Below, piece after piece: positions 1 through 64,000 of a DNA stretch of 64,000 nt. The DNA lies in contig NZ_JANTHX010000004.1 of the NCBI RefSeq assembly GCF_024752305.1, forward strand, positions 124,001-188,000. Reading direction: 5' to 3'. How positions within the stretch are numbered: the stretch's first letter is position 1; each line of letters begins with the position of its first letter. The notes under the pieces were generated by a model. That model did no database searches. It saw nothing but the letters and a program-made list of their open reading frames with translations, and was not told the DNA's origin. The DNA comes from Protaetiibacter mangrovi (lineage in GTDB: Bacteria > Actinomycetota > Actinomycetes > Actinomycetales > Microbacteriaceae). Position numbers and translations under genes: made by a program.

Positions 1-99
1 TGCGTACTTTCGCGGACACGGGCGCGGCCTCCCGGCGAACTTCAACTGATGGTTGAGGCTTGACGCGCCGCGATGCGATCCTGGTCTGGAGTGCGTCGT

Positions 100-130
100 G
101 TTGTTAGTGTGATTGATGTTGTTCATGTGA
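100..130 (+). promoter_or_regulatory. Tandem direct repeat upstream of the cell-wall hydrolase pair
   Basis: GTTGTTNNTGTGA occurs twice in the same orientation, beginning at 100 and 118, an exact 18-bp period. It ends about 40 nt before the ATG at 172, where a promoter is expected. Tandem direct repeats often mark response-regulator sites, and MtrA-type control of wall hydrolases is known in actinobacteria, but the regulator here is a guess. Bases 1-99 contain no gene I can support. A purine-rich ribosome-binding stretch lies at 156-170. Confidence 0.45.
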
Positions 131-171
131 CATAAGACCATCCGAGGGGTCGTCACAGGGGACGGGGAGAG

Positions 172-1401
172 ATGCAGCACCGCCGGGGGACCACCGAACT
201 GCGCGCCGGATCGAGCGTGACCGCGCTCGTCGCGGGAGCGGCATCCGTGCTGCTCGCGATCACGCTGGGCGTGCAGCCGGCCGTCGCGGCCGTCGCCACC
301 GACTTCCCGAGCTGGGCCGATGTGCAGGCCGCCAAGCGAGACGAGGCATCCGCGAAGGCGCAGCTGAACGCGCTCAACGCGAGCATCCAGGCGGCGCAGG
401 CCGAGGTGGACCGCACGCAGGCCGAGGCTCAGAAGCGCGGCACCGAGTACGCCGAGGCCGAGCAGGCCTACGACGAGCAGTCGATCGTCACCCAGAACGT
501 GAAGGCGCAGGCGGACACCGCCCAGGCCGAAGCCGACAAGGCCCGCCTCGAGTCGACGCAGCTGATCGCGAACCTCGCCAAGCAGGGTGCCGGGCGCGAC
601 GCGACCGTCGGACTGCTCGGCGACACGGGCGGAGCCGACGGCTACCTCTACCGCATCGGAGCCATGCAGAAGGTCTCCGAGCGCAGCGACGCCGTGTACG
701 AGAAGGCCGTGCAGCTGCAGAAGACCGCGAAGTCGCTCGCCGACCAGGAGCAGATCGAGGAGCAGAAGCTCGCCGAGCTGAAGGCCGATGCGGAAGCCAA
801 GTTCCAGATCGCCCAGGCGGCCGCGATCGACGCGCAGACCAAGTACGACGCCCTGCAGGAGGCGAAGGCGAAGGCCGAGGCGCTCGTCGCCTTCCTCACC
901 CACCAGCGCGAGGTCACCGAGGCCGACTACCAGGAGGGCCTCAAGGCCAAGTGGGGTTCGGGCGCCGCGGGCGAGGTGAGCGCGAGCGGATGGGCGCGCC
1001 CCGCCGCCGGCTACATCTCCTCCAACTTCGGCATGCGCATCAACCCCGTCTCGGGCGTGCGCCAGCTGCACACCGGCGTCGACCTCGCCGGACCCGGATG
1101 CGGCATCCCGATCTACGCGGCCCACGCCGGCACCGTCGTCTACGCGGGCTGGTACGGCAGCTGGGGCAACTACATCCGCATCGCGAACGGCGACGGCACG
1201 AGCACGGCCTACGCGCACATCCAGCCCGGCGGCATCGGGGTGAGCATCGGGCAGGAGGTCGGCCCCGGCCAGATGATCGCGAAGGTCGGCACCACCGGCC
1301 AGTCCACCGGATGCCACCTGCACTTCATCGTGCGGGTCAACGGCGAGACCCTCGTCGACCCCGTGCCGTTCATGCGCAACCAGGGGATCACCCTTGGCTG
1401 A
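172..1401 (+). CDS. Secreted coiled-coil M23 (LytM-type) peptidoglycan endopeptidase
   Basis: A 409-residue exported protein predicted to cut peptide cross-links in peptidoglycan or to activate another hydrolase, as EnvC/NlpD-type proteins do. Residues 1-40 form a signal peptide ending in an Ala-rich cleavage region. Residues about 50-260 are heptad-rich coiled coil. The M23 domain starts near residue 280 (GYISSNFGMR) and carries the zinc motifs HTGVD (His300, Asp304) and HLHF (His382-His384), so it looks catalytically intact. The ATG at 172 follows a purine-rich ribosome-binding stretch. The downstream hydrolase overlaps its 3' end by 8 nt, and the N-terminal halves of the two proteins are related (FPSWADVQAAK versus YPSWAEVQAAK just after the signal peptide), indicating tandem duplication followed by exchange of the catalytic domain. 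Confidence 0.9.
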   Translation: MQHRRGTTELRAGSSVTALVAGAASVLLAITLGVQPAVAAVATDFPSWADVQAAKRDEASAKAQLNALNASIQAAQAEVDRTQAEAQKRGTEYAEAEQAYDEQSIVTQNVKAQADTAQAEADKARLESTQLIANLAKQGAGRDATVGLLGDTGGADGYLYRIGAMQKVSERSDAVYEKAVQLQKTAKSLADQEQIEEQKLAELKADAEAKFQIAQAAAIDAQTKYDALQEAKAKAEALVAFLTHQREVTEADYQEGLKAKWGSGAAGEVSASGWARPAAGYISSNFGMRINPVSGVRQLHTGVDLAGPGCGIPIYAAHAGTVVYAGWYGSWGNYIRIANGDGTSTAYAHIQPGGIGVSIGQEVGPGQMIAKVGTTGQSTGCHLHFIVRVNGETLVDPVPFMRNQGITLG

Positions 1402-2695
1402 CCAGCCGGAGCGGTCGGGCGGATCCGCCTTCCGTCGGCCGGCCGGCCAGGCGGCGACCGCCGCGGTGTCGATCGCGGCCGCGTTCGCGCTGACCGCCAC
1501 CGGCGGCATCCCGGCCGCCGCGGCGCCGCGCGTGGACTACCCGAGCTGGGCCGAGGTTCAGGCGGCGAAGCAGAACGAGGCCGCGAAGAAGGCCGAGATC
1601 ACGAAGCTCCAGACGCTCGTCGCCGAGCTGCAGAAGCAGGCCGACGCGCTCGAGAAGGTCGCGATGCAGAAGGCCGAGGACGCGCTGCTCGCCCAGAACC
1701 AGCTGCAGGCGGCCGAGGCCACCACGACCCGCCTCTCCGACCAGCTCGCCGACGCGAAGAAGCGCGCCGACGCATCCGCGAAGCTCGCCGCGAGCCTCGT
1801 CGCGCGCCTCGCCCGCACCGGCAACGGCGACCCGACGAGCGCCCTCGCGTTCTCGTCGGCGGCGGATGCCGACAAGCTGCTCTCGCGCCTCGGCACCATG
1901 TCGAAGCTGAGCGAGTCGTCGGCAGCCCTCGTCGAGCAGGCCGTGTTCGACCAGAAGACGGTCGCCTCGCTGAGCGACCAGGCGCAGGTGGCCGAGACCG
2001 AGCGCCGCACCCGCGCCGCCGCCGCGGCCGAGGCCCAGACGGCAGCCGAGCAGGCGGCGGCCGACGTCGAGGCGCAGGTGACGGCGCAGCGCGCCAACCA
2101 GACGGTGCTCTACGCGCAGCTCGCGAGCCTCAAGGGCACGACCGCCGAGCTCGAGCAGTCGTACGCGGAGGGCGTCGCCGCGCAGGCGGCCGCCGACGCG
2201 GCCGCGGCCCAGGCGGCCGCGGATGCCGCCGCCGCGGCGGGCGGCGGATCCTCGGGTGGCTCCTCCGGCGGCTCGAGCGGCGGGTCGGCCCCGACCCCGG
2301 TCTCCTCCGCGGTCGACGGCGCGATCGCCTACGCGAAGGCGCAGCTCGGCGAGCGATACGTGCTCGGCGGCATGGGCCCCGACGTGTGGGACTGCTCGGG
2401 CCTCACGAAGGCGTCCTACGCGTCCGTCGGCGTCTACATCGGCACCCACAGCTCGACCGACCAGTACAACTACATGGCGGCGCAGGGGCGCCTCGTGCCC
2501 TACAGCCAGGCGCAGGCGGGCGATCTGATCTTCTACTCGGACGGCGGATCGGCATCCGTCGCCCGCAAGTACCACGTCGCCATCTACCTCGGCGGCGGCA
2601 TGATGATCGAGGCCCCGAACCCGAGCGCGCCGGTGCGCATCGTCGCGGTGCGCAGCTCGGACCGCGTGCCGTACGTCGGCCGCCCGACGGGCTGA
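1394..2695 (+). CDS. Secreted coiled-coil NlpC/P60 peptidoglycan hydrolase (RipA/RipC-like)
   Basis: A 433-residue exported endopeptidase of the NlpC/P60 family, expected to cleave the D-Glu to diamino-acid bond in stem peptides during cell separation. It has a signal peptide to about residue 44, a long coiled coil, an Ala-rich stretch, a Gly/Ser linker (repeated GGSS units) and a C-terminal NlpC/P60 domain. The nucleophile is Cys334 in WDCSGLTKASY and the catalytic His is His394 in KYHVAIYLGG. The start is a TTG at 1394 inside the end of the M23 gene, so expression is probably coupled. The coiled coil is paralogous to that of the upstream gene, which suggests both are held inactive or recruited by the same partner, for example an FtsEX-type complex (inference). 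Confidence 0.9.
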   Translation: MADQPERSGGSAFRRPAGQAATAAVSIAAAFALTATGGIPAAAAPRVDYPSWAEVQAAKQNEAAKKAEITKLQTLVAELQKQADALEKVAMQKAEDALLAQNQLQAAEATTTRLSDQLADAKKRADASAKLAASLVARLARTGNGDPTSALAFSSAADADKLLSRLGTMSKLSESSAALVEQAVFDQKTVASLSDQAQVAETERRTRAAAAAEAQTAAEQAAADVEAQVTAQRANQTVLYAQLASLKGTTAELEQSYAEGVAAQAAADAAAAQAAADAAAAAGGGSSGGSSGGSSGGSAPTPVSSAVDGAIAYAKAQLGERYVLGGMGPDVWDCSGLTKASYASVGVYIGTHSSTDQYNYMAAQGRLVPYSQAQAGDLIFYSDGGSASVARKYHVAIYLGGGMMIEAPNPSAPVRIVAVRSSDRVPYVGRPTG

Positions 2696-2725
2696 CGCCT
2701 ACCCCGCCACGGGTCGGGCGACGCT

Positions 2726-2768
2726 GGTCTCGAGACGCGTCCGCTGCGCGGGCGCTCCTCGACCACCT
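2726..2768. repeat. Dispersed palindromic element A, copy 1, at a convergent junction
   Basis: The stretch CTCGAGACGCGTCCGCTGCG and its GC-rich continuation to 2768 reappear, reverse-complemented and almost unchanged, at 19921-19960. The element is itself an imperfect inverted repeat, with GGT-TCGAG at one end and TCGA-ACC at the other. It lies in the 82-bp gap between the hydrolase stop (2695) and the ppa stop (2778), so it could terminate both transcripts. Confidence 0.7.
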
Positions 2769-2777
2769 CGAGTGCTG

Positions 2778-3266
2778 CTAGTGCGAGGGCACGTAGGCGG
2801 CGACGCCCGCCTCGACGATCGCCTCCGCCTCCGCGGCGTCGCCCCAGCCCTCGGTCTTGACCCACTTGCCGGGCTCGAGGTCCTTGTAGTGCTCGAAGAA
2901 GTGCTCGATCTCCTTGCGGGTGTACTCCGGGATGTCGTCGACGTCCTGGATGTGCGCCCAGCGCGGGTCCTTCGCGGGCACCGCGATGACCTTGGCGTCG
3001 GAGCCGCCGTCGTCGGTCATCTTGAACACGCCGACGGGGCGGACCTTCACGCCGACGCCGGGGAACAGCGGGTACTCGAGCAGCACGAGCACGTCGACCG
3101 GGTCGCCGTCGAGGCCGAGGGTGTTCTCGATGTAGCCGTAGTCGGTGGGGTAGACGAAGCCCGTGAAGAGCACGCGGTCGAGGAAGACCCGACCGGTCTC
3201 GTGGTCGACCTCGTACTTGTTGCGGCTCCCCTTGGGGATCTCGATGACGGCGGCGTAGTCGGCCAT
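2778..3266 (-). CDS. ppa: Inorganic pyrophosphatase (family I)
   Basis: A cytoplasmic, magnesium-dependent hydrolase of pyrophosphate that pulls biosynthetic reactions such as PRPP transfer and tRNA charging forward. The 162-residue length is typical of bacterial family I enzymes. Signature elements visible are the early [11 protein letters not shown] stretch, the DGDPVDVLV motif that holds three catalytic aspartates, and the later [13 protein letters not shown] segment. The ATG at 3266 has an AGGAGA Shine-Dalgarno sequence a few bases upstream on the minus strand. It is transcribed divergently from tilS with a 46-bp gap, and its 3' end faces the hydrolase pair across palindromic element A. 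Confidence 0.96.
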
Positions 3267-3300
3267 GGATGTCTCCTGGTGTCGTGTGGTGCGGCGCCCA

Positions 3301-3306
3301 TAACGT
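3301..3306 (+). promoter_or_regulatory. Leaderless -10 element of tilS
   Basis: TAACGT ends exactly 6 nt before the ATG at 3313, placing the transcription start on or next to the start codon. No Shine-Dalgarno sequence is present. Confidence 0.55.
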
Positions 3307-3312
3307 TAGTCG

Positions 3313-4401
3313 ATGGCTGCCGACCGACCTCGCCCCCGCCTGACCCCCGCCCGGGCCGACATCCGCCGCGCGGTGCGCGACGCGCTCGCCGACCTCGCCC
3401 CCGACATCCGTGTCGAAAATGCAGGAGATTCTGCGGAGGATGCCGCGAACTCCGGGGCGGTCGAGGCGACCCGTGCAGAATCTCCTGCATTTCTGGACCG
3501 ACCGCTGGTGCTCGTCGCGCTGTCGGGCGGCGCGGACTCGCTCGCGCTCGCCGCGGCGACCGCGTTCGAGGCGCCGCGGGCCGGCATCCGGGCGGGTGCG
3601 GTGGTCGTCGACCACGGCCTGCAGCCCGGATCGGATGCGGTGGCCATCCGGGCGGCGGAGCAGGCGCGCGAGCTGGGGCTGGAGCCGGTGGTCGCGGTGA
3701 CCGTCGAGGTGGACGGCCCGGGCGGACCGGAGGCGGCGGCCCGCGATGCGCGGTACGCGGCGCTCGCCGAGGTGGCGCGCGAGAACGACGCGGCGGCCGT
3801 ACTGCTCGCCCACACCCTCGACGACCAGGCCGAGACGGTGCTGCTGGGCCTCGCCCGCGGCAGCGGCACGGCGAGCCTGCAGGGTATGGACGCGGTGTCG
3901 GGGATCCTGCGGCGGCCGCTGCTCGGGATCCGTCGGGAGACGACGCGGCGGGCCTGCCTCGACGAGGGGCTCGAACCCTGGGACGACCCGCACAACGCCG
4001 ACCCCGCGTACGCCCGGGTGCGGGTGCGCGAGCGGGTGCTGCCGGTGCTCGAGGCGGAGCTCGGACCCGGCGTCGCCGAGGCGCTCGCGCGCACGGCGGA
4101 GCTCGTGCGCGAGGACGCGGAAGCCTTCCAGCGGCAGATCGACGAGCTCATCGAGGACATCTGCGAGCCGGCGGAGGCGGGGATCGCCGTGTCGGCGACC
4201 GCGCTCGCGGCGAACCCGACGGCGCTGCGCAACCGCGTCATCCGCTTCGTGGTGCTCGCCGAGTTCGGGGTCTCGCTCACCCGGGCGCACACCCTCGAGG
4301 TCGCGAGGCTCGTCACCGACTGGCACGGGCAGGGGTCGATCGACCTGCCCGGCCTGACCGCACGCCGCGAGGGCCGCCTCATCGTCTTCACGGCGTCATA
4401 G
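3313..4401 (+). CDS. tilS: tRNA(Ile)-lysidine synthase with an in-frame palindromic insertion
   Basis: Ligates lysine to C34 of the CAU-anticodon isoleucine tRNA using ATP, so that it reads AUA. The PP-loop motif SGGADS is at residues 71-76, followed by the usual N-type ATPase fold (HTLDDQAETVLLGLARGSG) and the conserved LLGIRRETTRRAC segment. At 362 residues it is somewhat long for a short actinobacterial TilS. The extra length lies before the PP loop: codons 35-60 are encoded by a perfect inverted repeat (3417-3492) with no counterpart in the family as I know it. The palindrome adds about 26-30 hydrophilic residues without a stop. The start is decided by the leaderless promoter at 3301-3306. 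The next gene, hpt, follows by 9 bp, a common actinobacterial order. Confidence 0.93.
   Translation: MAADRPRPRLTPARADIRRAVRDALADLAPDIRVENAGDSAEDAANSGAVEATRAESPAFLDRPLVLVALSGGADSLALAAATAFEAPRAGIRAGAVVVDHGLQPGSDAVAIRAAEQARELGLEPVVAVTVEVDGPGGPEAAARDARYAALAEVARENDAAAVLLAHTLDDQAETVLLGLARGSGTASLQGMDAVSGILRRPLLGIRRETTRRACLDEGLEPWDDPHNADPAYARVRVRERVLPVLEAELGPGVAEALARTAELVREDAEAFQRQIDELIEDICEPAEAGIAVSATALAANPTALRNRVIRFVVLAEFGVSLTRAHTLEVARLVTDWHGQGSIDLPGLTARREGRLIVFTAS
3417..3492. repeat. Palindromic element B, copy 1, inside the tilS coding sequence
   Basis: AAATGCAGGAGATTCTGC at 3417-3434 is matched perfectly in inverted orientation at 3475-3492, with a 40-nt loop between. The same core arm, AAATGCAGGAG, forms a second inverted repeat at 57062-57143. 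Here the element is read through in frame as tilS residues 35-60. Confidence 0.85.
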
Positions 4402-4404
4402 GCT
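4399..4404 (+). promoter_or_regulatory. Leaderless -10 element of hpt overlapping the tilS stop codon
   Basis: TAGGCT includes the TAG stop codon of tilS and ends 6 nt before the hpt ATG at 4411, giving hpt its own leaderless promoter inside the operon. Confidence 0.5.
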
Positions 4405-4410
4405 GGGCGC

Positions 4411-4962
4411 ATGGAGCCGGCCGACATCCAGGGTGACCTGTCCGAGGTGCTGCTCAGCGAGGCCGAGATCCATGCCCGGATCGCCGAGCTGTGCCGCGAG
4501 ATCGAGCGCGACTACGAGGGCCGCGACCTGCTGCTCGTCGGCGTGCTGCGCGGGGCCGTCATGGTGATGGCCGACGTCTCGCGCGAGCTGCGCCGACACA
4601 TCGAGATGGACTGGATGGCGGTGAGCTCCTACGGGGCCGGCACCCAGTCGTCGGGCGTCGTGCGCATCCTGAAGGACCTCGACTCGGATCTCACCGGGCG
4701 CGACGTGCTGATCATCGAGGACATCATCGACTCGGGTCTGACCCTGTCGTGGCTGCGCGAGAACCTCTCGAGCCGCGGTGCGGCCACGGTGGAGATCTGC
4801 GCGCTGCTGCGCAAGCCGGCGGCGGCCAAGGTCGAGGTCGACGTGCGCTACGTGGGCTTCGACATCCCGAACGACTTCGTCGTGGGCTACGGGCTCGACT
4901 ACGCCGAGAAGTACCGCAACCTCCGCGCGGTGGGCGTGCTCGCCCCGCACGTGTACAGCTGA
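4411..4962 (+). CDS. hpt: Hypoxanthine (guanine) phosphoribosyltransferase
   Basis: Purine salvage enzyme that transfers the phosphoribosyl group of PRPP to hypoxanthine or guanine. The 183-residue protein has the PRPP-binding motif VLIIEDIIDSGLT at about residues 99-111 and the characteristic VGVLRGAVMVMADVSREL and MDWMAVSSYG segments of the type I phosphoribosyltransferase fold. Its position between tilS and ftsH is the same as in many Firmicutes and Actinobacteria. It may be transcribed from the leaderless promoter at 4399-4404 as well as by read-through from tilS. Confidence 0.96.
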   Translation: MEPADIQGDLSEVLLSEAEIHARIAELCREIERDYEGRDLLLVGVLRGAVMVMADVSRELRRHIEMDWMAVSSYGAGTQSSGVVRILKDLDSDLTGRDVLIIEDIIDSGLTLSWLRENLSSRGAATVEICALLRKPAAAKVEVDVRYVGFDIPNDFVVGYGLDYAEKYRNLRAVGVLAPHVYS

Positions 4963-5007
4963 CTCAGCCTCGGGCGAACACGCAGGAAGGGCCGAGCGGA
5001 CGGGCGG

Positions 5008-5013
5008 TACCCT
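5008..5013 (+). promoter_or_regulatory. Candidate -10 element of ftsH with a leader hairpin
   Basis: TACCCT would start transcription near 5020 and give a leader of about 40 nt. The ribosome-binding run AGAGGAAGGA (about 5028-5037) is far from the ATG at 5061. A small hairpin (GGGC-TGAC-GCCC, about 5042-5053) lies between them and could bring the two into register. Confidence 0.4.
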
Positions 5014-5060
5014 GAGGGTCACGTCTCAGAGGAAGGACGTGGGCTGACGCCCGCTCTCAC

Positions 5061-7079
5061 ATGGACTTCAAGCGCATCTTCCGCGGCCCGCTGATCTACA
5101 TCATCCTGGGTGTGGTCATCCTGATCGTCGGGTTCAACCTGATCACGGCGGCGGCCGGCTTCAAGCAGGTCACCACCCAGCAGGGGCTCGAGCTGCTCGG
5201 CGGGTCGACCGTCGAGTCGGTCAAGATCGTCGACGGCGAGCAGCGCGTCGACCTCACGCTCTCGAAGGCGTACTCGAGCGACGACGCCGACTACGGCACG
5301 CAGGTGCAGTTCTACTACGTGCAGCCGCGCGGCGACGAGGTGATCCAGGCGATCACCGACTCGAAGGCGAAGTTCGACGACGAGGTGCCCCAGACCAACT
5401 GGTTCACGAGCCTGCTCGGCATCCTGATCCCCTTCCTCCTCATCGGCGTGATCTTCTGGTTCCTGTTCAGCTCGATGCAGGGCGGTGGCAACCGCGTCAT
5501 GCAGTTCGGCAAGTCGCGGGCCAAGCTCGTGTCGAAGGAGAGCCCGAAGGTCACCTTCTCGGATGTCGCGGGCGCCGACGAGGCGGTCGAGGAGCTGCAG
5601 GAGATCAAGGACTTCCTCAAGGACCCGGCCAAGTTCCAGGCGGTCGGGGCCCGCATCCCGAAGGGCGTGCTGCTGTACGGCCCTCCCGGCACCGGCAAGA
5701 CCCTGCTCGCCCGCGCGGTCGCGGGTGAGGCGGGCGTGCCCTTCTACTCGATCTCCGGATCGGACTTCGTCGAGATGTTCGTGGGCGTCGGCGCGAGCCG
5801 TGTGCGCGACCTGTTCGAGCAGGCGAAGCAGAACGCGCCGGCGATCATCTTCGTCGACGAGATCGACGCCGTCGGCCGGCACCGCGGAGCCGGGCTCGGC
5901 GGCGGCCACGACGAGCGCGAGCAGACGCTCAACCAGCTGCTGGTGGAGATGGACGGCTTCGACCCGAAGACCAACGTCATCCTGATCGCCGCCACCAACC
6001 GACCCGACATCCTCGACCCGGCGCTGCTGCGCCCGGGCCGCTTCGACCGTCAGGTGGGCGTCGACGCGCCCGACCTCGAGGGCCGCAAGAAGATCCTCTC
6101 GGTGCACGCCAAGGGCAAGCCGATGTCGAAGAACGTCGACCTCGAGGTGCTCGCGCGCAAGACGCCCGGCTTCACGGGTGCCGACCTCGCCAACGTGCTC
6201 AACGAGGCCGCCCTGCTGACCGCGCGCAGCAACGCGCAGCTCATCGACAACCGCGCCCTCGACGAGGCCGTCGACCGGGTCATGGCCGGTCCGCAGCGCC
6301 GCACCCGCGTGATGAAGGACAAGGAGAAGCTCATCACGGCCTACCACGAGGGCGGTCACGCGCTCGCGGCGGCGGCGATGAACCACACCGACCCCGTCAC
6401 GAAGGTCACCATCCTGCCGCGCGGCCGCGCCCTCGGCTACACGATGGTGCTGCCGCTGGAGGACAAGTACTCGGTCACCCGCAACGAGCTGCTCGACCAG
6501 CTCACCTACGCGATGGGCGGACGCGTCGCGGAGGAGATCGTGTTCCACGACCCGACCACCGGTGCGTCGAACGACATCGAGAAGGCGACCGCGACCGCGC
6601 GCAAGATGGTCACCGAGTACGGCATGAGCGCCACGATCGGCGCCGTGAAGCTCGGGCAGTCGCAGGGCGAGGTGTTCCTCGGACGCGACATGGGTCACCA
6701 GCGCGACTACTCCGAGGAGATCGCCGAGAAGGTCGACGTCGAGGTGCGCGCGCTCATCGAGCAGGCGCACGACGAGGCCTATCGGGTGCTCTCGGACAAC
6801 CGCGACATCCTCGACGCGCTCGCCCGCGAGCTCATCGAGAAGGAGACCCTCGACCACAACCAGCTCGCCGAGATCTTCGCCGACGTGCGCAAGCTCCCGG
6901 AGCGCCCGCAGTGGCTCTCGAGCGAGCACCGTCCCATCAGCGACCTGCCCCCGATCCAGATCGCCGCGTCGGCGCCCGTCGACCCGGGCGCGGTCGACGC
7001 CGGGGTCGACTCGGAGCCCACGGCGAAGCCCAAGCGCACCCCGCGCCCGCGGCAGACGCCCGGCATCGCCCCGGCGTAG
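5061..7079 (+). CDS. ftsH: ATP-dependent zinc metalloprotease FtsH
   Basis: Membrane-anchored AAA+ protease that extracts and degrades misfolded or short-lived membrane and cytosolic proteins. The 672-residue protein has two N-terminal membrane segments (about residues 8-30 and 113-137) around an extracytoplasmic domain. These are followed by an AAA+ module with Walker A GPPGTGKT (207-214), Walker [12 protein letters not shown] and an SRH region ([21 protein letters not shown]), then the M41 protease domain with zinc motif HEGGH at 429-433. All catalytic elements are present. The C-terminal tail is Pro/Lys-rich, which is common in actinobacterial FtsH. The folate genes begin 7 bp downstream, so the whole block is probably one transcript. 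Confidence 0.97.
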
Positions 7080-7086
7080 GAGCACC

Positions 7087-7674
7087 GTGCCCATCGACTC
7101 GGAGCGCATCGAGGCGGCCGTCGTCGAACTGCTGCGCGCCATCGGCGAGGATCCGGATCGCCCGGGCCTCGTCCAGACGCCCCAGCGGATCGCGGCGTCG
7201 TACGCCGAGCTGTTCGCGGGTCTCGACGAGGATCCGCTCGAGCACCTCGCCGAGGCGTCGGAGTTCGCCGACGAGGAGGCCGCCGGCGAGCTCGTGCTCG
7301 TGCGCGACGTCGCGTTCCGGTCGACGTGCGAGCACCACCTGCTGCCGTTCACGGGCGTCGCGCATCTCGCGTACGCGCCCGCCGACCGCATCGTGGGCCT
7401 CGGCAAGCTCGCCCGCGTGGTCGAGACGCTGAGCTCTCGCCCCCAGCTGCAGGAGCGGCTGGGCGAGCAGATCGCCGACGCCCTCGATCAGGGCCTCGCG
7501 CCCCGGGGGGTGCTCGTCGTGCTCGACGCCCGGCACGGATGCGTGACCGCGCGCGGAACCCGGCAGGCCGACTCGACGACCGTGACCGTCGCGAGCCGGG
7601 GCACCTTGGCGGGGCCCGCGGCCCAGGCGGGGGTGCTCGCGCTCGTGGGCACCGCATCCGCGGAGGCGCCGTGA
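7087..7674 (+). CDS. folE: GTP cyclohydrolase I
   Basis: First enzyme of folate synthesis: converts GTP to 7,8-dihydroneopterin triphosphate and formate. It is 195 residues with a GTG start 7 bp after ftsH. The zinc ligands are Cys81 and His84 in CEHHLLPF and Cys152 in RHGCVTARG. The QERLGEQIADAL segment is also typical. It overlaps folP by 4 nt (GTGA), so translation of the next pathway enzyme is coupled. Confidence 0.96.
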   Translation: MPIDSERIEAAVVELLRAIGEDPDRPGLVQTPQRIAASYAELFAGLDEDPLEHLAEASEFADEEAAGELVLVRDVAFRSTCEHHLLPFTGVAHLAYAPADRIVGLGKLARVVETLSSRPQLQERLGEQIADALDQGLAPRGVLVVLDARHGCVTARGTRQADSTTVTVASRGTLAGPAAQAGVLALVGTASAEAP

Positions 7675-8468
7675 CCGCGATCCTCGGCGTACTCAACGTC
7701 ACCCCGGATTCGTTCAGCGACGGCGGCCGGTGGGAGAGGCTCGACGACGCCGTGTCGCACGCCGCGCGGATGCGCGCGGCCGGTGCCGACTGGATCGACG
7801 TGGGCGGGGAGTCGACCCGCCCCGGTTCGGTCGCGGTCGACCCCGCCGAGGAGCAGGGTCGCGTGCTGCCGGTGATCCGCGCCCTCGTCGAGGCCGGCAT
7901 CCCGGTGTCGGTCGACACCCGCAACGCCGACACCGCGCGCGCCGCCGTCGAGGCCGGGGCCACCATGATCAACGACGTCTCGGGTGCGCTCTACGACCCG
8001 CACATGGCGGTCGTCGCGGCCGAGACGGGGGTGCGCTTCGTGGTCATGCACTGGCGCGGCGGCGTCGACGTGGCGCCCGAGTACATCGACGTCGTCTCGG
8101 AGGTGCGCGCCGAGCTCAAGGCCCGCATCGCGGAGCTCGTGGTGATCGGCGTGCGGCCCGAGCAGCTCATCGTCGACCCGGGGCTCGGCTTCGCGAAGAC
8201 CGCCGAGCACAACTGGGAGCTGCTGCGCCATCTCGACGAGCTGACCCCGCTCGCCCCCGTGCTCATCGGCGCCTCGCGCAAGCGCTTCCTCGGGCGGCTG
8301 CTGCCCGACAACGCGCCGCTCGGCAAGCGCGACGCCCCGACCGCGACGATCAGCGCGCTCGCGGCCGCCGCGGGCGTGTGGGGTGTGCGGGTGCACGACG
8401 TCGCGGCGACCAGACTGGCACTGGATGTCGAGGAGCACTGGCGAGGAGGTGGCGGTGACCGCGCGTGA
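7671..8468 (+). CDS. folP: Dihydropteroate synthase
   Basis: Condenses 6-hydroxymethyl-dihydropterin diphosphate with p-aminobenzoate to give dihydropteroate; this is the target of sulfonamides. The 265-residue protein begins at a GTG that overlaps the folE stop. Conserved features are LNVTPDSFSDGG at the N terminus, the GGESTRPG loop, SVDTRN, MINDVSG and IGASRKRFLG near the C terminus. A longer upstream extension of this reading frame exists but would be antisense-like padding inside folE and is not needed. It overlaps folB by 14 nt. Confidence 0.96.
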   Translation: MTAILGVLNVTPDSFSDGGRWERLDDAVSHAARMRAAGADWIDVGGESTRPGSVAVDPAEEQGRVLPVIRALVEAGIPVSVDTRNADTARAAVEAGATMINDVSGALYDPHMAVVAAETGVRFVVMHWRGGVDVAPEYIDVVSEVRAELKARIAELVVIGVRPEQLIVDPGLGFAKTAEHNWELLRHLDELTPLAPVLIGASRKRFLGRLLPDNAPLGKRDAPTATISALAAAAGVWGVRVHDVAATRLALDVEEHWRGGGGDRA

Positions 8469-8823
8469 CGAGATCGTGCTGACGGGGCTGCGGGCGATGG
8501 GGTACCACGGTGTGCTGCCCCACGAGCGCGCCGAGGGCCAGCTGTTCCTGGTCGACGTGGTGCTGCATCTCGACCTCTCGCCCGCCGCGGCGGGCGACGA
8601 CCTGGGCGCGACCGTGCATTACGGCGAGCTCGCGAACCGCATCGTGAAGGCCGTCGAATCCGATCCCGTCGACCTCATCGAGACGGTCGCCGAGCGCGTC
8701 GCGGCCCTCGTGCTCGGCCACCCGCCCGTCGAATCGGTGGAGGTCACCGTGCACAAGCCGAACGCGCCCATCGAGGTGCCGTTCGCGGATGTCGCGGTCA
8801 CCGTGCGGCGGTCGCGCGGATGA
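8455..8823 (+). CDS. folB: Dihydroneopterin aldolase
   Basis: Cleaves dihydroneopterin to 6-hydroxymethyl-dihydropterin and glycolaldehyde. It is 122 residues, the usual size of this octameric T-fold enzyme, with the motifs GLRAMGYHGVLPHER and VHKPNAPIE. I chose the GTG at 8455 because a GAGGAGG ribosome-binding site sits at 8443-8449, 5 nt before it. The start lies within folP, and the stop overlaps the folK ATG (ATGA), so folP, folB and folK are coupled. Confidence 0.95.
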   Translation: MTARDEIVLTGLRAMGYHGVLPHERAEGQLFLVDVVLHLDLSPAAAGDDLGATVHYGELANRIVKAVESDPVDLIETVAERVAALVLGHPPVESVEVTVHKPNAPIEVPFADVAVTVRRSRG

Positions 8824-9308
8824 CGGCCGGCACCCCCGCGGTCGTCGCGTTCGGGGCGAACCTCGGCGACCGCGCCGCGACGATCCAGGCTGCGGCGGAC
8901 GACCTCGCCGCGACCGAGGGCGTCGAGCTCGTCACGCTGTCGCCCGTGATCGAGACCCCCGCGGTGCGCCCCTACGGGGTCGACCGCGACGCGCCCGCGT
9001 ACCTGAACACCGTCGCCCTGATCCGCACCGAGCTCGATCCCGGCGCCCTGCACGCGGTGCTGCGTCGGATCGAGGACGACCACGGGCGCACCCGCACCGA
9101 GCGGTGGGGGGATCGCACCCTCGACCTCGACCTGATCGCCTTCGGCGAGCTCGAGCAGGACGATCCCGAGCTCACCTTGCCGCACCCGCGTGCGCACGAG
9201 CGCGACTTCGTGCTGCGCCCCTGGCTCGCCGCCGACCCGCACGCGGAGCTCCCCGGGCACGGCCGGGTCGACGCGCTGCTCGCCGCGCTGACCGGGGGTG
9301 CGTCGTGA
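8820..9308 (+). CDS. folK: 2-amino-4-hydroxy-6-hydroxymethyldihydropteridine diphosphokinase
   Basis: HPPK transfers pyrophosphate from ATP to 6-hydroxymethyl-dihydropterin, preparing the substrate for FolP. The 162-residue protein shows the GANLGDR nucleotide loop at its start and the diagnostic RWGDRTLDLDLIAFG segment carrying the catalytic aspartates. The HPRAHERDFVLRPWLA stretch is the usual C-terminal signature. The ATG overlaps the folB stop and the gene itself overlaps the DUF3180 gene by 4 nt. Confidence 0.96.
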   Translation: MTAGTPAVVAFGANLGDRAATIQAAADDLAATEGVELVTLSPVIETPAVRPYGVDRDAPAYLNTVALIRTELDPGALHAVLRRIEDDHGRTRTERWGDRTLDLDLIAFGELEQDDPELTLPHPRAHERDFVLRPWLAADPHAELPGHGRVDALLAALTGGAS

Positions 9309-9772
9309 CGCGCACCTCGGGATCGCTGCTGGCCGTGCTGGCCGTGATCGGCGCGGTCGGGGGCTTCCTGGTGCAGCTCGCGCTCGGGGCTCTCGGGTTC
9401 CAGAAGCTGCTGCCCGCCTTCACGCTCGCGATCACGCTCGTGCTCATCGCGATCATCGTGGTGGCGCTCGCGGTGCCGATCCGTCGGGCGACGCGCGGCA
9501 AGGTGCGCCGTCGGGTCGACCCGTTCTACGCGACCCGGGTCGTGCTGCTCGCGAAGGCCTCCTCGGCGGCGGGTGCCCTGCTCACCGGCGCCGCGGCCGG
9601 CCTGCTCGTCGAGCTGCTGGTGCGGCCGGTGAGCGCGGTGGAGTCGGTGTGGCGCATGGTCGCCATGCTGGTGGCGTCGGTGCTCGTGCTGGTGGCCGGT
9701 CTCGTCGCCGAGGGGCTGTGCACGGTGCCGCCCGACGACGATGACGACCCGTCGCGGGGCGCCCCCGCCTGA
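9305..9772 (+). CDS. DUF3180 membrane protein of the folate cluster
   Basis: A 155-residue protein with four predicted hydrophobic segments (about residues 8-30, 38-57, 83-105 and 116-140), a basic loop after the second, and an acidic C-terminal tail (PPDDDDDPSRG). It matches the DUF3180 family, which follows folK in many actinobacteria; its function is unknown. The GTG at 9305 overlaps the folK stop by 4 nt. It is the last gene before the conserved cluster is interrupted by the sugar cassette. Confidence 0.85.
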   Translation: MTRTSGSLLAVLAVIGAVGGFLVQLALGALGFQKLLPAFTLAITLVLIAIIVVALAVPIRRATRGKVRRRVDPFYATRVVLLAKASSAAGALLTGAAAGLLVELLVRPVSAVESVWRMVAMLVASVLVLVAGLVAEGLCTVPPDDDDDPSRGAPA

Positions 9773-9812
9773 TCGGCGACACCACGGCCTGACCAGGCAT
9801 TTCGTCTCGACC

Positions 9813-9855
9813 GTTGCAGATGGTGACGTTCACATGTTAACGTCACCATCGCAAC
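9813..9855. promoter_or_regulatory. 43-bp palindromic operator embedding a promoter
   Basis: The left arm GATGGTGACGTT (9819-9830) is matched by AACGTCACCATC (9839-9850), with outer flanks GTTGC and GCAAC and a central ACATGT. Only one central mismatch and one bulged base break the symmetry. TTGCAG (9814-9819) and TAACGT (9838-9843), 18 bp apart, could be the -35 and -10 of the sugar cassette. The site is a strong candidate operator for the LacI regulator encoded at 16158. From here to the next gene (10014) there is a leader of about 160 nt in which I see no gene. Confidence 0.6.
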
Positions 9856-10013
9856 ACATCCCCGAGGGGCTGCTCAAGGACGAGCACACAGCGAGGACGC
9901 AGCGCAGCGTCCCGAGGCACTCCTCACCCACACGCCGGCGCGCGGCATCCAGACCCGCAGCCGGCAGAGCGCCGCCCTCCCCGGCGGACGAGGAACCAAG
10001 GAAGGATCCTGCT

Positions 10014-11312
10014 GTGAAGCGAACCACGAAGATCGCCACCGTCGTCGCGATGACGCTGCCGGTCGCCCTCATCCTGAGCGGATGCAGTGGCGGCGACGGC
10101 GGAAGCGGCGGAGGCAGCGGCGACGACAACACCCTCACCGTCTGGGCCTGGGACCCGAACTTCAACATCTACGCGATGCAGGAGGCCGAGAAGATCTACC
10201 AGCAGGACCACCCGGACTTCACGCTCGACATCGTCGAGACCCCCTGGGACGACCTGCAGACCAAGCTCACCACGCTCGCGCAGTCGCAGGAGTACGGCGA
10301 GCTGCCCGACATCTTCCTCGTGCAGAACAACGCGTTCCAGAAGAACGTCATCAACTACCCGGATCTGTTCAGCGAGGCGACCGACGCGGCCGACTTCTCG
10401 CAGTTCCCGCAGGCGGTCACCGACTACTCGACGGTCGACGCGGTCAACTACGGCGTGCCGTTCGACTCGGGCACCGCGATCGGCGCCTACCGCACCGACG
10501 TGCTCGCCGAGGCCGGCTACACGGTCGACGACTTCACCGACATCACGTGGAGCGACTTCCAGACCAAGGCGGAGGACGTGCTCGCGAAGACCGGCAAGCC
10601 GCTGCTCTCGGGCCAGGCCGGGTCGTCCGACACGATCATGATGATGCTGCAGTCGGCGGGCGCGAGCCTCTTCGACGCGGACGGCAACCCGACCATCTCG
10701 GACAACCCCGCCCTCGAGAAGTCGATCGAGACGTACATCGACCTCGTGAAGTCCGGTGTGTTCACCGAGGTCAACTCGTGGGACGAGTACATCGGCACCT
10801 TCGTGAACGGCGCGGTCGCCGGCACCATCAACGGCGTCTGGATCTCCGGTTCGCTGCAGACCGCGACCGACCAGTCCGGCGAGTGGGCGGTCACGAACCT
10901 CCCGAAGCTCGACGGGGTGTCGGGTGCGACCAACTACTCGGCCAACGGCGGCTCCTCGTGGGCGATCAGCTCGAACGCCAACGTCGACCTCGCGAGCGAC
11001 TTCCTGAAGTCGACCTTCGCCGGCTCGACCGCGCTGTACGACACGATCCTGCCGAAGGCCGGTGCGGTCGCCAACTGGATCCCCGCCGGTGACAGCGACG
11101 TCTACGCGCAGCCCGTCGACTTCTTCGGCGGTCAGCCGATCTACGCCGACGTCGTGACGTTCGGCGCCTCGGTGCCGAGCAACAACACGGGCGTCTACTA
11201 CTACGAGGCGCGCGACGCGGTGAGCGCCGCGATCACGAAGATCATGGGCGGCGCCGACATGGCATCCGCTCTCGACGAGGCGCAGTCCACCGTCGAGTTC
11301 GCGATGGGCTGA
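10014..11312 (+). CDS. Sugar ABC transporter solute-binding lipoprotein
   Basis: A 432-residue cluster B (MalE/UgpB-like) sugar-binding lipoprotein. The signal peptide ends in the lipobox LILSGC with Cys24 as the lipidated residue, followed by a Gly/Ser linker and the mature domain. The GTG at 10014 follows an AAGGAAGGA ribosome-binding site at about 9998-10007. A perfect 14-bp hairpin separates it from the permease genes. The beta-galactosidase gene in the same cassette suggests a galactoside or plant-polysaccharide fragment as substrate (inference). No ABC ATPase gene is present in the cassette. Confidence 0.92.
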   Translation: MKRTTKIATVVAMTLPVALILSGCSGGDGGSGGGSGDDNTLTVWAWDPNFNIYAMQEAEKIYQQDHPDFTLDIVETPWDDLQTKLTTLAQSQEYGELPDIFLVQNNAFQKNVINYPDLFSEATDAADFSQFPQAVTDYSTVDAVNYGVPFDSGTAIGAYRTDVLAEAGYTVDDFTDITWSDFQTKAEDVLAKTGKPLLSGQAGSSDTIMMMLQSAGASLFDADGNPTISDNPALEKSIETYIDLVKSGVFTEVNSWDEYIGTFVNGAVAGTINGVWISGSLQTATDQSGEWAVTNLPKLDGVSGATNYSANGGSSWAISSNANVDLASDFLKSTFAGSTALYDTILPKAGAVANWIPAGDSDVYAQPVDFFGGQPIYADVVTFGASVPSNNTGVYYYEARDAVSAAITKIMGGADMASALDEAQSTVEFAMG

Positions 11313-11320
11313 GGCCCCCC

Positions 11321-11354
11321 GCGGGTGGGCGGGGCGACCTCCCCGCCCACCCGC
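11321..11354 (+). terminator. Intra-operon stem-loop after the binding-protein gene
   Basis: GCGGGTGGGCGGGG pairs perfectly with CCCCGCCCACCCGC across a 6-nt loop, and no T run follows. It starts 8 bp after the binding-protein stop and 54 bp before the first permease. Such hairpins typically stabilise the binding-protein transcript and reduce downstream expression. Confidence 0.7.
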
Positions 11355-11407
11355 ACCATGCCCTGCCCGAGACGACACACCCAGACGATGAGGACCGAGG
11401 TGCGACT

Positions 11408-12349
11408 GTGAGTGCATTGACCGCGACGCGCGGGAGGACGGCGACACCGCCGGTACCGCGCGATCCGAGGCGGGGGCGCATGGACCGCCGCCGCAACCTG
11501 ACCGGCTGGGCGTTCCTGCTGCCCGCCTCGCTGCTCATCGTGCTGATCAGCTTCGTGCCGATGATCCAGGCGCTGCTGCTGTCGCTGCAGACCGGACGCG
11601 GCACCCGGCTCAACTGGGCCGACCCGCTCTGGTACAACTACACGCGCCTGCTCGGCGACGAGATCTTCAAGCAGACGCTGTTCAACACCTTCGTCTACCT
11701 GATCATCCAGGTGCCGATCATGCTGACGCTGGCGCTGATCCTGGCGAACCTGCTGAACAACCCCCGGCTGCGCTGGCGGGCCTTCTGGCGCACGGCGATC
11801 TTCCTGCCCTGCGCCGTGTCGCTCGTGGCCTACTCGCTCGTCTTCCGCACGATGTTCGCCACCGACGGCTTCGTGAACGACTTCCTCGGCATGTTCGGCG
11901 TCGCGCCGGTCAACTGGCTCGGCGAGCCCGACACCGCCCGCGCGGTGCTCATCATCGGGCTGCTCTGGCGCTGGACCGGCTTCAACATGATCTTCTTCCT
12001 CGCCGGGCTCCAGAACATCGACCGCTCGACCATCGAGGCGGCCCGGATGGATGGCGCCAACGCCTTCCAGGTCTTCTGGCGGGTGACGGTTCCGCAGCTG
12101 CGGCCCATCATCCTGCTCACCGCGATCATGTCGACCAACGGCACCCTGCAGCTCTTCGACGAGTCGTGGGCGCTCACCCGCGGCGGCCCCGCCTACGCGT
12201 CGATGTCGATGTCGCACTACCTCTACGAGGTCTCCTTCCAGCGGAACCCCAACTTCGGATACGGCGCGGCGCTCTCGTACGTGATCCTGATCCTCGTCGC
12301 GGTGCTCGCGTTCATCCAGCTCAGGATCGGTGACAAGCGTGATCAATAA
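11408..12349 (+). CDS. Sugar ABC transporter permease (MalF type)
   Basis: A 313-residue membrane subunit with six predicted transmembrane helices after a basic, Thr-rich N terminus. The EAA loop that docks the ATPase is visible as EAARMDGANAFQVFWRVTVP near residue 215. The start is a GTG at 11408. It pairs with the MalG-type gene, which begins within its last 20 bp. Together they form the membrane channel for the binding protein at 10014. An ATPase must be supplied in trans, as with MsiK/MsmX-type shared ATPases. Confidence 0.92.
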   Translation: MSALTATRGRTATPPVPRDPRRGRMDRRRNLTGWAFLLPASLLIVLISFVPMIQALLLSLQTGRGTRLNWADPLWYNYTRLLGDEIFKQTLFNTFVYLIIQVPIMLTLALILANLLNNPRLRWRAFWRTAIFLPCAVSLVAYSLVFRTMFATDGFVNDFLGMFGVAPVNWLGEPDTARAVLIIGLLWRWTGFNMIFFLAGLQNIDRSTIEAARMDGANAFQVFWRVTVPQLRPIILLTAIMSTNGTLQLFDESWALTRGGPAYASMSMSHYLYEVSFQRNPNFGYGAALSYVILILVAVLAFIQLRIGDKRDQ

Positions 12350-13148
12350 GCTGCGCGGGGTCCCCGCCTACCTCTTCCTCGGGATCTGGACGCTGTTCTC
12401 CCTGTTCCCGCTGTACTTCATGGCCGTCTCGGCCACCAACACCAGCCAGGACGTGCTCGCCTCGCGGCTGCTCCCGGGCGGCGAGCTGTTCGCGAACATC
12501 GCCAAGCTGCTCGACGCGCAGAACGTCGGCGCGGCGATGACCAGCTCGTTCCTGATCGCCGCGGGAACCACGGTGCTCGCGCTGATCATCTGCTCGATCG
12601 CGGGCTACGGCTTCGAGGTCTACCACTCCAAGGGCAAGGACGTGCTCATGGGCGTGCTGCTGCTCGCGATGATGATCCCGTTCGCGGCGACGATGATCCC
12701 GCTGTTCCAGGTGTTCGCGAAGCTCGGCCTCGTCAACTCGCTGTTCGCGGTGATCGTGCCGGCCATCTCGACGCCGCTGCTCATCCTGCTGTTCCGGCAG
12801 TCGTCGCGGGCGTTCCCGACCGAGATCCTCGAGGCCGCCCGGGTGGACGGCCTGAGCGAGTTCTCGATCTACGCCCGCATCTACGTGCCCACGATGCGGG
12901 CGACGTTCGCCGCGGCGGGCGTCATCACCTTCATGACCGCCTGGAACAACTACCTGTGGCCGCGCGTCATCCTGATCAAGAACGAGGTGCAGACCATGCC
13001 GATGCTCATCGTCAACCTGAGCGCGGGCTACGTGACCGACTACGGCGTGCTCATGCTCGCCGTGCTGCTGGCGTCGCTGCCGACCGTGGTCGTGTTCCTG
13101 CTGCTGCAGCGCCAGTTCGCCGAAGGCATCACGGGAGCCATCAAGTGA
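12330..13148 (+). CDS. Sugar ABC transporter permease (MalG type)
   Basis: A 272-residue partner permease with six predicted helices and the EAA motif EAARVDGLSEFSIYARIYVP near residue 170. I take the GTG at 12330, which overlaps the MalF-type gene by 20 bp; a GTG at 12339 is equally possible and would shorten the protein by three residues. The C terminus QRQFAEGITGAIK is typical of MalG-type subunits. Its stop overlaps the beta-galactosidase start (GTGA), so transport and hydrolysis are translationally linked. Confidence 0.92.
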   Translation: MTSVINKLRGVPAYLFLGIWTLFSLFPLYFMAVSATNTSQDVLASRLLPGGELFANIAKLLDAQNVGAAMTSSFLIAAGTTVLALIICSIAGYGFEVYHSKGKDVLMGVLLLAMMIPFAATMIPLFQVFAKLGLVNSLFAVIVPAISTPLLILLFRQSSRAFPTEILEAARVDGLSEFSIYARIYVPTMRATFAAAGVITFMTAWNNYLWPRVILIKNEVQTMPMLIVNLSAGYVTDYGVLMLAVLLASLPTVVVFLLLQRQFAEGITGAIK

Positions 13149-16100
13149 CGTTCGACCTCACCCGTCTCGCCGACCCGCGGGTCGTCTCCGAGAACCGCCT
13201 GCCCGCCCACTCCGACCACCGCTGGTTCCGCGACCGGGCGGAGGCGGATGCCGGACGCAGCGGCTACGAGCAGCTGCTGAGCGGCACCTGGCGGTTCCAC
13301 TACGCACCGAGCCCCGCCGACACGGTCGACGGCTTCGAGGCGCCGGGCTTCGACGCCTCGGGGTGGGCCGAGATCCCGGTGCCCGCGCACATCCAGCTGC
13401 AGGGCTACGACCGGCCGCAGTACGTGAACGTGCAGTACCCCTGGGACGGGCACGAGCAGGTCGAGCCGGGCCAGGTCCCCACCCTGTTCAACCCGGTCGC
13501 CTCCTATCTGCGCCCGTTCGAGCTGGAGCGTCCGCTCGAGCCCGGCGAACGGGTCTCGGTCGTGTTCGAGGGCGCCGAGAGCGCGATCGCGCTGTGGTGC
13601 AACGGGCGCTACATCGGCTACGCCACCGACAGCTTCACGCCGAGCGAGTTCGACCTGACCGATGCGCTCGTGCCGGGAGAGAACCGGCTGGCCGCGCAGG
13701 TGTTCAAGTGGTCGAGCGGGTCGTGGCTCGAAGACCAGGACATGTACCGCTTCTCGGGCCTGTTCCGCGACGTCGTGCTGCGGCGGCGCCCGGCCGCGCA
13801 CGCCGAGGATCTGCGGGTCTCGGTCGGACTGTCCGACGATCTGGCGACCGCCGAGGTGCGCCTCGCGGTGGGCGTCGAGGGCGAGGCGACCGTCACCGCC
13901 CGGCTCACGGGGGTCGGGGAGCTGACGGCTGCGGCCGACGGCGTGCTCGTCGTGCGGGTGGACGCCCCGCGGCTGTGGAGCCCCGAGTCGCCGGAGCTCT
14001 ACGAGCTCGTGGTCGAGGTGCGGGATGCCGCCGGCGTGCTCACCGAGGTGATCCCGCAGACGGTCGGCATCCGCCGCTTCGCGATCGAGGACGGCCTGCT
14101 GCGGCTCAACGGGCGCCGCGTGGTCTTCCACGGGGTGAACCGCCACGAGTTCGGTCTCGACGGGCGTGTGATCACGCGCGCGCAGACCGAGGCCGACCTG
14201 CAGGCGCTCAAGCGGATCAACGTGAACGCGATCCGCACGAGCCACTACCCCAACAACTCGTTCTTCTACGAGCTGGCCGACCGCTACGGCTTCCTCGTGA
14301 TCGACGAGATGAACCTGGAGACCCACGGCATGTGGGACCGGCTGCGCTACCTGGGCGTCGGCGTCGAGGAGGCCTTCCCCGGCGACCGGCCGGAGTGGCA
14401 GCCGGCGCTGCTCGACCGGGCGGCGAGCCTGCTCGAGCGCGACAAGAACCACCCGAGCGTCGTGATGTGGTCGTGCGGGAACGAGTCGTTCGGCGGCAGC
14501 GGCATCCGGGAGGTCGCGGACTGGTTCCGGGCGCACGACAATCGCCCGGTGCACTACGAGGGCGTCGACTGGGATCCGCGCCACCCCGACACCACCGACG
14601 TGCTGAGCCGCATGTACACGCCGGCGCGTGCGATCGCGCCGTACCTCGCCGAGAACCCGGGCAAGCCCTTCATCCTGTGCGAGTACGCCCACGCGATGGG
14701 CAACTCCTTCGGCGGGGTCGACGAGTACCTGGCGCTCGCCTACACCGAACCGCGCTTCCAGGGCGGGTTCATCTGGGACTTCGCCGACCAGGCGATCGCG
14801 CTGACCGACCGCTACGGCCGCGACTACTTCGGGTACGGCGGCGACACCGGCGACGCCCCCAACGACGGCGACTTCTGCGGCAACGGCATCTTCTTCGCCG
14901 ACCACACGCCGACCCCGAAGGCGCAGGAGGCCGCCGCGCTGTACCGGTGGCTGCTCGCGGAGGTCGACCGCGACTCGTTCACCGTGACGAGCCGCCTGCT
15001 CTCGACGCGGTCCTCCGCCTACGAGTGCCGGGTGACCCTCGCCCGCGAGGGCGAGGTGCTCGCGCAGGCGGTCGTCGACACGGATGTCGCCCCGGGCGGC
15101 TCGGCGAGCTATCCGCTGCCGTTCGCCGTCCCGGGCGAACCGGGCGAGTACGTCGTGCTGGTCTCGTTCCGGCTGCGCGAGGCGAACGCCTGGGCGGATG
15201 CCGGATTCGAGGTCGCCTGGGGGCAGGGCGTCTTCGGCGCCTGGACCCCCACCGCGCAGCTCGGCGCCGCGCCCCCACGGGTCGTGCACGGCATCCACAA
15301 CACGGGTGTGCACGGCGCGAACTTCCACGTGCTGTTCTCGCGGCTGCACGGCGGACTCGTCTCGTACCGCTACGGCGACACGGCGGATGGCGGGCGCGAG
15401 CTGCTCGGCGGCATCGTGCGCCCCAACTTCTGGCACGCGCCGACCGCGAACGAGCGCGGCTGGGGCGGTCCGGCCGAGGACGGCGCCTGGCTGCTCGCCG
15501 GCCGCTATCTGCGTACGCTGCCCGACGCGCGCGACCCGGAGGTCACGGTCGATCGCGACGGCGGCGTCACGGCGGTCTACCGCTACGCCCTCCCCGTGCA
15601 CCCGTCGACGGTGTGCGAGCTCGCCTACCGGGTCGAGCCCTCGGGGCGGGTCGAGGTGACGCAGACGATGGAGCTCGTCGAGGGGCTGCCGGCGTTGCCC
15701 GAGTTCGGCGCGCTGCTCACCACGAGCACGCCGCTCGAGAACTGGCGCTGGTACGGCGACGGGCCCGAGGAGTGCTACGTCGACCGACGCAGCGGCGCCC
15801 GCCTCGACGTGCACGAGACACCGGTCGCGACCGCGCTGACCCCCTACCTGCGGCCGCAGGAGGCGGGCAGCCGCACGGGCGTGCGCTGGGCCGAGGTGAC
15901 CGACGACCGCGGGGCCGGCATCCGCGTGGATGCCGAGAGCGGCATGGAGTTCTCGGCCCTGCCGTGGACGCCCGACGAGATCGAGGCCGCGTCGCACCCG
16001 AACGAGCTGCCCCCGATCCACCGCACGGTGCTGCGTCCCGCGCTCATGCGCCGGGGTGTGGGCGGCGACGACTCCTGGGGTGCGCGTACACTTCCCCCAT

Positions 16101-16156
16101 ATCGGCTGCCCGCTTCGGGCACGCTCCGCTTCCGATTCGGATTCACGGGGGTCTGA
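13145..16156 (+). CDS. lacZ: GH2 beta-galactosidase (LacZ type)
   Basis: A 1003-residue cytoplasmic glycosidase that hydrolyses terminal beta-galactosides. The order is N-terminal sugar-binding domain, Ig-like domain, TIM barrel and C-terminal small-chain domain, as in E. coli LacZ. The acid/base residue is Glu447 in CGNESFGGS and the nucleophile is Glu513 in ILCEYAHAMGNSFGG. The NRHEFG and RTSHYPN signatures precede them. It has no signal peptide, so it acts on imported sugar. The GTG start overlaps the upstream permease stop by 4 nt. LacZ is the best-supported name, but some GH2 enzymes of this layout prefer other galactosides. Confidence 0.92.
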   Translation: MTFDLTRLADPRVVSENRLPAHSDHRWFRDRAEADAGRSGYEQLLSGTWRFHYAPSPADTVDGFEAPGFDASGWAEIPVPAHIQLQGYDRPQYVNVQYPWDGHEQVEPGQVPTLFNPVASYLRPFELERPLEPGERVSVVFEGAESAIALWCNGRYIGYATDSFTPSEFDLTDALVPGENRLAAQVFKWSSGSWLEDQDMYRFSGLFRDVVLRRRPAAHAEDLRVSVGLSDDLATAEVRLAVGVEGEATVTARLTGVGELTAAADGVLVVRVDAPRLWSPESPELYELVVEVRDAAGVLTEVIPQTVGIRRFAIEDGLLRLNGRRVVFHGVNRHEFGLDGRVITRAQTEADLQALKRINVNAIRTSHYPNNSFFYELADRYGFLVIDEMNLETHGMWDRLRYLGVGVEEAFPGDRPEWQPALLDRAASLLERDKNHPSVVMWSCGNESFGGSGIREVADWFRAHDNRPVHYEGVDWDPRHPDTTDVLSRMYTPARAIAPYLAENPGKPFILCEYAHAMGNSFGGVDEYLALAYTEPRFQGGFIWDFADQAIALTDRYGRDYFGYGGDTGDAPNDGDFCGNGIFFADHTPTPKAQEAAALYRWLLAEVDRDSFTVTSRLLSTRSSAYECRVTLAREGEVLAQAVVDTDVAPGGSASYPLPFAVPGEPGEYVVLVSFRLREANAWADAGFEVAWGQGVFGAWTPTAQLGAAPPRVVHGIHNTGVHGANFHVLFSRLHGGLVSYRYGDTADGGRELLGGIVRPNFWHAPTANERGWGGPAEDGAWLLAGRYLRTLPDARDPEVTVDRDGGVTAVYRYALPVHPSTVCELAYRVEPSGRVEVTQTMELVEGLPALPEFGALLTTSTPLENWRWYGDGPEECYVDRRSGARLDVHETPVATALTPYLRPQEAGSRTGVRWAEVTDDRGAGIRVDAESGMEFSALPWTPDEIEAASHPNELPPIHRTVLRPALMRRGVGGDDSWGARTLPPYRLPASGTLRFRFGFTGV

Positions 16157-16157
16157 G

Positions 16158-17171
16158 ATGGAGACGCGGCGTCCTTCCATGCGGGACGTCGCCCAGGTGT
16201 CCGGGCTCTCGCTGCAGACCGTGTCGCGCGTCGCGAACGGCGAGCCGAACGTCAACGAGGCGACCCGGGATCGCGTGCTCTCCGTCATGCGCGAGCTCGG
16301 CTACCGGCCGAACCTCGCGGCGCGCGCCATGCGGCGCGGGTCGTACAAGACGATCGGCATCGTGTACCAGGGACTGCATGCGGTCGGAACCCGGCGCACG
16401 GTGGAGGCCGTCTCGGAGTACGCCGCGTTGAACGGCTACGCGACGACGCTCATGCCGATCGCCGCCGCGACGGGACTGGCCACGAGTGGGGCGTTCACGC
16501 GCCTCGAGGAGATGGCCGTCGACGTGATCGTCTCGATCCTCACCTCCCAGCTCGAGTTCGACACCCCGATGCAGATCCCGCCGGGCATGCACGCGATCCT
16601 CATCGGCCCGCAGTCGAACCCCGAGGTCTCGGCGATGGACTCGGATCAGATCGGCGGAACCGAGGCGGCGGTGCGCCACCTGCTCGGCACGGGCCACCGC
16701 GAGATCCAGCACATCACCGGAGCGGCGGGCTCGTTCTTCGCCGCCCGACGCGAGGAGACCTGGGCCCGCATGATGCGCGAGGCCGGGCGCCCGGTGCCGG
16801 AGCCGCTGCGCGGCGACTGGAGCGCCCACTCCGGGTACCTCGCCGTGCGGCGGATGCTCGACACGACCCCGCGGGAGGAGCTGCCGACCGCGATCTTCTC
16901 CGCGAACGACCAGATGGCGCTCGGCGCCTACCGCGCCCTCGGCGAGGCGGGACTGCGCATCCCGCACGACATCTCGATCGTGGGCTTCGACGACATCGAG
17001 GAGGCGGTCGACTTCAGCCCGCCGCTCACCACGATCGCACAGGACTGGGATCTGCTCGGTCGCGAGGTGCTGCGGGTCGCGAGCGAGTCGCTCGCCGGAG
17101 CGCCCCCGCAGGCCGTGCTGCTGCCCACCCGGCTCGTCGAGCGCGACTCCGTCGGCCCGCCCCGCCCCTGA
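16158..17171 (+). CDS. LacI-family transcriptional regulator of the galactoside cassette
   Basis: A 337-residue repressor with an N-terminal LacI helix-turn-helix (MRDVAQVSGLSLQTVSRVAN, about residues 8-27), a hinge helix region (YRPNLAARAMRRG) and a periplasmic-binding-protein-like sugar sensor domain. The ATG lies one base after the beta-galactosidase stop, so the regulator is the last gene of the operon it presumably controls, an autoregulated arrangement. The 43-bp palindrome at 9813-9855 over the cassette promoter is the most likely binding site (inference). It differs clearly from the second LacI protein at 39790. Confidence 0.93.
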   Translation: METRRPSMRDVAQVSGLSLQTVSRVANGEPNVNEATRDRVLSVMRELGYRPNLAARAMRRGSYKTIGIVYQGLHAVGTRRTVEAVSEYAALNGYATTLMPIAAATGLATSGAFTRLEEMAVDVIVSILTSQLEFDTPMQIPPGMHAILIGPQSNPEVSAMDSDQIGGTEAAVRHLLGTGHREIQHITGAAGSFFAARREETWARMMREAGRPVPEPLRGDWSAHSGYLAVRRMLDTTPREELPTAIFSANDQMALGAYRALGEAGLRIPHDISIVGFDDIEEAVDFSPPLTTIAQDWDLLGREVLRVASESLAGAPPQAVLLPTRLVERDSVGPPRP

Positions 17172-17185
17172 CGCACCCCACCCGG

Positions 17186-17191
17186 TAGCGT
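17186..17191 (+). promoter_or_regulatory. Leaderless -10 element of the PH-domain operon
   Basis: TAGCGT ends 7 nt before the GTG at 17199. It overlaps the alternative GTG at 17190, which therefore cannot be translated from this promoter. Confidence 0.55.
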
Positions 17192-17198
17192 GAACTCC

Positions 17199-17708
17199 GT
17201 GACCGAGCACCAGCACGTCGCGCCCTCCCGTCTCCAGCCGGTCGACGGCGAGTGGCGTCGCGTCTCGCCGAAGTACATCGTGGTCGACCTGGTCGGCAAC
17301 CTCTTCTCGGGGCTGTTCACGACCGCCGTCGCGACGCTCCCGGCCTGGCTGCTCGGCTGGGGCGTCTGGTGGTGGCTGCTGCCGGCGGTCGTCGCGGTCG
17401 TCTCGATCGTGCTCATCGCCCTGACCCCGCGCCGCGTGCGCTCGATCGGCTACCTGCTGCGCGACGACGACCTGCTGTTCCGCCGCGGCATCATGTTCCA
17501 GCGCTTCGTCGCCGTCCCCTTCGGGCGCATGCAGCTCGTCGACATCACCCGCGGCCCGCTCGCCCGCTCGCTCGGTCTCGCCGAGCTCAAGCTCGTGACC
17601 GCCGCCGCCGCGACGGGCGTCGTGATCCCGGGTCTGCCGCTCGCCGATGCGGAGGAGCTGCGCGACCACCTCGTCGCCCTGGCCGAGACGCGTCGGGCGG
17701 GCCTGTGA
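17199..17708 (+). CDS. YdbS-like membrane protein with bacterial PH (bPH2) domain
   Basis: A 169-residue protein with two adjacent hydrophobic segments (about residues 31-50 and 55-75) followed by a bPH2 (DUF304) domain beginning at YLLRDDDLLFRRGIMFQRF. This is the layout of Bacillus subtilis YdbS, whose partner YdbT is encoded immediately downstream here as well. In Bacillus the pair contributes to resistance to membrane-active antimicrobials; the role in actinobacteria is unknown. The GTG at 17199 is chosen because the leaderless -10 covers the earlier GTG. The stop overlaps the next start (GTGA). Confidence 0.82.
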   Translation: MTEHQHVAPSRLQPVDGEWRRVSPKYIVVDLVGNLFSGLFTTAVATLPAWLLGWGVWWWLLPAVVAVVSIVLIALTPRRVRSIGYLLRDDDLLFRRGIMFQRFVAVPFGRMQLVDITRGPLARSLGLAELKLVTAAAATGVVIPGLPLADAEELRDHLVALAETRRAGL

Positions 17709-19246
17709 CCGAGCTCGCGGACGGGCGCTGGCACCGGCTGCATCCGGCGACGCCGCTGCTGAAGGGCGGCATCGCGCTCCTCGCGATCCTCGGCATCATC
17801 GTGTCGAACCTGCGCGAGCGCCTCATCGAGTGGATCTTCCCCGCCGTCGACTGCCCGCCGGGCGTCTGCGACGAGGACCCGTTCACGCTGATCCTCGACC
17901 GCTACCTGCTGCCGACGCTGCTCGGCATCCTGGTGCTGCTCGTCGTGATCCTCGGCCTGTTCTGGATGTCGTGGCGCATGCACACCTTCCGGGTCACCGA
18001 GGAGATCGTCGAGGTGCGCGCCGGCGTGCTCTTCCGCAGCCACCGCAGGTCGCGCCTCGACCGGGTGCAGGGCATCAACGTCTCGCGTCCCCTGTTCGCC
18101 CGGCTGTTCGGCGCCGCGCGCCTCGAGATCAGCGCCGCCGGTTCCGACGCGAACGTGCAGCTCGCCTACCTCTCGAGCGCCAACGCCGACGGGCTGCGGG
18201 CCGAGATCCTGCGCCGGGCCTCCGGCATCCGCGCCCGGGAGGCGGCGCAGTCCGGGGAGGGGGTGATCGCCTCGGTCGCGCCCGACGCGCGCGCCAACCT
18301 CGCCGACGTCGCCCGGCAGCGCATCGCCGAGTTCTCGGCACCCGAGCTGGACCCCGCGCTCGCGCCTCCCCAGTCGGTCGTCACGATGCACGCCGGCCGG
18401 CTCGTCGGCTCGACGCTGCTGAGCGTCGGGATGCTGTGGTTCCTCGTCGCCATCGCGGGCGTCGCGGTCGCGATGGCGCTCACCGGGGCCGGCGTCTTCC
18501 TGTTCCTCGGCCTCATCCCGATGATCTTCGGTCTCGGCTCGTTCCTCGTGAACCGGATCGTCAAGTCGCTGCGCTTCTCGATCGCCGCCACCGCCGACGG
18601 GGTGCGGGTCGGCTACGGCCTGCTGTCCACCAGCAACGAGACGATCCCGCCGGGCCGCATCCACGCGGTCGAGATCACCCAGGAGCTGCTGTGGCGGCCC
18701 TTCGACTGGTGGACCGTGCGGGTGAACCTGGCCTCCCACTCGACCGCGAAGGGGGCGGCGGGGCAGCGGAACACGACGATCCTGCCCGTCGGATCGCGCG
18801 AGGAGGTGCTGCGGGTGCTCGAGCTCGTGCTGCCCGGTCTCGTCACCGACGAGACCCGGCTGCTCATCGAGGGGGGCCTCGCCCCCGCGCGCATCGACGA
18901 CGGCTTCACCACCTCGCCGCGACGGGGCGCCGTGCTGCGCTGGTTCTCGTGGCGGCGCAACGGGTTCCTGCTGCATCCGGATGCCGTGGTGCTGCGCCGC
19001 GGCGCGGTCTGGCGCTCGCTCACGGTCGTGCCGACCGCGCGCACGCAGAGCGTGGCCGCGCACCAGGGGCCGCTCGAGCGGATGCTTCGGCTGGCGCAGG
19101 TGCGGCTGCACACGGTGACGGGCCCGGTGACCGCGCGCATCGGCGCACTCGACGTGGCGGATGCCTCGACCCTGTTCCGGGAGGCCGCCGCCGCGGGCGT
19201 CACCGCCATCCGCGCCGACCGCAGCCACCGCTGGGGGTCGTCGTGA
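17705..19246 (+). CDS. YdbT-like membrane protein with repeated bPH2 domains
   Basis: A 513-residue polytopic protein with paired hydrophobic segments near residues 18-37 and 62-85, another pair around 228-280, and three bPH2 (DUF304) domains (first at FRVTEEIVEVRAGVLFR, second in the RFSIAATADGVRVGYGLL region, third at GFLLHPDAVVLRRGAVW). The length and three-domain layout match YdbT. It is coupled to the YdbS-like gene by a 4-nt overlap and to the DUF2520 gene by another. Two cysteines near residues 47 and 52 (DCPPGVC) are in the first extracytoplasmic loop and could form a disulfide. Confidence 0.82.
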   Translation: MTELADGRWHRLHPATPLLKGGIALLAILGIIVSNLRERLIEWIFPAVDCPPGVCDEDPFTLILDRYLLPTLLGILVLLVVILGLFWMSWRMHTFRVTEEIVEVRAGVLFRSHRRSRLDRVQGINVSRPLFARLFGAARLEISAAGSDANVQLAYLSSANADGLRAEILRRASGIRAREAAQSGEGVIASVAPDARANLADVARQRIAEFSAPELDPALAPPQSVVTMHAGRLVGSTLLSVGMLWFLVAIAGVAVAMALTGAGVFLFLGLIPMIFGLGSFLVNRIVKSLRFSIAATADGVRVGYGLLSTSNETIPPGRIHAVEITQELLWRPFDWWTVRVNLASHSTAKGAAGQRNTTILPVGSREEVLRVLELVLPGLVTDETRLLIEGGLAPARIDDGFTTSPRRGAVLRWFSWRRNGFLLHPDAVVLRRGAVWRSLTVVPTARTQSVAAHQGPLERMLRLAQVRLHTVTGPVTARIGALDVADASTLFREAAAAGVTAIRADRSHRWGSS

Positions 19247-19920
19247 GCGGGCGCGACGGCCGCCTCGGCGTCGGCGTGATCGGCGGGGGGCACGTCGGTC
19301 CCGTGCTGGGCGCTGCGCTCGGGGGTGCGGGCCACGCGGTGATCGGGGTCGCCACCGTCTCGGAGGAGGGGCGCGAGCGGGTGGACGCCCTGCTGCCGGG
19401 GGTTCCCGTTCTCACGGTGCCCGAGCTCGTCGAGCGCAGCGAGCTCGTGCTCATCGCGGTGCCCGACGCCGAGCTGCCCGAGCTCGTGGCGGGGCTCGCC
19501 GCCGTCGGCGCCTGGCAGCCGGGGCAGCTGGTCGTGCACACGGCGCCGGGGTTCGGCACCGCGGTGCTCCAGCCCGCGTTCGCGGCGGGCGCCATCCCGC
19601 TCGCCATCCACCCGGCGATGGCGTTCACCGGCACGAGCATCGACCTCGCGCGCCTGCACGAGACCTGGTGCGCCGTGACGGCGCCCGGGCCGGTGCTGCC
19701 CATCGCCCAGGCGCTCGTCGTGGAGCTCGGCGCCGAGCCGGTCGTGGTCGCGGAGGGCGACCGTGCGCGCTACGGGGAGGTCGTCACGGCCGCGCGCGCC
19801 TTCGCGACGGACGCAGTGGCGGGTTTCGTGGGCGCGCTGCGCGAGGCGGGCGTCGACGCGCCGACGCGCGTGCTCGGCCCCCTCCTCCGCTCCGCCGTCG
19901 AGGACGCCCTGCGGGCGTGA
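19243..19920 (+). CDS. Rossmann-fold DUF2520 protein (short-chain oxidoreductase-like)
   Basis: A 225-residue protein starting with a dinucleotide-binding loop (VGVIGGGHVG) and containing the DUF2520 signature region HPAMAFTG followed by an all-helical C-terminal part. In many actinobacteria this gene sits directly before panC, and the family is sometimes annotated as an oxidoreductase; its substrate is not established. Here panC is 860 bp away because an Abi-like gene on the opposite strand lies between. The GTG start overlaps the YdbT-like stop by 4 nt. Confidence 0.8.
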   Translation: MSGRDGRLGVGVIGGGHVGPVLGAALGGAGHAVIGVATVSEEGRERVDALLPGVPVLTVPELVERSELVLIAVPDAELPELVAGLAAVGAWQPGQLVVHTAPGFGTAVLQPAFAAGAIPLAIHPAMAFTGTSIDLARLHETWCAVTAPGPVLPIAQALVVELGAEPVVVAEGDRARYGEVVTAARAFATDAVAGFVGALREAGVDAPTRVLGPLLRSAVEDALRA

Positions 19921-19960
19921 GGTGATCGAGGAGCGCCCGCGCAGCGGACGCGTCTCGAGA
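19921..19960. repeat. Dispersed palindromic element A, copy 2, at a convergent junction
   Basis: It begins one base after the DUF2520 stop and reads GAGGAGCGCCCGCGCAGCGG in its middle, the reverse complement of the element at 2726-2768 apart from a few end bases. As with copy 1, it lies between two genes that converge (DUF2520 forward, Abi-like reverse). Confidence 0.7.
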
Positions 19961-19971
19961 TCTCCGGGCTG

Positions 19972-20652
19972 TCAGTCGCCGCGGACTACCGGATTCGTCT
20001 CGATGACCGAGAGCAGTCGCTCGTTCTGCACGAACAGGCGCGCTGCATCCGGTCCGACCGCGTGGCACACGCTGCGCATGTCGCGTCGCGCGCGACGAAG
20101 ATCGAACTGATGGAGAGGCTCGAGGTGCGCCACGCGATTACGTAGCTGATGGGCGGTCGTCACCCGTCCGACCAAGCTCTCCGGATCCCACGCTCCGACC
20201 CAGGCTGGAAAGGCATCGGCGAGTGCCACTGCCCAGAGCTTCTGCTTCGACTTGTTCGATCTCGACGGAAGCAGATATCTCCAGAACCCGAGAGGGAGCT
20301 GCGCAAGCACATCGTCGTGACTCATCGCTCGACCCTTCTCCACCGCGATGCGCCTGGCGCGGCTCCTCGCCTTGTCGAGCTCGGGTCCATAGAGAGAGCG
20401 CTGAAGGTACTCATGCGGATTGAGCAGCCAACGGGGATCGTCGTTCATCCGAGCGCTCCAGACACGCAATTCCCGGTCGAGAGCATTTCGAAGGACCAGT
20501 TCGAAGATATGGATGGCTTCCATCGCGGCGCCTGCAGCTCGGACATTCCAGGTGAAGAGGGCATGCGCGAGCGCAGGATCGCCGTCGACTTCGGCAAGCA
20601 GCCGATCGAGGCGGCTGGCTCCGATCAAGCGGAAAGTCACCTGCTCAGCCAT
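19972..20652 (-). CDS. Abi-like (AbiD/AbiF, HEPN-type) protein
   Basis: A 226-residue cytoplasmic protein resembling the Abi_2 abortive-infection family. Supporting features are the early RLDRLLAEV segment, the helix with FELVLRNALDREL, the GFWRYLLPSR turn and, near the C terminus, RNRVAH (Arg171 to His176), which fits the R-X4-H RNase motif of HEPN domains. Such proteins are linked to phage resistance or toxin function by RNA cleavage; here that is inferred from family only. Sixty-base stretches counted inside the gene have 53-62% G+C, below the surrounding DNA. It interrupts the normal DUF2520-panC neighbourhood and is bounded by palindromic element A. The ATG at 20652 is preceded by TAGTCT 10 nt upstream; an in-frame ATG at 20712 would add 20 residues. 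Confidence 0.7.
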   Translation of the reverse strand: MAEQVTFRLIGASRLDRLLAEVDGDPALAHALFTWNVRAAGAAMEAIHIFELVLRNALDRELRVWSARMNDDPRWLLNPHEYLQRSLYGPELDKARSRARRIAVEKGRAMSHDDVLAQLPLGFWRYLLPSRSNKSKQKLWAVALADAFPAWVGAWDPESLVGRVTTAHQLRNRVAHLEPLHQFDLRRARRDMRSVCHAVGPDAARLFVQNERLLSVIETNPVVRGD

Positions 20653-20710
20653 CACACGAGGTAGACTAGGGCGCAGAAACACCGGACGTCTGACGGATCG
20701 GTGCTTATTC

Positions 20711-20748
20711 ATAAGGGGCCCGGCTCACGCCGAGGCCCCTTATTCTTT
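20711..20748 (+). terminator. Intrinsic terminator-like hairpin upstream of panC
   Basis: ATAAGGGGCC (20711-20720) pairs with GGCCCCTTAT (20734-20743), with a nested CGG-CCG stem in the loop, followed by TTCTTT. It is the best Rho-independent terminator shape in the window, yet no forward gene ends just upstream because the Abi-like gene runs the other way. It may be a remnant of the DUF2520 transcript end or terminate an unannotated RNA. Confidence 0.6.
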
Positions 20749-20767
20749 GCCCCCGCCTGAGTGCGGA

Positions 20768-20773
20768 TAGCCT
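20768..20773 (+). promoter_or_regulatory. Leaderless -10 element of panC
   Basis: TAGCCT ends 8 nt before the GTG at 20782 and lies downstream of the alternative GTG at 20761, so the shorter protein start is preferred. Confidence 0.5.
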
Positions 20774-20781
20774 TGACGCTT

Positions 20782-21621
20782 GTGAGTGCGCCCGAGGTCG
20801 TGACCGAGATCGGCGAGCTCCGTGCTCGCCTGGCGGGCAGGCAGGTGGCGCTCGTGCCCACGATGGGCGCGCTCCACGCCGGACATCTCGCCCTCGTCGA
20901 GCGTGCCGTGGAGCTGGCCGACGTCGTCGTCGTGTCGATCTTCGTGAACCCGCTGCAGTTCGGGCCCGCCGAGGACCTCGAGCGCTACCCGCGCGACCTC
21001 GAGGGCGACCTCGCGGCGCTCGCGGACCGGGGGGTCGCCTACGTGTTCGCGCCGCCGGCATCCGAGATGTACCCGGACGGCACCCCGCAGATCACCGTGC
21101 GCGGCGGTGCCGTGGGGGAGCTCTTCGAGGGGCGGTCGCGCCCCGGGCACTTCGACGGGATGCTGACGGTCGTCGCGAAGCTGCTCGGCATCGTGCGCCC
21201 CGCGTTCGCGCTGTTCGGGCAGAAGGACGCCCAGCAGCTGTGGCTCGTGCAGCGCATGGTGCGCGACCTCGACATCCCGACCCGCATCGAGCCGGTCGAG
21301 ACGGTGCGCGAGGACGACGGCCTTGCCCTCTCGAGCCGCAACCGCTACCTCTCGCCCGAGGAGCGGAAGGCCGCCCCCGTGCTGCATCGCGCGCTCGAGG
21401 CCGCCGCATCCGCCGGCGACCGCGGCATCGACGCCGTCATCGCGGCCGCCCAGTCGGTGCTCATGGGGGAGGAGCTCGTGAGCGTCGACTACCTTAAGGT
21501 GGTCGACCCGCGCACCTTCCGGCCCGTGTCCGACGACTACCGCGGTCCCGCGCGCGTGCTCATCGCCGCGCAGGTCGGGCCCGCCCGCCTCATCGACAAC
21601 GACGACCTCTACCTGAACTGA
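20782..21621 (+). CDS. panC: Pantothenate synthetase
   Basis: Joins pantoate and beta-alanine with ATP to form pantothenate, the precursor of coenzyme A. The protein is 279 residues from the chosen GTG. The class I nucleotidyltransferase HxGH motif is HAGH at residues 32-35, inside PTMGALHAGHLALVERA. The KMSKS-like region is LSSRNRYLSPEER, and FGQKDAQQLWLVQRMV and SVDYLKVVDP are also typical. The lysS gene starts 6 bp after the stop, giving the common panC-lysS pair. Confidence 0.95.
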   Translation: MSAPEVVTEIGELRARLAGRQVALVPTMGALHAGHLALVERAVELADVVVVSIFVNPLQFGPAEDLERYPRDLEGDLAALADRGVAYVFAPPASEMYPDGTPQITVRGGAVGELFEGRSRPGHFDGMLTVVAKLLGIVRPAFALFGQKDAQQLWLVQRMVRDLDIPTRIEPVETVREDDGLALSSRNRYLSPEERKAAPVLHRALEAAASAGDRGIDAVIAAAQSVLMGEELVSVDYLKVVDPRTFRPVSDDYRGPARVLIAAQVGPARLIDNDDLYLN

Positions 21622-21627
21622 GCCCCC

Positions 21628-23130
21628 GTGACCGAGCCCACCGAGAACACCGCAGAGCTGACCGGCGAGGAGATCGCCGAGCAGAAGGCCGTGCGTCTCG
21701 CCAAGCGCGAGCGGCTGCTCGCCGAGGGCGGCGACGCCTACCCGGTGCGGCTGCCCATCACGGCGACCATCCCCGAGCTGCGGGCGCGGTACGGCGAGCT
21801 CGAGCCGGACGCCGCCACCGGCGTCGAGGTCGGCGTCGCGGGCCGCGTCGTGCACCTGCGCAACACCGGCAAGCTGTGCTTCGCCGCACTGCAGTCGGGC
21901 GACGGATCCCGCATCCAGGCCATGGTCTCGCTCGCCGAGGTGGGCGAGGAGTCGCTGCAGCGCTGGAAGGAGCTCGTCGACCTCGGCGACCACGTCTTCG
22001 TGCGCGGCGAGGTGATCTCCTCGCGCCGGGGCGAGCTCAGCATCCTGGCCGCCGAGTGGCGCATCGCCTCGAAGGCGATCCTGCCGCTGCCGAACCTGCA
22101 CTCCGAGCTCTCGGAGGAGACCCGGGTGCGGCAGCGCTACCTCGACCTGATCGTGCGCGAGCAGGCGCGTGCCACCGTCGTCGCGCGCGCCAAGGCCGTC
22201 GCCTCGCTGCGGGCCACCTTCGCCTCCCACGAGTTCCTCGAGGTCGAGACGCCGATGCTGCAGACGATGCACGGCGGCGCCGCGGCCCGCCCGTTCGTCA
22301 CGCACTCGAACGCCTTCGACACCGAGCTGTTCCTGCGCATCGCGCCCGAGCTGTTCCTCAAGCGCGCCGCGGTCGGCGGCATCGACCGGGTGTTCGAGAT
22401 CAACCGCAACTTCCGCAACGAGGGCGCCGACTCCACCCACAGCCCCGAGTTCGCGATGCTCGAGGCGTACCAGGCGTACGGCGACTACAACACCATCGCC
22501 GACCTGACGCAGGAGCTCATCCAGAACGCCGCGGCCGCCGTCTCCGGATCGCACGTGGTCACCTGGGCCGACGGCACCGAGTTCGATCTCGGCGGCGACT
22601 GGGCGCGCATCTCGATGTACGACTCGCTCTCGGAGGCCGCGGGCGTCGCCGTGACCCCCGAGACGCCGCTCGCGGAGCTCGCCGCGCTCGCGGAGCGCGA
22701 GGGCGTCGAGGTGAAGCTGCCCACGCACGGCAAGTACGTCGAGGAGCTCTGGGAGCACTTCGTGAAGGGCGGACTCGAGCGCCCCACGTTCGTCATGGAC
22801 TTCCCCGTCGACACCTCCCCGCTCGTGCGCGACCACCCCGACAAGCCGGGCGTCGTCGAGAAGTGGGACCTCTACGTGCGCGGCTTCGAGCTCGCCACCG
22901 GCTACTCGGAGCTCGTCGACCCCGTCATCCAGCGCGAGCGCTTCGTGGAGCAGGCGAAGCTCGCCGACCGCGGAGACGACGAGGCGATGCGCCTCGACGA
23001 GGAGTTCCTGCGCGCGATGGAGCACGGCATGCCGCCGATGGGCGGGATGGGCATGGGCATCGACCGGCTGCTGATGGCGATCACCGGCCTCGGCATCCGC
23101 GAGACGATCCTGTTCCCCCTGGTGAAGTAG
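21628..23130 (+). CDS. lysS: Lysyl-tRNA synthetase (class II)
   Basis: Charges tRNA-Lys. The 500-residue protein has an N-terminal OB-fold anticodon-binding domain ([20 protein letters not shown]) and a class II catalytic core with motif 2 ([11 protein letters not shown]) and motif 3 ([20 protein letters not shown]) near the C-terminal end LFPLVK. The GTG start lies 6 bp after panC. No extra domain, such as the phosphatidylglycerol lysyltransferase fusion of LysX, is present, so this is the housekeeping enzyme. Confidence 0.96.
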
Positions 23131-23135
23131 ACCGC

Positions 23136-23208
23136 CGGCGTCAAGCATCCGTGACGCCGCGCGTCGCCGCGTGACGCCCGGGAGGTCGTCGGGCGTCACC
23201 TGACGTCA
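23136..23208. promoter_or_regulatory. Cluster of TGACG-type palindromes between lysS and metN
   Basis: Three inverted repeats share the same core: CGGCGTCA/TGACGCCG (23136-23143 and 23152-23159), GTGACGCCCG/CGGGCGTCAC (23171-23180 and 23190-23199), and the contiguous palindrome TGACGTCA (23201-23208). The first two could form hairpins that end the lysS transcript. The repeated core also suggests binding sites in the metN promoter. No riboswitch fold was recognised in the 142-bp gap. Confidence 0.5.
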
Positions 23209-23258
23209 CCTCCCTTCACCCGGGGTCACAGGAGTGGAGACCGGGTCGACGGCGTCCC

Positions 23259-23264
23259 TAGGGT
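23259..23264 (+). promoter_or_regulatory. Leaderless -10 element of metN
   Basis: TAGGGT ends 8 nt before the ATG at 23273 and excludes the longer in-frame start at 23234. Confidence 0.45.
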
Positions 23265-23272
23265 CGGGCGTC

Positions 23273-24283
23273 ATGATCCAGCTCGACCAGCTCACCAAGG
23301 TCTACGGCCACGGCGCCGGCGCCACCACGGTGCTCGACCACCTCGACTTCGAGATCGCCGCCGGCGAGATCTTCGCCGTCGTCGGCCCGTCCGGCGCCGG
23401 CAAGTCGACGCTCGCCCAGACGGTGTCGCTGCTCGAGAGGCCCACCTCGGGTCGGGTCGTCGTCAACGGGGCGGACCTCACGGCGCTCGGCGAGCGCGAG
23501 CTGCGTGCGGCGCGCCGCCGGATCGGCACCATCTTCCAGTCGGACGGACTGTTCTCGCGGCGCACGGCCGCCCAGAACGTCGCGCTGCCCCTCGAGTTCC
23601 TCGGGGTGACCCCGGGCGAGCGGCGGACGCGGGTGGCCGAGCTGCTCGAACGGGTGGGGCTCTCGGCGAAGGCGGGGCACTACCCGCACCAGCTCTCCGG
23701 AGGACAGCGGCAGCGGGTCGGCATCGCCCGAGCCCTCGCCCTGCGCCCGAGCGTGCTGCTGGCCGACGAGGCCACCTCCGGACTCGATCCGGCGTCGACC
23801 GCGTCGATCGTGGGGCTGCTGAAGGAGCTGCGCGACGAGCTGGGGCTCTCGATCCTGTTCATCACCCACGAGATGGACACCGTCGTGCAGCTCGCCGACG
23901 CCGTCGCCCGCCTCGATCACGGACGGATCGCCGAGTCGGGTCGGCTGCTCGACCTGCTGCGCGACCCCGCCTCGGTGCTCGGCACCCTGCTGCGCCCGCC
24001 GCAGCCGGGGGTGCCCGCGGCTCCCGGCGAGCTGGCGATCGACGTGAGCTACACGGGCGAGGTGGCGGGCGACTGGCTGGCGCGCGTCTCCCGTGCCGTC
24101 GGCGCCGACCTGCACGTGCTCGGCGCGCGCATCGAGCAGGTGCACGGCGAGACCGTCGGCACCGCGCGCCTCGCGGCACCCGCCGAGCTGCGCGGGCGCC
24201 TGCTGCCGCTGCTCGCGGCCGCGGGGCTCAGCGCGCATCCCGTCGGATCGGATGCGGCGCCCGCGCTGGAGGTGGTGGCGTGA
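23273..24283 (+). CDS. metN: Methionine-type ABC transporter ATPase
   Basis: A 336-residue ATPase driving a MetNIQ-type importer. Walker A is GPSGAGKST (residues 38-46), the signature is LSGGQRQR (about 141), and Walker B is VLLADEATSGLDP. The C-terminal 90 residues after the ABC domain (from about AIDVSYTGEVAGDWL) form a NIL domain, the substrate-sensing module that inhibits methionine importers when internal methionine is high. The NIL domain supports methionine or a related D-/L- sulfur amino acid as substrate. The stop overlaps the metI start (GTGA). Confidence 0.88.
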   Translation: MIQLDQLTKVYGHGAGATTVLDHLDFEIAAGEIFAVVGPSGAGKSTLAQTVSLLERPTSGRVVVNGADLTALGERELRAARRRIGTIFQSDGLFSRRTAAQNVALPLEFLGVTPGERRTRVAELLERVGLSAKAGHYPHQLSGGQRQRVGIARALALRPSVLLADEATSGLDPASTASIVGLLKELRDELGLSILFITHEMDTVVQLADAVARLDHGRIAESGRLLDLLRDPASVLGTLLRPPQPGVPAAPGELAIDVSYTGEVAGDWLARVSRAVGADLHVLGARIEQVHGETVGTARLAAPAELRGRLLPLLAAAGLSAHPVGSDAAPALEVVA

Positions 24284-25014
24284 GCGCCGCGGTCGGCGCG
24301 CTCCCCGCGCAGAACGTGCCGCTGCCGGAGATCCCGGCCCTCGTCGTCCCGGCCCTCGGCGAGACGCTGCTGATGGTCGGCATCACCATGGCGATCGTCG
24401 TGCTCGTCGGCGTGCCGCTCGGGGCGCTCGTCTTCAACCTGGCGCCCGGCGGGCTGTTCCCCCACCGGGTCGCGCACACGGCGCTCAGCTGGGTGATCTC
24501 GATCGGGCGGTCGCTGCCGTTCCTCATCCTGATGGCGGCGATCATCCCCTTCACGCGTCTCATCACCGGCACCAACATCGGCATCCCCGCCGCGGTGGTG
24601 CCGATGTCGATCGCGGGCATCGCATTCTTCACCCGCATCGTCGAGAACTCGCTGCGCTCGGTGCCGGGGGACCGTGCCCGGGTGGCGATCGCCTCCGGGG
24701 CCTCGCCCGTGCAGGTGATCCGCAGCGCCCAGCTCGCCGAGGCGGTGCCGTCGATCGTCGGCGGACTCACCATCAACACCATCGCCATGATCGAGTACTC
24801 CGCCATCGCGGGAACGATCGGCGCCGGCGGCATCGGCTACGTGGCCGTCACCTACGGCTACCAGCGCTTCGACCACGCCGTCATGCTCACGACGATCGTG
24901 ATCCTCGTCGCGACCGTCGCCCTCGTGCAGCTCACGGGCGACCGGCTCGTGCGGCGCCTCACCCCGTCCGCCCGCGATCGACGTGCCGCCGCACGCGGGC
25001 CCGTCTCCGCCTGA
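24280..25014 (+). CDS. metI: Methionine-type ABC transporter permease
   Basis: A 244-residue permease with five to six hydrophobic segments. The ATPase-docking loop is GASPVQVIRSAQLAEAVPSI and the conserved IEYSAIAGTIGAGGIGYVAV region near the C-terminal half is the usual MetI signature. The GTG start overlaps metN by 4 nt. The binding-protein gene follows after 44 bp. Confidence 0.88.
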   Translation: MSAAVGALPAQNVPLPEIPALVVPALGETLLMVGITMAIVVLVGVPLGALVFNLAPGGLFPHRVAHTALSWVISIGRSLPFLILMAAIIPFTRLITGTNIGIPAAVVPMSIAGIAFFTRIVENSLRSVPGDRARVAIASGASPVQVIRSAQLAEAVPSIVGGLTINTIAMIEYSAIAGTIGAGGIGYVAVTYGYQRFDHAVMLTTIVILVATVALVQLTGDRLVRRLTPSARDRRAAARGPVSA

Positions 25015-25058
25015 CCTTCCCCCTCCCCTCCCTCCCATCACCGAAACGAGGTACCGCC

Positions 25059-25979
25059 ATGTCCGCATCCGTCACCGAGACCGTCCCCCCGACGACCGAC
25101 GACGACCTGGGATTCACCGTCCGCCGCCGCCGCAGGTGGCCGTGGGTCGTCGCCGCCGTCGTGCTGGTCGCCGGGATCGCCGCCGCCCTGATCCTGCCGC
25201 GGCTCATCGGCACCACCTCGCCCAACCTCACGGCGGGAGCGACGCTCACGGTCGTCACCGCCGAGGGCAACGCCGCCGAGCAGGCGCTCGTGCAGTTCGT
25301 CGCCGACGAGGTCGCCCCGAGGTACGGCATCACGGTGCAGTTCACGGGCCTCTCCGACTCGACCACGCTCAACCGGGCGGTGAGCGAGGGCGAGGTCGCC
25401 GGAACCGTCTACCAGCACAAGCTCTGGCTCTCGCAGGTGCTCGCGGCGAACCCCGACTTCCGCGAGCAGGCGGCCACCCCCGTCTTCCGCTGGGGATTCG
25501 GGCTGTGGAGCGCGAAGTACAGCTCGGTCGACGAGATCCCCGACGGCGCGAACATCTCGCTCTACTCCGATCCCGCGAACGAGGCGCAGGGGCTGTGGGT
25601 GCTCGAGCGCGCCGGGCTCATCACCCTGGATCCCGCCGTCGACAAGTGGACGGCGACCCAGGACGACATCGTCGAGAACCCGAAGCACCTCACCTTCACC
25701 CTGCTGGACTTCGCGGCGCAGTCGCGTTCGCTCCCGGACCTCGACGCGGCGGTCGGCTACACCGAGTACTACCTGGCGGCCGACATCCCGATCCAGCAGC
25801 AGATCTTCGCCCCGCCCGCCCCCGACGAGTTCGCCGGGCAGCTCACGATCGGGTCGGACTACGCGGACGCGCCGAACATCGTCGCGCTCGTGAAGGCGTT
25901 CCAGGACCCGGCCGTGCAGGAGTTCCTCGCCACCGATCCGCGCGTGAAGGGGATCCTGCTGCCGCTCGACGCGGAGTAG
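25059..25979 (+). CDS. metQ: MetQ/NlpA-family binding protein with a membrane anchor instead of a lipobox
   Basis: A 306-residue substrate-binding protein of the NlpA (lipoprotein 9) family that should deliver methionine to MetI. Family features are LTVVTAEGNAAEQ at the start of the domain, YQHKLWL, ISLYSDPANEAQGLWVLERAG, the LTFTLLDFAAQ segment and VGYTEYYLAA. Unusually, the N terminus has no signal-peptide lipobox and no cysteine. About 24 cytoplasmic residues and an Arg cluster are followed by one hydrophobic helix (about residues 29-50), so the protein is predicted to be tethered by a transmembrane anchor. The ATG at 25059 is the only sensible start. A hairpin follows the stop. Confidence 0.85.
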   Translation: MSASVTETVPPTTDDDLGFTVRRRRRWPWVVAAVVLVAGIAAALILPRLIGTTSPNLTAGATLTVVTAEGNAAEQALVQFVADEVAPRYGITVQFTGLSDSTTLNRAVSEGEVAGTVYQHKLWLSQVLAANPDFREQAATPVFRWGFGLWSAKYSSVDEIPDGANISLYSDPANEAQGLWVLERAGLITLDPAVDKWTATQDDIVENPKHLTFTLLDFAAQSRSLPDLDAAVGYTEYYLAADIPIQQQIFAPPAPDEFAGQLTIGSDYADAPNIVALVKAFQDPAVQEFLATDPRVKGILLPLDAE

Positions 25980-25996
25980 CGCGCCGCACGGCGACA

Positions 25997-26023
25997 CCCC
26001 GTCCGGCTCCCAGCCGGGCGGGG
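25997..26023 (+). terminator. Stem-loop after metQ
   Basis: CCCCG-CCGGCT pairs with AGCCGG-CGGGG, with one mismatch and a 3-nt loop. It begins 18 bp after the metQ stop and abuts the -10 of the next gene, so it probably ends the metNIQ transcript. Confidence 0.6.
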
Positions 26024-26029
26024 TAGTCT
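26024..26029 (+). promoter_or_regulatory. Leaderless -10 element of the small membrane protein pair
   Basis: TAGTCT ends 7 nt before the ATG at 26037. Confidence 0.5.
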
Positions 26030-26036
26030 GCCGGGC

Positions 26037-26171
26037 ATGCCCGACCGTCTTCCCGGTGACCCGCCGCCCAAGATCACGACGAACCGGATCATCATCTGGA
26101 TCGTCGTCGCCGGTGTCGGGCTCTGGCTCATCGGCACGGGCATCGCGGGCATCATCGCGAAGGCCGGGTGA
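26037..26171 (+). CDS. Small single-pass membrane protein (44 residues)
   Basis: A 44-residue protein: a Pro-rich cytoplasmic start (MPDRLPGDPPPKITTNR), then one hydrophobic helix of about 22 residues rich in Ile, Val and Gly, ending in IIAKAG. Support comes from a leaderless promoter directly upstream and from an ATGA overlap with the next small gene. I recall similar short proteins in related actinobacteria; the function is unknown. Confidence 0.6.
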   Translation: MPDRLPGDPPPKITTNRIIIWIVVAGVGLWLIGTGIAGIIAKAG

Positions 26172-26263
26172 TGGACCGTCGCACCTCGCGGCTCGTGATG
26201 TACGGCGGCCTCGTGCTGATCGTCGCGATCGTCGTGCTGGTCGTCGCGTTCAGCCCGCGCTGA
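26171..26263 (+). CDS. Very small membrane protein (30 residues)
   Basis: A 30-residue protein: a basic N terminus (MDRRTSRLVM), then a single hydrophobic helix made almost only of Val, Leu, Ile and Ala, ending FSPR. Its ATG overlaps the stop of the 44-residue gene (ATGA), so it is translated with it if real. Length alone makes chance possible, but the strict hydrophobic run after a positively charged start is what a genuine small membrane protein looks like. Function unknown. Confidence 0.5.
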   Translation: MDRRTSRLVMYGGLVLIVAIVVLVVAFSPR

Positions 26264-26274
26264 GCGCGGCGTCG

Positions 26275-26280
26275 TAGGAT
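26275..26280 (+). promoter_or_regulatory. Leaderless -10 element
   Basis: TAGGAT ends 6 nt before the ATG at 26287. Confidence 0.5.
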
Positions 26281-26286
26281 TCCGGC

Positions 26287-26499
26287 ATGCCCACCGACTT
26301 CTGGGGAAACGCGATCTTCTCCGTGGTCCCCACGATCGCGCTGGGGCTCGTGTTCTGGTTCGTGATGCGCTCGATCATCCGCGCCGACCGCACCGAGCGC
26401 GCGGAGTACGCCCGCATGGAGGCCGAGGAGCGCACCCGCCGCGCGGCCGCCCGCGCCGTGCCGACCTCCGCCGAGCCCGAGGTCGACTCCGCCCGCTGA
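26287..26499 (+). CDS. Small membrane protein with charged C-terminal helix
   Basis: A 70-residue protein with one transmembrane helix (about residues 11-28, AIFSVVPTIALGLVFWFV) followed by a highly charged Arg/Glu-rich helix that would lie in the cytoplasm. It is the third small membrane gene in a row here. The leaderless promoter at 26275-26280 fixes the start. No family assignment can be made from the sequence alone; a role in membrane stress or as a regulatory peptide of a larger complex is only a guess. Confidence 0.65.
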   Translation: MPTDFWGNAIFSVVPTIALGLVFWFVMRSIIRADRTERAEYARMEAEERTRRAAARAVPTSAEPEVDSAR

Positions 26500-26520
26500 G
26501 CCGAGCTGCGGTGGTCGTCC

Positions 26521-26641
26521 CAAATCAAGGACTCGAGCAACCCGAATCAAGGAGTTGCTGCTCGGAAACGGCCCCGCCTGCCCCGCCCGCAACATCCGTC
26601 ACACCGGGTCCTTGATTTGGGTTGCTCGACTCCTTGATTCG
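26521..26641. repeat. Long inverted repeat, 34-bp arms
   Basis: The left arm (26521-26554) starts CAAATCAAGGACTCGAGCAA and the right arm (26608-26641) is its reverse complement at 30 of 34 positions, ending TCGACTCCTTGATTCG. A 53-nt GC-rich loop separates them. Each arm itself carries two TCAAGGA or TCCTTGA units, so the whole is a palindrome of smaller repeats. It lies in the 250-bp gap between a small membrane gene and the pirin gene; no ORF in it is supported. Confidence 0.85.
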
Positions 26642-26708
26642 GGAGGCGAGCGCTCGCAGGTGCGCGGTGCCGTCCGGCCGCATCGGCGGGGGTCGGGTCT
26701 CGGCTCGC

Positions 26709-26744
26709 CCCGGACCCGGACCCGGACCCGGACCCGGACCCGGA
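26709..26744. repeat. Hexanucleotide tandem repeat (CCCGGA x6)
   Basis: Six uninterrupted CCCGGA units lie just beyond the pirin stop codon. It is a simple-sequence tract that could vary in copy number by slippage; it is outside any coding sequence I accept. Confidence 0.9.
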
Positions 26745-26749
26745 TGCGG

Positions 26750-27730
26750 TCAGCCGCGGTCGCGCGGACGCAGCCGCACGTTCGGCAGTTCGGGCGCGGG
26801 GAGCGGAGCGCCATCGTAGCCGTCGACGTGGCCGAAGCGGCCCGCGCGGTCGGCATCCGCGATCACCTCGCCCTGCCACTCCTCGCGGAAGGCCACGATC
26901 TCGTCGTGGCTGCGTCCGACGAAGTTCCACCACATGACGATCGGCTCCTCGAGCGGGGCGCCCCCGATCAGCAGCACGCGCAGCGGCCCCGTCGGCGCCT
27001 CGATGCGCAGGGCATCGGATCCGGCCGGCACGACGCCCAGGTGGTGCGCCGGCACCTCCGCCCCCTGCAGCCGCGCCGGCTCGTGGTCGACGACGAGCCC
27101 GTACTCGAAGCCGGGGTCGGCGGGCAGCTCGACGGATGCGCCCGCGGGCAGCGTCAGCTCCGCGGCGACGAGCGGCGTGTACGCGGTGACCGGCGACGTC
27201 ACGCCGAGCCACGACCCGACGAACACCCGCAGCGTCGCCTCGCCGACGTGCGCGACATCCGCCACGTGATGCTCGAAGAACGGGGCGACGCCTCGGTGCG
27301 CATCCGGCAGGGCGGTCCACAGCTGCACGCCGTGCAGGGTCGCGGCGGCCGTCGTCGACACCTCGGAGTGCTGGATGCCGCTGCCCGCGGTCATGAGGTT
27401 CACGGCGCCCGGGTCGATGAGCTGGTGCGCGCCCGTCGAGTCGCGGTGCTCGATCTGCCCCTCGTACAGCCAGCTCACCGTCTGCAGCCCAGTGTGCGGA
27501 TGCGGCGGCGTGTCCATCGTGCCCGCGCGCGGGGCGGGGGTCGGCCCGTAGGAGTCGACGAAGCACCAGGCGCCGATGAGCGAACGCGTGCGCTGCGGCA
27601 GCGTGCGGCGCACCATGAGCGCCCGCGGGCCGCCGAGCGGCACCTCGCGTGGGGCCATCACCTCGACACCGCCCGCATCCGGATCCGCGACGCACACGAG
27701 CTCCTGCGGGTCGCGTTCGAGGTTGCTCAT
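26750..27730 (-). CDS. Pirin-family cupin protein
   Basis: A 326-residue bicupin of the pirin family. The metal site of the N-terminal cupin is visible as PPHPHTGLQTVSWLYEGQIE followed by HRDS, with further ligands in SGIQHSE. Family members act as iron-dependent dioxygenases (quercetinase) or redox-sensitive regulators; which applies here is unknown. The ATG at 27730 is preceded by a leaderless promoter (27737-27742). Downstream, on its 3' side, lie the hexamer tandem repeat and the long inverted repeat. Confidence 0.9.
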   Translation of the reverse strand: MSNLERDPQELVCVADPDAGGVEVMAPREVPLGGPRALMVRRTLPQRTRSLIGAWCFVDSYGPTPAPRAGTMDTPPHPHTGLQTVSWLYEGQIEHRDSTGAHQLIDPGAVNLMTAGSGIQHSEVSTTAAATLHGVQLWTALPDAHRGVAPFFEHHVADVAHVGEATLRVFVGSWLGVTSPVTAYTPLVAAELTLPAGASVELPADPGFEYGLVVDHEPARLQGAEVPAHHLGVVPAGSDALRIEAPTGPLRVLLIGGAPLEEPIVMWWNFVGRSHDEIVAFREEWQGEVIADADRAGRFGHVDGYDGAPLPAPELPNVRLRPRDRG

Positions 27731-27736
27731 GGCCAG

Positions 27737-27742
27737 ACCCTA
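27737..27742 (-). promoter_or_regulatory. Leaderless -10 element of the pirin gene
   Basis: On the minus strand TAGGGT ends 6 nt before the ATG at 27730. Confidence 0.5.
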
Positions 27743-27754
27743 CGCTCCAGCCCC

Positions 27755-27812
27755 CGAGTGGTCGTATTTCGGGCTCAAAACGGGAGCTTTGAGCCCGAAA
27801 TACGACTACTCG
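27755..27812. repeat. Palindromic element C, copy 1 (25-bp arms)
   Basis: The left arm (27755-27779, core GTCGTATTTCGGGCTCAAA) and right arm (27788-27812) match in inverted orientation at 24 of 25 positions with an 8-nt loop. A decayed second copy lies at 28938-28992. The element sits between the divergently oriented pirin gene and the orphan lipoprotein gene. Confidence 0.88.
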
Positions 27813-27865
27813 GCGGGTGGGGAGGCGGCCCAGTTGTGGGGGTCGAGGGGGCGCGGGAGGGTTCC

Positions 27866-27871
27866 TAGGCT
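27866..27871 (+). promoter_or_regulatory. Leaderless -10 element of the orphan lipoprotein gene
   Basis: TAGGCT ends 7 nt before the ATG at 27879, which also coincides with the start of a lipoprotein signal peptide. Confidence 0.55.
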
Positions 27872-27878
27872 GGCGGGC

Positions 27879-28931
27879 ATGTCGAGGTCGCGTCGCGTCG
27901 CCGCCGTCGCGCTCGTCGCGACGGTCGCCGTCGGGCTCACCGGCTGCTCGTTCCTGGGCGACATCGTCGACGGGCAGCGGATCACGACCGAGCGTCTCGG
28001 CGTCGCCGACGCCCTGCGGGTGCTCGTCGGGCAGCTCGAGCAGCTCGAGCAGGTGGAGTCGGCGAGCTACTCCTTCGACGCCGCCGACGTGTCCACCACC
28101 CCGGGCGTCGAGGTCGAGCTCGCGACCCTCGACGGCGACGACTGGCGCGAGGTCGCGGACACGATCGAGCAGGCGGCCTCCGCGGATGCGCTCGCCGACT
28201 ATCCGGTCGCCGTCGACCTCAGCGCCGGCGCGGTCTCAGGATGGTTCGACACGCAGTACGGAGCCGACTGGATCGGCGAGGACGTGCTCGCGACCGCTCG
28301 ACGCATGGGGGAGCTGTTCCCGGATGCGCGCGTCGGGCTGTCGGGGGCGGCCGAGTCCGCCGCGTTCGTCTCGGTCGGGGTGCCGGGGTCGGCGGAGGAG
28401 CTGCTCGACCGGGTCGCGGGCGACGCGGCGGTACGCGACGTGATCGCTGCACTCGATCCGTCCCACATCGCCCTGACGCTCGGAGCGCCCGGCCTCGAGC
28501 TCTCCGGCGCGGCCGTCGCCACCGAAGCGGCCGACTGGGCGCGGCAGGTCCTGTCCGTGCCCCTGCCCCGCTCCGGGGGTGAGCTCTCCTCCGGCTGGGT
28601 GCAGGTCACGGCGAGCGGTCCGCCGGGCGACACGTGGCTCGGTGTCGAGCTCGTCGGCGACTCGGCCCTCGGCGAGGGGGCGGCCTGGGATGCGCTCCTC
28701 GACCTGCTCGAGACGCCGGTGCCGCAGGTCAACGGTCCCGACGGGTGCGTGCCGCTGCAGGTGATGTACGCGTGGCCGGGCGTGCAGGGCAACTTCCCCT
28801 CGTTCACGAACGGCTGCTTCGGGCTGGAGATCATCTCCACCGACCCGGACCGCCCGTCGCTCGTCGCGCTTCGGGAGGCTCTCGCCGCATCCGGCCTCGA
28901 TCTCGAGGCGCTCGGCTTCACCCTCGGCTGA
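27879..28931 (+). CDS. Orphan lipoprotein of unknown function
   Basis: A 350-residue lipoprotein. The signal peptide ends in the lipobox GLTGC with Cys23 lipidated. The mature part is acidic and rich in Val, Ala and Asp, with no domain I recognise. Two cysteines near the C terminus (DGCVPLQ and NGCFGLE) could form a disulfide outside the membrane. Flanking copies of palindromic element C on both sides (27755-27812 and 28938-28992) make the gene look like a unit between repeats. Function unknown. Confidence 0.75.
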   Translation: MSRSRRVAAVALVATVAVGLTGCSFLGDIVDGQRITTERLGVADALRVLVGQLEQLEQVESASYSFDAADVSTTPGVEVELATLDGDDWREVADTIEQAASADALADYPVAVDLSAGAVSGWFDTQYGADWIGEDVLATARRMGELFPDARVGLSGAAESAAFVSVGVPGSAEELLDRVAGDAAVRDVIAALDPSHIALTLGAPGLELSGAAVATEAADWARQVLSVPLPRSGGELSSGWVQVTASGPPGDTWLGVELVGDSALGEGAAWDALLDLLETPVPQVNGPDGCVPLQVMYAWPGVQGNFPSFTNGCFGLEIISTDPDRPSLVALREALAASGLDLEALGFTLG

Positions 28932-28937
28932 GCGCCA

Positions 28938-28992
28938 GCGGTCGTATTTCGGGTCTAAAACCTGGGCTATGAGCCCGAAAAAAGACTACTCG
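28938..28992. repeat. Palindromic element C, decayed copy 2, overlapping a gene end
   Basis: GGTCGTATTTCGGG and GAGCCCGAAA with the trailing GACTACTCG match copy 1, while the middle has diverged. The 3' end of the element provides the TAG stop codon (28986-28988 read on the minus strand) of the XRE regulator gene. Confidence 0.7.
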
Positions 28993-29222
28993 CGGGGGAG
29001 CTGGGTGAGCAGCTCACCCGGCTGGCAGTCGAGCGCGTCGCAGATCGCGGTGAGGGTCGAGAAGCGGATGGCGCGCGCCCGGTCGTTCTTGAGCACCGAC
29101 AGGTTCACGAGGCTCACCCCGACCAGTTCGGAGAGCCGGGTGAGCGTCATCCCGCGCTCCTCGAGCAGCTCGTCGAGCCGGCAGTGGATACGGCTCTCGT
29201 CGTCGGTCTCGGCGGGCGCCAT
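28986..29222 (-). CDS. XRE-family (Cro/C1) helix-turn-helix regulator
   Basis: A 78-residue DNA-binding protein consisting of a single HTH_3-type domain: LDELLEERGMTLTRLSELVG then VNLSVLKNDRARAIRFSTLTAICDALDCQPGELL. It resembles the small YozG-type regulators that pair with DUF2975 membrane proteins. The ATG overlaps the stop of the DUF2975 gene (ATGA), so the two are co-translated. Its stop codon lies within palindromic element C. The probable operator is the AT-rich palindrome at 29843-29879 before the first gene of the pair. Confidence 0.88.
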   Translation of the reverse strand: MAPAETDDESRIHCRLDELLEERGMTLTRLSELVGVSLVNLSVLKNDRARAIRFSTLTAICDALDCQPGELLTQLPRE

Positions 29223-29829
29223 CAGACGAGCCCCTCGGCGTCGCGCTGCAGGCGCTCGCCGACGACGAAGACGGTGGTGATGAGCGCCACGGCGAACGCG
29301 GCGAGGATGAACGGGAACGGCTGGATCGCCATGACGACGTTGTCGAAGGTGCCATCGGAGATCTGGGCGAACGCGGCGTTGGCGCCCATGTTGCCGAAGA
29401 ACGGCACGACGGCGAATCCGACGAGCCCGACGATGCCCGCCGTGCCGACGAGGCGCGAGTTGCCGGGACCGAACACCCGGCCGGCGAAGACCGAGCGAGC
29501 GAGGTACGCGAGGCAGGTGACGACCGTCACGACGGTGAGCACGAGCGCCACCTGCTGCAGCACGAGTGCGATGACCGCCGCGGGGGCAGCCCCGAGACGG
29601 TGAGCACGGCCTGGTCGAGCCCGACGGTGACCGGCGCGCCTCCGGGGCCGATGGGTGCGTCGGCCGGTGTGCCGCCGAACTCGGCGAGCACGGGCACGTC
29701 GCGGTTCACCACGACCTCGATCACCCGCAGCGTCGCGGCGACGGTGGTCCAGATCGCGATGCCGATTCCCGCGACCACGAAGATCCAGATCCCGACCCGG
29801 TCGGAGCGGCTGGGGGTGTAGGGCTGCAT
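29222..29829 (-). pseudogene. DUF2975-like membrane protein, frameshifted at a homopolymer
   Basis: Two overlapping minus-strand frames together give one DUF2975-type membrane protein of about 200 residues. The first frame starts at the ATG 29829 (Shine-Dalgarno AGGAGGT at 29834-29840) and encodes the first transmembrane helix and the extracytoplasmic part up to DQAVLTVSGLP. The second frame encodes the remaining three helices (LQQVALVLTVVTVVTCLAYLA onward) and ends at 29222. The break is at a run of five C on the coding strand (29582-29586): six, or three, would restore ...SGLP-(P)-AAVIALVLQQV. The downstream HTH partner is intact. Either the gene is inactivated, the run is slippage-prone, or the base is a sequencing error. 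Confidence 0.75.
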
Positions 29830-29842
29830 GGCGACCTCCTTA

Positions 29843-29879
29843 CTTATCGAATATCGTTAATATAACGACTATCGATAAG
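29843..29879. promoter_or_regulatory. AT-rich palindromic operator of the DUF2975/XRE pair
   Basis: CTTATCGAATATCGTTA and TAACGACTATCGATAAG (29843-29859 and 29863-29879) are inverted repeats matching at 14 of 17 positions. This is the only strongly AT-rich block nearby and lies directly before the Shine-Dalgarno of the DUF2975 gene. A binding site for the adjacent XRE protein is the simplest reading. Confidence 0.6.
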
Positions 29880-29898
29880 GCCTGCAAGTCTCGGGGAG

Positions 29899-29958
29899 CT
29901 GAGGCGTCGGTTTGCGTCGCGTGAGGGCGGGCGCGAGCGACACAAAGTGACGCCTCAG
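29899..29958. repeat. 60-bp inverted repeat upstream of clpC
   Basis: CTGAGGCGTC (29899-29908) pairs perfectly with GACGCCTCAG (29949-29958). Inside, TTTGCGTCGC pairs with GCGACACAAA with one mismatch. It lies between the divergent DUF2975 and clpC genes, about 60 bp upstream of the clpC -10, and may be a mobile palindrome or a regulatory site. Confidence 0.7.
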
Positions 29959-30020
29959 GGATGGAGGTGCAGCGGATGCGCCCAGGGCGAACAGGGGCAT
30001 CCCGGGGAGGGGCCGCTCGT

Positions 30021-30026
30021 TACCCT
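30021..30026 (+). promoter_or_regulatory. Candidate -10 element of clpC
   Basis: TACCCT would start transcription near 30033 and leave a leader of about 40 nt carrying the AGAGGAG ribosome-binding site directly before the ATG at 30072. No -35 consensus is clear. Confidence 0.4.
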
Positions 30027-30071
30027 CGATGTATCGCCGCAGCACCCGCGCGTGCGGCGAGAGGAGCTGAC

Positions 30072-32588
<2,517 letters not shown>

Positions 32589-32606
32589 GCGCGGGCGCAG
32601 TCGCAG

Positions 32607-32640
32607 ACAGGCGGCGGGGGCGGTTGCTCCCGCCGCCTGT
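32607..32640 (+). terminator. Stem-loop terminator after clpC
   Basis: ACAGGCGGCGGG and CCCGCCGCCTGT pair over 12 bp with a 10-nt loop, starting 18 bp after the clpC stop. There is no T run, as is usual in high-GC actinobacteria. Confidence 0.7.
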
Positions 32641-32683
32641 GCGTCATGCCGCCCGGGCGTGCGACTGCTCCCGCCGCCGCGTG

Positions 32684-32689
32684 TAGCGT
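32684..32689 (+). promoter_or_regulatory. Leaderless -10 element of the aminotransferase gene
   Basis: TAGCGT ends 6 nt before the ATG at 32696. Confidence 0.55.
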
Positions 32690-32695
32690 GTCGGC

Positions 32696-34417
32696 ATGCA
32701 GCCCGCCGAGCTCCCGCCGCGGGACCCCGGGCTGCCCGACCCGCCGATCCTGGCGCGCATCCGCGAGAGCGTGATCGGCGACGATCAGCTCATGCACGGT
32801 CCCTTCGGACCGCGTCGCGTCACCTACGCCGACTACACCGCGAGCGGGCGCAGCCTCGGGTTCCTCGAGGACTTCATGCGCTCCGAGGTGATGCCGCGCT
32901 ACGCCAACACCCACACCGAGGCGAGCGGCACCGGCCTGCAGACCACGCGACTGCGCGAGGACGCGCGCGCCACCATCCACGCCGCCGTGAACGGCGACGA
33001 CGACACGGTCGTGGTGTTCGCGGGCAGCGGCGCGACGGGCGCGATCGACAAGCTCATCGGGATCCTCGGCATCCGCATCCCGGCCGACCTCGACGCACGG
33101 TACGGGATGCGGCAGCAGGTGCCCGCCGAGGAACGGCCGGTGGTGTTCGTCGGCCCGTTCGAGCACCACAGCAACGAGCTGCCGTGGCGGGAGTCGATCG
33201 CGGAGGTCGTGACGATCCACGAGGACGCCGACGGGCACATCGACCTCGCCCACCTCGAGGCCGAGCTCGTGCGCGTCGCCGGGCGGCCGCTCGTGATCGG
33301 CGCGTTCAGCGCCGCGAGCAACGTGACCGGCATCCTCACCGAGACCCACGCGGTCACCCGGCTGCTGCACGCCCACGGCGCGCTCGCGTTCTGGGACTTC
33401 GCCGCGGCGGGACCGTACGTCGACATCGAGATGAACCCCCGCGACGGCGACCCCGCGGCCCGCAAGGACGCGATCTTCCTCTCCCCGCACAAGTTCATCG
33501 GCGGGCCGGGCACCCCCGGCGTGCTCGTCGTCAGCAGGCGCCTGCTCACCAACAGCGTGCCCGCCGTGGTCGGCGGGGGCACCGTCATGTACGTCAACCC
33601 CGAGGAGCACCGGTACATCGCGGATGCCGCCCACCGCGAGGAGGCGGGAACTCCGGCGATCCTCGAGTCGATCCGCGCGGGGCTCGTGTTCGCGCTGAAG
33701 CACGAGGTGGGCGTCGACGTCATCACCGCGTACGAGCGCGACTTCCTGCGGCGCGCGATCGCCGTCTGGAACGCGCACCCGGCGATCGAGGTGCTCGGCA
33801 ACCCCGACGCCGACCGGCTGTCGATCGTGTCGTTCGTGGTGCGGCGCCCGGGTGGGCGCTACCTGCACCACAACGCCGTCGTCGCGATCCTCAACGACCT
33901 GTTCGGCATCCAGAGCCGCGGCGGATGCTCGTGCGCGGGCCCCTACGGGCATCGGCTGCTCGGGATCGACCTCGAGCGCTCGCACGCCTTCGAGCGCGAG
34001 ATCGCCGGCGGATGCGAGGGCATCAAGCCGGGCTGGGTGCGGATCAACTTCACCTACTTCCTGTCGGAGGAGGTGTTCCGCTACCTGGTCGAGGCGATCG
34101 CGCTCGTCGCCGAGCAGGGGCACCGGCTGCTGCCGCTGTACCGTTTCGATCCGCTGACGGGTCTCTGGCGGCACCGCGACGGCCCCGTCGAGCCGCCCCT
34201 GCGGTTCGCGCAGCTGCACTACGACCGCGACGGGGTGCTGCGCCATCCGCACCACGACGACCGCGCCCCCGTCGAGGTGCTCGCCGAGCATCTGGCCGAG
34301 GCGCGCGAGCTGCTCGCCTCGCTGCCCGAGCCGGGCGACAACGTGCGCATCGACGAGCTCGGCGACGACTTCGAGCAGCTGCGGTGGTTCGACCTCCCCC
34401 ACGCCTCGCTAGGGTGA
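32696..34417 (+). CDS. Class V aminotransferase (cysteine desulfurase-like PLP enzyme)
   Basis: A 573-residue PLP-dependent enzyme of fold type I. The Schiff-base lysine is Lys266 in SPHKFIGGPGTPG. Other landmarks are ANTHTEASGTG, the GATGAIDKLIG phosphate-binding loop, and GGCSCAGPYGHRLLG, where a cysteine desulfurase would hold its catalytic Cys. The protein is roughly 150 residues longer than SufS/IscS, with the extra length mainly at the C terminus, and there are no suf genes nearby. The substrate is therefore uncertain: sulfur mobilisation or another lyase/aminotransferase reaction. A leaderless promoter fixes the start; the GNAT gene follows by 4 bp. Confidence 0.85.
   Translation: MQPAELPPRDPGLPDPPILARIRESVIGDDQLMHGPFGPRRVTYADYTASGRSLGFLEDFMRSEVMPRYANTHTEASGTGLQTTRLREDARATIHAAVNGDDDTVVVFAGSGATGAIDKLIGILGIRIPADLDARYGMRQQVPAEERPVVFVGPFEHHSNELPWRESIAEVVTIHEDADGHIDLAHLEAELVRVAGRPLVIGAFSAASNVTGILTETHAVTRLLHAHGALAFWDFAAAGPYVDIEMNPRDGDPAARKDAIFLSPHKFIGGPGTPGVLVVSRRLLTNSVPAVVGGGTVMYVNPEEHRYIADAAHREEAGTPAILESIRAGLVFALKHEVGVDVITAYERDFLRRAIAVWNAHPAIEVLGNPDADRLSIVSFVVRRPGGRYLHHNAVVAILNDLFGIQSRGGCSCAGPYGHRLLGIDLERSHAFEREIAGGCEGIKPGWVRINFTYFLSEEVFRYLVEAIALVAEQGHRLLPLYRFDPLTGLWRHRDGPVEPPLRFAQLHYDRDGVLRHPHHDDRAPVEVLAEHLAEARELLASLPEPGDNVRIDELGDDFEQLRWFDLPHASLG
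34410..34415 (+). promoter_or_regulatory. Leaderless -10 element overlapping the aminotransferase stop
   Basis: TAGGGT overlaps the preceding TGA by one base and ends 6 nt before the GTG at 34422. Confidence 0.5.
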
Positions 34418-34421
34418 ACCG

Positions 34422-34928
34422 GTGACCAGCACGTTCCGGGTGCGCCGCGCGCGCACCGCCGATGTCCGCGGGATGCTCCAGCTCATCGAACCGTACGTGG
34501 AGCGACGCATCCTGCTCGGCAAGGAGCGGGTCACCCTGTTCGAGGACATCCAGGAGTTCCGGGTCGCGGAGACCGCCGACGGGGAGCTCATCGGCTGCGG
34601 GGCGCTGCACGTGATCTGGGAGGATCTCGGCGAGATCCGCACGATCGCGGTCGCCGACGCGTGGTTGCGGCACGGCGTGGGGCACGCGATCCTCGAGCAG
34701 CTCGAGCAGGACGCGGCGGAGCTCGGCCTCAGCCGGCTGTTCTGCCTCACCTTCGAGACGGCGTTCTTCGGCGAGCACGGTTTCGCGCCGATCGGCGAGC
34801 GCGTCGTCGACCCGGACGTGTACGCCGAGCTGGTGCGCTCGCCCGACGACGGCGTGGCCGAGTTCCTCGACCTGGCGCGCGTCAAGCAGAACACCCTCGG
34901 CAACACCCGGATGCTGAAGCAGCTGTGA
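34422..34928 (+). CDS. GNAT amino-acid N-acetyltransferase (ArgA-like)
   Basis: A 168-residue single-domain GNAT enzyme. It begins VRRARTADVRGMLQLIEPY and has the acetyl-CoA loop in WLRHGVGHAILEQLEQ. The later FCLTFETAFFGEHGFAPIGE segment is typical of the stand-alone N-acetylglutamate synthases of actinobacteria (Rv2747 type), which start arginine synthesis from glutamate. No other arginine gene is nearby, so the assignment rests on sequence pattern. Two hairpins follow the stop. Confidence 0.78.
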   Translation: MTSTFRVRRARTADVRGMLQLIEPYVERRILLGKERVTLFEDIQEFRVAETADGELIGCGALHVIWEDLGEIRTIAVADAWLRHGVGHAILEQLEQDAAELGLSRLFCLTFETAFFGEHGFAPIGERVVDPDVYAELVRSPDDGVAEFLDLARVKQNTLGNTRMLKQL

Positions 34929-34966
34929 CGCGGGGTGCGACCGTGTGCACCCGGTCGCACCCCGCG
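34929..34966. terminator. First of two back-to-back terminator hairpins
   Basis: CGCGGGGTGCGACC pairs perfectly with GGTCGCACCCCGCG (14 bp, 10-nt loop) immediately after the acetyltransferase stop codon. Confidence 0.75.
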
Positions 34967-34970
34967 TGAT

Positions 34971-35001
34971 CCCCGCACCCGGTCGTCATCCGGGTGCGGG
35001 G
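34971..35001. terminator. Second terminator hairpin, facing the reverse gene
   Basis: CCCCGCACCCGG and CCGGGTGCGGGG pair over 12 bp with a 7-nt loop, 11 bp before the stop codon of the reverse gene at 35012. The two hairpins serve the two convergent genes. Confidence 0.75.
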
Positions 35002-35011
35002 CATGCGGTGG

Positions 35012-35392
35012 TCAGGAGCTCGTGTCGGAGCCCGAGTCGTCGCCCTGCTGCGGCATGTCGCCGCCGGGGCCGCCCTGGCCGTCGCCCGGGAACTGGCCGT
35101 CGCGGTCGCCGGGGAACTGTCCGTCACCCGGGAACTGGCCGTTTCCGAACTGCGGACGCTGCGCATCGGCGATCGCCCATCCGCTCACGCCGCCGACGCC
35201 GAGTCCGACGACGAGGGCGATGATCGCGGTGAGGGCGAGGGTCAGGGTCTTCCACCGGCGCGCGGGCGCGGCGGGGGTCTCGTCGGGGGCGGGGGTCTCG
35301 TCGGCCGCGGCGGCGTCGACGGATGCGGGCGCCGTGTCGGCGGGGGCCAGCTCGTCGGCGGGAGCCTCGGCGGCGGTCGGGGTGTCGGTCAT
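35012..35392 (-). CDS. Single-pass membrane protein with GQFPGD repeats
   Basis: A 126-residue protein. The first 45 residues are Ala/Pro/Asp/Thr-rich and probably cytoplasmic. One transmembrane helix (about residues 50-75) leads to an outside tail built from three near-copies of GQFPGDG, then Gly/Pro/Asp/Ser-rich sequence. The tail resembles the C-terminal tail of the adaptor at 49836 (GQFPGGG units). No known domain; function unknown. Confidence 0.7.
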   Translation of the reverse strand: MTDTPTAAEAPADELAPADTAPASVDAAAADETPAPDETPAAPARRWKTLTLALTAIIALVVGLGVGGVSGWAIADAQRPQFGNGQFPGDGQFPGDRDGQFPGDGQGGPGGDMPQQGDDSGSDTSS

Positions 35393-35502
35393 GGGGTCGA
35401 GGATCGCTCGGCGGCATGGGTGGATTCACGGCGCACCCTAAGAATCAGCCGAGAGTCGACGCCATGCCGCGCACGCAGCCGCGTTCCCGACGCGACCGGG
35501 CC

Positions 35503-35508
35503 TACCCT
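35503..35508 (+). promoter_or_regulatory. Leaderless -10 element
   Basis: TACCCT ends 6 nt before the ATG at 35515. Confidence 0.5.
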
Positions 35509-35514
35509 GGCCGC

Positions 35515-36123
35515 ATGTCGACGCAGCAACCCGGGCGACTGCCGGCGTCGGTCTACCGGCGCAGGCGCATCGTCGTGGGCCTGGCCGTGCTCGCGGTCAT
35601 CGTGGTGATCGTGCTGCTCTTCATCCCCCGCGGGGGCTCGGGCGACGACGGGAAGGTCGGCGCGGGCGACTCGCAGAGCCCGGCGCCCACCGACACCGAG
35701 ACGACGTCGGCCGACGGCAGCGCGCCGTGCGATCCGGCCGTCATCACGCTGACCGCCGTCACCGACAAGACCAGCTACGCCGCCGGCGAGACGCCCATGA
35801 TCTCGATGACGATCGTCAACTCCGGGGCGAGCGCCTGCACCTTCGACGTCGGCACCGATGCGCAGCTGTACGAGATCGTGAGCGGCTCCGATCCGATCTG
35901 GAACTCGCGCGACTGCCAGAGCGACCCGCAGCCCCTCGCGCAGGTGCTCGAGCCGGGTGTGGAGTTGTCGACGACCCCGTTCGCCTGGGACCGCACCCGC
36001 TCGTCGGCGGACACCTGCGACAGCGACCGGTCGGAGGTGACCGCGGGCGGCGCCACCTATCGCCTGTCGGTCTCGCTCGGCGAGGCGGCGTCCGAATCGG
36101 ACACCCCCTTCCTCCTGAACTGA
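35515..36123 (+). CDS. Membrane-anchored extracytoplasmic beta-sandwich protein
   Basis: A 202-residue protein with an Arg-rich cytoplasmic start, one transmembrane helix (about residues 20-38) and a Ser/Thr/Asp-rich linker leading to an outside domain. The domain opens ITLTAVTDKTSYAAGETPMI, the pattern of an Ig-like or DUF4232-like fold that often mediates protein-protein contacts on the cell surface. Four cysteines in the domain could form two disulfides. It lies upstream of the beta-propeller gene, and the three genes from here to 39939 may be one envelope module. Confidence 0.7.
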   Translation: MSTQQPGRLPASVYRRRRIVVGLAVLAVIVVIVLLFIPRGGSGDDGKVGAGDSQSPAPTDTETTSADGSAPCDPAVITLTAVTDKTSYAAGETPMISMTIVNSGASACTFDVGTDAQLYEIVSGSDPIWNSRDCQSDPQPLAQVLEPGVELSTTPFAWDRTRSSADTCDSDRSEVTAGGATYRLSVSLGEAASESDTPFLLN

Positions 36124-36178
36124 CCCCGCCGTTCCGAGGGGGTGCGGTGCGGTAGCGTCGTGCCAGCCCTGGAACGCG

Positions 36179-37984
36179 ATGTCCGACACCACCACCGTCG
36201 CCGCGGAGCCGAGCGAGCAGCCCGCGGCCGCGCGACCCCGCTCGCCGATCCACCGCGCCCTCGTCTGGGCGGCCGTGATCGGGGTGGTCGCCGCGGGGTC
36301 GCTGGCGCTCGCGGCATCCGACCTGGACCCGACGCCGGAGCGCGGCGGCGCGGCGGCGCGGTACGTGCCCGGCGACGGCACCGCGTCCCTCGTCACCGCC
36401 GCCGACGGCACGCGTGCCGTGCACGAGAACGCCCGTGGCACCGGGCCCGGCATGCTGCTCGAGCTGCCCGGCGCCGCATCCGCCCACTTCTTCGGCGACT
36501 ACTCCGACGAGGCGCTGCGCACCGCCCAGCTGTGGCGAGAGACCGTGACGCCGCTCGACACGGACGACCCGCAGACCTCGACGGTCTACCTGCTCGACGA
36601 CGCGGGCGTCTCGGTGCTGACGGCGACGGGCGGCGCGCTGGGCTTCAGCTACAGCCCCGCCCTGGTGCTGCTGCCCGCGGATGCCGCCCCCGGCGTCACC
36701 TGGACGGGCGAGGGCGACGCTCTCCCGCAGGGCTTCATGCGTTACACGATCTCGGGCAGCGTCGCCGCGGCCGAGGGCGGCTGTCTCGCCGCGACGAGCG
36801 AGACCCGCTACCAGGATCCCGACACGGGCGACGAGCTGCTCGCCATCGCCGAGGTCGCCACCTGGTGCCCCGGCGCGGGCGTCGTCGACGACACCGGGAC
36901 GGTGAACGGCGACGCCGTGAGCTTCCGCAGCAGCCCGCTGGCCGCGACCGGCGGACCGGTGGGCGCACCGTCGGTCGTCTCGCCGGCGACGCGCGATCTC
37001 ACGGGGGCGGGCGCCTGGTCGAGCCGCCCGCTGACCCTCCAGCTCGACGACGCGGTCTACGGCGTCTCGCCGGTCACGACGCCCTTCGACGGCCTCGCGG
37101 CCGCGCGGGCCGACGGCGGGTTCATCGCCGCGGTCGGCAGCAGGGTCGTGGGGTTCTCGGTCGCGGGCGACGTCGCGACCCGGCGGTGGGCGGCGTCGCC
37201 CGGCGGCGACCTGCTGCAGCTGAGCACCGCGGGCGACGTCTCGCTGGCGTCGACCTCGCAGCGGCGGCTGGTCGCCTACGACGCGCGCGGCGCGCGGATG
37301 TGGGCGGTCTCGTTCCCCGACGTCGTGCTCGCCGCGCCGACGGTCGTCGACGGCGATCTCCTGGTGGCGAGCCTCGACGGGACCCTGCGACGCATCCGCA
37401 TCGACACCGGCGAGACGGTGTGGTCGGTGGCGCTGCGCACCGATGTCGCCTCGGCCCCCGCGGTGGTGGACGACGCGGTGGTGGTCGTCGACCGCGGCGG
37501 GAACGTCATCGCGCGCGAGCTGGAGACGGGGGCCGCCCGGTGGTCGACCGAGCTGGTGTCGGGGGAGCGGGTCGCCGCGGTGGGCGGGGTGCTGGCGGTG
37601 CAGGGCACGAACTCGGACGTGTGGGTGCTCGATCCGGCCGACGGCTCCCCGCGGTGGACGGACCATCACCCGGGCATCGCGCGCGCCCTGGCGGTGCGCG
37701 ACGGGGTCGTGGTGTCGCTCGGGAGCGAGGGCGCGGTCGCCTGGGACGCCCGCACGGGCGAGCGGCTCTGGGATGATCCGGCCACCGAGTCGCTGGCGGC
37801 CGGGCGCGGCGGCTTCGTGCTGATCGGCACGAGCACCTTCGCGGTGCGCGACGCCGACGGAGGCGAGGTCGTGAGGGTGCCGATCGACCCGGCGCCGATC
37901 GGCACCACCCGCATGTACCTCGACGCGCCGGACGACGTCCGCGTGCTGCAGAGCGACTCGACCGGGTTCGAGGTGAGCGGATGA
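36179..37984 (+). CDS. Membrane-anchored PQQ-like beta-propeller protein
   Basis: A 601-residue protein with one N-terminal transmembrane helix (about residues 27-46) and a large outside region. The second half consists of PQQ-like repeats (LVAYDARGARMWAVSFPDV; VIARELETGAARWSTELVS; VWVLDPADGSPRWTDHHPG; VAWDARTGERLWD), the blade pattern of BamB-type and quinoprotein-like propellers. No enzymatic residues were identified, so a scaffold role is likely. TAGCGT at 36153-36158 may be its -10. The stop overlaps the next ATG (ATGA), coupling it to the polytopic membrane protein. Confidence 0.8.
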   Translation: MSDTTTVAAEPSEQPAAARPRSPIHRALVWAAVIGVVAAGSLALAASDLDPTPERGGAAARYVPGDGTASLVTAADGTRAVHENARGTGPGMLLELPGAASAHFFGDYSDEALRTAQLWRETVTPLDTDDPQTSTVYLLDDAGVSVLTATGGALGFSYSPALVLLPADAAPGVTWTGEGDALPQGFMRYTISGSVAAAEGGCLAATSETRYQDPDTGDELLAIAEVATWCPGAGVVDDTGTVNGDAVSFRSSPLAATGGPVGAPSVVSPATRDLTGAGAWSSRPLTLQLDDAVYGVSPVTTPFDGLAAARADGGFIAAVGSRVVGFSVAGDVATRRWAASPGGDLLQLSTAGDVSLASTSQRRLVAYDARGARMWAVSFPDVVLAAPTVVDGDLLVASLDGTLRRIRIDTGETVWSVALRTDVASAPAVVDDAVVVVDRGGNVIARELETGAARWSTELVSGERVAAVGGVLAVQGTNSDVWVLDPADGSPRWTDHHPGIARALAVRDGVVVSLGSEGAVAWDARTGERLWDDPATESLAAGRGGFVLIGTSTFAVRDADGGEVVRVPIDPAPIGTTRMYLDAPDDVRVLQSDSTGFEVSG

Positions 37985-39939
37985 GCGGGGTCGCCCCGGC
38001 GCGCACGCGTCGGCGGGCGCGCGACGTCGCGCGGCGGACGGTGGTCGAGTTCGTGGGCGAGGTGTTCGTGCGTCCCGTGCGCGAGGGGCGCATCCGGGAC
38101 GTCGCGTGGCCCCTGGGCCTGCGACCGATCGTGCTGGTGTCGATCGTGGCCTACGTGACCGCGGGGGCGCTCGTGGTGTTCTCGGGGCCGCTGCGGGAGT
38201 GGATCCCGCTCGGCGCGCAGTCCGGCACCGTGCTGATGACGCTGCCGCGCGCGATCGTCTGGATCGTGCTGGCCCTCACCGCCCTCTCGACGAGCCTCGC
38301 CGCATCCGGGGCGCTGCACACCCGGCCGTGGTTCCGCTGGCTCACCACGTTCTTCGTGATCCTCGTGATCATGTTCGTGTCGGTGCCCGATCAGGGCGAT
38401 GTGCCGCTCGGCCGGGTGGCGAGCGTGATCGGCGCAGTCGGCCTCATCGTCTTCGTCGCCGTGCGGGGCGATCGCGCGTTCCGCTGGTGGGAGTTCGTGG
38501 CGATCACCGCCCTCATCTGGGGTCCGCTCGCCGTCACGGCGGCGGTGCTCACCGCCGTCGCGCGCCCCCTCGGCTTCGACTTCATGCCGCTGCTGCTGAG
38601 CCTCATGCTGTCGACGCTCGGCCAGCTCGCCGTGCCCGCGGCGCTCGCGGCCGGCGCCGCGGTGGCGAGCTTCACCGTCTCGTCGGCGCTGTGGGCCGCG
38701 AAGATCGCCCGCACCGTGATCGGCTCGGGCGCGGTCCTCGTGCTGCTCGTGCTCGTGGCGCTCTGGCGCACCGTCGACGTCGTGCTCGCGGTCCCCGGAC
38801 TGCTCGAGGATCCGCGGGAGCTGCGCATCCTGGCCGGTTCGCTGCTGCTGCTCGCCCTCATCGCGGGATCGTGGGCGGTGCTCGCGCGCATCCGTCCGGG
38901 CCGCGGGGAGCCCTCGGCTCAGGGCATGGCCGACCGCATCGACGGCCTGGCCCTGCTGGTGGCGGCTTTCACGACGACGAGCCTGCCGGCGACGCCCCTC
39001 ATCGCCCTCGCGCAGGTCACGCTCGGCTACGGCTCGCCCCCGGAGGTGACGACCGCGCTGCTCGCCGCCGCGGATGCGCTCACGAGCACGACGGTGCTGT
39101 TCGCCGTGCGCGGGGCCGGAGCGATCGTGCTGCTCGCGCTCGCGGTCGTGCAGGCGCGACGCGGCCGGCGCACGCTGCCGGAGCTCATGGCGGCGGTCGG
39201 CGTCGCCGGGGTGCTGCTCGCGACGACGGGGCTCGTGGGCTTCCCCCTGCTGTGGAGCGCCGACGGGCTCGCGATCGTCGGGGCGGTGCTCGCGCTCGGC
39301 GTGCTCGTCGTGGCGCTGGTGCGCCGCCGGCTGGACGCCGCCCGGGCGACCTCGGTTCTCGTGGCGCTGCTCATGTCGGCGCTGTTCGCGTATCGCGACT
39401 TCATCGCCGACCCGATCGCGTTCGTGCTCGGATTCGCGGGGGGTGCGATCGTGCTGTTCGGCTTCGTCTGGTCGTTCCTCACCGAGAGCGGGGTCGCCAA
39501 CGAGGACTCCCGCGGGTACCCGCGCCCCGCACGGGTGCAGTTGATCCTGGCGAACGCCGTGTTCGGCATCACGGTGCTCGCCTTCCTCGCGCTCGCCCGC
39601 GATCCGGATGTGGCGGTGTCGCTCGGCGATCTGGCGACGTTCGGCGCGCAGGCGTTCGGCGACCCCCTCGTCGCGTCCGGGCTGCTGCTCGCGCTGTGGG
39701 CCGCCGTGCGCGGACGCGAGGTCGACGCCCATCCCGAGGACGACGAGGAGTGGATCGGCACCGAGCTCGCCGAGGCGGAGGTTCCGCGCTCAGCGCCCGA
39801 CGGTGCTCTCGCGGGCGATGAGCGCGTGCGGGGCGACGAGCTCGACCGCATCGGTGTCGGGGTCCTCGATCCGCGCGACGACGCGGGCGACCGCGTTGCG
39901 GGCGATGAAGGGGGTGTCGAGCGACACCGTGCTGAGTGA
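37981..39939 (+). CDS. Polytopic membrane protein of unknown function, antisense C-terminal tail
   Basis: A 652-residue protein with a basic N terminus and about 14 hydrophobic segments spread from residue 45 to about 580. No transporter or enzyme signature was recognised. It is coupled to the beta-propeller gene, suggesting the two act together in the membrane. Its reading frame does not stop where the hydrophobic part ends: the last 50 or so residues are encoded opposite the 3' end of the LacI gene (150-bp tail-to-tail overlap). That tail is Asp/Arg/Gly-rich and looks like an accidental extension after loss of the original stop. Confidence 0.7.
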   Translation: MSGVAPARTRRRARDVARRTVVEFVGEVFVRPVREGRIRDVAWPLGLRPIVLVSIVAYVTAGALVVFSGPLREWIPLGAQSGTVLMTLPRAIVWIVLALTALSTSLAASGALHTRPWFRWLTTFFVILVIMFVSVPDQGDVPLGRVASVIGAVGLIVFVAVRGDRAFRWWEFVAITALIWGPLAVTAAVLTAVARPLGFDFMPLLLSLMLSTLGQLAVPAALAAGAAVASFTVSSALWAAKIARTVIGSGAVLVLLVLVALWRTVDVVLAVPGLLEDPRELRILAGSLLLLALIAGSWAVLARIRPGRGEPSAQGMADRIDGLALLVAAFTTTSLPATPLIALAQVTLGYGSPPEVTTALLAAADALTSTTVLFAVRGAGAIVLLALAVVQARRGRRTLPELMAAVGVAGVLLATTGLVGFPLLWSADGLAIVGAVLALGVLVVALVRRRLDAARATSVLVALLMSALFAYRDFIADPIAFVLGFAGGAIVLFGFVWSFLTESGVANEDSRGYPRPARVQLILANAVFGITVLAFLALARDPDVAVSLGDLATFGAQAFGDPLVASGLLLALWAAVRGREVDAHPEDDEEWIGTELAEAEVPRSAPDGALAGDERVRGDELDRIGVGVLDPRDDAGDRVAGDEGGVERHRAE

Positions 39940-40797
39940 GGGGCGCGAGTAGCGACCCTCCTCGATGTCGTCGACGCCGATGATCGCCACGTCCTCCGGC
40001 ACGCGCAGGCCGGCGTCGAAGACGGCGCGCAGCGCGCCCATGGCGAGCAGGTCCGAGTAGCAGAAGATCGCGTCCGGGCGGGGGTCCCGCTCGAGCAGCG
40101 AGCGCGCGGCCTGGTATCCGTCGGCGCGACGGTAGTGGGCGGCCGCCTCGATCCGCAGGGGGGTCAGGCCGGCATCCGCGAGGGCTCCCTCGAATCCGGC
40201 GGTGCGCTGCTGCGGGGTCGAGTACTGCTCGTCGGGTTGGGCGCCGATGGCCGCGATCCGCGTGCGGCCGAGCCGGATCAGGTGGGTCGTGGCGTCGTGC
40301 GCGGCCTGCACGTTGTCGATCGCGACGTGGTCGAAGCGGCCGTCGAATTCGTGCTCGCCCAGCAGCACGAGCGGCATCGAGGTGCGGGCGTTCATCTCGA
40401 GCAGCTCCGTGCGGGTCACCAGGGGGGAGAACAGGATGCCGTCGAACAGCATCGTGCGGTCGCCTCCGGTCAGCAGCTCCCGCTCGCGATCGTGGTCGTG
40501 ACCGGTCTGGTCGATCATCACCCGGTAGCCGACCTCGGCTGCGGCGTTGATGACGTCGCGGGCGAGTTCGCTGAAGTAGGGCACGTCGATCTCGGGCACG
40601 ACGAGGGCGAGCATCCCCGTGCGGCCCGTGCGGAGCGTGCGCGCCACCGGGTTCGGGCGGTAGTCGAGTTCGTCGATGGCGTCGAGCACGCGCCGCCGCA
40701 TGCGCTCGCTGACGTGCGCGTATCCGCTCACGACGTTGGAGACGGTGCGCATGGAGACCTGCGCGCGCTCCGCGACGTCTCGCAGGGTAGCGGCCAT
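39790..40797 (-). CDS. LacI-family transcriptional regulator of the second sugar locus
   Basis: A 335-residue repressor. The helix-turn-helix is TLRDVAERAQVSMRTVSNVV (about residues 4-23), followed by the hinge YRPNPVARTLRTGRTG and a sugar-binding sensor domain. An AGGAGGT ribosome-binding site lies just before the ATG at 40797. It is divergent from the ABC/GH2 operon, and two GTTTGCA-type operators fill the shared promoter, so it probably represses both the operon and itself until the transported sugar binds. Its 3' end overlaps the polytopic membrane gene. Confidence 0.93.
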   Translation of the reverse strand: MAATLRDVAERAQVSMRTVSNVVSGYAHVSERMRRRVLDAIDELDYRPNPVARTLRTGRTGMLALVVPEIDVPYFSELARDVINAAAEVGYRVMIDQTGHDHDRERELLTGGDRTMLFDGILFSPLVTRTELLEMNARTSMPLVLLGEHEFDGRFDHVAIDNVQAAHDATTHLIRLGRTRIAAIGAQPDEQYSTPQQRTAGFEGALADAGLTPLRIEAAAHYRRADGYQAARSLLERDPRPDAIFCYSDLLAMGALRAVFDAGLRVPEDVAIIGVDDIEEGRYSRPSLSTVSLDTPFIARNAVARVVARIEDPDTDAVELVAPHALIARESTVGR

Positions 40798-40825
40798 GGC
40801 ACCTCCTCGTTTCGACGATCGTAGC

Positions 40826-40844
40826 GTTTGCAACGTGTGCAAAC
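40826..40844. promoter_or_regulatory. LacI-type operator O1
   Basis: GTTTGCAACGTGTGCAAAC is a 19-bp near-perfect palindrome. Its TTGCAA can serve as the -35 of the forward operon, 17 bp before a TAGCGT -10 (40851-40856). Confidence 0.75.
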
Positions 40845-40854
40845 ATCCTGTAGC

Positions 40855-40875
40855 GTTTTGCACACGTTGGCAAAC
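40855..40875. promoter_or_regulatory. LacI-type operator O2
   Basis: A second palindrome with arms GTTTTGC and GGCAAAC and a central ACACGTT covers the predicted -10 and transcription start. Its centre is about 30 bp from that of O1, about three helical turns, and both sites are preceded by GTAGC. Confidence 0.7.
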
Positions 40876-40896
40876 GTCCGCACAAAGGAGTGTCCC

Positions 40897-42249
40897 ATGC
40901 ACCAGCGCACCACCCGAGTCCTCGCGCTCGGCGGGCTCGCCGCGCTCACCCTGAGCCTGACCGCCTGCGGCCCGGCGATCGGCGACGGCGGAGAGGCCGC
41001 CGACTCGTCGAAACTGCAGGCCCCCACCGAGGCCTCGCCGTCCGGTGAGATCACCATCTGGGATCGCGAAGGCGACCTGTTCTCGGTGTTCGACGAGGCG
41101 ATCGCCGCGTTCAACGAGAAGTACCCCGACATCGTCGTGCACCACGAGGCGGTCGACATCGCGGCCAAGCTCCAGAACACGCTCATCACGGGGAGCGACG
41201 TCCCGGACGGCGTCTTCCTCGACGACCAGCTCGTCGCCGGCTACGCCGACCACCTGTGGGACCTGAGCGACGTGCTGGCCCCCTACGCCGACGACATCGC
41301 CCAGCAGAAGCTCGACGTGAACTCCCAGGGCGCCGGGATCTACGGCGTCCCGTTCGACCTCGACCCCGGGCTGCTGTTCTACAACGCGACGGCGCTCGAG
41401 GCGGCCGGAGTCGACGCCTCCTCGATCGAGACCTACGACGACCTGCTCGACGCGGCGCGCGCCTACAAGGCGGCGGTGCCCGACTCCGGTCCGATCCACC
41501 TCGAGCAGAGCCCCTTCCTCGGTCAGCTCCAGCTGGAGATGTACGCGAGTCAGCTCGGCACCGCGATGACCGACGCCGACGGACAGCTCCGACTCGACTC
41601 GCCCGAGTACGAGCAGATCCTGACCTTCCTCGACACCGTCAGCTCGGAGGGTCTCGGCACCCGCGCCGAGTACCTCTCGCCGACCGACGTCGAGACGCTC
41701 GACTCGGGCAAGCAGGTCTTCGTGCCCTGGGCGATCTGGTTCGACTTCGCGCCGCAGCAGCTGCTCGAGAACACCGCGGGCGACTGGCGTGCGATGCCGC
41801 TGCCCGCCTGGACCGACGGCGGCGCCCGGTCGGGCGCGATGGGCGGCTCGTCGTTCATCCTGCCGAAGGACGGCGAGAACTCCCAGCTCGCGTGGCTGTT
41901 CTACGAGTTCCTGATGTTCGACGAGGCCGGCTACTCGACGGTGTGGGGCGCCAACTCGGTCTACCCCGAGGGTCTCAACACGTCCATCCCGAGCTACCTG
42001 CCCGCAGCCGACCCCGCGAAGCCGCTGTTCCAGCCGGTCGACGCGTTCGGCGGTCAGGACCTGTGGGCCGTGGCGACCGAGGCGGGTGCCGAGATCCCGG
42101 GTGGCGTGCCGACGCCGAGCTGGTGGGGGGGCGCCGTCGACTACCTGGGCAACAACATCCAGCTGATGCTCGACGGCTCGCTCACCCCGCAGGAGGTCAT
42201 CGACGACTCGACGGCCGACATCCAGGCGAACCTGATCGACCGGCAGTAG
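40897..42249 (+). CDS. Sugar ABC transporter solute-binding lipoprotein (second locus)
   Basis: A 450-residue cluster B sugar-binding lipoprotein with lipobox LSLTAC (Cys24) followed by a short acidic linker and the mature domain (GEITIWDREGDLF onward). AAAGGAG lies 6 nt before the ATG. It heads an operon of two permeases and a GH2 glycosidase. It is a distant relative of the binding protein at 10014 rather than a copy: both sequences have the family layout but little obvious identity. Confidence 0.92.
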   Translation: MHQRTTRVLALGGLAALTLSLTACGPAIGDGGEAADSSKLQAPTEASPSGEITIWDREGDLFSVFDEAIAAFNEKYPDIVVHHEAVDIAAKLQNTLITGSDVPDGVFLDDQLVAGYADHLWDLSDVLAPYADDIAQQKLDVNSQGAGIYGVPFDLDPGLLFYNATALEAAGVDASSIETYDDLLDAARAYKAAVPDSGPIHLEQSPFLGQLQLEMYASQLGTAMTDADGQLRLDSPEYEQILTFLDTVSSEGLGTRAEYLSPTDVETLDSGKQVFVPWAIWFDFAPQQLLENTAGDWRAMPLPAWTDGGARSGAMGGSSFILPKDGENSQLAWLFYEFLMFDEAGYSTVWGANSVYPEGLNTSIPSYLPAADPAKPLFQPVDAFGGQDLWAVATEAGAEIPGGVPTPSWWGGAVDYLGNNIQLMLDGSLTPQEVIDDSTADIQANLIDRQ

Positions 42250-42292
42250 CCGGCGACGTCATCCGCTGAGAATCATCGAGATCGGGAGTCCC

Positions 42293-43207
42293 GTGACCAC
42301 GACATCGCTTCCCCGCGCGACGCACCCGCGTCGTCGCGGCGCGGGGCTCCCGATCACCCGGCGGCTCGCACCCTACGTCTTCGTCGCCCCCTTCGTCGTC
42401 CTCTTCCTCGCCTTCGGCATCTACCCGATGCTGTTCACGCTGCGGCTGAGCTTCACGAACTGGCACGGGGCGGGGTCGGCGCGGTGGGTCGGCTGGGACA
42501 ACTACACCTACCTGCTCACGAACCCCGCGTTCTGGAACTCGCTCGCCAACTCCGCCGTGCTCTGGCTGCTCATCATCCCCGTGCAGCTCGTCATCGCCCT
42601 GGCGGCGGCGATCCTGCTCGACAACGCCAAGCTGCGGATGCGGGGCTTCTACCGCACCGCGTTCATCGTCCCGTTCGTCACCCCGCTCGTCGCGGTCGCC
42701 CAGATCTGGGTGGTGCTGTTCGACCAGAACTACGGCGCGGTCAACGCGGTGCTCGGAGCGCTCGGGCTGCCCGACATCGCCTGGCTCACCTCGAGCGCCT
42801 GGGCGAAGCCGACCCTCGCGCTGCTGTTCATCTGGAAGACGACGGGCTTCATCATCGTGATCCTGCTCTCCGGTCTGCAGGCGATCGACTCGAGCGTCTA
42901 CGAGGCCGCCGCCCTCGACGGTGCCGGCCGGATGCGCAAGGTGTGGAGCATCACCGTCCCGCTCATCCGCCGCACCCTGATGTTCGCGGTCGTGCTGCAG
43001 ACGCTCGCCGTGTTCCAGATGTTCGCGGAGCCCTTCGTCGTGACGCAGGGCGGCCCCTACTCGTCGACCACGACCGCGGGCCTGTACCTCTACAACCACA
43101 TCACGCGCGGTGATCTCGGCACCGGTGCCGCGAACTCGTTCCTGCTCGTGATCCTCGTGATGGCCCTGTCGCTCGGCATGGTGCGGCTGCTGCGGGCGAA
43201 GGACTGA
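42293..43207 (+). CDS. Sugar ABC transporter permease (MalF type, second locus)
   Basis: A 304-residue permease with six predicted helices after a basic N-terminal tail. The ATPase-docking EAA motif is EAAALDGAGRMRKVWSITVP. The start is a GTG at 42293 with GGGAG shortly upstream. It is followed 2 bp later by the partner permease. No ATPase gene accompanies the pair. Confidence 0.92.
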   Translation: MTTTSLPRATHPRRRGAGLPITRRLAPYVFVAPFVVLFLAFGIYPMLFTLRLSFTNWHGAGSARWVGWDNYTYLLTNPAFWNSLANSAVLWLLIIPVQLVIALAAAILLDNAKLRMRGFYRTAFIVPFVTPLVAVAQIWVVLFDQNYGAVNAVLGALGLPDIAWLTSSAWAKPTLALLFIWKTTGFIIVILLSGLQAIDSSVYEAAALDGAGRMRKVWSITVPLIRRTLMFAVVLQTLAVFQMFAEPFVVTQGGPYSSTTTAGLYLYNHITRGDLGTGAANSFLLVILVMALSLGMVRLLRAKD

Positions 43208-43209
43208 TC

Positions 43210-44079
43210 ATGACCCTCTCCACCCAGGCCGGTGAGCGCCGGCGCCGGCACCTCGGTTCGCACGCCTTCCTCGTCGTGCTCGCCGTCGCCTTCCTCGCGC
43301 CGGTCGTCTGGGCCGTGCTCTCGGCCTTCAAGCCCGCGAACGACATCATCCGCCACCCGCTCGAGTTCGACCCGAGCACCTTCGGCCTGCAGAACTTCGT
43401 CGGCATGTTCCAGGACGTGCCGATCGCGCACGGGTTCCTCAACACGGCCATCGTGCTGCTCGTGAAGGGGTCCATCACCCTGTTCTGCGCGCCGCTGGCG
43501 GCCTACGCGTTCGCGAAGTACGACTTCCGCGGGAAGAGCCTGCTGTTCGGCACGGTGCTGATCACGCTCATGCTGCCGACGATCGTGCTCATCATCCCGC
43601 TGCTCCTGGAGATGAAGGAGCTCGGCTGGGTGAACACCTATCAGGCGCTCATCCTCCCCGGGGCCGTCGACGCCTTCGCGATCTTCTGGATGCGGCAGGT
43701 GATCGCCGCGGTGCCGGACGAGCTGCTCGACGCGGCCCGCGTCGACGGCTGCGGCGAGTTCGGTCTCTACTGGCGCATCGTCGTGCCGATCATCCGCCCC
43801 GGACTCGCCGGCCTCGCGGTGCTGACCGTCATGAACATCTACAACGACTTCGTGTGGCCGGTCGTGGTCGCGAGCTCGGAGCGGATGGCCACGCTGCAGG
43901 TCGTGCTGTCGACCCTCGCGTCCACGATCTCGGGCAACAAGATCGGCGCCGACTACGCGACCGTCACCGGCGAGCTGCTCGCCGCGAGCACCGTGGCGCT
44001 CGTGCCGCTGCTCGTCATCTTCTTCCTCCTTCAGAAGCACTTCATCAACGGCATCCTCGCCGGAAGCGTGAAGGGCTGA
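43210..44079 (+). CDS. Sugar ABC transporter permease (MalG type, second locus)
   Basis: A 289-residue permease with six predicted helices. The EAA-type docking loop is DAARVDGCGEFGLYWRIVVP. The C terminus QKHFINGILAGSVKG is the usual end of MalG-type subunits. It begins with ATG 2 bp after the MalF-type gene and lies 18 bp before the glycosidase, consistent with a single transcript from the operator-controlled promoter. Confidence 0.92.
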   Translation: MTLSTQAGERRRRHLGSHAFLVVLAVAFLAPVVWAVLSAFKPANDIIRHPLEFDPSTFGLQNFVGMFQDVPIAHGFLNTAIVLLVKGSITLFCAPLAAYAFAKYDFRGKSLLFGTVLITLMLPTIVLIIPLLLEMKELGWVNTYQALILPGAVDAFAIFWMRQVIAAVPDELLDAARVDGCGEFGLYWRIVVPIIRPGLAGLAVLTVMNIYNDFVWPVVVASSERMATLQVVLSTLASTISGNKIGADYATVTGELLAASTVALVPLLVIFFLLQKHFINGILAGSVKG

Positions 44080-44097
44080 GCAATGGAAAGGCCACGC

Positions 44098-46062
44098 ATG
44101 ACCGTCCCCAAGTCCGAGTACCCGCGCCCCGACCGCGATCGTTCCGATCGGTGGCTCAGCCTCAACGGCGAGTGGGACTTCGAGACGGATGACGGGGCGA
44201 CCCGCATCACCGTGCCGTTCGCCTGGGAGACGCCCGCGTCGGGCGTGCAGCGCACCTGGCTGGAGCGCGGCGTCTACCGGCGGGAGATCCCGGCGACCGA
44301 CTGGCCGCGCACCTACCTGTGCTTCGGCGGCGTGCACCATCGCGCGCGCGTGAGCATCGACGGGGAGCCCGTCGGCGAGCACGTGGGCGGCAGCGTGCCG
44401 TTCGAGTTCGAGATCACGGGACGTTCCGGCGAGCTCGTCGTCGAGGTCGAGGCGCCCGCCGACAAGCGCGAGATCGTGCACGGCAAGCAGCGCTCGATCC
44501 CGCGGGACGACTACGACGGCGTCTCGTTCACGCCCACCTCGGGCATCTGGCAGTCGGTGTGGCTCGAGGGGCGCGGACGGGAGGAGATCCGCTCCGTCGT
44601 CGTGCGCGGCGACTCGCTCACCGGCTTCGACGTCACCGGCACCGCGGATGCCGGGGAGATCCGCATCGACGGCGTGCCGTTCGAGGTGGTCGAGGGCGCC
44701 TTCGCCGCCCGGATCGACGTCGTCGAGCCCCGGCTCTGGTCGCCCTCCGACCCGCATCTCTACGAGCTCGAGGTGGCGACGGCCGACGACCGCGTGGTCG
44801 TCACCGCGGGTCTGCGCCGCATCGAGGCGCGAGGGGAGCGCCTGTACCTCAACGGCGAACGGCTCTATCTGCGCGGAGTGCTCGATCAGGGGTACTGGCC
44901 CGAGAGCGGCCTGACCGCCCCGAGCGAGGAGGCGCTCGTGCGCGACCTCGAGCTGGCGCGGGAGCTCGGCTTCACGATGGTCCGCAAGCACATCAAGCTC
45001 GAGGAGCCCCGCTGGCTGCACCACGCCGACCGGATGGGGATGCTCGTGTGGGCGGAGCCGCCGGCACCGAGTCGCTGGACCCCGGCGTCCGCCGAGGCGT
45101 TCCTCGCCCAGCTCCCCGCGATGGTGGAGCGCGACGGCAACCATCCCTCGATCGTCATCTGGGGTCTCTACAACGAGGAGTGGGGGCTCGACTGGGACAT
45201 CACGGGGAGCCCCGAGCGTGCGGCGGCGGCCGTCGACGCCTACGAGGCGATGCGCGCCCTCGACGACACCCGCCCGATCGTGGAGAACTCGGGCTGGAAC
45301 CACGTGCGCAGCGATCTCGTCGACTGGCACTACTACGACGAGGATCCGGCGTCGTGGGCGCGCAACCTCGCCGAGCTCGCCGCCGGTCGACGGGACGACT
45401 GGCCCGTGAAGCTCGGTCCCGACTTCGTGGTCGACAAGAGCCTGTACGGCTCGCCCGAGTTCCCCCGCGCCGGCGTGCCGATCGTCAACAGCGAGTACGG
45501 GGCGGGGTTCACGAGCCTCGAGCGCGCCTGGCACTCGCGCTGGCAGACCCAGGAGCTGCGACGGCACGACCGCTTCGCCGGATACGTGTACACCGAGCTG
45601 ACCGACGTCGAGCACGAGATGGCCGGCGTGGTCGACGTCGACCGTCGGGCGAAGGACGCCGGAGGGCTGGACTACGCGCGGATGCACGCGGAGACGGTGC
45701 TCGTGGTCGACCTGGTGCCCGCGCACGCCGGAGCCGACATCCCCGTGCCCGACGGCCCCGTCGAGCTCGGCCTGCACGTCTCCCACCACGGCCGCGAGCC
45801 GCTGCACGGGGTCGTGCACGCCGCCTGGGGTCTCGCCGGTTCGACATCCGTCGGGAGCGGGAGCCCCGCGGCGAGCGCACAGCTCGACCCCGTGACGCCC
45901 TTCGAGTTGAGCGCGGCGGTGACGCTCCGCGTGCCGCCGCCGCCGGCTGCCGCCCGCCTGCATCTCTGGGTCGTCGACGCAGGGGGCGCCACGTGCGCAT
46001 CCACCTTCGTCGACGCCGCCCCCGTCGAGACCCCGAACCGCCGGGGGGCTCGCTCGGCCTGA
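44098..46062 (+). CDS. GH2 glycoside hydrolase (beta-galactosidase/beta-glucuronidase group)
   Basis: A 654-residue cytoplasmic GH2 enzyme. It has an N-terminal jelly-roll sugar-binding domain (LSLNGEWDFET), an Ig-like domain and a TIM barrel. Glu360 in YNEEWGLDW is the predicted acid/base and Glu466 in NSEYGAGFT the predicted nucleophile. The size is closer to beta-glucuronidases than to LacZ, and the exact substrate cannot be read from the sequence. I chose the ATG at 44098 because GGAAAGG lies 6 nt upstream; an ATG at 44083 is also in frame. It is the last gene of the second sugar locus. Confidence 0.88.
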   Translation: MTVPKSEYPRPDRDRSDRWLSLNGEWDFETDDGATRITVPFAWETPASGVQRTWLERGVYRREIPATDWPRTYLCFGGVHHRARVSIDGEPVGEHVGGSVPFEFEITGRSGELVVEVEAPADKREIVHGKQRSIPRDDYDGVSFTPTSGIWQSVWLEGRGREEIRSVVVRGDSLTGFDVTGTADAGEIRIDGVPFEVVEGAFAARIDVVEPRLWSPSDPHLYELEVATADDRVVVTAGLRRIEARGERLYLNGERLYLRGVLDQGYWPESGLTAPSEEALVRDLELARELGFTMVRKHIKLEEPRWLHHADRMGMLVWAEPPAPSRWTPASAEAFLAQLPAMVERDGNHPSIVIWGLYNEEWGLDWDITGSPERAAAAVDAYEAMRALDDTRPIVENSGWNHVRSDLVDWHYYDEDPASWARNLAELAAGRRDDWPVKLGPDFVVDKSLYGSPEFPRAGVPIVNSEYGAGFTSLERAWHSRWQTQELRRHDRFAGYVYTELTDVEHEMAGVVDVDRRAKDAGGLDYARMHAETVLVVDLVPAHAGADIPVPDGPVELGLHVSHHGREPLHGVVHAAWGLAGSTSVGSGSPAASAQLDPVTPFELSAAVTLRVPPPPAAARLHLWVVDAGGATCASTFVDAAPVETPNRRGARSA

Positions 46063-46115
46063 GCCGTGGCGCGCGCCGGTCCCGCCAACGTCCGGTGCGC
46101 GCCACTCCCCATCCT

Positions 46116-46146
46116 CTTGACAGTTTTATTTGTCAAGTCGTACGGT
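46116..46146 (+). promoter_or_regulatory. Promoter with palindromic operator over the -35
   Basis: CTTGACA and TGTCAAG (46116-46122 and 46131-46137) form a 22-bp palindrome whose left half contains a consensus TTGACA -35. An 18-bp spacer leads to TACGGT (46141-46146), which ends 7 nt before the ATG at 46154. The gene is therefore leaderless and a protein on the palindrome would block the polymerase. Confidence 0.65.
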
Positions 46147-46153
46147 GGGCGAC

Positions 46154-46726
46154 ATGGACGACGTTCAGGTGCTGACCGACCGGGCCGCGGTCGAGTCGGC
46201 CCTCGATCCGATCCGTGCGGCGATCCTCGACGCCCTCGACGAACCGGCGTCGGCGTCCGCCGTCGCGAGCGCGGTCGGACTCACGCGCCAGAAGGCCAAC
46301 TACCACCTGCGGGCACTCGAGGCCCACGGTCTGGTCGAGGAGGCCGAGACCCGGAGCTGGGGCGGCATCGTCGAACGCCTCATGCGCCGCACCGCCCGAC
46401 GCCTCGTGGTGGCCCCCGAGCTGCTGCAGGGCGAGGTCGCCGACCCGGAGCAGATCGCCGATCGTCTCTCGATCGCCTATCTCATCGCCCTGGGCGCGCG
46501 GACCGTCTCGGAGGGCGGGGTCGTCGCGCGCGCCGCGGCCGACGGCGCCCGCGTGCCCACCTTGGCACTCGACGCGGTGATCGGGTTCGCCTCCGCCGAG
46601 GACCGGGCGGCGTTCTCCGCCGAACTGCAGTCCGCGATCGCCGCGTTGGTCGCCCGCTACCACCACGACGACGGCCGGCCGCATCGGCTGGCCGTCTCGT
46701 CCTATCCGCGGCCCCGGGAGGTCTGA
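46154..46726 (+). CDS. ArsR-like winged-helix regulator
   Basis: A 190-residue regulator. The N-terminal 80 residues form a winged helix of the ArsR/HTH_20 type (LDPIRAAILDALDEPASASA then LTRQKANYHLRALEAHGLV). The C-terminal half contains no domain I recognise and probably binds an effector. The leaderless promoter rules out an ATG at 46130. It overlaps the SRPBCC gene by 3 nt. Autoregulation through the TTGACA palindrome is likely, since it lies immediately upstream. Confidence 0.85.
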   Translation: MDDVQVLTDRAAVESALDPIRAAILDALDEPASASAVASAVGLTRQKANYHLRALEAHGLVEEAETRSWGGIVERLMRRTARRLVVAPELLQGEVADPEQIADRLSIAYLIALGARTVSEGGVVARAAADGARVPTLALDAVIGFASAEDRAAFSAELQSAIAALVARYHHDDGRPHRLAVSSYPRPREV

Positions 46727-47259
46727 TGGAGCACGACGACGGAACCGCCGAGGCCGAGTACCGCAGCGAACGCAGCTATCGCGTGCCGGCCACGCCGGAG
46801 CAGGTGTGGGAGGCCATCGCCACCGCGCACGGCGTCTCCTCGTGGATGGTGCCGACCCGTCTCGACCCCCGGGTGGGCGGCGAGGTCTCGTTCGACCTCG
46901 GCGGGTTCACGAGCACCGGCGTCGTCACCCACTGCACGCCGCCCACGCGATTCGCCTACCGGGAGCCCTGGCCGCTCGGGGATCGCGTCGAGGACATCCC
47001 GCCGGGGATGCTCGCGTGGCTCGCGAGCATCGGCGTCCCCCTCGACCGGGTCGCCGAGACCCTGCCCCGCGTCGGACCGGTCGCGACCGAGTTCCTCGTC
47101 GAGGCCGCATCCGGGGGGAGCTGCGTCATCCGGATCGTCACGAGCTCCTACGGCACCGGCGCGGACTGGGAGCGCGAGTTCTTCGACGAGATGGTCGGCA
47201 GCACCGTGCCGATCTGGGACCGGCTCGCCGCCCACCTCTCCGCGGAGACGGCGCGATGA
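46726..47259 (+). CDS. SRPBCC (AHSA1-type) domain protein
   Basis: A 177-residue START-like protein: ERSYRVPATPEQVWEAIAT, then VSSWMVPTRLDPRVGGEVSFDL, with the terminal helix near EREFFDEMVGSTVPIWDRL. Members bind hydrophobic ligands or act as aromatase/cyclase-like or Hsp90-activator-like proteins. In actinobacteria SRPBCC genes are often coupled to an ArsR-type regulator, exactly as here. Start and stop overlap both neighbours by 3-4 nt, so the three genes are co-translated. Confidence 0.85.
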   Translation: MEHDDGTAEAEYRSERSYRVPATPEQVWEAIATAHGVSSWMVPTRLDPRVGGEVSFDLGGFTSTGVVTHCTPPTRFAYREPWPLGDRVEDIPPGMLAWLASIGVPLDRVAETLPRVGPVATEFLVEAASGGSCVIRIVTSSYGTGADWEREFFDEMVGSTVPIWDRLAAHLSAETAR

Positions 47260-47879
47260 ACCGCCGGATCACGGTGACCCCGATCCGGGTCGCCGAGCTC
47301 CTCGGCGTGGACGACGGCATGCCGGTCTACGTGCACCTGATCGAGCATCCGGATGCGCGGGTGCTGGTCGACACCGGGCTCACCCGCCTGCACCCCGCCC
47401 TGGCCGACCTCGACCCGCGGATCCTGCCGCGCGACCCGCGGATGACCGAGCGCATCGACCTCGTCGTCAACACGCACCTGCACGCCGACCACTGCGGCGG
47501 CAACCACCTCTTCGACGGCGTGCCGATCCATGTGCAGCGCCGCGAGCTCGACGACGCGCGGACGCGCTCCGAGTACACGATCCCCGAGTGGGTGGATCCG
47601 CCCGGCGCGCCGGTGCGGTACGTGCCGGTGGACGGCGAGCGCGAGCTGCTGCCCGGCGTCCGGCTGCTGCCCGCTCCCGGCCACACGGCGGGGTCGCAGA
47701 TCGTCGTCATCGAGAACGGCGCGCATCCGGAGCTGATCGTCGGCGACACCGCGGTCTGGTCCGGAGAGCTCGACGAGCCGACCACGGAGGGGCAGCGCCT
47801 CGTGCGCTCGCTCGACCCCGCGCGCGTCTGGATGTCGCACGCCCACGAGGCGTGGCGCCCGTCGGCGCCCCGCGACTGA
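47256..47879 (+). CDS. Metallo-beta-lactamase-fold hydrolase (lactonase-like)
   Basis: A 207-residue MBL-fold enzyme. The zinc motif HLHADH is at residues 74-79 in NTHLHADHCGGNHLFDGVP. Later ligands are the His in LLPAPGHTAGS and the Asp in VGDTAVW. The layout and the opening (VYVHLIEHPDARVLVDTG) resemble N-acyl-homoserine lactonases, but many MBL hydrolases share it, so the substrate is open. It is the third gene of the regulator/SRPBCC operon and converges on radA with a 9-bp gap. Confidence 0.85.
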   Translation: MNRRITVTPIRVAELLGVDDGMPVYVHLIEHPDARVLVDTGLTRLHPALADLDPRILPRDPRMTERIDLVVNTHLHADHCGGNHLFDGVPIHVQRRELDDARTRSEYTIPEWVDPPGAPVRYVPVDGERELLPGVRLLPAPGHTAGSQIVVIENGAHPELIVGDTAVWSGELDEPTTEGQRLVRSLDPARVWMSHAHEAWRPSAPRD

Positions 47880-47888
47880 CGCGCCGGC

Positions 47889-49241
47889 TCAGAACGCGGG
47901 CGCCTCGACCCGCTCGAGCCCGGGAGCGGAGAACGCGAGCGACTCGGCCGTCTGCAGCGAGCCCACCTCGGCGTCGATGATGGTGCGGTAGCCGAGGCGT
48001 GCGCCCTCGGCCGAGCGCTGGCGGCCGCCGGCGACCGGGCGCACCTCGCCCGCGAGGCTGATCTCGCCGATCGCGGCGAGGGTGCGGGGCAGCGGGGTGT
48101 CCTTCACGGCGGACGCGATGGCCAGGGCGATCGCGAGGTCGGCGGCCGGTTCGGCGAGGCGGATGCCGCCCACGGTCGACACGTAGACGTCGGACTGGGC
48201 GAGCTGGGTGAGACGGCAGCGCTTCTCGAGCACGGCGAGCAGCATCGCGACCCGGGCGCCGTCGACTCCGCTGACCACGCGCCGCGGGTTGGGTGCGCTC
48301 GTGCCGACGACGAGCGCCTGCACCTCGACGGGCAGTGCGCGGCGCCCCTCGAGCGCCACGGTGACGCAGGTGCCGGCGACCGGGGTCGCGGAGCGCGAGA
48401 GGAAGAGACCCGAGGGATCGGGCACCTCGGCGATGCCGTCGCCCGTCATCTCGAAGCAGCCCGCCTCGTCGGTGGGGCCGAAGCGGTTCTTGAGCGCCCG
48501 CACGAAGCGCAGCGCCGTCTGGCGGTCGCCGTCGAAGCTCAGCACGACGTCGACCAGGTGCTCGAGCACCCGCGGACCGGCGATCGAGCCGTCTTTCGTG
48601 ACGTGGCCGACGAGCAGCAGCGGGATGCCGCGCTCCTTGGCCACCCGGATGAGCGTGCCCGCGACCTCGCGCACCTGCGCCGGCTGGCCGGGCGCGCCAT
48701 CCGACTGGGCGGACGCGATCGTCTGCACCGAGTCGATGACGAGCAGGCCCGGACGGACCGCGTCGACGTGGCCGAGCACCGTGGCGAGGTCGGTCTCGGA
48801 GGCGAGGTACAGCTCGTCGTCGAGCGCGCCCGTGCGCTCGGCGCGCAGGCGCACCTGACCGGCCGACTCCTCACCCGACACGTACAGCACGCGCGCGCCG
48901 CGGCGGGCGACCCGCGCGGCGACCTCGAGCAGCAGCGTCGACTTGCCGACGCCCGGTTCGCCCGACACGAGCACCGCGGCCCCGGGCACGAGGCCGCCGC
49001 CGAGCACGCGGTCGAACTCGCCGATGCCCGTGGGGCGGTGGGTGGCGTCGTCGACGACGTGCGCCGTGATGGGCTTCGCGGCCCGTGCGGCCGGCACGGA
49101 TGCCGGAGCGACGGACGTGGTCGGGGCGCCGCGCTCGACGATCGACCCCCACGCCTGGCACTCGGGGCATCGGCCGAACCACTTGGCACCCGTCCACCCG
49201 CACTCCGCGCAGGAGAAGCCGGGAGCTGCGGGACGGGCCAT
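47889..49241 (-). CDS. radA: DNA repair/recombination protein RadA
   Basis: A 450-residue RecA-related helicase that drives branch migration in homologous recombination. Features in order: N-terminal zinc finger (CAECGWTGAKWFGRCPEC), Walker A GEPGVGKST, the RadA-specific KNRFG motif, and a C-terminal Lon-protease-like domain lacking protease function (DLAIALAIASAVKDTPLP). The length is standard. The start is supported by a leaderless promoter at 49248-49253. Confidence 0.96.
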   Translation of the reverse strand: MARPAAPGFSCAECGWTGAKWFGRCPECQAWGSIVERGAPTTSVAPASVPAARAAKPITAHVVDDATHRPTGIGEFDRVLGGGLVPGAAVLVSGEPGVGKSTLLLEVAARVARRGARVLYVSGEESAGQVRLRAERTGALDDELYLASETDLATVLGHVDAVRPGLLVIDSVQTIASAQSDGAPGQPAQVREVAGTLIRVAKERGIPLLLVGHVTKDGSIAGPRVLEHLVDVVLSFDGDRQTALRFVRALKNRFGPTDEAGCFEMTGDGIAEVPDPSGLFLSRSATPVAGTCVTVALEGRRALPVEVQALVVGTSAPNPRRVVSGVDGARVAMLLAVLEKRCRLTQLAQSDVYVSTVGGIRLAEPAADLAIALAIASAVKDTPLPRTLAAIGEISLAGEVRPVAGGRQRSAEGARLGYRTIIDAEVGSLQTAESLAFSAPGLERVEAPAF

Positions 49242-49247
49242 GCCGTC

Positions 49248-49253
49248 AGCCTA
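49248..49253 (-). promoter_or_regulatory. Leaderless -10 element of radA
   Basis: On the minus strand TAGGCT ends 6 nt before the ATG at 49241. Confidence 0.5.
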
Positions 49254-49277
49254 GGCGCGACCGGTGACGGTGGCCCG

Positions 49278-49622
49278 TCAGACGTAGAGGTTCCAGGCGA
49301 GGCCGACCGCCGTCACGGCGAGGGCCGCGAAGCCGAGCCAGCCGGCGGCGAGCACGGGGCGCTCGTCGCGCCAGCCGAGCACCGACTCCTCGTCGGGGGC
49401 GGGCGACTCGACGAGACGCTGGGCGGCGACGAGCGAGTGGGAGCGACCGATGCGGGTGCCCCGCTCGTCGGCGGTCTCGAAGCCACCGTCGACGAACTCG
49501 ACGGTGCCGAGGAACTCCCCGTCGCGTGTGCCGGCCCAGAGGCCTTCGGCGACGGAGGCCCAGCGGATGCCGGATGCGACGGGAGCGGGGGCGGGGGTCG
49601 CGGGGGTGAGCGTGGTGGTCAT
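49278..49622 (-). CDS. Small protein with C-terminal membrane anchor
   Basis: A 114-residue protein: a Thr/Pro/Ala-rich start, a soluble region with a short beta-hairpin pattern (LWAGTRDGEFLGTVEFVDGGFETADERG), and one C-terminal hydrophobic helix (WLGFAALAVTAVGLAWNLYV). GAGAGGA lies before the ATG at 49622. The tail-anchored layout suggests it faces the cytoplasm. No family was recognised. The upstream 213-bp gap to 49836 has an inverted pair GCTATC/GATAGC (49726-49731, 49757-49762) and a candidate -10 TACCGT (49784-49789) for the export operon, but no gene. Confidence 0.65.
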   Translation of the reverse strand: MTTTLTPATPAPAPVASGIRWASVAEGLWAGTRDGEFLGTVEFVDGGFETADERGTRIGRSHSLVAAQRLVESPAPDEESVLGWRDERPVLAAGWLGFAALAVTAVGLAWNLYV

Positions 49623-49835
49623 GGTGCCGGTCCTCTCGTGGTGAACGGGCTGTGCTCCCCATCCTGCTCGCCGCCGCCGACGCGACCAAAGAACGCCGGG
49701 GGGCTTGCGGGTGAACGCGCGGGGTGCTATCCGTTCCCAGCCTCCCCATAGCAAGCGATAGCGAACCGTCCATCCGGCCTCCCTACCGTCGGCCCTGCGA
49801 CCCGGCGCGCCCGCGGGGGTCAGAGAGGCAGAGCG

Positions 49836-51058
49836 TTGGCATCGTTCCCGACGCGCGTTCGGACGCGCACCTGGATCATCATCGGCGCGGCGACCGCGCT
49901 CGTCCTGGGCGGCGGCGCCGTCTACGTCTTCGGCTTCGCCATCCCCGGCGCGCAGCAGAGCTCGGCCGAGGCCCAGTCCTTCGACATGACGTCGCAGGCG
50001 AGCCTGCAGACGCTCGAGCAGTCGGTCACGACGAGCGGAACCCTGACGCCCCTCGTGAACGAGGACGTCAGCTGGGAGGGCTCGGGCACCGTGCTCTCGG
50101 TCGACGTCGCAGAGGGCCAGGTCGTCGCCGTGGGCGACGCGCTCGGCACCATCGACACCCTGCAGCTGAACGCGGACCTGCTCGAGGCCGAGTCGACCCT
50201 CGCCTCCGCCCAGGCCAAGTACGCGGACGCGAAGTCGTCGTCGAGCGGGTCGACGGCCGATCTCGCCGAGATCGCGGCGGCCGCCGCATCCGTCTCGGTC
50301 GCGGAGGCCGACGTCGCCTCGGCGCAGGAGGCGCTCGACGGAGCCACCCTCCTCGCCCCGGTCGCCGGCACGGTCACCGCGGTGAACGTGGCGGTGGGCG
50401 ACGCCGTCGGCTCGTCCGGATCGAGCGGCATGGGCGGCTCGAGCTCCGCGTCGACGAGCACGGCCGCCTTCACGATCGTCGGCACCGACGCATGGGAGAT
50501 CACCGCGACGGTCGGCGAATCGGACGTCGCACTGATCTCCGCGGGCGACGCGGTGCACCTCACCACCGACGACGGCGCCACCCTCGAGGGCAGCGTCACC
50601 ACGGTCGGGCTGTTGCCCTCGACGACCTCCGGTGCGGCCGCCTACCCGGTGACGATCACGGTGGACGGCACGGCCGACGGCCTCTTCGACGGCGTCTCCG
50701 TGGATCTCGAGATCGTCTACGAGAGCCGCGAGAACGTGCTCGCCGTGCCGAGCGCCGCCGTGACGACCGCCGACGACGGCACGAGCACCGTCACCCTCGT
50801 GGCATCCGACGGGACCAAGACCACGACGACCGTCGAGGTCGGCGAGACCGTCGGCAACCTGACCGAGATCACCTCGGGCCTCAGCGAGGGCGACGAGGTG
50901 CTCGTGAGCTCCTTCACCCCCGGCGAGGGCAACCAGGGGCAGACCGGGCAGTTCCCCGGCGGCGGCGACGGCCAGTTCCCGGGCGGCGGCGACTTCAGCC
51001 CGCCGGACGGCGCCACCTTCCCCGGAGGCGGTCAGGGCGGCCCGCAGGGGACGAACGG

Positions 51059-51062
<4 letters not shown>
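49836..51062 (+). CDS. MacA/HlyD-type efflux adaptor A
   Basis: A 408-residue membrane-fusion-type adaptor. An N-terminal anchor helix (about residues 13-35) leads to an outside region with a lipoyl-like half (GTVLSVDVAEGQVVAVGDAL), a short coiled-coil hairpin, the second lipoyl half (LLAPVAGTVTAVNVAVGDAV) and a beta-barrel domain. The C terminus is a low-complexity tail with GQFPGGG units. In Gram-positive bacteria such adaptors gate MacB-type ABC exporters of peptides or antibiotics. The start is a TTG at 49836 preceded by GAGAGG. The next gene begins within its stop codon. Confidence 0.85.
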
Positions 51063-51762
<700 letters not shown>

Positions 51763-51766
<4 letters not shown>

Positions 51767-52995
51767 ACTGGACCGAGACCCTGCACACGGCGTGGTCGGC
51801 GGTGCGCTCGCACGCGATGCGCTCCCTGCTGACCGTGCTCGGCATCCTGATCGGCATCGCCGCCGTCATCCTGACCGTGGGCCTCGGCCTCGGCACCCAG
51901 AAGGACGTCTCGGCGCAGATCGACTCGCTCGGCAGCAACCTGCTGATCGTGTCGCCCGGAAGCACGACGGACTCCTCGGGGATGCGCGGCGGCTTCGGCA
52001 CCGCCACCACGCTCACCCAGGCGGATGCGGCGGCGCTCACCTCCGACGTGAACGCTCCCGACATCGCCGGGGTGGCGCCCGAGAAGACCACCTCGCTCGC
52101 GCTCGAGGCGAACGACACCAACTGGACCACCTCGGTCACCGGCACGACCGTGTCGTGGCTCGACGTGCGCGCCCGCACCCTCGAGTACGGGTCGTTCTTC
52201 ACCCAGGACGACGTCGACGAGGCGGCGAAGGTCGTCGTGCTCGGCTCCGAGACCGCGACCGAGCTCTTCGGCCGCACGAACGTCGTCGGGCAGAGCGTCG
52301 AGATCGACGGGACGAGCTTCCAGATCGTGGGCGTGCTCGACTCGGCCGGATCCGACAGCTCGTCGAATCTCGACGACGTCGCGGTCGCGCCGATGTCGAC
52401 GGTCGCCAACGTGCTCGTCGGCGGAACCTCCGCGGCGAGCGTGTCGACGATCTACATCCAGGCGGCATCCGCCGAGCAGCTCTCGGCCGCGTATCAGGAG
52501 GCCCAGACGATCCTGCTGAACCGGCACGGCATCACCTCGAGCGACGAGGCCGACTTCTCGATCTCGAGCCAGGAGGCGCTCGTCGAGACGGCCACCTCGA
52601 TCTACCAGACCCTGACGATCCTGCTCACCGGCATCGCGGCGCTCTCGCTGCTCGTCGGCGGCATCGGCGTGATGAACATCATGCTGGTCTCGGTCACGGA
52701 GCGCACCCGCGAGATCGGCCTGCGCAAGGCGCTCGGCGCCCCGCCGTGGGCGATCCGGCGGCAGTTCCTGACCGAGGCGGCGATCCTCGGGCTCGGCGGC
52801 GGCGTGCTCGGCGCCCTGCTCGGTGCGCTCGGAACGCTCGTGCTGCCCGCCATCATCGGCAGCTCGGTGGTGCTCTCGCCGGCGGCCGTCGGCGGCGCCC
52901 TCGCGGTGTCGATCGCGATCGGCATCGTGTTCGGGGTCTACCCCGCGACGCGCGCCGCGCGCCTCGCGCCGATCGACGCCCTGCGGACGGAATGA
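51763..52995 (+). CDS. MacB-type ABC exporter permease
   Basis: A 410-residue permease with the MacB layout: one N-terminal transmembrane helix ([20 protein letters not shown]), a large extracytoplasmic MacB_PCD domain of about 230 residues, and three C-terminal helices. The conserved [15 protein letters not shown] and [18 protein letters not shown] motifs of the family are intact. MacB-type pumps act by mechanotransmission, expelling substrates or moving lipoproteins. The GTG start overlaps the ATPase stop. Confidence 0.93.
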
Positions 52996-53002
52996 CGGAG
53001 AC

Positions 53003-54775
53003 ATGGTGAAGAAGACGAAGAAGACCGCCGGATCTCGCGGCTGGCGCGGCTGGTTCACGAGGGGCCGTGTCATCGGCGCGGGCGTGGTGACCGGTGCGCT
53101 CGTGCTCGCCGGCGGCGGGATCGCCTGGGCGAACGCCGCGGGAACCGCATCCGGGTACCGCACCGCGACCGCCGAGTCGGGCTCGGTCGACGAGACCCTG
53201 TCGCTCAGCGGATCGCTCGCCTCGGCGACCCGCCGCGATCGCGCCTTCGGCGCGTCCGGCACCGTCGACTCGGTGAACGTGAGGGTCGGCGACACCGTCG
53301 AGGCGGGGGCGGTGCTCGCGACGATCGACGACGCGGACCTCCAGGACGCCGTCGACTCGGCCGAGTCCCGGCTCGCGGATGCCGAGCAGGCCCTGGCCGA
53401 CGACCTCGCCTCGCAGACCTCGACGAGCTCGAACTCGAGCTCGTCCGCGTCGTCGTCGGGGGGAGGCTCCTCGACGCCCGCAGGCGGCGGCTCGGACGGC
53501 TCCGACACGGCCGCCCTGTCGGCCGCGGTCGACAAGGTGGTGGCCGCGCAGCAGAGTCTGCTGACGCTCGCGCAGACGGCCGCCGACGCCCTCGCCGACG
53601 CGCAGGACTCGCAGACCTCGGCCGCGACCCTCTGCCAGCCCTTCCTCGACGCGACCCTCGCGGATCCGGGCGACACCGGTGACACGGAGGCCGCGGAGGG
53701 CGCCGAGGCCGCGGACGACGAGGAGGACACCGCGACGCCACTCACCCTCGACGCGGTGAAGCAGCTGCTCGCCGACTGCCAGGCGGCGATCGCCGGGGTC
53801 GGCGACGCGCAGACCGTCGTGGCGTCCGCTCAGGCGGCGGTGCAGGCGGGGATGACGGACCTCGACGACGCGATCGGCGAGCTCCGCGCGGCGATCGCCG
53901 CATCCTCGACCTCCGGCGGGTCGGCGGGCGGCTCGTCCGCGGGGTCGGCGACGTCGGCGGGGTCGGGATCCGCATCCGGGAGCAGCTCCTCCGCGGGCGG
54001 GTCGGGCGCGACGGCCTCGGCGGCCGACATCGTGGCCGACCGCGCGGCGATCGACCTCGCGCAGGCGGATCTCGACGTCGCCCGCCACGACCTCACCGCG
54101 GCGAGCCTCACCACGCCGATCGCGGGCACGGTCGCGTACGTCGGGTTCGCCGTCGGCGACGACGTCTCGGCGGGGTCGACCACGCAGGTGGCCACCATCA
54201 TCGGCGACGACGGGTACACCGTGACCTCGACGGTCACCCTCGCGCAGATCTCGAAGGTGCGGGCCGGCCAGACCGGCACCGCGGTGATCACCTCGAGCGG
54301 TGCGAGCTACGCCGCGACCGTCTCGTCGGTGGGGCTCGTCAACGTCTCGGAGACCTCGACCCCGGCCTACGAGGTCGAGGTGGCGATCGACCCCGACGGC
54401 GACACGCTCCTCAACGGCGCGGCGGTGGAGGTGAGCGTCGACATCGCGGCGGCGAGCGACGTGCTGACCGTCCCGCTGTCGGCCCTCCACGTCGACGGCA
54501 CCACCTACACGGTGCAGCGGCTCGTCGACGGGCAGCTCACGAGCGTGCCCGTCGAGGTGGGGGCGATCGGCTCCGAGAGCGTCGAGATCACCTCCGGTCT
54601 CAGCGCGGGCGACGAGGTCGTCATCGCGGATCTCGGGGCCGACATCACGAGCGACGACGCGACCACGACCTCCGGTCTCGGCGGCCAGGGCCGGTTCGGT
54701 TCCGGGGGCACCTTCACGAGCGGCGGGACGGGCAGCTTCCCCGGCGGCGCGGGCGGGCCGCCCTCCGTCGGGTGA
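53003..54775 (+). CDS. MacA/HlyD-type efflux adaptor B, enlarged
   Basis: A 590-residue second adaptor of the same export operon. A Lys/Arg-rich cytoplasmic start is followed by a transmembrane helix (about residues 26-46), the first lipoyl half ([20 protein letters not shown]), and a much enlarged helical region with two Ser/Gly-rich spacers and two cysteines (TLCQPF and LADCQA). Then come the second lipoyl half ([19 protein letters not shown]), beta-barrel parts and a Gly/Ser/Phe-rich tail. An operon with two adaptors and one ATPase/permease pair is unusual. The ATG is 8 bp after the permease. Confidence 0.85.
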
Positions 54776-54793
54776 GGGGCCGGCGGGCGGCGC

Positions 54794-55516
54794 TCACGAC
54801 CCGAAGTTGCGGCGCGGCGCGCTGATCTCGTCGACGACCGCCGCCCCGCCTTCGAGGTCGAGCGCCGCCACGTAGAGGAAGAGCTCGTCGTCGTCGGGTC
54901 CGGCGCCCGCGCCCACGAGGGAGGGGTCGACGGGGGTCGGGTCGAGCTCCGCCTCGATCGCCATGCCCCAGTCCATGGTCGCGACGGCGTGCGCGCGGGC
55001 GTCGTCCATCGCGCTGCCCACCCGGATGCCGTCCGCGGTCTCCACGGTCACGCCGTGGATGCTCGGGCTGCTCGCCCGCACGAAGAGCAGGTCGTAGAGC
55101 CCGCGCTCGCCGGTGATCTGCGGAACGCCGAGCACGAACCCTCCCCAGTCGTAGAGCTCGGCCGGGTTCGATTCGAGGCTGCCCGGTTCGGTCGACAGGC
55201 TCGGCGCGGCACCGAACACCGTCGTGAGCATCGCGACCACCTGCGTCGGGTCGTCGGTGTACCGGAAGCCGTCGAGAGCCCACCCGGCGGTGTCGCCGAA
55301 GTACAGGATGTCGCTGCGCACCATGATCCGGGTCACGGTCGTGAGCGGGTCGACGGCGGGCTCGGGCGCGTCCGCCTCGTCGTCGACGGGGGCCGCGGAC
55401 GGCTCCGCGCTCGCGGGAGGGCTCGTCGGCGATCCGGACGGAGCGGCGGGGCCGCATCCGACGAGCGCCAGCGCGAGCACGACGAGAAGCGGAACGGATG
55501 CGGTGGTGGTGCGCAT
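54794..55516 (-). CDS. Lipoprotein of unknown function
   Basis: A 240-residue lipoprotein with lipobox ALVGC (Cys21), a Pro/Ser/Ala-rich spacer of about 30 residues and a globular domain beginning near TTVTRIMVRSDILYFGDTAG. No family was recognised. The reverse orientation ends its transcript against the end of adaptor B with an 18-bp gap. The longer in-frame start at 55834 would run through the divergent DUF4287 gene and is rejected. Confidence 0.75.
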   Translation of the reverse strand: MRTTTASVPLLVVLALALVGCGPAAPSGSPTSPPASAEPSAAPVDDEADAPEPAVDPLTTVTRIMVRSDILYFGDTAGWALDGFRYTDDPTQVVAMLTTVFGAAPSLSTEPGSLESNPAELYDWGGFVLGVPQITGERGLYDLLFVRASSPSIHGVTVETADGIRVGSAMDDARAHAVATMDWGMAIEAELDPTPVDPSLVGAGAGPDDDELFLYVAALDLEGGAAVVDEISAPRRNFGS

Positions 55517-55597
55517 GGTGCCCTCCCGGGGTCGGTCGTAGTGACGACGTGCGCGGGCGTCCCGCCGGTTGACGGCGGCGGGTGGCAGACTCGGCGC

Positions 55598-55891
55598 ATG
55601 TCGTTCCAGGCGTATCTCGACAACATCGAGGACAAGACCGGGCTCACGCCGCGGCGCTTCGTCGAACTCGCCGCGGAGCGCGGCCTCGATCAGCCCGGCG
55701 TCAAGGCCGGCGCGATCGTGGAGTGGCTCGCGGCCGACTACGGGCTCGGGCGCGGCCACGCGATGGCGCTCGTGCACGTCATCCAGAAGGGGCCGCAGAT
55801 CTCCGAGAAGCACGTCGGCAGCGGCACCGCCCACAGCGACCCCTCGAACACCCTCTGGCTCGACGGCAAGGCCACCAACCCGAACCGCTGA
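55598..55891 (+). CDS. DUF4287 domain protein
   Basis: A 97-residue protein that matches the DUF4287 pattern: QAYLDNIEDKTGLTPRRFVE, then KAGAIVEWLAADYGLGRGHAMALVHVI near the centre, ending in a short basic tail. The family is widespread and uncharacterised; the helical layout suggests a small binding module. CAGACT, 6 nt before the ATG, may be a weak leaderless -10. Its 3' end converges on the methyltransferase gene with a 6-bp gap. Confidence 0.82.
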   Translation: MSFQAYLDNIEDKTGLTPRRFVELAAERGLDQPGVKAGAIVEWLAADYGLGRGHAMALVHVIQKGPQISEKHVGSGTAHSDPSNTLWLDGKATNPNR

Positions 55892-55897
55892 GGCGGA

Positions 55898-57052
55898 TTA
55901 TCGCGGCGCCCGACGGCACAGCACCATGACCTCGTAGTGGTCGGTCTGCGGGAACATGTCGAACACCCGGATGCGATGCGGCTGCAGTGACGGCATCTCG
56001 GCGAGGTCGCGGGCGAGCGTCTCGGCGTTGCAGCTCGAGTAGACGACCGTGTCGACGGTCGAGTTCTCGAGCGTGGCGCACAGTTCGGCGCCGAGGCCGC
56101 GGCGCGGGGGGTTCACGATGACGGCATCCGGTGCATCCGCCCCCGTGACGGCGGTGGCGTCGCCGACCGCGAAGTCGGCGTCGAGGCCCGCCTCGGCGGC
56201 CGAGTGCCGGGCGCTCTCGACCGCGGCGGCACTGGTCTCGATGCCGAGCACACGGCGACCGGGTGCCGCGACGGCGAGCGCGAAGCCTCCGACGCCGCAG
56301 TAGAGGTCCCAGACGGTGGCGGGGGCGAGTTCGTCGATCCAGGCCCGCGCCTGTCGGTAGAGGCCGGCGGCGATCTCGGTGTTGGTCTGGAAGAAGCCGC
56401 CCGGCCGCAGGTGCAGCACGATGTCGTCGAGTCGCATCGCGAGGGTCTCGTCGGCGGTGAGCGGCACCTCGACGTCGCCTTCGAGCACGGCCTTGTGCTC
56501 GGGCAGCAGGTTCGCCGACACGACGGCCAACTGCGGCAGCGCGCTGAGCAGCTCGGGCAGATGCTTGCGGATGCGGCCGAGCGACTCGGTCGAGCGCAGC
56601 ACGAGGCGCAGCATGAGGCGCCCGTCGGGCGATTCGGTCAGCAGCACGTTCTTCAGCTCGCCGCGACGCGCCGGGATGTCGTACGGCACGAGCCGGGCGC
56701 GCGTGATGAACGTCGTGATCGCGGGGAACGCGGCACGCAGTCCCTCGGCCAGCACCCCGCATCCGGTGAGGTCGACGCCGTGCCGTTCGGCGTCGAGGAT
56801 GCCGAGGCTGGGCGCGTCGACGGTGCCGCCGACGACCATCTTCGCCTTGTTGCGGAACGCCTCCGGGCGCGAGGCGACCGGCGGCAGCCACTCGGCATCC
56901 GCCCACGGTGCCAGCAGCGACTCGGCGTGCGCCACCTTGCCCGCGAGCTGCGCGTCGTATCCGACGCCCATGAGCGTGCACGAGCGGCACACCCCCGCGT
57001 CGAAGTAGTCGCACTGCACCCTCGTCACGTTACGCGGGTCGGCGGATGGCAT
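55898..57052 (-). CDS. rlmC: 23S rRNA (uracil-C5)-methyltransferase, RlmC-like
   Basis: A 384-residue SAM-dependent RNA m5U methyltransferase of the RumA/RlmCD/TrmA family. The N-terminal cysteines (CDYFDAGVCRSC, plus TGCGVL) fit the iron-sulfur cluster of RlmC (RumB)-type enzymes. The SAM-binding motif is VWDLYCGVGGFAL, the NPPRRGLG motif follows, and the catalytic Cys is in VYSSCNAETLARDL. RlmC is the closest name from length and cluster layout, but RlmD-type specificity cannot be excluded. Palindromic element B lies just upstream. Confidence 0.82.
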   Translation of the reverse strand: MPSADPRNVTRVQCDYFDAGVCRSCTLMGVGYDAQLAGKVAHAESLLAPWADAEWLPPVASRPEAFRNKAKMVVGGTVDAPSLGILDAERHGVDLTGCGVLAEGLRAAFPAITTFITRARLVPYDIPARRGELKNVLLTESPDGRLMLRLVLRSTESLGRIRKHLPELLSALPQLAVVSANLLPEHKAVLEGDVEVPLTADETLAMRLDDIVLHLRPGGFFQTNTEIAAGLYRQARAWIDELAPATVWDLYCGVGGFALAVAAPGRRVLGIETSAAAVESARHSAAEAGLDADFAVGDATAVTGADAPDAVIVNPPRRGLGAELCATLENSTVDTVVYSSCNAETLARDLAEMPSLQPHRIRVFDMFPQTDHYEVMVLCRRAPR

Positions 57053-57061
57053 CCGTCACCC

Positions 57062-57143
57062 CAGAAATGCAGGAGTTTTCCGACGGCTGCCGCCGGCGGG
57101 CCGGTGCTGCCGCCCCCGGGCGCGGATTCCTCCTGCATTTCTG
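57062..57143. repeat. Palindromic element B, copy 2, intergenic
   Basis: CAGAAATGCAGGAG (57062-57075) pairs perfectly with CTCCTGCATTTCTG (57130-57143); the 54-nt interior is GC-rich and partly self-complementary. The arm matches the element inside tilS. It lies between the methyltransferase start and the end of the MMPL gene. A purine-rich tract follows (57144-57178), which is a pyrimidine tract downstream of the MMPL stop on the minus strand. Confidence 0.82.
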
Positions 57144-57186
57144 AGGGGAGGGAGAGGGGAAGGAGAAGGAGGGAGGGGGCCGACGC

Positions 57187-59595
57187 TCAGACGTGGTGCC
57201 GGCGCTCCAGCGCCGCCCCCTCGACGTCGACGTTCGGCAGCACCCGGTCGAGCCAGCGCGGGATCCACCAGGCGGCGCGTCCCAGCAGGTGCATGAGCGC
57301 CGGCATGAGCAGCAGCCGCACGACGAACGCGTCGAGCAGCACGCCCGCGGCCAGTCCGAAGCCCAGCTGGCGGATGATGACGGACTCCGAGAAGACGAAG
57401 CCGCCGAACACCGCCACCATGATGAGGCCCGCCGCGACGACGACGGAGCGTCCGGCGCGGAATCCCTGCGCCACGGCGAGCCGCGCGACCGACCCGTGCA
57501 CGTACGCCTCGCGCATCCCGGATGCCAGGAACAGCTGGTAGTCCATCGCGAGCCCGAACAGGATGCCGACGAGGATCACGGGCAGGAAGCTCAGGATGGG
57601 CATGGTCACCGTGATGCCGAACACCCCCGCGAACCAGCCCCACTGGAACACCGCGACGAGCCCGCCGAAGGTGGCGAGCAGCGACAGGATGAAGCCGCCC
57701 GTCGCGATGATCGGCACGAGCAGCGAGCGGAACACGACGATCATGATCACGAGCGAGAGTCCGACGACGACGAGCAGGTAGAGCGGCAGCACGTCGGCCA
57801 GGTTCTCGGAGATGTCGATGTTGATGGCGGCCTGGCCGGCGACGCCGAGCGCGATGTCTCCGTCGACGGGCGGCAGCTGCCGGAGCTCGCGCACCACCTG
57901 GGCGGTCGACTCGCTGTTCGGGCCGTCGCTCGGCAGCACCTGGAAGGCGGCGAGCCGGTCGTCGTCGGACACCGCGATCGGCGCGACGGCCTCGACGTGG
58001 TCGACGTCGGCGATCGCCTGTGCGACGTCGAGCTGGATGCCGAGCACCTGGTCGTCGGTTGTGCCCGCGGGCAGTTCGGCGGTCACGAGGAGGGGGCTGT
58101 TGGCGCCCGGCCCGAACTGCTCGTCGATCACCTGGTAGGCGCGGAAGGTGGTGGAGTCCTCCGGTTCGGCACCGCCGTCGGGCAGCCCGAGGCGCATCGA
58201 GGCGGCCGGGATCGCGATCGTGAGCAGCGCCGCCACGGCGAGGAGGATGGTGACGACGGCGCGCGCCCAGCCCATCGGCTTCGCGCTGTCGGCGGGGTGG
58301 GGCACCGTCCCCGTCGCGAGCTGGCGGCGGCCGCGGCGGCCCAGCATCCGGGTGCCGGCGAGGCCGAGCATGGCGGGCGTCAGGGTGATCGCGATGAGCA
58401 CGGCGATCGCGACGCAGAACGCGCCGACCGCACCCATGAGGCCGAGGAACGGGATGCCGGTCACGTAGAGGGCGAGCAGTGCCACGACGACCGTCGAACC
58501 CGCGAAGACCACCGCGGTGCCCGCGGTGCCGTTGGCGAGCCCGATCGACTCGTGCACCTCGGCGCCCGCGAGCAGCTGCCGGCGGTGCCGGTTGACGATG
58601 AACAGCGCGTAGTCGATGCCGACGGCGAGCCCCAGCATGACGCCGAGCACCGGGGTGACGGATGCCATGGTCACCGCGCCCGACAGCGACAGCGATGCGA
58701 GCACCCCCACCGCGACGCCGGTGAGCGCGGTCACGATCGGGAACGCCGCCGCGAGCAGCGAGCCGAGCATGACGAGCAGCACGATCGCGGCGATCGCGAC
58801 GCCGACCGCCTCGCCGACGCCGACGATCTGCGGCACGCCCTGGGCGATCTCGGTCGAGAAGTCGACGGAGACGCCGGGGATCTCGTCCGCGGTGAAGTGG
58901 TCGACCACGCTGCGCTTGGCCTCGTCCGAGAGCTCGAGTCGCGGCTCGGTGAAGGCGACGTTGACGATCGCGGCGCTGCCGTCGTCCGACACCACGCCGA
59001 TCCCGTCGGAGAGCGCGGCGAGCCGGGCGCCCGCCTCGAGGGTCTCGCTCTGCGCCTCGAGCGCCGCGCGGCTCGTGTCGAGCTCCTGCTGCTGGGCGTC
59101 GAGCTGGGCGATCAGCTGCTCCGGGGCGCCCGCGGCCTCGGCCTGCTGTCGCGCCGCGTCGAGCTGCTGCTGACCGGCGTCGAGCTGGGCGCGGCCCGCC
59201 TCGAGCTGCGCCCGACCGTCGTCGAGCTGGGCGAGCCGGTCGGCGCGCTGCTGTTCGGCGTCGAAGGGGTCGACGACGTCGGCCACGTCGACGAGGCCGG
59301 TCGTGTCGGCGACGAGCGCGGCGATCGCCGACTTCTGGTCGTCGGTGAACGCGGAGCCGTCGTCGGTGTGGAACACGACCATGCCGGCGGCGCCGCTGTA
59401 GTCGGGCAGCTTCTGCTGCAGTTCGTCGATGACCTCGCTCGAGGCGGTGCCGGGGATGTCGAAGCTGTTGCTCAGCCCGCCGAAGAAGGCGGCGAACCCG
59501 CCGGCGGCGAGGGCCAGCACGAGCGCCCAGACCCCGAGCACCCACCCGGCTCGGCGGGCGGCGAAGCGGCCCAGTCGGTACAGCAGTTCGGCCAC
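57187..59595 (-). CDS. MMPL-family RND transporter
   Basis: An 802-residue inner-membrane transporter of the MMPL/RND superfamily, probably exporting lipids or hydrophobic drugs by proton antiport. Each half has one helix, a large outside loop and five helices. The first outside loop contains a Gln/Asp/Ala-rich coiled coil (LDDGRAQLEAGRAQLDAGQQ and following), common in Gram-positive YdfJ-type members. The MMPL signature GIDYALFIVNRHR is in the first half and AMDYQLFLASGMREA in the second. The GTG at 59595 (VAELLYRLGRFAARRAGW) is preferred over longer frames that would cross the operator. A TetR gene is divergent. Confidence 0.9.
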   Translation of the reverse strand: MAELLYRLGRFAARRAGWVLGVWALVLALAAGGFAAFFGGLSNSFDIPGTASSEVIDELQQKLPDYSGAAGMVVFHTDDGSAFTDDQKSAIAALVADTTGLVDVADVVDPFDAEQQRADRLAQLDDGRAQLEAGRAQLDAGQQQLDAARQQAEAAGAPEQLIAQLDAQQQELDTSRAALEAQSETLEAGARLAALSDGIGVVSDDGSAAIVNVAFTEPRLELSDEAKRSVVDHFTADEIPGVSVDFSTEIAQGVPQIVGVGEAVGVAIAAIVLLVMLGSLLAAAFPIVTALTGVAVGVLASLSLSGAVTMASVTPVLGVMLGLAVGIDYALFIVNRHRRQLLAGAEVHESIGLANGTAGTAVVFAGSTVVVALLALYVTGIPFLGLMGAVGAFCVAIAVLIAITLTPAMLGLAGTRMLGRRGRRQLATGTVPHPADSAKPMGWARAVVTILLAVAALLTIAIPAASMRLGLPDGGAEPEDSTTFRAYQVIDEQFGPGANSPLLVTAELPAGTTDDQVLGIQLDVAQAIADVDHVEAVAPIAVSDDDRLAAFQVLPSDGPNSESTAQVVRELRQLPPVDGDIALGVAGQAAINIDISENLADVLPLYLLVVVGLSLVIMIVVFRSLLVPIIATGGFILSLLATFGGLVAVFQWGWFAGVFGITVTMPILSFLPVILVGILFGLAMDYQLFLASGMREAYVHGSVARLAVAQGFRAGRSVVVAAGLIMVAVFGGFVFSESVIIRQLGFGLAAGVLLDAFVVRLLLMPALMHLLGRAAWWIPRWLDRVLPNVDVEGAALERRHHV

Positions 59596-59621
59596 GGGGT
59601 CCCCATCCTCGAGACGAATAG

Positions 59622-59640
59622 ACGAGACGGTGCGTCTCGT
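59622..59640. promoter_or_regulatory. TetR-type operator between mmpL and tetR
   Basis: ACGAGACG and CGTCTCGT form a perfect palindrome with a 3-nt centre; a further half-site TCGAGACGAA (59609-59618) lies beside it. The site overlaps the region where both divergent promoters must lie, so TetR could repress both genes. Confidence 0.7.
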
Positions 59641-59643
59641 GAT

Positions 59644-59649
59644 TACGCT
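59644..59649 (+). promoter_or_regulatory. Leaderless -10 element of the TetR gene
   Basis: TACGCT ends 7 nt before the ATG at 59657 and begins 3 nt after the operator. Confidence 0.55.
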
Positions 59650-59656
59650 ACCCGAT

Positions 59657-60229
59657 ATGACACCCGAGCACCGCCAGGGTCCCGCGCGCAGCGAAGCCGC
59701 CCGGATGGCCATCCTCGAGGCCACCGCCCGCCTCTTCGCGGAGCGCGGCTTCGACGGGCTGACCATGGAGGGCGTGGCAGCCGAGGCGGGTGTCGGCAAG
59801 CAGACGATCTACCGCTGGTGGTCGTCGCGCAGCGCGCTCGTGGCCGAGGGTCTCGCCGAGGGCCTCATCATGCCCGAGTGGTTCGTGCCCGCCGACTCCG
59901 GCGACCTGCGGGCCGACCTCACCCTCTGGCTGCAGAACGTGGTCGACTTCATCGGCCGCCCCGGCAACGACGCGCTGCTGCGCTCGCTCGTCGCCGCATC
60001 CGCGCAGGACGCCTCGGTGGCCGTCGGCTTCAGCGAGCGTCTCGGCGTGCTGCAGCTGCTCGGCGACCGGATGCAGCGCGCGGTCGACACGGGCGACATC
60101 GACGAGCTGCCGGTGGAGGAGCTCGTCGAGGCGATGCTCGGTGCGGTCGTCGTGCGGGCACTCCGTCGTGGCCCGGTCGACGACGACTTCGCCGCCCGCC
60201 TGGTGGCGATGCTGCTGCGCGCGCCCTAG
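59657..60229 (+). CDS. TetR-family transcriptional regulator
   Basis: A 190-residue repressor. The N-terminal TetR helix-turn-helix covers ILEATARLFAERGFDGLTME and VAAEAGVGKQTIYRWWSSRS; the rest is the helical ligand-binding core (TetR_C-type). It is divergent from the MMPL transporter and probably controls it through the palindrome at 59622-59640, the usual tetR-efflux arrangement. Its TAG stop overlaps the stop codon of the converging HxlR gene (CTAG). Confidence 0.92.
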   Translation: MTPEHRQGPARSEAARMAILEATARLFAERGFDGLTMEGVAAEAGVGKQTIYRWWSSRSALVAEGLAEGLIMPEWFVPADSGDLRADLTLWLQNVVDFIGRPGNDALLRSLVAASAQDASVAVGFSERLGVLQLLGDRMQRAVDTGDIDELPVEELVEAMLGAVVVRALRRGPVDDDFAARLVAMLLRAP

Positions 60230-60621
60230 CGGGCGTCGTAGGCGGCGCGCGCCCGCTCGATGCCGGGCTGGTTCTCGAGGGCCCAGGTGAGCAGCGCGAT
60301 CGAGGCGTCGACGAGGCTCGCCCCCATGGTGGTGAGCTCGTACTCCACGCGCGGCGGCACCTCGGGGTGCACCGTGCGCACGAGCAGCCCGTCGCGCTCG
60401 AGCTGGCGCAGGGTGAGGGTGAGCATGCGCTGCGAGACGCCGGGGATGTGACGCTGCAGCTCGCCGAACCGCAGCCGACCGCTCCGCAGGGTCGCGATGA
60501 CGAGCAGCGACCACTTGTCGCCGACTCGCGTGAGCACGTCGCGGATGGCGCGCTCGTCGGCGTTCTTGTCGAGGCAGGCGCCCTCGTACTCGGTGAGGGC
60601 GACGGGGGCGGATGCGCTCAC
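60226..60621 (-). CDS. HxlR-family winged-helix regulator
   Basis: A 131-residue regulator with the HxlR signature: a Cys near the N terminus (EGACLDKNADERAIRDVL), VGDKWSLLVIATLRSGRLRF, then IPGVSQRMLTLTLRQLERDGLLVR. A single conserved Cys at about residue 16 could sense oxidants or electrophiles, as in several HxlR proteins. I use the GTG at 60621 because GGAGGAACC directly precedes it; an upstream ATG at 60681 would lie in the promoter. It is divergent from the DoxX gene. Confidence 0.9.
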   Translation of the reverse strand: MSASAPVALTEYEGACLDKNADERAIRDVLTRVGDKWSLLVIATLRSGRLRFGELQRHIPGVSQRMLTLTLRQLERDGLLVRTVHPEVPPRVEYELTTMGASLVDASIALLTWALENQPGIERARAAYDAR

Positions 60622-60690
60622 GGTTCCTCCGGTGTGTCTCGGGCACAGGGGTGTGCCTTTTGCACACGTCTCAATGATCACTCATCATGG

Positions 60691-60711
60691 GGTTACGCAC
60701 AAGAAGTAACC
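60691..60711. promoter_or_regulatory. Candidate HxlR operator
   Basis: GGTTAC and GTAACC are inverted around a 9-nt spacer, 20 bp before the DoxX start. An adjacent imperfect palindrome ATGATCACTCATCAT (60674-60688) occupies the position of the divergent promoters. Confidence 0.55.
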
Positions 60712-60730
60712 GACCACACGAGAGGGAACC

Positions 60731-61093
60731 ATGATCATCGCCTACTGGATCGTCGCCGGGCTGACCGCGCTCGCCTTCCTGGCCGCCGGCGGGCTGAAGC
60801 TCGCCCGATCCACAGAGCAGCTGGCCGCATCCGGCCTGGCCTGGACGGAGGACTTCCCCGCCTGGGCCGTGAAGCTCATCGGCGCCGCCGAGGTGCTCGG
60901 GGCCGTCGGCCTCGTGCTGCCCATGGCGACCGGCGTCGCGCCGATCCTCGGCCCCGTCGCGGCGATCGCCCTGGCCGTGCTCATGCTCGGCGCCGCGATC
61001 GTGCACCTGCGCCGCCACGAACCGCCGATCCCGTTCGCGCTCGTCGCCCTCGCGACCGCGAGCGCGGTGCTGGGATTCCTCGCGATCGGATAG
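60731..61093 (+). CDS. DoxX-like membrane protein
   Basis: A 120-residue four-helix membrane protein of the DoxX-like (DoxX_2) family: IIAYWIVAGLTALAFLAAGG, then LIGAAEVLGAVGLVLP and two more helices. Family members occur with redox- or electrophile-responsive HxlR/MarR regulators and are thought to act in quinone or thiol redox balance in the membrane. GAGAGGGAACC precedes the ATG. The cytochrome-b-like gene begins 11 bp after the stop with its own leaderless promoter. Confidence 0.88.
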   Translation: MIIAYWIVAGLTALAFLAAGGLKLARSTEQLAASGLAWTEDFPAWAVKLIGAAEVLGAVGLVLPMATGVAPILGPVAAIALAVLMLGAAIVHLRRHEPPIPFALVALATASAVLGFLAIG

Positions 61094-61096
61094 TCT
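61091..61096 (+). promoter_or_regulatory. Leaderless -10 element overlapping the DoxX stop
   Basis: TAGTCT contains the DoxX TAG stop codon and ends 8 nt before the GTG at 61105. Confidence 0.45.
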
Positions 61097-61104
61097 CCGA
61101 GTCT

Positions 61105-62013
61105 GTGACCACCGAGCCCGCCCCGACCCCGCGGCGGCGGCTCCTCCGGTGGGTTCTCGCCGGCGTCGCCCTCGTGCTGCTCGCCCTCGCGGCCGTGCTC
61201 GTCGCGCGATGGCTCCGCGGCCTCGGCCCGGTCGAGGACTTCCTCGCGACCTTCCCCGGCAGCTATCCGCTCCCGGAATCCGCGCCCGTCGGCTTCCCGG
61301 CCTGGCTCGGCTGGCAGCACTTCTTCAACGTGTTCCTGCTCGTGCTCGTGGTGCGCACCGGCCTGCAGTCGCGCGCCGAGAAGCGCCCGACTGCGCTCTG
61401 GACCTCGGCCCGCAACCGCCGGCGTCGCATGAGCATGACGGTCTGGACGCACCTGTCGCTCGACCTGCTGTGGATAGTGAACGGCGTCGTGTACGTGGTG
61501 CTGCTGTTCGCAACGGGGCAGTGGATGCGGATCGTGCCGACGAGCTGGGCGGTGTTCCCCAACGCGGTGTCGGCCACCCTGCAGTACGTGTCGCTCGACT
61601 GGCCGACCGAGAACGGCTGGGTGAACTACAACAGCCTGCAGCAGCTCGCCTACTTCGCGACGGTGTTCGTGGCGGCGCCGCTCGCGATCGCGACGGGGTA
61701 CCGGATGTCGGCCCTCTGGCCCCGCGATGCGACGCGGCTGAGCCGCGCCTACCCGTTCGCGGTCGCGAAGGCCGTGCACCTGCCGGTGATGGTCTACTTC
61801 GTCCTGTTCACGATCGCGCACGTGACGCTCGTGCTCGCGACCGGGGCCCTGCGCAACCTCAACCACATGTACGCCCAGAGCGACGAGATCAACTGGGTGG
61901 GCTTCGCGATCTTCGCCGCGTCGCTGCTCGTCATCGCCGCGGGATGGGCGCTCGTGCGTCCCGCGATCGTCGACCGGGTGGCGGGCGCCTTCGGCGAGGT
62001 CGCGCGTCGCTGA
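61105..62013 (+). CDS. Cytochrome b/b6-like multi-helix membrane protein
   Basis: A 302-residue membrane protein with about six hydrophobic segments. Histidines inside or near helices (WQHFF, WTHLSLD, KAVHLPVM, IAHVTLV) are placed as in di-heme cytochrome b-type membrane anchors, such as those of hydrogenases and formate dehydrogenases. No partner catalytic subunit is encoded nearby. The GTG at 61105 is supported by a leaderless promoter. A heme role is inferred from histidine spacing only. Confidence 0.6.
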   Translation: MTTEPAPTPRRRLLRWVLAGVALVLLALAAVLVARWLRGLGPVEDFLATFPGSYPLPESAPVGFPAWLGWQHFFNVFLLVLVVRTGLQSRAEKRPTALWTSARNRRRRMSMTVWTHLSLDLLWIVNGVVYVVLLFATGQWMRIVPTSWAVFPNAVSATLQYVSLDWPTENGWVNYNSLQQLAYFATVFVAAPLAIATGYRMSALWPRDATRLSRAYPFAVAKAVHLPVMVYFVLFTIAHVTLVLATGALRNLNHMYAQSDEINWVGFAIFAASLLVIAAGWALVRPAIVDRVAGAFGEVARR

Positions 62014-62019
62014 CGCCGC

Positions 62020-62448
62020 TCAGGCCGGTGCGGTCATCGCGTCCCGGATCACCTCGAGGTCGGCGAGCGAGAGCGGCACGAGCCCGCGACGCAGCTGGTA
62101 GCCCCAGTTCGGAGTCGAGGTGAGTTCGAGCCGGTCCGCGAGCTCCGCGATCGGCACCGGGTGCACCTCGTCGAGGTAGTCGACCGCGCGCCGGAAGGGG
62201 CGGAAGTCGCCGTCGCCCTCCTGGTAGATCAGGTCGTCGCGCATCCGTCCGATCGCGGTGAACTGCTTGAGCGGCTCGCCGTCGGGGTAGTCGGTGCGCG
62301 GCGAGTAGTACACGAACCAGTCGCCCGCCTTCATGCGCACGAGCCCGGCGCGCTTGCCGTGCATGACCTGGGCGATGCCGAGGTCGACGCCGATCTCGAC
62401 GTGGGCGCGCGACACGACGCCGAGCCAGGCGCGGGCGGAGTCCTCCAT
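62020..62448 (-). CDS. EVE-domain protein (UPF0310 type)
   Basis: A 142-residue EVE/PUA-like domain protein: WLGVVSRAHVEIGVDLGIAQ, then KAGDWFVYYSPRTDYPDGEP and FTAIGRMRDDLIYQ. EVE domains bind modified bases in RNA or DNA; in bacteria they sometimes accompany modification-dependent restriction, but nothing of that kind lies beside it here. I use the internal ATG at 62448 (MEDSARAWLG); an ATG at 62469 would add seven residues. It converges on the cytochrome-b-like gene with a 6-bp gap. Confidence 0.87.
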   Translation of the reverse strand: MEDSARAWLGVVSRAHVEIGVDLGIAQVMHGKRAGLVRMKAGDWFVYYSPRTDYPDGEPLKQFTAIGRMRDDLIYQEGDGDFRPFRRAVDYLDEVHPVPIAELADRLELTSTPNWGYQLRRGLVPLSLADLEVIRDAMTAPA

Positions 62449-62482
62449 GGGATCAGCATGCGCCCGCACGAGCGCCGCCGTC

Positions 62483-62488
62483 TACGCT
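62483..62488 (+). promoter_or_regulatory. Leaderless -10 element of the DUF2200 gene
   Basis: TACGCT ends 6 nt before the ATG at 62495 and excludes longer in-frame starts. Confidence 0.55.
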
Positions 62489-62494
62489 GACGGC

Positions 62495-62845
62495 ATGCAC
62501 CGGATCTTCGACATGAGCGTCGCCCGGGTCTACCCGCTGTACCTCGCGAAGCTCGAACGCAAGGGGCGCACCCGGGCCGAGCTCGACGAGGTGATCGAGT
62601 GGCTCACCGGCTTCGACGAGGCCGAGCTGCAGCACCACCTCGCCGAGGAGACCACGTTCCAGGACTTCTTCGCGGCCGCGCATCTCAATCCGAACGCCTC
62701 GCTCATCACCGGGGTCATCTGCGGGGTGCGCGTCGAGGAGATCGACGACCCGCTCATGCAGCGCATCCGCTACCTCGACAAGCTCGTCGACGAGGTCGCC
62801 CGCGGCAAGGCGATGGAGAAGGTGCTCCGCGCGCCGGTCGGATAG
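62495..62845 (+). CDS. DUF2200 family protein
   Basis: A 116-residue protein of the DUF2200 family: MHRIFDMSVARVYPLYLAKL, then EVIEWLTGFDEAEL and the FQDFFAAAHLNPNASLITGV segment, ending with DPLMQRIRYLDKLVDEVARG. The family is small, soluble and uncharacterised. The gene is divergent from the EVE gene across a 46-bp gap and ends at a strong hairpin. Confidence 0.88.
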   Translation: MHRIFDMSVARVYPLYLAKLERKGRTRAELDEVIEWLTGFDEAELQHHLAEETTFQDFFAAAHLNPNASLITGVICGVRVEEIDDPLMQRIRYLDKLVDEVARGKAMEKVLRAPVG

Positions 62846-62853
62846 ACGCCGAC

Positions 62854-62881
62854 GGGGCCCCACCCGTGCGGATGGGGCCCC
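62854..62881. terminator. Bidirectional terminator hairpin
   Basis: GGGGCCCCA and TGGGGCCCC pair perfectly across a 10-nt loop in the 51-bp gap between the convergent DUF2200 and surface-protein genes, so it can serve both. Confidence 0.75.
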
Positions 62882-62896
62882 GTGCGACGTTCCGGC

Positions 62897-64000
62897 TCAG
62901 ACGGTCGCGACCGCGCGTCGCCGGCCGAACAGCAGGCCGAGGCCGCCGAGCGCCAGCAGCAGCAGCGCGAACACGGCGGCGCCCGTCGCCGACGAGCCCG
63001 TCGCCGCGAGGCTCGGGTCGGCGAGCACCGTCACGTCGGCCGCCGCGAGCACGGCGCCCCCGGATGCGGTCAGCTGCAGCGAGTGCGCCCCCGCCGGCAC
63101 GGAGCTCGGCACCGTGACGCTCGTCGCGATGCTGCCGCTCGTGCCGACCGTCACGGTCGCGAGCGTCACCGGATCCGAGTGCAGCACGAGCGTGTACGTG
63201 CCTGCCGGCACGTTCTGCCCGGTGATGGTGAGGGTGCCACCGGCCGTGACCGTCGCGGGGCTGAGCGTGAGGCTCGGCGCGTCGGTGGCGGGCACCGAGG
63301 CGCTCGCGATCCCCGACACGTTGCCCGCGGCATCCGTCGCCCGGAAGCGCACGACGCGTGCGCCCGGGGTCACCTCGACCGGACCGCTGTAGGCGCTCCA
63401 GGTGCCCACGACGGAGTCGCTGCCGAGCGCGAACTCGAGCGAGGCGACGCCGGAGCCGGCGTCGTCCGCCGTGGCCGACACCTCGTCGCCCGACACCGAC
63501 GGGGTCACGCTCGGGGCGGTCCGGTCGATGCGACCCGACCAGCTGACGACGTCCGACACGTTGTCGCTGTCGTCGACCGTGCGCGTGTCGACGGCGTGGT
63601 CGCCGTCGGCGCTCACCGTGAAGCCTCCCTCGGCGCTGGCCCAGCCGGCTCCGTCGACGTCGGCCTCGGGCCGCGGGCCCGGGGTGTAGTCGTCGGTGCC
63701 GGTGATGGTGAACGCCACGGGCGAGACGTACCAGCCGTTCGCGCCGTCGGGAGACGCCGGCGAGGCGGTGAACCCGACCGTCGGCGCGGTCGTGTCGGCC
63801 GGCGGGTAGAAGACCAGCTGCTGGGTCTCCTCGCCCGCGACCACCGAGGCCGCGTCTCCCGCGTCGTTGACGACGTGGCGGATGCCGCCGGAGCCCGTCA
63901 GGAACCGGCTCGTGATCGAGGTGAAGGTGACGTTCTTCGAGCGCGGCGCCTGCACGCCGCTCTCGGCCCACACCTCGGCGCCCTGGTTGAAGAACGAGTA
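62897..64000 (-). CDS. Surface protein with Ig-like repeats and LAATG sorting signal (partial)
   Basis: The C-terminal 367 residues of a larger exported protein; the frame is still open at the right edge of the window, so the N terminus is missing. Visible parts are two Ig-like units introduced by DTTAPTVGFTASPA and IDRTAPSVTPSVSG, a DAAGNVSG strand typical of bacterial Ig-like repeats, and a further sandwich domain (TVTAGGTLTITGQNVPAGTY). The last 40 residues form a sorting signal: LAATG, a hydrophobic helix and a GRRRAVATV tail. LAXTG is the motif used by class E sortases of actinobacteria, so the protein is probably attached covalently to the wall. Confidence 0.82.
   Translation of the reverse strand, partial: YSFFNQGAEVWAESGVQAPRSKNVTFTSITSRFLTGSGGIRHVVNDAGDAASVVAGEETQQLVFYPPADTTAPTVGFTASPASPDGANGWYVSPVAFTITGTDDYTPGPRPEADVDGAGWASAEGGFTVSADGDHAVDTRTVDDSDNVSDVVSWSGRIDRTAPSVTPSVSGDEVSATADDAGSGVASLEFALGSDSVVGTWSAYSGPVEVTPGARVVRFRATDAAGNVSGIASASVPATDAPSLTLSPATVTAGGTLTITGQNVPAGTYTLVLHSDPVTLATVTVGTSGSIATSVTVPSSVPAGAHSLQLTASGGAVLAAADVTVLADPSLAATGSSATGAAVFALLLLALGGLGLLFGRRRAVATV

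Follow-up and report, generated by a model that had tools for sequence, protein, structure and literature searches.

A palindrome inside tilS as a probable target site of an AbiEi-like DUF559 protein in Homoserinibacter

The gene for tRNA-Ile lysidine synthetase (tilS) in a genome of the genus Homoserinibacter (G000; assembly of 2.98 Mb in 16 contigs) contains a perfect palindrome within its reading frame, which raises the question of how such an element came to lie there and what maintains it. The preliminary description likened it to Rickettsia palindromic elements, which are in-frame palindromic inserts kept in proteins and whose copies are recognisably alike in sequence throughout, the interior included. 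The window, that is, the whole 64-kb stretch analysed here (contig C10:124001-188000), holds the following features, numbered from its first position.

3313..4401, + strand: tilS, host gene of the element; an open reading frame (ORF) with the Pfam domains ATP_bind_3 and TilS, found in relatives by tblastn
3417..3492, no strand: bipartite palindromic element of 76 bp in tilS, shared in position by genomes G000, G001, G002, G003 and G006
3417..3434, + strand: left arm AAATGCAGGAGATTCTGC, 18 bp, with the family-wide conserved part AAATGCAGGAG at 3417-3427
3435..3474, no strand: variable core (40-nt loop) between the 18-bp arms, conserved in length and weakly conserved in sequence
3475..3492, - strand: right arm, 18 bp, exact reverse complement of the left, with the family-wide conserved part at 3482-3492
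26523..26639, no strand: element of a second family (AATCAAGGA...TCCTTGATT), 117 bp, equivalent to G000:C10:150523-150639, with arms doubled about 22 bp apart
57065..57140, no strand: second copy of the tilS element's family, intergenic, 76 bp between AAATGCAGGAG ends

A family of fixed-length palindromes with variable cores

The palindrome at 3417-3492 is as first described, with two 18-bp arms that are exact reverse complements around a 40-nt loop, and it is read in frame as residues 35-60 of the ORF at 3313-4401(+), which encodes the Pfam PP-loop and TilS domains. The arm core also recurs as an intergenic palindrome at 57065-57140; the span of 57062-57143 given earlier includes the flanking CAG and CTG into which that palindrome extends. 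The 11-mer arm core has four matches in the window at up to one mismatch against 0.17 expected, and four or more were found in none of 100 shuffled sequences. An Rfam search of the window at gathering thresholds returned no matches.

Genome-wide, a search for inverted pairs with exact 9-bp ends, allowing 48-78 bp, found 23 pairs in G000, all with 73-75 bp between AATGCAGGA ends, and none for a reversed control pattern, so that the arms do recur, as the preliminary description had anticipated. Allowing one mismatch in the partner arm, 44 of the 47 exact AAATGCAGGAG matches in G000 sit in a pair of 75-77 bp, and the remaining three are outer arms of two nested places. Nested places at G000:C4:83649-83767 and C10:193761-193913 were considered as insertions of one element into another, a reading that was dropped since the sequence holds no clean outer element. 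Exact elements number 23, 37, 23, 36, 43, 4, 14, 0 and 2 in the nine genomes of the genus, and at least one copy is present in each of 32 of 398 Microbacteriaceae genomes, belonging to 16 of 85 genera.

A set of 111 copies was drawn from six genomes with up to three arm mismatches (taking 15 of 36 copies in G003, 9 of 14 in G006 and one of two in G008). Although lengths of 70-82 bp were allowed, 110 of the 111 measure 75-77 bp, which shows that the ends are paired at a constrained spacing. The conserved arm AAATGCAGGAG extends to TGTCGAAAATGCAGGAG in G001 and to CAGAAATGCAGGAG in most other genomes. The cores are variable, but a weak consensus, including a central CCCG...CGGG, stands out against shuffled controls. 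Base pairing between the two halves of the core is not favoured as the main constraint: only a few bases inward from the arms, symmetric pairing drops towards the background level, and the core folding z is weak (mean -0.52, sem 0.11, over the 111 elements; 32% below -1). The match of the element's length to that of a tRNA (76-77 nt) was dropped by eye as a coincidence.

Among 110 elements compared within five genomes (26+37+23+15+9), median core similarity was 0.44-0.47 versus 0.33-0.36 after shuffling. Similarity exceeded 0.8 in two local pairs only (0.95 at locus L177 and 0.84 at L174) and was at most 0.71 between dispersed copies; recent copying of whole elements is therefore not seen among these 110.

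Copies occur in both coding and intergenic sequence. By a rough home-made gene caller, 75 of the 111 have no ORF overlap, lying between tandem (38), convergent (28) or divergent (9) genes; 13 partly overlap an ORF and 23 lie inside one, many of the latter looking like wrong-strand ORFs. Only the copies in tilS, tlyA and a YeiH-like gene, 11 of the 111, were treated as genic. Bidirectional terminators are not favoured as an explanation, as convergent pairs make up only 28 of the 111 by the same rough caller and the fixed core length would stay unexplained.

Sites in tilS, tlyA and orthologous places

TilS and TlyA were compared in the nine congeners after location by protein, which makes the comparison free of arm-selection bias. 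In five of the nine (G000, G001, G002, G003 and G006), tilS carries the 76-bp element, read in one common frame; the linker is short and free of the element in G005, G007 and G008, in agreement with the earlier statement that this region is only a short linker in other TilS proteins. In the remaining congener, G004, the linker (L229) holds a different palindrome at the same place, GTCGCAGAAGCAGGCT and its complement, 74 bp long, as if several element families had repeatedly landed in the tilS linker. Across other Microbacteriaceae, the linker has a median of 12 residues (range 9-92) in the 46 of 78 loci caught by the search pattern, and the NAG...SPAF peptide occurs in none of those 46. The extra TilS residues are not present without the palindrome in most relatives, nor are the arms absent elsewhere in the genome, the two outcomes that would have spoken against an inserted repeat.

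All seven A/T-ending arm codons (AAT GCA GGA and TCT CCT GCA TTT) are kept in the five element-bearing species. Outside the arms, none of 13 A/T-ending codons in tilS is kept (294 aligned codons, GC3 0.944). This contrast implies that the DNA is constrained, and not the peptide alone. Half-decayed arms were not found in tilS of the nine congeners.

The second coding site differs in origin. It lies in a gene which we take to be tlyA and whose protein has S4 and FtsJ domains (Pfam). The distance between DVGHGQL and DLSF is 53 residues in all nine congeners, six of which carry the element (exact in G001, G002, G003, G004 and G006, with one mismatch in G000); in G008 changes at 4 of 22 arm bases leave the arms degenerate, and the sequence of G005 and G007 is native. 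As the length is equal in all congeners, no DNA was inserted when the element arose here. In the gene for a YeiH-like membrane protein (Pfam PF03601), the protein segment read from the core is conserved among three species.

These sites bear directly on the likeness to Rickettsia elements. One part of that reading stood: the tilS palindrome is in frame and is kept as extra peptide, in five species. The kinship did not. Dispersed copies have no common interior, 75 of 111 lie outside ORFs, and the family is tied to a DUF559 nuclease gene described below; further, insertion followed by retention is not sufficient for every coding copy, given that the tlyA element sits on native coding sequence and adds no residues. 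A selfish protein insert of the Rickettsia kind is therefore a scarcely credible explanation of the family as a whole.

Most copies of G000 have counterparts in other species: 23 of 26 are positionally matched, on one or both sides, to element loci of another congener. In 56 intergenic ortholog pairs, 1213 of 1232 arm positions are identical, a value biased upward because copies in relatives were located by exact ends, so that decayed copies are missed; the length difference is 0-1 in 54 of the 56. Cores of equal length, in contrast, agree at 503 of 1136 positions over 21 pairs, as against 0.381 for unrelated cores. The pair count, in which pairs are non-independent, left out genic loci and the multi-element loci L148 and L177; other doublet loci remain in it, where uncertainty over the matching copy lowers core identity. 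By this comparison, arms and spacing persist in place and cores diverge. Several nodes of the genus tree are weak (0.46-0.65), so that gain and loss of the tilS, tlyA and gene-unit copies are unpolarised, and the flanks of the elements are too diverged to define target-site duplications.

A nuclease gene between two elements

In G000, G001 and G002, two complete copies about 1.05 kb apart enclose the same gene of about 290 codons. This DUF559 nuclease gene is the only one found repeatedly between two elements, and it is bracketed in six of the nine genus genomes and in other genera. A fourth element pair, spanning 2 kb (L174), encloses an aldose-epimerase-type gene instead. At that locus in G001 (3001-5126), two near-identical inverted elements with matching flanks surround the aldose-epimerase gene and a second similar reading frame, an arrangement that may be an inverted duplication of local origin.

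In G000, G001 and G002 the element-gene-element unit occupies corresponding positions. Its left neighbour, earlier read as tsf in error, is presumably citrate synthase, judged by its motifs. The gene starts about 0.4 kb from the same left flank in G003, G004 and G005, with elements beside it. In G006, 44 bp separate the matched left flank from the right one, and these hold neither element nor gene; G007 and G008 have the left flank, with no match to the right flank within the 1.5 kb examined. Presence of the gene and number of elements do not run strictly in parallel. G006 has 14 exact elements and no nuclease gene at E 1e-30, G005 has the gene and only 4 exact elements, and G008 has an unbracketed nuclease homolog (L254) together with degenerate tlyA arms. 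The last case fits a dependence of the arms on the nuclease; the intact arms of G006, where no gene was found, speak against it unless gene loss was recent.

The three bracketed proteins of G000, G001 and G002 all match Pfam DUF559 (E 3e-10 to 1e-11), a family that Pfam still lists as of unknown function. Below the Pfam cut-off, MTES_1575 matches all three proteins and AbiEi_4 two of the three, and PADLOC assigns AbiEi to the nuclease protein P0003 at E 2.7e-8. An AlphaFold model built from 32 sequences (pLDDT 94.4, pTM 0.87) was compared by Foldseek with known structures. The matches were the catalytic domain of I-Bth0305I (3r3p, E 1.3e-4, TM by target 0.78), the AbiEi antitoxin (6y8q, E 2.3e-4 over 204 columns) and, more weakly, Vsr (1cw0, E 8.3e-3); a sequence profile matched 3hrl at 5.6e-11 and 3r3p at 8.7e-6. 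Near-invariant in 68 nuclease proteins are E201 (.99), D227 (.97), E236 (.99), D238 (.94) and H243 (.96), and likewise Q218 and D252, so the EDxHD/Vsr-like catalytic fold and the conserved acidic and histidine residues are both present. As modelled, the protein joins an AbiEi-like domain for DNA binding to a DUF559/Vsr-like domain predicted to act as a nuclease. A partner AbiEii-type toxin gene was not found between the bracketing elements of L148, L181 and L200, which hold one plausible gene each.

The association extends beyond the genus. The nuclease profile (A1) matches 245 of 398 Microbacteriaceae genomes at E 1e-30 or better. Nine of the 11 best-scoring genomes outside the genus carry AAATGCAGGA elements, and in the other two (G367 and G390) a variant arm, AAATGAAGGA, adjoins the gene. 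At up to one mismatch per arm, elements of the AAATGCAGGA/AAATGAAGGA type stand on both sides of the gene in 16 of the best 17 loci (L237-L253) and on one side in L243. The gene lies directly beside an element in 17 of the 20 family genomes with at least four elements (G000-G005, G017, G037, G045, G056, G083, G114, G138, G143, G280, G333 and G343); none was found beside an element in G006, G279 and G285, which also have at least four each.

A de novo test was used that assumes no arm sequence. It calls a gene bracketed when an inverted repeat lies in each 600-bp flank and the two repeats share an 8-mer arm and differ in length by at most 2 bp. Two of 70 loci, at contig ends, were dropped. Of the remaining 68 in Microbacteriaceae, 47 are bracketed, seven of these on a single shared 8-mer, and without the AAATGCAGGA clade the figure is 33 of 50. 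When left and right flanks were mismatched, 50 of 2450 combinations passed for those 50 loci and 236 of 4556 for all 68, a count that contains real sharing; of 571 control windows, drawn from 80 tilS regions, none passed. Among the 21 genes left unbracketed by this strict test, L282 and L293 are bracketed at one mismatch per arm. The arms are gene-specific, differing between nucleases and often ending in (C)AGGA, and their similarity follows that of the proteins (47 loci, Mantel rho 0.334, with 0 of 999 permutations as high).

Such bracketing by gene-specific arms of equal length, in 47 of 68 loci against 0 of 571 in the control, is difficult to reconcile with passive MITE- or REP-like repeats moved by some other transposase, for which the DUF559 link would be hitch-hiking. 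The dispersal of the palindromes mostly outside ORFs, their inverted ends and the insertion at tilS are what passive repeats would give. However, the dispersed copies lack common interiors, and the Y1 transposase, the sole transposase family searched, was not found in the nine genus genomes. Its profile (PF01797), positive in 5 of 14 control genomes, was found in 0 of 9 genus genomes and in three of 398 family genomes (G019, G237 and G268), all without elements; a RAYT/Y1 transposase as driver was rejected on its absence from the nine. Passive repeats are thus a very improbable account.

G000 holds a second nuclease gene (C16:454161-454988, L286), outside the window and bracketed by AATCAAGGA palindromes, and the 26523-26639 element is cognate to it by position. 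The dispersed family that this arrangement predicts was found in the same genome, with 22 matches per strand at 18 places, two of which are the brackets, and none in the control. Its outer arms are 117-118 bp apart, and some matches overlap because the arms are doubled. One genome can harbour two or more families, each placed around a nuclease gene of its own.

In a sample of Actinomycetota, a nuclease match at E 1e-40 was obtained in 9 of 396 genomes. Eight of 24 loci in the phylum set are bracketed and 16 are not; outside the family the count is one of four. The bracketed locus L327 (G682, another family of the class), in which palindromes with GATCGTACTGACCCGTAT arms, 73 bp long, flank the nuclease gene, means that the arrangement occurs at least once beyond Microbacteriaceae.

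Proposed working and relation to known systems

Taken together, the tilS palindrome is probably a dispersed target site of a protein with an AbiEi-type winged helix and a Vsr/EDxHD (DUF559) nuclease domain, site and protein forming a selfish, REPIN/RAYT-like partnership. This proposal builds on features read from sequence comparison: a family of fixed length, a bracketed nuclease gene, arms specific to that gene, cores that diverge between arms kept in sequence and spacing, an insert in tilS and a tlyA site without one. AbiEi binds inverted repeats in its own promoter (PMC7319586), and the EDxHD enzyme I-Bth0305I binds a target of nearly 60 bp as a dimer (PMC3943268). The latter length is close to the spacing of about 65 bp between arm centres here. 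By analogy, two subunits of a dimer would each hold one arm through the AbiEi-type domain and place the catalytic domains over the core. Nuclease activity, through break repair or conversion, may have seeded arm pairs at the correct spacing and may keep restoring them. The partnership would be selfish in the manner of REPIN/RAYT and assembled from unrelated parts, and the tilS copy would be an old insertion surviving as a tolerated loop of about 26 residues.

The principal alternative is a network of binding sites useful to the host, in which a domesticated regulator or a chromosome or defence factor binds the dyads, host selection keeps them and the nuclease domain is secondary. Sites that keep their place across species as cores diverge (the 23 of 26 matched elements of G000), a tlyA site without insertion and a gene at matching places in six congeners are what such a network would leave, and the binding of AbiEi proteins to inverted repeats in their own promoter (PMC7319586) suits it as well. 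However, near-invariant nuclease residues, at least two families in one genome, each around its own nuclease gene, and copy numbers from 0 to 43 within one genus are not easily accommodated, and we consider a host network rather unlikely. It should be noted that selfish drive, host-selected maintenance of sites, or both would each be compatible with the data.

A stronger form of the selfish-partnership reading, which we offer tentatively as possible though doubtful, is that AbiEi-fused EDxHD nucleases are site-writing selfish genes that imprint their own two-arm, fixed-spacing targets and police the arms as the core drifts. Site writing would have proceeded by insertion of a whole element at tilS and, at tlyA and perhaps in the YeiH-like gene, by conversion of two short tracts on either side of about 54 bp of native sequence, with no DNA added. 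If true, this would explain what the AbiEi-DUF559 fusion proteins that are widespread in actinobacteria do, and such genome-wide site drive would form a class distinct from transposition.

The closest known system is REPIN/RAYT. REPINs occur in many dispersed copies with conserved inverted ends and a less conserved spacer whose length matters; the RAYT nuclease gene is single-copy with repeats in its flanks, and repeat classes are each tied to their own protein (PMC3116915, PMC8049555). The likeness lies in dispersed inverted ends at constrained spacing, a flanked nuclease gene and several repeat classes with their own proteins. The differences are that no Y1/HUH transposase was found in the genus genomes, that the nuclease joins AbiEi and Vsr/EDxHD parts, that whole two-arm elements stand on both sides of its gene, and that the tlyA site formed without insertion. 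The homing endonuclease I-Bth0305I has one allelic target site, whereas the present protein would have tens of dispersed targets and has an AbiEi-like DNA-binding part. The two resemble each other in catalytic fold and, under the proposed model, in a very long, dimer-bound target (PMC3943268). The AbiEi antitoxin of type IV toxin-antitoxin systems is similar to the N-terminal and middle parts of the nuclease protein, which differs in having a C-terminal nuclease and no toxin gene between the bracketing elements. Rickettsia palindromic elements share the in-frame palindromic insert kept in a protein, here TilS; here, however, interiors are not shared, most copies lie outside ORFs and the family is nuclease-linked.

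Because the system would work in a REPIN/RAYT-like way but no RAYT was found in the genus genomes, no part was seen to be shared with it, and the element is not of the Rickettsia kind, we rate it as new in kind, with strong convergence on REPINs. In open-access journal papers, by titles and abstract openings, no link of DUF559 proteins to palindromic repeats appeared among the matches listed. Within the same scope, we found no work on palindromic or repeat elements of Microbacteriaceae or on DUF559 with AbiEi, and the arm sequence gave unrelated papers among the matches listed. The linkage of nuclease genes to their own dispersed palindrome families offers predicted DNA targets for these proteins and points to a convergent counterpart of REPIN/RAYT built from a homing-endonuclease-type domain. 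The tlyA case further prompts one to ask if genes can have such sites written into them.

Some arrangements of the elements deserve mention in their own right. Doublets or triplets about 30-90 bp apart occur at G002 1273195-1273537, G002 2053640-2053867, G006 1279454-1279683 and G000:C10 52131-52356. In several families (L286, L298, L260, and L004 at about 1480-1600) the arms are often doubled in tandem, 21-22 bp or roughly two helical turns apart. Finally, inner motifs recur in cores across families and genera, GGCGTGTCG/CGACACGCC and GTGACGGATG, with examples in G001, G143, L285 and L304 and in G083, G280, G343 and the second family of G000, and could point to a second protein or host factor.
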